Shown in pieces: positions 1-8,284 of a stretch of 8,284 nucleotides of DNA. The stretch comes from Lentibacillus juripiscarius JCM 12147. GTDB lineage: Bacteria > Bacillota > Bacilli > Bacillales_D > Amphibacillaceae. Position numbers and translations under genes: made by a program. Position 1 is the first letter of the stretch. Each line of letters begins with the position of its first letter. Where the stretch lies: contig BBCA01000084.1 in the NCBI GenBank assembly GCA_001311805.1, positions 1 through 8,284 on the forward strand, in the 5' to 3' direction. Under the pieces are notes generated by a model. The model was not told the origin of the DNA, searched no databases, and saw only the letters and a program-made list of their open reading frames with translations.

Positions 1-2
1 TT

Positions 3-368
3 CTAGTTGGACTGGTTTTGTACTTTGTCTTCCAGCTCTTTCAGGCTTGATTCGATTTGCATCAGGTATTCCTGGATATTCTCCTGGTGTGGGTCCACCG
101 TTTCTTTCCATGTTTTAACGGAATTTTTCATTTCTTGTGTAAGTTCCCTAACCAGAACAGCTCCCTCTTTGGACGTTTGCGTGATCTGTTCTTTCAAACG
201 AATGCTATCGTTTCTTAGCTTTTCAAAAAGCTCCTTCCATTCCACACTTTGCTCTTTTGCCCGATTACGAAGATCCTTGCCGGATTCAGGTGTGCTCAGC
301 AATGCTGTAGCAGCACCAGCCGCGCCGCCGGCAATAATGCCAAGAATAAACGATTTTCCCTTTGCCAT
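3..368 (-). CDS. yhaH: YtxH-domain protein, YhaH-like
   Basis: A 121-residue protein with the YtxH-family layout: a short basic start (MAKGK), one glycine/alanine-rich membrane segment at about residues 6-24, the family-typical turn STPESGKDLR just after it, then a long charged helical tail (about 35-118) that probably forms a coiled coil. The start is supported by a GGAAGGGAG ribosome binding site about 9 bases upstream. It lies downstream of trpP on the same strand, and B. subtilis yhaH (about the same length) also sits beside trpP, so the symbol rests on family plus gene order. YtxH proteins are small membrane-anchored proteins, some of them stress-induced, with no defined biochemical activity. 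A trpP terminator lies between the two genes, so yhaH probably has its own promoter, which I could not identify. Confidence 0.88.
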   Translation of the reverse strand: MAKGKSFILGIIAGGAAGAATALLSTPESGKDLRNRAKEQSVEWKELFEKLRNDSIRLKEQITQTSKEGAVLVRELTQEMKNSVKTWKETVDPHQENIQEYLMQIESSLKELEDKVQNQSN

Positions 369-402
369 ACGTTTACGCTCCCTTCCACATTCTTCTATAT
401 TT

Positions 403-414
403 TTTACCGGTAAA
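403..414. promoter_or_regulatory. 12-bp perfect palindrome upstream of yhaH
   Basis: TTTACCGGTAAA is a perfect palindrome in the short gap between the trpP terminator and the yhaH start, about 35 bases upstream of that start. It could be an operator or chance. On the minus strand it is followed by an A-rich stretch and TATAGA, which could be part of a promoter, but the spacing does not fit a standard sigma-A pair. I assign no regulator. Confidence 0.25.
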
Positions 415-420
415 GATGCC

Positions 421-454
421 TAAAAATCCCCTGACAAAAGAGTGCCAGGGGATT
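421..454 (-). terminator. Rho-independent terminator of trpP
   Basis: On the minus strand a 9-bp perfect stem (AATCCCCTG pairing with CAGGGGATT, 446-454 with 425-433) with a 12-base loop runs into a TTTTTA tract. It begins about 30 bases past the trpP stop and ends before yhaH, so it separates the two transcripts. Confidence 0.85.
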
Positions 455-484
455 GATGGATGGATAGTGTTGCATGGTGTACAT

Positions 485-1004
485 CTAGGCTGCTTTCAGT
501 GGCTGTGACCGTTTTAATACAGATTGGACGATTGGATAAACAACTACCATGAAAGCTGTATTCAAGCACGCCGCCGGCAGTACGATCGTCGCAAACAGCA
601 GTGTGAACGCGCCGTCCATCAGCCCGATGATGTAGAGTGCGACGGTCAGGAAGATGGAACCACTGATCATCGTTCCGGCTGCGGTCAGTACCGGCACATT
701 TATTTTGCTGTTCATATGATCTTTGACTAGCAGCAGCAGCCCAAAAACAGGATACCGGTAATCGGTTTATCAATCATGTTTGCAATCTGTCCCCCGGGAG
801 TCTGTGTTGTCAATGCTGAAATGAAACCGGCTCCCAGTGATAATACAGCGACATATTTTGCTTTCGGGAAAAGCATGATTCCCAGAAACATCATGGAAAG
901 CAACATGTCAGGTTTCATTCCGTAAAGAATGGCGGTATAATAAAGTGCAATACAGCCCCAATCCCCAGCAGCATCGATAAAAGCACCAAAACTCTTGTAT
1001 TCAT
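485..1004 (-). pseudogene. trpP: Tryptophan transporter TrpP, broken by two frameshifts
   Basis: Three consecutive reading frames together spell one TrpP-like membrane protein. Frame 1 from ATG at 1004 gives MNTRVLVLLSMLLGIG and ends at HFIIPPFFTE. Frame 2 starts at 918 with MKPDMLLSMMFLGIMLFPK and includes TPGGQIANMIDKPITG. Frame 3 from about 740 gives LLLLVKDHMNSKINVPVL and ends at 485 with VLKRSQPLKAA. The shifts lie at about 919-922 (ACGGAATG, where ACGGGAATG would restore the frame) and 740-747 (a T5-G3 run). Each is repaired by one added base, giving about 173 residues, close to the B. subtilis protein of about 172. TrpP imports tryptophan through the cytoplasmic membrane. There is no other damage along the gene, so it is either very recently inactivated or carries sequencing errors. 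It lies downstream of hit on the same strand, with its own promoter and terminator. Confidence 0.85.
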
Positions 1005-1034
1005 TTCTAATCTCTCCTCTTCTCAGCTAAGCTA
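992..1034 (-). promoter_or_regulatory. TRAP-binding triplet repeat over the trpP start
   Basis: Read on the minus strand, six (T/G)AG triplets sit exactly five bases apart: TAG, TAG, GAG, GAG, GAG, TAG at 1034-1007, each separated by two bases. The same five-base register continues through the ATG (1004-1002), a TAC and a further GAG at 994-992, giving nine slots of which seven match KAG. In B. subtilis, tryptophan-loaded TRAP (MtrB) binds such a nine-repeat site over the trpP ribosome binding site and start and blocks translation. The ribosome binding site here (AGAGGAGAG) is itself made of the repeats, so the same mechanism is expected. The host's mtrB gene is not in this window. Confidence 0.87.
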
Positions 1035-1083
1035 ATGTTGGCTTTCCAGCTGTGCACGCTGCCAGCTGCGAAAACATACTATC

Positions 1084-1092
1084 AGTATAACA
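1084..1092 (-). promoter_or_regulatory. Extended -10 promoter for trpP
   Basis: The minus strand carries TGTTATACT, a TGn-type extended -10 with a good TATACT hexamer, in the gap between hit and trpP. No convincing -35 is seen 16-18 bases upstream. Transcription from it would give a leader of about 70 bases holding a CAGCTG inverted repeat (1049-1072 region) and then the TRAP site. Confidence 0.55.
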
Positions 1093-1129
1093 AAAAACCG
1101 CAAAAATAAAAGTGGTAATTTTCTAAAAT

Positions 1130-1555
1130 TTACAAAGATGCATTAAGTTCCTGTGCGATATTCTGAAGGTCATCCTGCGTGTAATCATCCGAATGTACTG
1201 TCCAGTTTGATGAAAACCCATCATTTTCTCCATAGCGCGGAATCAGGTGAATATGTAGGTGAAATACGGATTGGTCAGCGGGCTTTTCATTGTTGTTCAA
1301 AAGATTCATACCGATGGGCTGATAAGTACTTTTGATGGCGTCTGCGATTTTTGGGATGCGCTCAAACAATTTTCCGGCAACTTCCGGTGGTGTTTCGTAA
1401 ATATTCTTCGTATGTGTTTTCGGTATGACCAGTGTGTGTCCTTTTGTTACTTGGGAGATGTCCAGAAATGCATAAACGGCTTCGTCTTCATACACTTTTG
1501 CCGACGGAATTTCGCCGTCGATTATCTTGCAGAAAATACAATCCTCATGAGCCAT
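1130..1555 (-). CDS. hit: HIT-family nucleotide-binding protein Hit
   Basis: A 141-residue protein of the histidine-triad family, full length compared with B. subtilis Hit (about 145). The catalytic triad motif HLHIHLIP is at about residues 98-105. The N-terminal CIFCKII has the paired cysteines that, with downstream histidines, bind zinc in many HIT proteins, and residues 32-48 (DISQVTKGHTLVIPKTH) are the usual strand and nucleotide-contact region. HIT proteins of this branch hydrolyse purine nucleoside phosphoramidates or related adducts in the cytoplasm. The start has an AGGAG ribosome binding site nine bases upstream. It precedes trpP on the same strand. In B. subtilis the ecs transporter operon starts divergently beside hit. 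That operon is not seen here. Confidence 0.95.
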   Translation of the reverse strand: MAHEDCIFCKIIDGEIPSAKVYEDEAVYAFLDISQVTKGHTLVIPKTHTKNIYETPPEVAGKLFERIPKIADAIKSTYQPIGMNLLNNNEKPADQSVFHLHIHLIPRYGENDGFSSNWTVHSDDYTQDDLQNIAQELNASL

Positions 1556-1585
1556 GCCAAATCACTCCTGTTCCTGTTTTAATCT

Positions 1586-1615
1586 ATTGTATATTGAGAG
1601 CAGGGGAGAAGTAAA
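1586..1615 (-). promoter_or_regulatory. Probable sigma-A promoter of hit
   Basis: On the minus strand TTTACT (1615-1610) and TACAAT (1591-1586) are separated by 18 bases, and the -10 lies about 30 bases upstream of the hit start. Both hexamers are imperfect, so this is a candidate only. Confidence 0.4.
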
Positions 1616-1631
1616 GCAATCCTAAAGAAAA

Positions 1632-1659
1632 CTTGGCAAGCGCCAAGCCTTTTAGGCGC
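1632..1659. repeat. Two overlapping hairpins at the junction with the accessory block
   Basis: CTTGGC (1632-1637) pairs with GCCAAG (1642-1647) over a 4-base loop, and GCGCC (1640-1644) pairs with GGCGC (1655-1659). The two share bases, so only one can form at a time. The region 1556-1870 has no supported gene. It holds the hit promoter, this element, an AT-rich stretch and the first repeat fragment of the array. From memory similar GCCAAGCCTTTTAGGCGC-like segments recur in Bacillaceae genomes, which I cannot verify here. Confidence 0.4.
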
Positions 1660-1797
1660 AGGTACTTAGCTTAGTTGCACTTATAATTAGGACGTTAAAA
1701 TTTTTACTGTATAGAGTAATCACCTTAGCAAAATGAGGGTGGAGTCTTCTCGCCTAAAATGATAAAGTTTGATACATTTACATTGACAAACCAATTG

Positions 1798-1831
1798 CAA
1801 CTGTTCCGCAAACGGGCCATTTTATTGCATA
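1798..1831 (+). repeat. Array repeat, copy 1 (partial)
   Basis: CTGTTCCGCAAACGGGCCAT followed by TTTATTGCATAA matches the ends of the fuller copies: the TATTCCGTAAA part and the AAGGGCCATTTT part. The central GGGCGC...GCGCC hairpin is missing, as if the middle had been deleted. It lies just upstream of the first small gene and marks the left edge of the array. Confidence 0.55.
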
Positions 1832-1870
1832 AAATTCAAAGTGTATTCCATTTAAGAGAAGGTGTAAAAG

Positions 1871-2107
1871 ATGAAAAAATACGTGGTGTTTATATTAAGT
1901 TTCGGTTTGTTATATGTGGTAGGTCAAGTTTTATCAGGTTGGCTTCTGACAGCACTTTATACTCCCGACCTATCTTCAGTGAATGGTAATATTGAACAAG
2001 AAGTGGAATTTGGTCGGATTTCAATAATTCCTTTTTTGATAACCCTTTTGGTGGCGACCATAGCCTACTTTTTCTCTCAAAGATTATTTATATCTAGGAA
2101 CAAATAG
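1871..2107 (+). CDS. Small two-span membrane protein, unknown function
   Basis: A 78-residue protein with two strongly hydrophobic segments, about residues 5-30 (VVFILSFGLLYVVGQVL) and 50-70 (SIIPFLITLLVATIAYFF), joined by an acidic loop and ending in a basic tail (RLFISRNK). A GAGAAGGTG ribosome binding site lies six to seven bases before the ATG, and the stop is followed at once by a repeat copy. I cannot assign a family or function. It resembles uncharacterised small Bacillus membrane proteins. It is the first gene of the array. Confidence 0.78.
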   Translation: MKKYVVFILSFGLLYVVGQVLSGWLLTALYTPDLSSVNGNIEQEVEFGRISIIPFLITLLVATIAYFFSQRLFISRNK

Positions 2108-2110
2108 TTC

Positions 2111-2222
2111 ACCAATCGGGCGCTTATCGCGAACAAGGTAAGCGTCATTTTTAGAGAAAAAGGATTGAGTTAGTTCCTGGAATTTGAAATAATTGGTATA
2201 AATCAAAGGCAGTATTGTTAAA
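2111..2222 (+). repeat. Array repeat, copy 2 (long form)
   Basis: A hairpin GGCGCTTA (2119-2126) with TAAGCGTC (2139-2146), eight pairs including one G-T, is followed by ATTTTT, so it could end transcription of the upstream gene. About 70 further bases (through TGAAATAATTGGTATAA) are closely matched by copy 6 at 3982-4097. These two copies form a long-form subfamily. The tail contains TGGTATAAA, which resembles an extended -10 and might start transcription of the next gene. That is inference. Confidence 0.8.
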
Positions 2223-2241
2223 TGTAGTCTGGAGGTTTAAA

Positions 2242-2508
2242 GTGAGAAACTGGATTTTTCACAGCCTCAACATAATGGTTTTTATTATTGTAGAGGCAAT
2301 CTGTTTATTTGCTTTTTTAAGTGTTAATTCACTTTTTATTCGTTTTATTATTATAGCTACTGTTGTTTGGTGGGGAATTTTTTATTTTATTCAATTTCGA
2401 AAAGAAACATATGCTTGGAGACTTATCTGGTTTTTAATTTCTGTAACCGTTTTGTGGTTTTGGATAGATTACTGGAATTTCGCATCGTTAGGGGGCTGGA
2501 AGATTTAA
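2242..2508 (+). CDS. Small three-span membrane protein, first of a tandem pair
   Basis: Start chosen at GTG 2242, not the upstream ATG at 2215, because a GGAGG lies seven bases before the GTG and because the protein from there (VRNWIFHSLNI) aligns from its first residue with the next gene product (MRNRIFHILNI). 88 residues with three hydrophobic segments at about 9-30, 33-53 and 62-80. Tryptophan-rich: VVWWGIFYFIQFRKE then WRLIWFLIS matches VWWGAFYWIQLSRKE and WRVAWFLIS of the neighbour. Function unknown. It ends directly at the next start codon (TAA then ATG), so the two are probably co-translated. Confidence 0.78.
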   Translation: MRNWIFHSLNIMVFIIVEAICLFAFLSVNSLFIRFIIIATVVWWGIFYFIQFRKETYAWRLIWFLISVTVLWFWIDYWNFASLGGWKI

Positions 2509-2790
2509 ATGAGAAATCGGATTTTTCACATCCTCAACATAGTTATTTTAATAATTATTGTACCGATTAGTCTATTAGCTTGGTTCGGAAATGCAATGAG
2601 CCAGGTGTCTTACCCTGGGATAGACTTTGCAATTATGACGACTTATGTGTGGTGGGGTGCTTTTTATTGGATTCAGCTTTCAAGAAAAGAGACCGTATGG
2701 CGAGTGGCTTGGTTCCTCATCTCCCTCGGTGTTCTATCGTATTGGATGGCTGGTGGCGGTGCCTCTTTCTGGAATTTGATATTCGAATAA
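2509..2790 (+). CDS. Small three-span membrane protein, second of a tandem pair
   Basis: 93 residues, paralogous to the preceding gene along its whole length, with the same three hydrophobic segments and the conserved YVWWGAFYWIQLSRKE block. The duplication is also visible in the DNA and includes the ribosome binding site and start: CTGGAGGTTTAAAGTGAGAA upstream of the first gene corresponds to CTGGAAGATTTAAATGAGAA here. The ribosome binding site is weaker (GGAAG) and the start abuts the previous stop, so translational coupling is likely. The product differs mainly in the middle (GNAMSQVSYPG) and the C-terminal tail. Unknown function. Confidence 0.78.
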   Translation: MRNRIFHILNIVILIIIVPISLLAWFGNAMSQVSYPGIDFAIMTTYVWWGAFYWIQLSRKETVWRVAWFLISLGVLSYWMAGGGASFWNLIFE

Positions 2791-2866
2791 ATTAGATGAA
2801 AGTCTTTGAAAGTCTTAACATAGCTAATCTAATAAAATGCAATCGTGATAGCAGCCAACAACAGGA

Positions 2867-2950
2867 CTATTCCGTAAAAGGGCGCACTTCTGGAATAAGG
2901 ATCAGCGCCCGCATTATACATAAGGGCCATTTTGTGGAGCAGTGTATGTT
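2867..2950 (+). repeat. Array repeat, copy 3 (full form)
   Basis: The best full copy. TATTCC (2868-2873) can pair with GGAATA (2892-2897), and GGGCGC (2880-2885) can pair with GCGCCC (2905-2910). The two pairings interlock. The 3' part AAGGGCCATTTTGTGGAGCA follows. It lies in the 200-base gap after the tandem pair. The rest of the gap (2791-2866, 2951-2989) shows no gene. Confidence 0.8.
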
Positions 2951-2989
2951 AAAATTGAAATAAATCATCGGTAAAAGGAGTTTTATTTT

Positions 2990-3152
2990 ATGACGACAAA
3001 AGAGTTAAATAAAAATAAAATCAGAATAGATATTTCTCGAACTATACTCGCAATACTTCTGTTCTTTGGTATATACACTTTTTTTTAATAAGGAACCGGT
3101 CGCTGCTAAGTTACTTGCAATGGGAGGTTCTATTGGATTTTGTTTTTATTAA
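2990..3152 (+). pseudogene. Small one-span protein gene, frameshifted in a T tract
   Basis: ATG at 2990 has an AAAAGGAG ribosome binding site nine bases upstream. The frame reads MTTKELNKNKIRIDISRTIL then AILLFFGIYTFF and stops at 3088 after 32 residues, inside a run of eight T (3079-3086). With one T fewer it continues as NKEPVAAKLLAMGGSIGFCF and ends at 3152, about 53 residues. A second shift in the T5 run at 3143-3147 would allow a further LLIMSFRSLSTSNN. The T8 run could be a slippage switch, a sequencing error or a real mutation. The product as written is a very short basic peptide with one membrane segment. No function can be assigned. Confidence 0.5.
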
Positions 3153-3201
3153 TTATGTCCTTTAGGTCGCTATCAACATCAAATAATTAATCATCTATTT
3201 A

Positions 3202-3245
3202 GTTCCATTAAAGGGTGCTATTACTGAACAAATTTGTGGTGATTT
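3202..3245 (+). repeat. Array repeat, copy 4 (degenerate)
   Basis: TTCCATTAAAGGGTGCTATT, then ACTGAACAAA and TTGTGGTGAT, follow the order of the full copies (TTCCGTAAAAGGGCGC, CTGGAATAA, TTGTGG) with several changes, including GGGTGC for GGGCGC. The 3' hairpin arm is not recognisable. Confidence 0.45.
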
Positions 3246-3268
3246 TGAAAGAAGGGGCGGGACTTTAA

Positions 3269-3478
3269 TTGACATATTTTAAAATCAGTATAGTTCTATT
3301 TTTGATTAGCATATGTCTGTTGCTTATTGGGTTATTTGTGGAGAAGATAAATTATGGCTTTATTATTGCGGGTATGATTGTCAATTATATAGGGGTGGCT
3401 ATGATGATAACTGGTGCTATAAAAGGTTTAAAAAAGTTAATTAAAGTTGTTCTTCAATCGGGCGCTTTCGCGGAATAA
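3269..3478 (+). CDS. Small two-span membrane protein whose C-terminus is encoded by a repeat
   Basis: A 69-residue protein starting at TTG 3269, chosen because GAAGGGGCGGGA lies about seven bases upstream. Two hydrophobic segments at about 4-24 and 29-51, then a basic stretch (KGLKKLIK). The last residues, LQSGAFAE, and the stop are read from repeat copy 5 (CAATCGGGCGCTTTCGCGGA then ATAA), so the repeat contributes the end of the protein. Function unknown. Confidence 0.75.
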   Translation: MTYFKISIVLFLISICLLLIGLFVEKINYGFIIAGMIVNYIGVAMMITGAIKGLKKLIKVVLQSGAFAE

Positions 3479-3480
3479 TT
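3455..3480 (+). repeat. Array repeat, copy 5 (5' part only)
   Basis: CAATCGGGCGCTTTCGCGGA followed by ATAA matches the 5' half of the other copies. The GCGCC arm and the GGGCCATTTT part are absent, and the sequence passes directly into the leader of the acetyltransferase gene. The stop of the preceding ORF is the TAA of the conserved GGAATAA. Confidence 0.6.
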
Positions 3481-3546
3481 GCAGGATTTTTGATGGAAAA
3501 TTGAATGAGAAAATAAGCTGACATACATTTAAAGAGGAGATTAGCA

Positions 3547-3981
3547 ATGGATACTCCAACTATTAAAGAACTTCAATCCCGAGGGGAAATTCTTGAGGCT
3601 TTTCCAGTAATAAATCAATTACGTACTCATCTTGATAAAAAAGCCTATCTTGATTTGGTAACGGAAGCCAAGGAAAGGGACATGTACAGACTATTCGCTT
3701 TGTATGACCAAGGAGAAATTGTTGCGGTTACAGGGTTTAAACCCATGATCACACTTTATTACGGGCGCTTTGTTTGGGTATGCGATTTGGTCACTGATGA
3801 AAATAAACGTTCAAATGGTTATGGTGAAAGCCTGTTATCCTACGTACATGAGTGGGCTAAAGCAAGTGGCTACGAAAGCGTTGCCTTATCATCAGGATTA
3901 AAGCGTACCAATGCACACCGATTTTATGAAGAAAAAATGAATTATGACAAAGTGAGCTTTGTATTTAAAAAACCTTTATAA
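3547..3981 (+). CDS. GNAT-family N-acetyltransferase
   Basis: A 144-residue single-domain GNAT protein, the normal length for the family. Strands at about 66-84 ([17 protein letters not shown]) lead into the acetyl-CoA pyrophosphate loop [11 protein letters not shown] (about 88-98, the R/Q-x-x-G-x-G/A type), followed by the helix [12 protein letters not shown] and the C-terminal strand and helix with [19 protein letters not shown], typical of motif B. It should transfer acetyl from acetyl-CoA to an amine. The substrate cannot be told. The ribosome binding site GAGGAGA is six to seven bases before the ATG. It is the only clearly enzymatic single-gene unit of the array, between repeat copies 5 and 6. 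Confidence 0.88.
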
Positions 3982-4097
3982 AGCAAACGGGCGCTTATCG
4001 CGAATAAGGTAAGTGCCATTTTTATAGAAAAAAGATTGAGTTAATTCTTGGAATTTGAAATAATTGGTATCAAGTTAAAGGGACAGATTGTTGTATA
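3982..4097 (+). repeat. Array repeat, copy 6 (long form)
   Basis: Very similar over about 110 bases to copy 2. The hairpin GGCGCTTA (3990-3997) with TAAGTGCC (4010-4017) is followed by ATTTTT. The G-T pair falls at the same stem position as in copy 2, where the changed base differs on the 3' arm, so pairing is kept. It could act as a terminator for the acetyltransferase gene. Confidence 0.8.
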
Positions 4098-4181
4098 AAT
4101 TTTGGTGAGTTTTCACGGTAAGAAAGGCAGAAAGGGTGACATCCAATTTTTCTACTTATAAAGGTGGTCTTGGGAGTTCTA

Positions 4182-4247
4182 ATGTTTATCGCAGGATATA
4201 AAACTGCAGAAAAAACAAATAAAAGAAGTAAATTATTACGGAGGTAA
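4182..4247 (+). CDS. Possible small-protein remnant
   Basis: ATG at 4182 with GGGAG five bases upstream opens a 21-residue frame with the basic tail KTAEKTNKRSKLLRR. The same frame is open back to a stop at about 4137 and would add PIFLLIKVVLGVL, a plausible membrane segment, but no good start with a ribosome binding site precedes it. It may be the 3' part of a damaged array gene, or a short basic peptide, or nothing. It occupies the position of a gene between repeat copies 6 and 7. Nothing else is seen in 4098-4254. Confidence 0.3.
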   Translation: MFIAGYKTAEKTNKRSKLLRR

Positions 4248-4254
4248 CAGTTAA

Positions 4255-4325
4255 TGCAACCGGGCACTGTTCCAGAATAAAGGGTAACGTCCAAATTGCA
4301 ATTGTAGGGCCAGATTGTGGCACAG
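4255..4325 (+). repeat. Array repeat, copy 7 (divergent)
   Basis: GCAACCGGGCACTGTTCCAG, then AATAAAGG, AACGTCC and TAGGGCCAGATTGTGG, follow the order of the full copies with GGGCAC for GGGCGC and CCAGAATAA for CTGGAATAA. The central hairpin is weak (GGGC or GGAC type against GTCC). Confidence 0.55.
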
Positions 4326-4526
4326 GGAATTAACTACTTAGGGGGGGATTGTATTGCAACAAAGAAAATTATTTTGGTTAGGTTTTTATTGTTTGCTGTA
4401 GGTGGCCTATCTTTGGCTGTAATTCAAAATGAATTTAACAGTACTAACATCATATTTTTTATTATTGCTGTGACTGGATTACTTCTTATTAGCGTACCTA
4501 AAATTAGGAAAAATAAGGAAACCTAA
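4317..4526 (+). CDS. Small two-span membrane protein, start uncertain
   Basis: The open frame from GTG 4317 gives 69 residues, with two hydrophobic segments (about 18-36, ILVRFLLFAVGGLSLAVI, and 44-61, NIIFFIIAVTGLLLISV) and the basic tail PKIRKNKET. The GTG lies inside repeat copy 7 and has no strong ribosome binding site, so it is probably not the real start. A strong AGGGGGGG site at 4340-4347 points to a start near 4353. In frame only an ATT is there, whereas TTG at 4354 is one base out of frame. A missing A in the run at 4365-4368 would join that TTG to the membrane frame. Function unknown. Confidence 0.6.
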   Translation: MAQGINYLGGDCIATKKIILVRFLLFAVGGLSLAVIQNEFNSTNIIFFIIAVTGLLLISVPKIRKNKET

Positions 4527-4566
4527 ACAACGGCTCAGACATAGTGGTATTAGTTGAATATCTTAA

Positions 4567-4650
4567 GCAATCGGGCGCTAATCAGGAATAAATATTAGCG
4601 CCTAATCTGGCTATAGGGATCAGATTGCGGTGTCAAATATGGATCATTAC
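4567..4650 (+). repeat. Array repeat, copy 8 (strong hairpin)
   Basis: GGCGCTAAT (4574-4582) and ATTAGCGCC (4594-4602) form a perfect 9-bp stem with an 11-base loop, the longest central hairpin in the array. The stem extension (TAAT with ATTA) differs from that of other copies, which suggests that pairing is conserved while sequence drifts. The 3' part is divergent (TATAGGGATCAGATTGCGG). Confidence 0.75.
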
Positions 4651-4666
4651 GAGGGGAGTGTGAATT

Positions 4667-4870
4667 ATGCAAAGAACAAGAAAAAATACAGTGTTAAAGG
4701 CAATCGGACTTTCACTGCTTTTTACGATTATTGCTTTTCTTGTTGTAGATAACCCTAAGCCTAATACAGCAGTTTATTTGCTTGTTGGGTGGATTGTTTC
4801 ATTTGCAGCAATTTGCATTATATCTTTAATCACCTCAAGAGCACATAAGAAATTTTTGAAAGAGAGTTAA
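4667..4870 (+). CDS. Small two-span membrane protein, unknown function
   Basis: 67 residues: a basic start (MQRTRKNTVLK), hydrophobic segments at about 11-28 (AIGLSLLFTIIAFLVV) and 35-56 (AVYLLVGWIVSFAAICIISL), a short polar turn DNPKPNT between them, and a basic tail (RAHKKFLKES). This predicts both ends in the cytoplasm. A GAGGGGAG ribosome binding site lies eight bases before the ATG. No family recognised. It is flanked by repeat copies 8 and 9. Confidence 0.78.
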   Translation: MQRTRKNTVLKAIGLSLLFTIIAFLVVDNPKPNTAVYLLVGWIVSFAAICIISLITSRAHKKFLKES

Positions 4871-4878
4871 ACTGTTCT

Positions 4879-4990
4879 ACAATACCAGCTCATAGCAGAA
4901 AAAGACTATTCAATCATCGGGCGCAAATCTGGAATAAAGCTGCGCCTGATATTGCTTTAAAGGGCCATTTTGTGGAACAAGATGCTTTAT
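4879..4990 (+). repeat. Array repeat, copy 9 (full form)
   Basis: Contains both pairings: TATTC (4907-4911) with GAATA (4932-4936), and GGCGCA (4920-4925) with TGCGCC (4941-4946), interlocked. The 3' part is AAAGGGCCATTTTGTGGAAC. The 5' part, AATACCAGCTCATAGCAGAA followed by AAAGACTATTCAATCATCGG, is almost identical to that of copy 12 (6351-6396), with two differences in about 44 bases. Confidence 0.8.
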
Positions 4991-5000
4991 TGAGAGGGTG

Positions 5001-5342
5001 TTGAATATTAGTGATTGTATTCCTACTAATGAGCATAATAGATTAAAAAATAAATTACTGATTCGTACTTTTGTTTCTATTCCAATAACCATAAGTTTCA
5101 CAGTTTATTTATATAGTTCGCTTCTTCAAGGTGAGCTGAGAGGTCTTAATAACCTATTGTATTTAATCGTTGTGACCCTTATTACAGTATCAATAATTTG
5201 GATTTTAATGAATACAGCTAACCAAATTAAAAAGGAAAAGCAAAGGGAATTTAAAAAGAAGAATAAAAGCAAAAAACGTATCGCCATTGAGTATGTTTTA
5301 ATTATTCTATTGCTTATCGTACTCGTTGCTTACGCCTTATAA
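5001..5342 (+). CDS. Three-span membrane protein with a lysine-rich loop
   Basis: About 113 residues from TTG 5001. GTG 4998 in the same frame directly abuts the GAGAGGG ribosome binding site, and the TTG too is only about three to four bases from it, so the start is not certain. A polar N-terminus is followed by hydrophobic segments at about 20-40 (LIRTFVSIPITISFTVYLY), 51-72 (LLYLIVVTLITVSIIWILM) and 95-112 (YVLIILLLIVLVAYAL). Between the last two is a strongly basic loop (KKEKQREFKKKNKSKKR) that should face the cytoplasm and could touch nucleic acid or lipid head groups. No family recognised. It lies between repeat copies 9 and 10. Confidence 0.75.
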   Translation: MNISDCIPTNEHNRLKNKLLIRTFVSIPITISFTVYLYSSLLQGELRGLNNLLYLIVVTLITVSIIWILMNTANQIKKEKQREFKKKNKSKKRIAIEYVLIILLLIVLVAYAL

Positions 5343-5361
5343 ATATCTGGTGTGTGGTATT

Positions 5362-5440
5362 AAATAATCGGGCGCATTTCTGGAACAATGAATCTGCGCC
5401 CAATATTGAAGAAAAGGGCCATTTAGTTGCATAAGTAAGG
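5362..5440 (+). repeat. Array repeat, copy 10 (full form)
   Basis: AATAATCGGGCGCATTTCTG then GAACAATG, with a perfect 7-bp stem GGGCGCA (5370-5376) with TGCGCCC (5395-5401), then AAAAGGGCCATTTAGTTGCA. It follows directly on the preceding gene. Confidence 0.8.
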
Positions 5441-5451
5441 GGGGAGAATAA

Positions 5452-5736
5452 TTGGATTCAGTATTGAGTTTATTAGGCAACATAGCCACTATGATTTTCT
5501 TTTCATTCAAGGATATTACCGAGGAAGAAATTGAAAATAACATTAAATATTTAGAGCAAGAAAAGTGGTTTCAAGCATATTTAAACAATGATAAATATAA
5601 TAAACTGATTGCTAATAACACCACGATACGTAAGGTGATCGGAAGCATAAATATTAATAAGATGTCAAAACCAAATTATCATAAAAGGCAACAAATTAGG
5701 GTTGAAAAAGTAATTAATAAACAAACCGCCAATTAG
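5452..5736 (+). CDS. Small protein with one N-terminal hydrophobic segment
   Basis: 94 residues from TTG 5452, with AAGGGGGGAG about six bases upstream. A short hydrophobic N-terminus (LSLLGNIATMIFFSF, about 5-19) precedes an acidic helix (DITEEEIENNIKYLEQEKWF) and a long Asn/Lys-rich, basic C-terminus (KPNYHKRQQIRVEKVINKQ). It is unlike the other array products, which are mainly membrane spans. It might be a membrane-anchored or secreted basic protein. No family recognised. Confidence 0.7.
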   Translation: MDSVLSLLGNIATMIFFSFKDITEEEIENNIKYLEQEKWFQAYLNNDKYNKLIANNTTIRKVIGSININKMSKPNYHKRQQIRVEKVINKQTAN

Positions 5737-5746
5737 TGGTTTTAAA

Positions 5747-5820
5747 CTTATTCCAGAATAGGGCGCAAGAACGGAATAAGTCTTACTCCTACCTTTGGTT
5801 TAAAGGTAGAGGAACATTTT
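5747..5820 (+). repeat. Array repeat, copy 11 (variant with two hairpins)
   Basis: CTTATTCC (5747-5754) pairs perfectly with GGAATAAG (5773-5780) around a GGGCGC box (5761-5766). This is the outer pairing of the full copies, longer here. The usual GCGCC arm is missing. A different 8-bp hairpin, CTACCTTT (5789-5796) with AAAGGTAG (5802-5809), stands in its place, before GAGGAACATTTT in the position of GGGCCATTTT. Confidence 0.65.
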
Positions 5821-5841
5821 AATAATTGGAAGGAAAGTTGG

Positions 5842-6308
5842 ATGAGTAAAGAGGATGAATCGTTTCGATATTTGAAACTTCGGCAGAAAATAATTGTTGT
5901 ATTAGCTCTTACTTTAGTTGTTTCAATTGCAATTGCTATTGTTTTGGTGGATTCTTTTTTGGACTCACAGGTTTTTTCTCTTTGATTGGTGTGACCTATG
6001 AATCCACTGGAACCTTACTTCTATTTGTTCTCTATTGTTTTTTAATAGGTATTATTTTCGAGGTAATCGAAAAGATAGTCTTGGTTTTATAGTGAAGGCA
6101 AATATCCGTCAAAGTGAAAAAATTTCTTTGGACAGTATTTGTTAAGTTTGGGTTAACTTGGGTTGTGATTTATACGGTTGATGAATTAATGGGTACGATC
6201 ACTCTCTCTGGGTTTGCAGAATTTTTGACTGCACTTCTAATAGTCAGTATAGATATGATATTTGATGATGAAAAAGGAACAACGAAAAGAAATAACAGAT
6301 TAAAGTAA
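5842..6308 (+). pseudogene. YrvL-like membrane protein, broken by frameshifts
   Basis: ATG 5842 has a GGAAGGAAAG ribosome binding site. Frame 1 gives MSKEDESFRYLKLRQK and a first membrane segment, then stops at 5985. The continuation is read in another frame as GLTGFFSLIGVTYESTG then TLLLFVLYCFLIGIIFEVIE up to 6092, next as IVKANIRQSEK, and finally from about 6123 as FLWTVFVKFGLTWVVIYTVD then ELMGTITLS and MIFDDEKG to the stop at 6308. Together these make about 155 residues with four or five membrane spans, matching the layout I recall for the family Pfam names after B. subtilis YrvL. The shifts fall at the T6 run 5955-5960, the T4 run 6085-6088 and the A6 run 6117-6122. Sequencing error is as likely as decay. 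As written only short fragments could be made (the last from GTG 6114). Confidence 0.65.
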
Positions 6309-6350
6309 CTGAGTCATTCAATTAAATTAAGATATTTATTCCATAACACC

Positions 6351-6430
6351 CTAATACCAGCTAATTGCAGAAAAAGACTATTCAATCATCGGGCGCTTTT
6401 CTTTAATTAGGATTTGCGTCAATATTTATT
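6351..6430 (+). repeat. Array repeat, copy 12
   Basis: The 5' part is nearly identical to that of copy 9 (AATACCAGCTAATTGCAGAA then AAAGACTATTCAATCATCGG). The hairpin is weaker: GGCGC (6392-6396) with GCGTC (6416-6420), one G-T pair. The GGGCCATTTT part is missing, and the sequence runs into a promoter for the next gene pair. Confidence 0.7.
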
Positions 6431-6459
6431 ATGAAGTTCTATGGTAAATGTCTAAATAG

Positions 6460-6468
6460 TGATATAAT
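6460..6468 (+). promoter_or_regulatory. Extended -10 promoter of the protease gene pair
   Basis: TGATATAAT is a consensus TATAAT with the extended TGn motif. No good -35 is seen. Transcription would start near 6475, which makes the ATG at 6477 essentially leaderless and supports the TTG at 6495 as the start. It is the clearest promoter within the array, just 3' of a repeat copy. Confidence 0.6.
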
Positions 6469-6494
6469 AATGTTAAATGAAAGGGGCGGTAAAA

Positions 6495-6737
6495 TTGAAA
6501 TGGTCAGAAGTTAGAAATATGTACCCGGATCAATTTGTTAAACTGAAAGTACTATCGTCTCATATTGAAAATTATCGAGAAATCATTGAAGATATGGCTG
6601 TTATAAGACCTGTACCGGACGAATCAGCAACAAAAGAACTTTTAAAATCAAAAGATGAAGATTTAGTTTATCACACTTCCCATGAAAATATTGTACTTGA
6701 AGTCCGGCAAGATGTAGGGTTGAGGAGATTCTACTAA
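6495..6737 (+). CDS. Small soluble partner protein of the retropepsin-like protease
   Basis: 80 residues from TTG 6495, which has AAGGGGCGG five to eight bases upstream. The ATG at 6477 would lie upstream of that ribosome binding site and is rejected as the start. The product (LKWSEVRNMYPDQFVKLKVL at the N-terminus, MAVIRPVPDE in the middle, DLVYHTSHENIVLEVR and VGLRRFY at the end) is soluble, mixed alpha/beta in look and has no membrane segment. From memory, proteins of this WSEVR-x-x-YP-x-Q-FV type often sit directly before small aspartic proteases in Bacilli. I know of no function. The next gene starts one base after its stop, and that gene's ribosome binding site (GAGGAGA) lies in its final codons. 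Confidence 0.75.
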   Translation: MKWSEVRNMYPDQFVKLKVLSSHIENYREIIEDMAVIRPVPDESATKELLKSKDEDLVYHTSHENIVLEVRQDVGLRRFY

Positions 6738-6738
6738 C

Positions 6739-7119
6739 ATGAAAATAAAATACAAACATGGATTGCTACTAGTGGATATGACGCTGAGATATAATGGGAA
6801 AAATAAAGTGATCGAAAATTTGGTGGTGGATACAGGGGCTGCTCGAACACTCGTTTCTCAAAATGCAGTAGATGATATTGGTATGCAGGTTGATTCACAT
6901 GATAAGATTGTCACTTATTATGGAATTGGTGGAAAAGAGTATGCATTTAGAAAAAATGTAGACAGTATCCAAATCAGTGACTATACGATTGAAAGCATCG
7001 AAGTCGATTTTAATGATTTTGGATATGAGGATATTAACGGATTGCTTGGATTAGATTTGTTAATGCAAGCTGGATTTACTATAGACTTATTACAGCTTGA
7101 AATGAATAGAAAGAGTTGA
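6739..7119 (+). CDS. Retropepsin-like aspartic protease family protein
   Basis: 126 residues with the catalytic signature VVDTGAARTLVS at about 28-39 (Asp-Thr-Gly-Ala) and the C-terminal INGLLGLDLL at about 99-108, the hydrophobic-hydrophobic-Gly element of retropepsin-like domains. In between are beta-strand-rich segments, with the flap-like TYYGIGGKEY at about 60-69. It has one catalytic Asp per chain and the length of a single domain, so it should work as a homodimer, as in retroviral proteases. There is no signal peptide or membrane anchor, so it is cytoplasmic. It is probably co-translated with the preceding gene and ends at a terminator, so the pair forms one unit. Target unknown. The partner protein is a natural candidate for substrate or regulator, which is inference. 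Confidence 0.85.
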   Translation: MKIKYKHGLLLVDMTLRYNGKNKVIENLVVDTGAARTLVSQNAVDDIGMQVDSHDKIVTYYGIGGKEYAFRKNVDSIQISDYTIESIEVDFNDFGYEDINGLLGLDLLMQAGFTIDLLQLEMNRKS

Positions 7120-7122
7120 GGG

Positions 7123-7152
7123 GGAATCCTAAAGGGGGTTCCTTTTATCTTT
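7123..7152 (+). terminator. Rho-independent terminator of the protease unit
   Basis: GGAATCC (7123-7129) pairs with GGGTTCC (7136-7142), seven pairs with one G-T, over a 6-base loop, and is followed by TTTTATCTTT. It starts four bases past the protease stop. Confidence 0.75.
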
Positions 7153-7185
7153 ATAAGTGATGATTATTACAGATGGTTTAAACTC

Positions 7186-7243
7186 TTAATTATTAGACTA
7201 TTCTGCGAACTGGCGCTGTTCTAAAATAATTTTATAAGCGGAC
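7186..7243 (+). repeat. Array repeat, copy 13 (degenerate, right end)
   Basis: AGACTATTCTGCGAACTGGC then GCTGTTCTAAAATAA follows the order of the 5' half of the repeat (GACTATTC, GGCGC, TTCTGGAATAA) with changes in each box. It is the last recognisable copy and marks the right edge of the array, directly next to a different, GC-rich repeat. Confidence 0.45.
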
Positions 7244-7246
7244 TCT

Positions 7247-7376
7247 CAGATGATTGGAGTGGAAGGTGGCGACTCCTGCGGGAATAGCATGAGCTGAAGA
7301 CCCCGCAACGAAGCGTAGCGATGAGGGCTGAAGCCATGCCCGCGGAAAGCGTCCGCCTGGAACGGAAATCAACGGG
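7247..7376. repeat. GC-rich dispersed Bacillaceae repeat
   Basis: A stretch of about 130 bases with GATTGGAGTGGAAGG, GGCGACTCCTGCGGGAA, GACCCCGCAACGAAGCG, TGCCCGCGGAAAGCGTCCGC and CTGGAACGGAAATCAACGGG. From memory this is a repeat found in many copies between genes of many Bacillaceae. It contains hairpins such as GCGGG (7278-7282) with CCCGC (7302-7306) and GCGG with CCGC (7342-7355). Its base composition is much richer in GC than the array. Open frames across it on either strand are not taken as genes. Its function is not known to me. Confidence 0.7.
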
Positions 7377-7405
7377 TTGTACGCTATACCCCTAACGGGC
7401 GTAAG

Positions 7406-7640
7406 ATGAATAAGAAGCTTTTGGTGATGTTTAGCGTAAAGGCGAAAACCTTTACGATTGGAAATACAGAAATGCACTATGTTGTCTTTGGAAAAGGAGA
7501 AGTACCTCTTTTGATCATACCGAGGTTGTGAGACGGATTACAGGAAATCCTCAAAGGCTTTAGCTTTCATTTATCGATAATATGCTTAAAATACAGGGTG
7601 TATTTTTGCAGTCGGAAGACCCACCTGCCAAAGGTTTAGC
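7406..7640 (+). pseudogene. Decayed alpha/beta-hydrolase gene, N-terminal part
   Basis: ATG 7406 opens MNKKLLVMFSVKAKTFTIGN then TEMHYVVFGKGEVPLLIIP and stops at TGA 7531. The typical continuation of a Bacillus alpha/beta-hydrolase is still readable in pieces in different frames: DGL after the stop, then KALAFIYR (stop) YA, then YRVYFCSRKTHLPKG up to about 7640. The nucleophile elbow and the rest of the domain are absent. At least two stops and several indels are present, and not only at homopolymer runs, so this is true decay. A perfect 8-bp hairpin (7435-7442 with 7449-7456) lies inside the first frame. No gene is seen between 7641 and 7787. Confidence 0.6.
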
Positions 7641-7787
7641 ACCACAATCCGTACGACAAGCATCGACGGTTTATATCATTATCATATCACACTCCTCCCT
7701 CAATTCTTCATCAAATCATTACACACAGTTAATGCCCACTTTACATTTAGGTGATATGGTTGATGTGTAATAGGAGGGAGGAAACAA

Positions 7788-8284
7788 ATGAATATACGTG
7801 CATTGTTCATTGATATGGATGGAACATTGCTGACGTCATCAAATGAGATTTCACAACGCAATGCGGAAACGATCAACAGATTGACAAATCAGGGTGTTAA
7901 AGTTTTTCTGGCGACAGGGCGTCAATATGAGATCACAGCACCTTACCATAGTCTGCTTGGCTTGAAAGCACCGATGATCTGCCTGAATGGTGCTTCCATT
8001 CATGATGGATTCACTGGAAGGGTTGTCCAGATGAATCCGGTTGTGCTGGATGAGGCGCACTTTCATCGTGTAACGAATGAAATCCCGTGCAATATCATTG
8101 TGCACACAACTGACGGTTTCTATTGCAACAAGACGTGCAAGGAGGTTGATGAGTGGACCAGGGAAGGCAAGGTTCCGCCAAGGTATATCGGCGACTTGCG
8201 GCATGTAGATTACCGGAACGTGCTGAAATGCAGTGTCAGGACAGGCTGCCACGGTTCGCATATGTCACATTTATTTAGTGATGC
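7788..8284 (+). CDS. Cof-type HAD-superfamily hydrolase (5' part)
   Basis: The open frame from ATG 7788 runs off the window after 165 codons. Cof-type (HAD-IIB) proteins are usually about 260-290 residues, so a little over half is visible. Motif I, DMDGT, is at residues 9-13 with nucleophile Asp9 and acid/base Asp11. Motif II is the Thr of FLATGRQ at residue 43. MICLNGASIHD follows where the family has its conserved NGA segment, and the C2-type cap domain begins about residue 80. Such enzymes dephosphorylate small phosphorylated metabolites, such as sugar phosphates or flavin precursors, in the cytoplasm. The exact substrate is not deducible. A very strong ribosome binding site (TAGGAGGGAGG) is seven to eight bases upstream. 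Base composition is closer to hit than to the array, so this is probably core chromosome again. Confidence 0.92.
   Translation, partial: MNIRALFIDMDGTLLTSSNEISQRNAETINRLTNQGVKVFLATGRQYEITAPYHSLLGLKAPMICLNGASIHDGFTGRVVQMNPVVLDEAHFHRVTNEIPCNIIVHTTDGFYCNKTCKEVDEWTREGKVPPRYIGDLRHVDYRNVLKCSVRTGCHGSHMSHLFSD

Follow-up and report, generated by a model that had tools for sequence, protein, structure and literature searches.

A one-way array of small gene cassettes in Lentibacillus juripiscarius probably belongs to an integron-like system of Bacilli

Introduction

What holds together a run of small, mostly unrelated genes that all point the same way and alternate with copies of one repeat? The question is raised by an 8,284-nt stretch of DNA from the halophilic bacillus Lentibacillus juripiscarius JCM 12147 (contig BBCA01000084.1), which we call the window. 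An earlier note on this DNA proposed a gene-cassette array that is not a classical integron, perhaps part of a capture or shuffling system of Bacillaceae. We have therefore analyzed the repeat, the segments that it borders and the recombinases found with it. Our reading is that the array probably belongs to an integron-like system of mobile cassettes in Bacilli, with its own recombinases and sites.

Results

Structure of the site

The main (LH) site comprises 12-bp inverted arms around a 6-bp spacer of consensus GGGCGC. A search of the window with the consensus GGGCGCNNNTCNNGAATAA, allowing up to three mismatches, gave 13 matches compared with 0.51 expected from shuffles. The match on the minus strand (5748-5766) reflects the palindrome of the site at 5761 on the plus strand, so that 12 plus-strand sites remain. 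The same 12 were recovered by a weight matrix trained on copies from relatives plus up to 10 of the window sites; it found none on the minus strand, and none outside the array in the whole window. The sites are 30 bp each and span 2106-7228 (Table 1). The earlier note had counted thirteen copies in one orientation between 1798 and 7243. The orientation is as described and the array is real, but it runs from 1802 to 7228, and the thirteenth copy is a hybrid that combines an LH-like left arm with a different spacer, GGGCCA.

A second (RH) dyad with spacer GGGCCA lies 43-46 bp downstream of LH in four of the 12 window sites. It is present in about a third of all copies, mostly 43-45 bp on. The consensus of 523 copies, which were collected with a model of the site and are thus biased toward its consensus, has dyad symmetry centred on the spacer, with arms fixed in sequence and GGGCGC conserved at 95-98% per position. 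A terminator-like hairpin (GGGCGC.../...GCGCC) overlaps the LH spacer and shows covariation with many G-U pairs, as expected of a working RNA hairpin. The spacer probably doubles as one side of this hairpin, which would be the terminator of the preceding gene.

Homology to the HIT loci of relatives ends at 1617-1631 in five of six Lentibacillus loci, and at 1569 in the sixth. The genes neighbouring the array are Lentibacillus-like. Rfam returned three sub-threshold matches in the window, which we take as chance.

Table 1. Sites and cassettes of the array in the window (LH, main dyad; RH, second dyad)
Feature	Position	Strand	Relatives or domain
Hybrid 12-6-12 site, spacer GGGCCA, LH-like left arm; left end of array	1802..1831	+	
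Cassette ORF, 78 aa, small-membrane-protein-like	1871..2107	+	43% tblastn matches in array loci L151, L132
LH site, spacer GGGCGC at 2118	2106..2135	+	
Cassette, two related tandem ORFs (2242-2508, 2509-2790)	2242..2790	+	549 bp at 86.5%, L. jeotgali array contig L153
LH site, spacer GGGCGC at 2880	2868..2897	+	
RH site, spacer GGGCCA, 44 bp past LH spacer	2912..2941	+	
Possible cassette ORF, 32 aa, weak	2990..3088	+	
LH site, GGGTGC variant, spacer at 3213	3201..3230	+	
Cassette ORF, 69 aa, membrane-protein-like; 3' end within next site	3269..3478	+	207 bp at 86%, L. salicampi array contig L144
LH site, spacer at 3460	3448..3477	+	
Cassette ORF, GNAT acetyltransferase, 144 aa	3547..3981	+	Pfam PF00583, E 1.4e-11; 83% protein identity in L. 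sp. CBA3610 array near 395 kb (L112)
LH site, spacer at 3989	3977..4006	+	
LH site, spacer GGGCAC at 4262	4250..4279	+	
RH site, spacer GGGCCA, 45 bp past LH	4295..4324	+	
Cassette ORF, 57 aa, membrane-protein-like	4353..4526	+	
LH site, spacer at 4573	4561..4590	+	
Cassette ORF, 67 aa, membrane-protein-like	4667..4870	+	308 bp at 87% in CBA3610 near 2.969 Mb (L123); 205 bp at 80% in L. salicampi (L150)
LH site, spacer at 4919	4907..4936	+	
RH site, spacer GGGCCA, 43 bp past LH	4950..4979	+	
Cassette ORF, 114 aa, membrane-protein-like	4998..5342	+	384 bp at 84%, L. jeotgali L151
LH site, spacer at 5370	5358..5387	+	
RH site, spacer GGGCCA, 46 bp past LH	5404..5433	+	
Cassette ORF, 94 aa	5452..5736	+	No relative among array loci compared
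LH site, spacer at 5761	5749..5778	+	
Cassette, two short ORFs (5842-5985, 6114-6308)	5842..6308	+	No relative among array loci compared
LH site, spacer at 6391	6379..6408	+	
Two-gene cassette: 86-aa ORF and clan AA aspartic protease (6739-7119)	6477..7119	+	Pfam PF13650, E 1.6e-12; 783 bp at 97.2% in CBA3610 near 128 kb (L111)
Last LH site, spacer TGGCGC at 7211	7199..7228	+	

Cassettes are shared from spacer to spacer

The recurring unit extends from the spacer of one 12-6-12 site to the spacer of the next. It contains the right arm of the first site, with or without the second dyad, then the gene or genes and the left arm of the next site; the cargo, typically a single gene or a short operon, is oriented with the array. 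The borders lie inside the repeat at the 6-bp spacer, and most of each repeat therefore moves with the downstream gene. Sites do alternate with ORFs, but the repeat is not only a tail to the gene before it, as had been supposed. Many of these units recur in other arrays and species, joined at the spacer. Six of the 12 window cassettes were found again in other arrays and species, without the gene order of the window. The match to the protease cassette in Lentibacillus sp. CBA3610 starts one base inside the spacer and stops 37 bases short of the next.

To place the ends of shared segments we used 240 alignments of at least 88% identity and 150-3000 bp with their ends inside the loci. An end was scored as at a site if the start fell at -16 to +8, or the end at -3 to +22, bases from the spacer start on either sequence. 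Starts coincide with a site in 86 alignments (6.4 expected) and ends in 129 (6.5 expected), while 58 have both ends at a spacer compared with 0.18 expected from random placement. About 20 of these 58 are copies of one 826-bp cassette; together they group into 33 cassettes, 25 of them present in more than one genome. Another grouping gives 108 distinct shared segments, 32 of them with a site at both ends. Thus 182 of the alignments, or 76 of the grouped segments, do not have both ends at recognized sites.

A search for single-cassette differences gave 22 candidate pairs, of which one (L169/L245) was inspected closely; in most of the others the joints are not at recognized sites. Between neighbours common to both, the arrays of V. 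indicus and genome G159 differ in the presence of exactly one 806-bp cassette. The V. indicus joint reads ...cttccagaata|GGGCGC|gattctcaaac..., and in G159 the same two flanks (cassettes 98 and 97% identical) surround the extra cassette, which has its own GGGCGC. The two arrays have little else in common, so this is gain or loss of a single unit, the kind of event for which the earlier note had proposed a search, at a locus that is not orthologous as a whole.

The repeats might instead be terminators or MITE-like insertions, with the cassettes exchanged by ordinary homologous recombination, and a hairpin that covaries like a working RNA would fit such a role. Yet the joints of the clearest case lie inside a 6-bp spacer between differing arms, the ends of shared segments fall at the spacer much more often than chance predicts, control loci totalling 1.59 Mb hold just four sites and orientation is near uniform. 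We consider this explanation hardly probable at all.

Distribution of the arrays

One-way arrays of the same sites are present in Lentibacillus genomes, two of which have 74 and 88 model matches (the count is 74 in L. sp. CBA3610 and 77 in L. jeotgali). Among the matches listed for two genomes, 50 of 66 and 62 of 82 neighbours lie no more than 5 kb apart, where random placement gives about 5 and 8, and 49 of the 50 and 61 of the 62 are on the same strand. Each of two chromosomes has about eleven clusters of at least two sites, and in 59 of 60 loci with matches the array is mostly on one strand. The copies thus form one-way clusters in these two genomes, and not the randomly oriented scatter of a MITE/REP-type repeat. 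A shuffling system is supported, but confinement to Bacillaceae is not, as it reaches a Sporosarcina plasmid and other Bacilli. BLAST of plasmids with one repeat copy, with the window and with a 666-bp cassette gave no matches, and one strict exact site pattern gave none in viral contigs.

A recombinase family linked to the arrays

Such arrays contain, or lie beside, genes for a family of Xer-like tyrosine recombinases. The catalytic pattern R141, K165, H232, R235, H258, Y267 is invariant in 14 sequences. The enzymes fall under the cut-offs of all eight families listed in the comparison: they score 210-214 bits with NF040815, just short of its 220, and two of them score 191-207 bits with the XerC/XerD equivalogs (cut-off 330-335) and 91 and 101 bits with IntI (cut-off 265). 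There are 140 sites in 32 recombinase loci compared with four in 80 control loci (1.59 Mb), although three of the 32 (L279, L282, L290) have no site at threshold and no more than four sites were scored in 10 of the 20 loci that the class-wide search gave. A search of phage records for the recombinase found nothing.

The recombinases form two clades, types A and B, with different spacers and opposite gene orientations; when 23 selected sequences were placed in a tree, a 100/100 branch divided them by orientation. Spacer base 4 tracks the type, being 66 C to 4 T for B and 14 C to 47 T for A (p = 4e-18), and in the 20 loci outside the building of the matrices 32:2 against 4:25 (p = 4e-11). Of the 19 genomes with four or more matches, 11 have a type B gene, compared with 2 of 140 others (p = 2e-10, ignoring shared ancestry). 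The eight array-rich genomes lacking one include L. sp. CBA3610, L. jeotgali and V. indicus, where a type A gene lies among the B-type sites of an array. Several copies per genome are sometimes found, and several of those in Lentibacillus arrays are broken.

The best preserved loci have a cassette-type site on one side of the recombinase gene and a GGGCAG or GGGCCA site (array frame) on the other; some of the genes adjoin GGGCCA sites. In 13 of 26 type A genes the opposite strand has a site 54-61 bp past the stop codon, and a GGGCAG-like site precedes the start in only 6 of 26. Type B is weaker, with the expected site upstream in 5 and downstream in 7 of 23 genes. The distances for either type carry no chance level.

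Could the array be a true integron remnant (CALIN), that is, attC cassettes from Gram-negative integrons served by IntI? The outcome would be the same: small one-way genes, one site per gene and arrays that often lack a recombinase gene. At consensus level the LH left arm is also complementary to the RH right arm, with 64% of cells paired compared with 36-46% when slid. But no protein in 12 genomes passed the IntI cut-off, and with fixed arms, the spacer GGGCGC and no GTTRRRY core the site departs from attC, in agreement with the earlier note's opinion that this is not a classical integron. We tried an attC-like outer fold and rejected it: in 56 copies there is no covariation, and 37 of 200 shuffles reach the observed pairing and 59 of 200 the covariation score. 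Judged by this outer stem, and by spacer and arm conservation in the 523 copies, the repeat is not an attC. The V. indicus enzyme matches the IntI profile at 10-180 and 234-301, with a gap between that we presume to be the exact place of the IntI insertion. That insertion is specific to IntI and lies in the catalytic domain, according to PMC8138268. Integrons are described as extremely rare in Firmicutes in the paper on IntegronFinder 2.0, where the whole phylum yields a single complete integron, with CALIN in Firmicutes genera also few (PMC9024848). An integron remnant is very unlikely.

The genome search for IntI also met sets of three adjacent tyrosine recombinases, an arrangement known as 'recombinases in trio'.

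Movement by host XerC/XerD, as for Acinetobacter dif modules, would suit a 12-6-12 layout near the 11-6-11 of dif, the Xer-like character of the array recombinases and the arrays where none was found. However, the site has two like 12-bp arms around a G+C-rich spacer, GGGCGC, and not one XerC plus one XerD arm in an 11-6-11 arrangement. Spacer type tracks the clade of the array recombinase. Array sites are direct, as the same-strand neighbours indicate, whereas PMC10132070 describes pdif sites on Acinetobacter plasmids as inversely oriented, with 11-6-11 layout, host XerCD and site-hunting IS elements. This explanation is unlikely.

In five genomes (G001, G003, G005, G006 and G007) a 1.6-kb multi-copy element of the IS110 family is found in array loci with one of its ends at the spacer, and two of these genomes (G003, G006) lack the array tyrosine recombinase. 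It could be the engine, moving cassettes along with itself. But the distance from its other end to the upstream site varies, its gene runs against the array in the copies listed, only some sites are occupied, and dyads with a 6-bp centre suit tyrosine recombinases. Some IS elements are known to target dif sites without mobilizing modules (PMC10132070). We regard an IS110 engine as highly improbable.

Discussion

The preferred reading is an integron-like system in which the array recombinase may be the engine of cassette movement, a role suggested by sequence comparison. By recombining two spacers, the Xer-like enzyme would release a cassette in circular form, which it would then insert at another site. 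The GGGCAG/GGGCCA site by the recombinase is probably a preferred landing (attI-like) site, and the second dyad in many repeats would be of the same type. Arrays without a recombinase gene might be served in trans or be relics, like integrase-less arrays in integrons. On balance we favour, with less confidence, a more specific account: an independent integron equivalent, widespread in the class Bacilli and based on Xer-like recombinases, with cassette sites of two dyads that include a terminator, a separate GGGCAG/GGGCCA site for landing, a recombinase that is itself a travelling cassette, and at least three spacer subtypes (GGGCGC, GGGTGC, GGGGGC) that may partly separate cassette pools. The second site type and the recombinase family are additions to what the earlier note described.

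Integrons and Acinetobacter dif modules are analogues of the Bacilli system. Like integrons, it has one-way arrays of small, mostly unknown one-gene cassettes with one site each, which are swapped between arrays and species at the site, and arrays without a recombinase; both are visited by IS110-type elements and group II introns, which associate with attC. The attC site is a folded single-strand hairpin with a RYYYAAC/GTTRRRY core, whereas the Bacilli sites are conserved double-strand dyads lacking GTTRRRY. The cassette border is on the upstream side of the repeat, sites occupy many clusters per chromosome and the recombinase falls below the IntI cut-off. The system also resembles dif modules: tyrosine-recombinase sites that have a 6-bp centre border its gene modules, the cargo includes toxin-antitoxin genes and IS elements hunt the site, but its sites are direct, homotypic and mostly chromosomal, and its arrays have their own recombinase family. 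Simple tyrosine recombinases of Xer/XerA type (NF040815, TIGR02224/02225) have the same catalytic pattern; the Bacilli enzymes differ in being array-borne, sometimes multi-copy, and in two clades tied to spacers.

We found no report of such arrays in Bacilli, in a literature search whose coverage left out most subscription papers and all bioRxiv preprints. If the reading is true, a second, independently built cassette system would mean that gene-cassette shuffling evolved more than once, and the pools of small, unknown genes that Bacilli carry would be easier to explain. The system would also offer, as a tool, a compact recombinase that is based on dyads and comes with different spacers. Since these enzymes lie near Xer proteins and their gene itself resembles a cassette, the origin of cassette systems becomes a testable question.

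The array within the window

The array contains dyad sites of one kind, each with two 12-bp inverted arms about a 6-bp spacer of consensus GGGCGC, separated by small ORFs that lie on the same strand as the sites. A search with the consensus gave 13 matches where 0.51 would be expected by chance, one of them a minus-strand echo of the palindrome. A weight matrix trained on the window's own copies together with those of relatives gave 12 sites on the plus strand, none on the minus strand and none outside the array. Four of the 12 are followed by a second dyad whose spacer is GGGCCA. Two of the ORFs have clear Pfam matches, to GNAT acetyltransferases and clan AA aspartic proteases. Many of the others resemble small membrane proteins, and in the Pfam search none of these remaining ORFs matched a family above its cut-off. 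The features are collected in the table.

Positions of features in the window and in other array loci
Feature	Location	Strand	Remarks
Dyad sites, 12 copies	window 2106-7228	+	
Hybrid (thirteenth) site	window 1802-1831		
Broken-looking gene	window 485-918	-	membrane protein split over two frames
38-base stretch	window 4881-4918 and 6353-6390		directly before spacer
G+C-rich element	window 7264-7358		sub-threshold match to S. aureus tsr24 RNA family (E 0.017); presumably a common intergenic repeat of Bacillaceae
Broken-looking gene	window 7406-7531	+	beginning of hydrolase-like ORF, curtailed
IS110-family element, 1.6 kb	L117 550-2147	reverse complement	PF01548, tested on this copy
Group II intron RNA pieces	L117 10793-11509	-	RF02004, RF00029; within array
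PemK/MazF-type toxin (Pfam) and small upstream ORF	L144 2465-2969		same cassette as broken L. salicampi recombinase

The HIT protein adjoining the array is closest to its Lentibacillus halodurans counterpart (89% identity), followed by those of other Lentibacillus and Virgibacillus. The window aligns with Lentibacillus HIT loci as far as 1617-1631 (1569 in L. jeotgali), and none of the alignments passes that point. In 80 HIT loci a loose-pattern scan gave seven weak matches, the closest 1.6 kb from HIT, and a weight-matrix scan four sites in total; with matches so few, weak or distant, no array is seen next to HIT there. On the right, 7424-8282 has 93-95% identity to sequence adjoining an array in another genome (G060). 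The search covered 50 kb of G060, where the one further match to the window is a 71-bp fragment of the repeat, and thus the arrays of the two genomes differ at that flank.

Structure of the site

Among 523 copies, retrieved with a model of the site that biases toward the conservation and symmetry observed, each position of the GGGCGC spacer is 95-98% conserved, and at the consensus level the 12-base arms are inverted copies of each other about its exact centre. This layout is the plan of a tyrosine recombinase core site. The second dyad follows 186 of the 523 copies when six mismatches are allowed, at a distance of 43-45 bp in 131 and 34-35 bp in 20.

The spacer can also form a hairpin with a GCGCC motif about 25 bp further on. 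This covaries in 56 dereplicated copies, where none of 200 shuffles reached the observed values, and in another alignment that itself leans to the structure. Given this covariation with many G-U pairs, the hairpin is likely to be a transcription terminator. A longer attC-like fold is complementary in the consensus, without covariation.

Probable movement of cassettes

Six of the 12 window cassettes, each taken from one spacer to the next, have a DNA match of at least 110 bp in other array loci. Three that are grouped in 3.8 kb of the window (with spacers starting at 3460, 4573 and 6391) have counterparts in Lentibacillus sp. CBA3610 near 395 kb, 2.969 Mb and 128 kb, and the other recurring cassettes in L. 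jeotgali and L. salicampi. For the aspartic protease cassette, the match (97% identity) begins one base inside the spacer; its far end is not exact, since identity fades about 37 bases short of the next spacer.

From 101 loci we examined 240 alignments that had internal ends and reached at least 88% identity. Both ends fall at a site in 58, against 0.18 expected; about twenty of the 58 come from one 826-bp cassette in eight copies. Grouping reduces the 58 to 33 cassettes, of which 25 occur in at least two genomes. Grouping all 240 gives 108 segments; 32 of these have a site at both ends, and in the remaining 76 a recognised site is lacking at one end or both. The clearest example is an added 806-bp cassette in genome G159, which separates two cassettes that are adjacent in V. 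indicus and has its joints inside GGGCGC, in arrays that are otherwise largely unlike.

The arrays also contain other mobile elements. Copies similar to the IS110-family element of locus L117 are present in L126, L129, L134, L141, L142, L152, L154, L158 and L161. The element is inserted with one end at the site spacer, and this end resembles the left arm (TATAATACGATC). It is a counterpart of the IS elements that target attC or dif sites. The 38-base stretch common to two window cassettes (beginning AATACCAGC) resembles the left end of this element, and is possibly a remnant of it. Relatives of the group II intron pieces of L117 occur in many other array loci. Group IIC introns associate with attC sites, and the presence of these pieces in an array is comparable.

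Distribution of the arrays

Searched with a model of the repeat's first half, 15 of 16 genomes picked from the 80 HIT loci gave matches, up to 77 per genome. The window and 60 fetched array loci together gave 452 matches at E<=0.05, present in all loci but one and mostly on a single strand per array. L127, L134 and L139 have stretches in both directions, and about a dozen other loci have one or two minority-strand matches, often palindrome echoes. In two genomes with all matches on one contig (4.04 and 3.86 Mb), among the matches listed (67 of 74 and 83 of 88), 50 of 66 and 62 of 82 neighbours were no more than 5 kb apart, 49 and 61 on the same strand, compared with about 5 and 8 neighbours within 5 kb from random placement. 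In the family survey, at least 51 of 159 genomes had matches at E<=1e-5 when 39 candidates were scored in each. The median cassette is 690 bp (478 cassettes of 180-3000 bp). An ORF of at least 90 aa is present in 353, directed along the array in 305 and opposed in 48, among which are several transposase genes.

The associated recombinase

A tyrosine recombinase of 280 aa is encoded inside or adjoining arrays. It falls below the curated cut-offs for IntI, XerC and XerD, and its catalytic residues do not vary among 14 proteins. Many relatives (P0005, P0025, P0051 and others) carry the NCBI name 'site-specific tyrosine recombinase/integron integrase', which is that of the broad model NF040815. 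We followed two types, A and B, that are ~67% identical, and in a tree of 23 chosen recombinases a 100/100 branch separates the two orientations. Among the 19 genomes with four or more matches, 11 have type B, compared with two of 140 others. Sites with spacer GGGTGC gave at least 10 matches in 15 genomes, eight of which have a recombinase of at least 50% identity compared with 11 of 144 others, type-B-only genomes not being counted.

Using matrices built partly from 12 of the loci, we found 140 sites in 32 recombinase loci (two overlapping by 7 kb) and four in 80 control loci (1.59 Mb). Near type B the fourth spacer base is mostly C (C:T = 66:4), and near type A mostly T (14:47); the other 20 loci alone give 32:2 and 4:25. 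Nine of the 14 C sites near type A belong to V. indicus alone, which has B-type sites in its array.

Of 26 type A genes, 13 have a site on the opposite strand 54-61 bp past the stop, and six a GGGCAG-like site 81-129 bp ahead of the start. In 13 type A flanks likeness is higher on the recombinase side (arm 80%) than beyond the site (51%; random 43%). Type B genes run in the direction of the array; of 23, five have a GGGCGC-type cassette site 136-161 bp ahead of the start and seven a GGGCCA or GGGCAG site 58-134 bp past the stop. Where complete, both types have the order cassette site, recombinase, landing-type site in the array direction. Five pairs of cassette sites are 43-45 bp apart, the arrangement that insertion into the second dyad would generate. 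From these pairs, the hybrid sites and the placement beside some recombinase genes, we infer from sequence that GGGCAG/GGGCCA is a putative landing site.

L226 and L281, from two genomes, share a 6.25-kb segment (99.7% identity) that terminates at a site. Past this site their recombinase regions are less alike (78%), and one of the two carries an additional 1.66 kb, a possible sign of exchange adjoining the recombinase. A toxin ORF pair near-identical to that of L144 adjoins a recombinase copy in L. kapialis (L162).

A sample of 398 genomes from the class Bacilli includes 23 with the gene. Of 20 such loci, ten have at least five scored sites on one strand, counting palindrome echoes, and ten have four or fewer (0.76 per 20 kb in controls at the same cut-off). 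Some of these loci have the spacer GGGGGC, and a Sporosarcina plasmid carries the gene with a site 56 bp past its stop. A protein search returned 1294 relatives at E<=1e-40; in the best 120 of 1294, those named are almost all from Bacilli. Broken copies are common in Lentibacillus. The genomes of CBA3610 and L. jeotgali have arrays and no array recombinase of this Xer-like family; such a recombinase may act in trans or may have been lost, or a different enzyme may be responsible.

Comparison with integrons and dif modules

As a cassette system this works like an integron and differs from one in two defining respects, the integrase and the attC motif and fold. The layout of the sites is similar to that of dif modules, from which they differ in orientation and arm symmetry. 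We class the Bacilli cassette system as an analogue of integrons and dif modules, and a member of neither.
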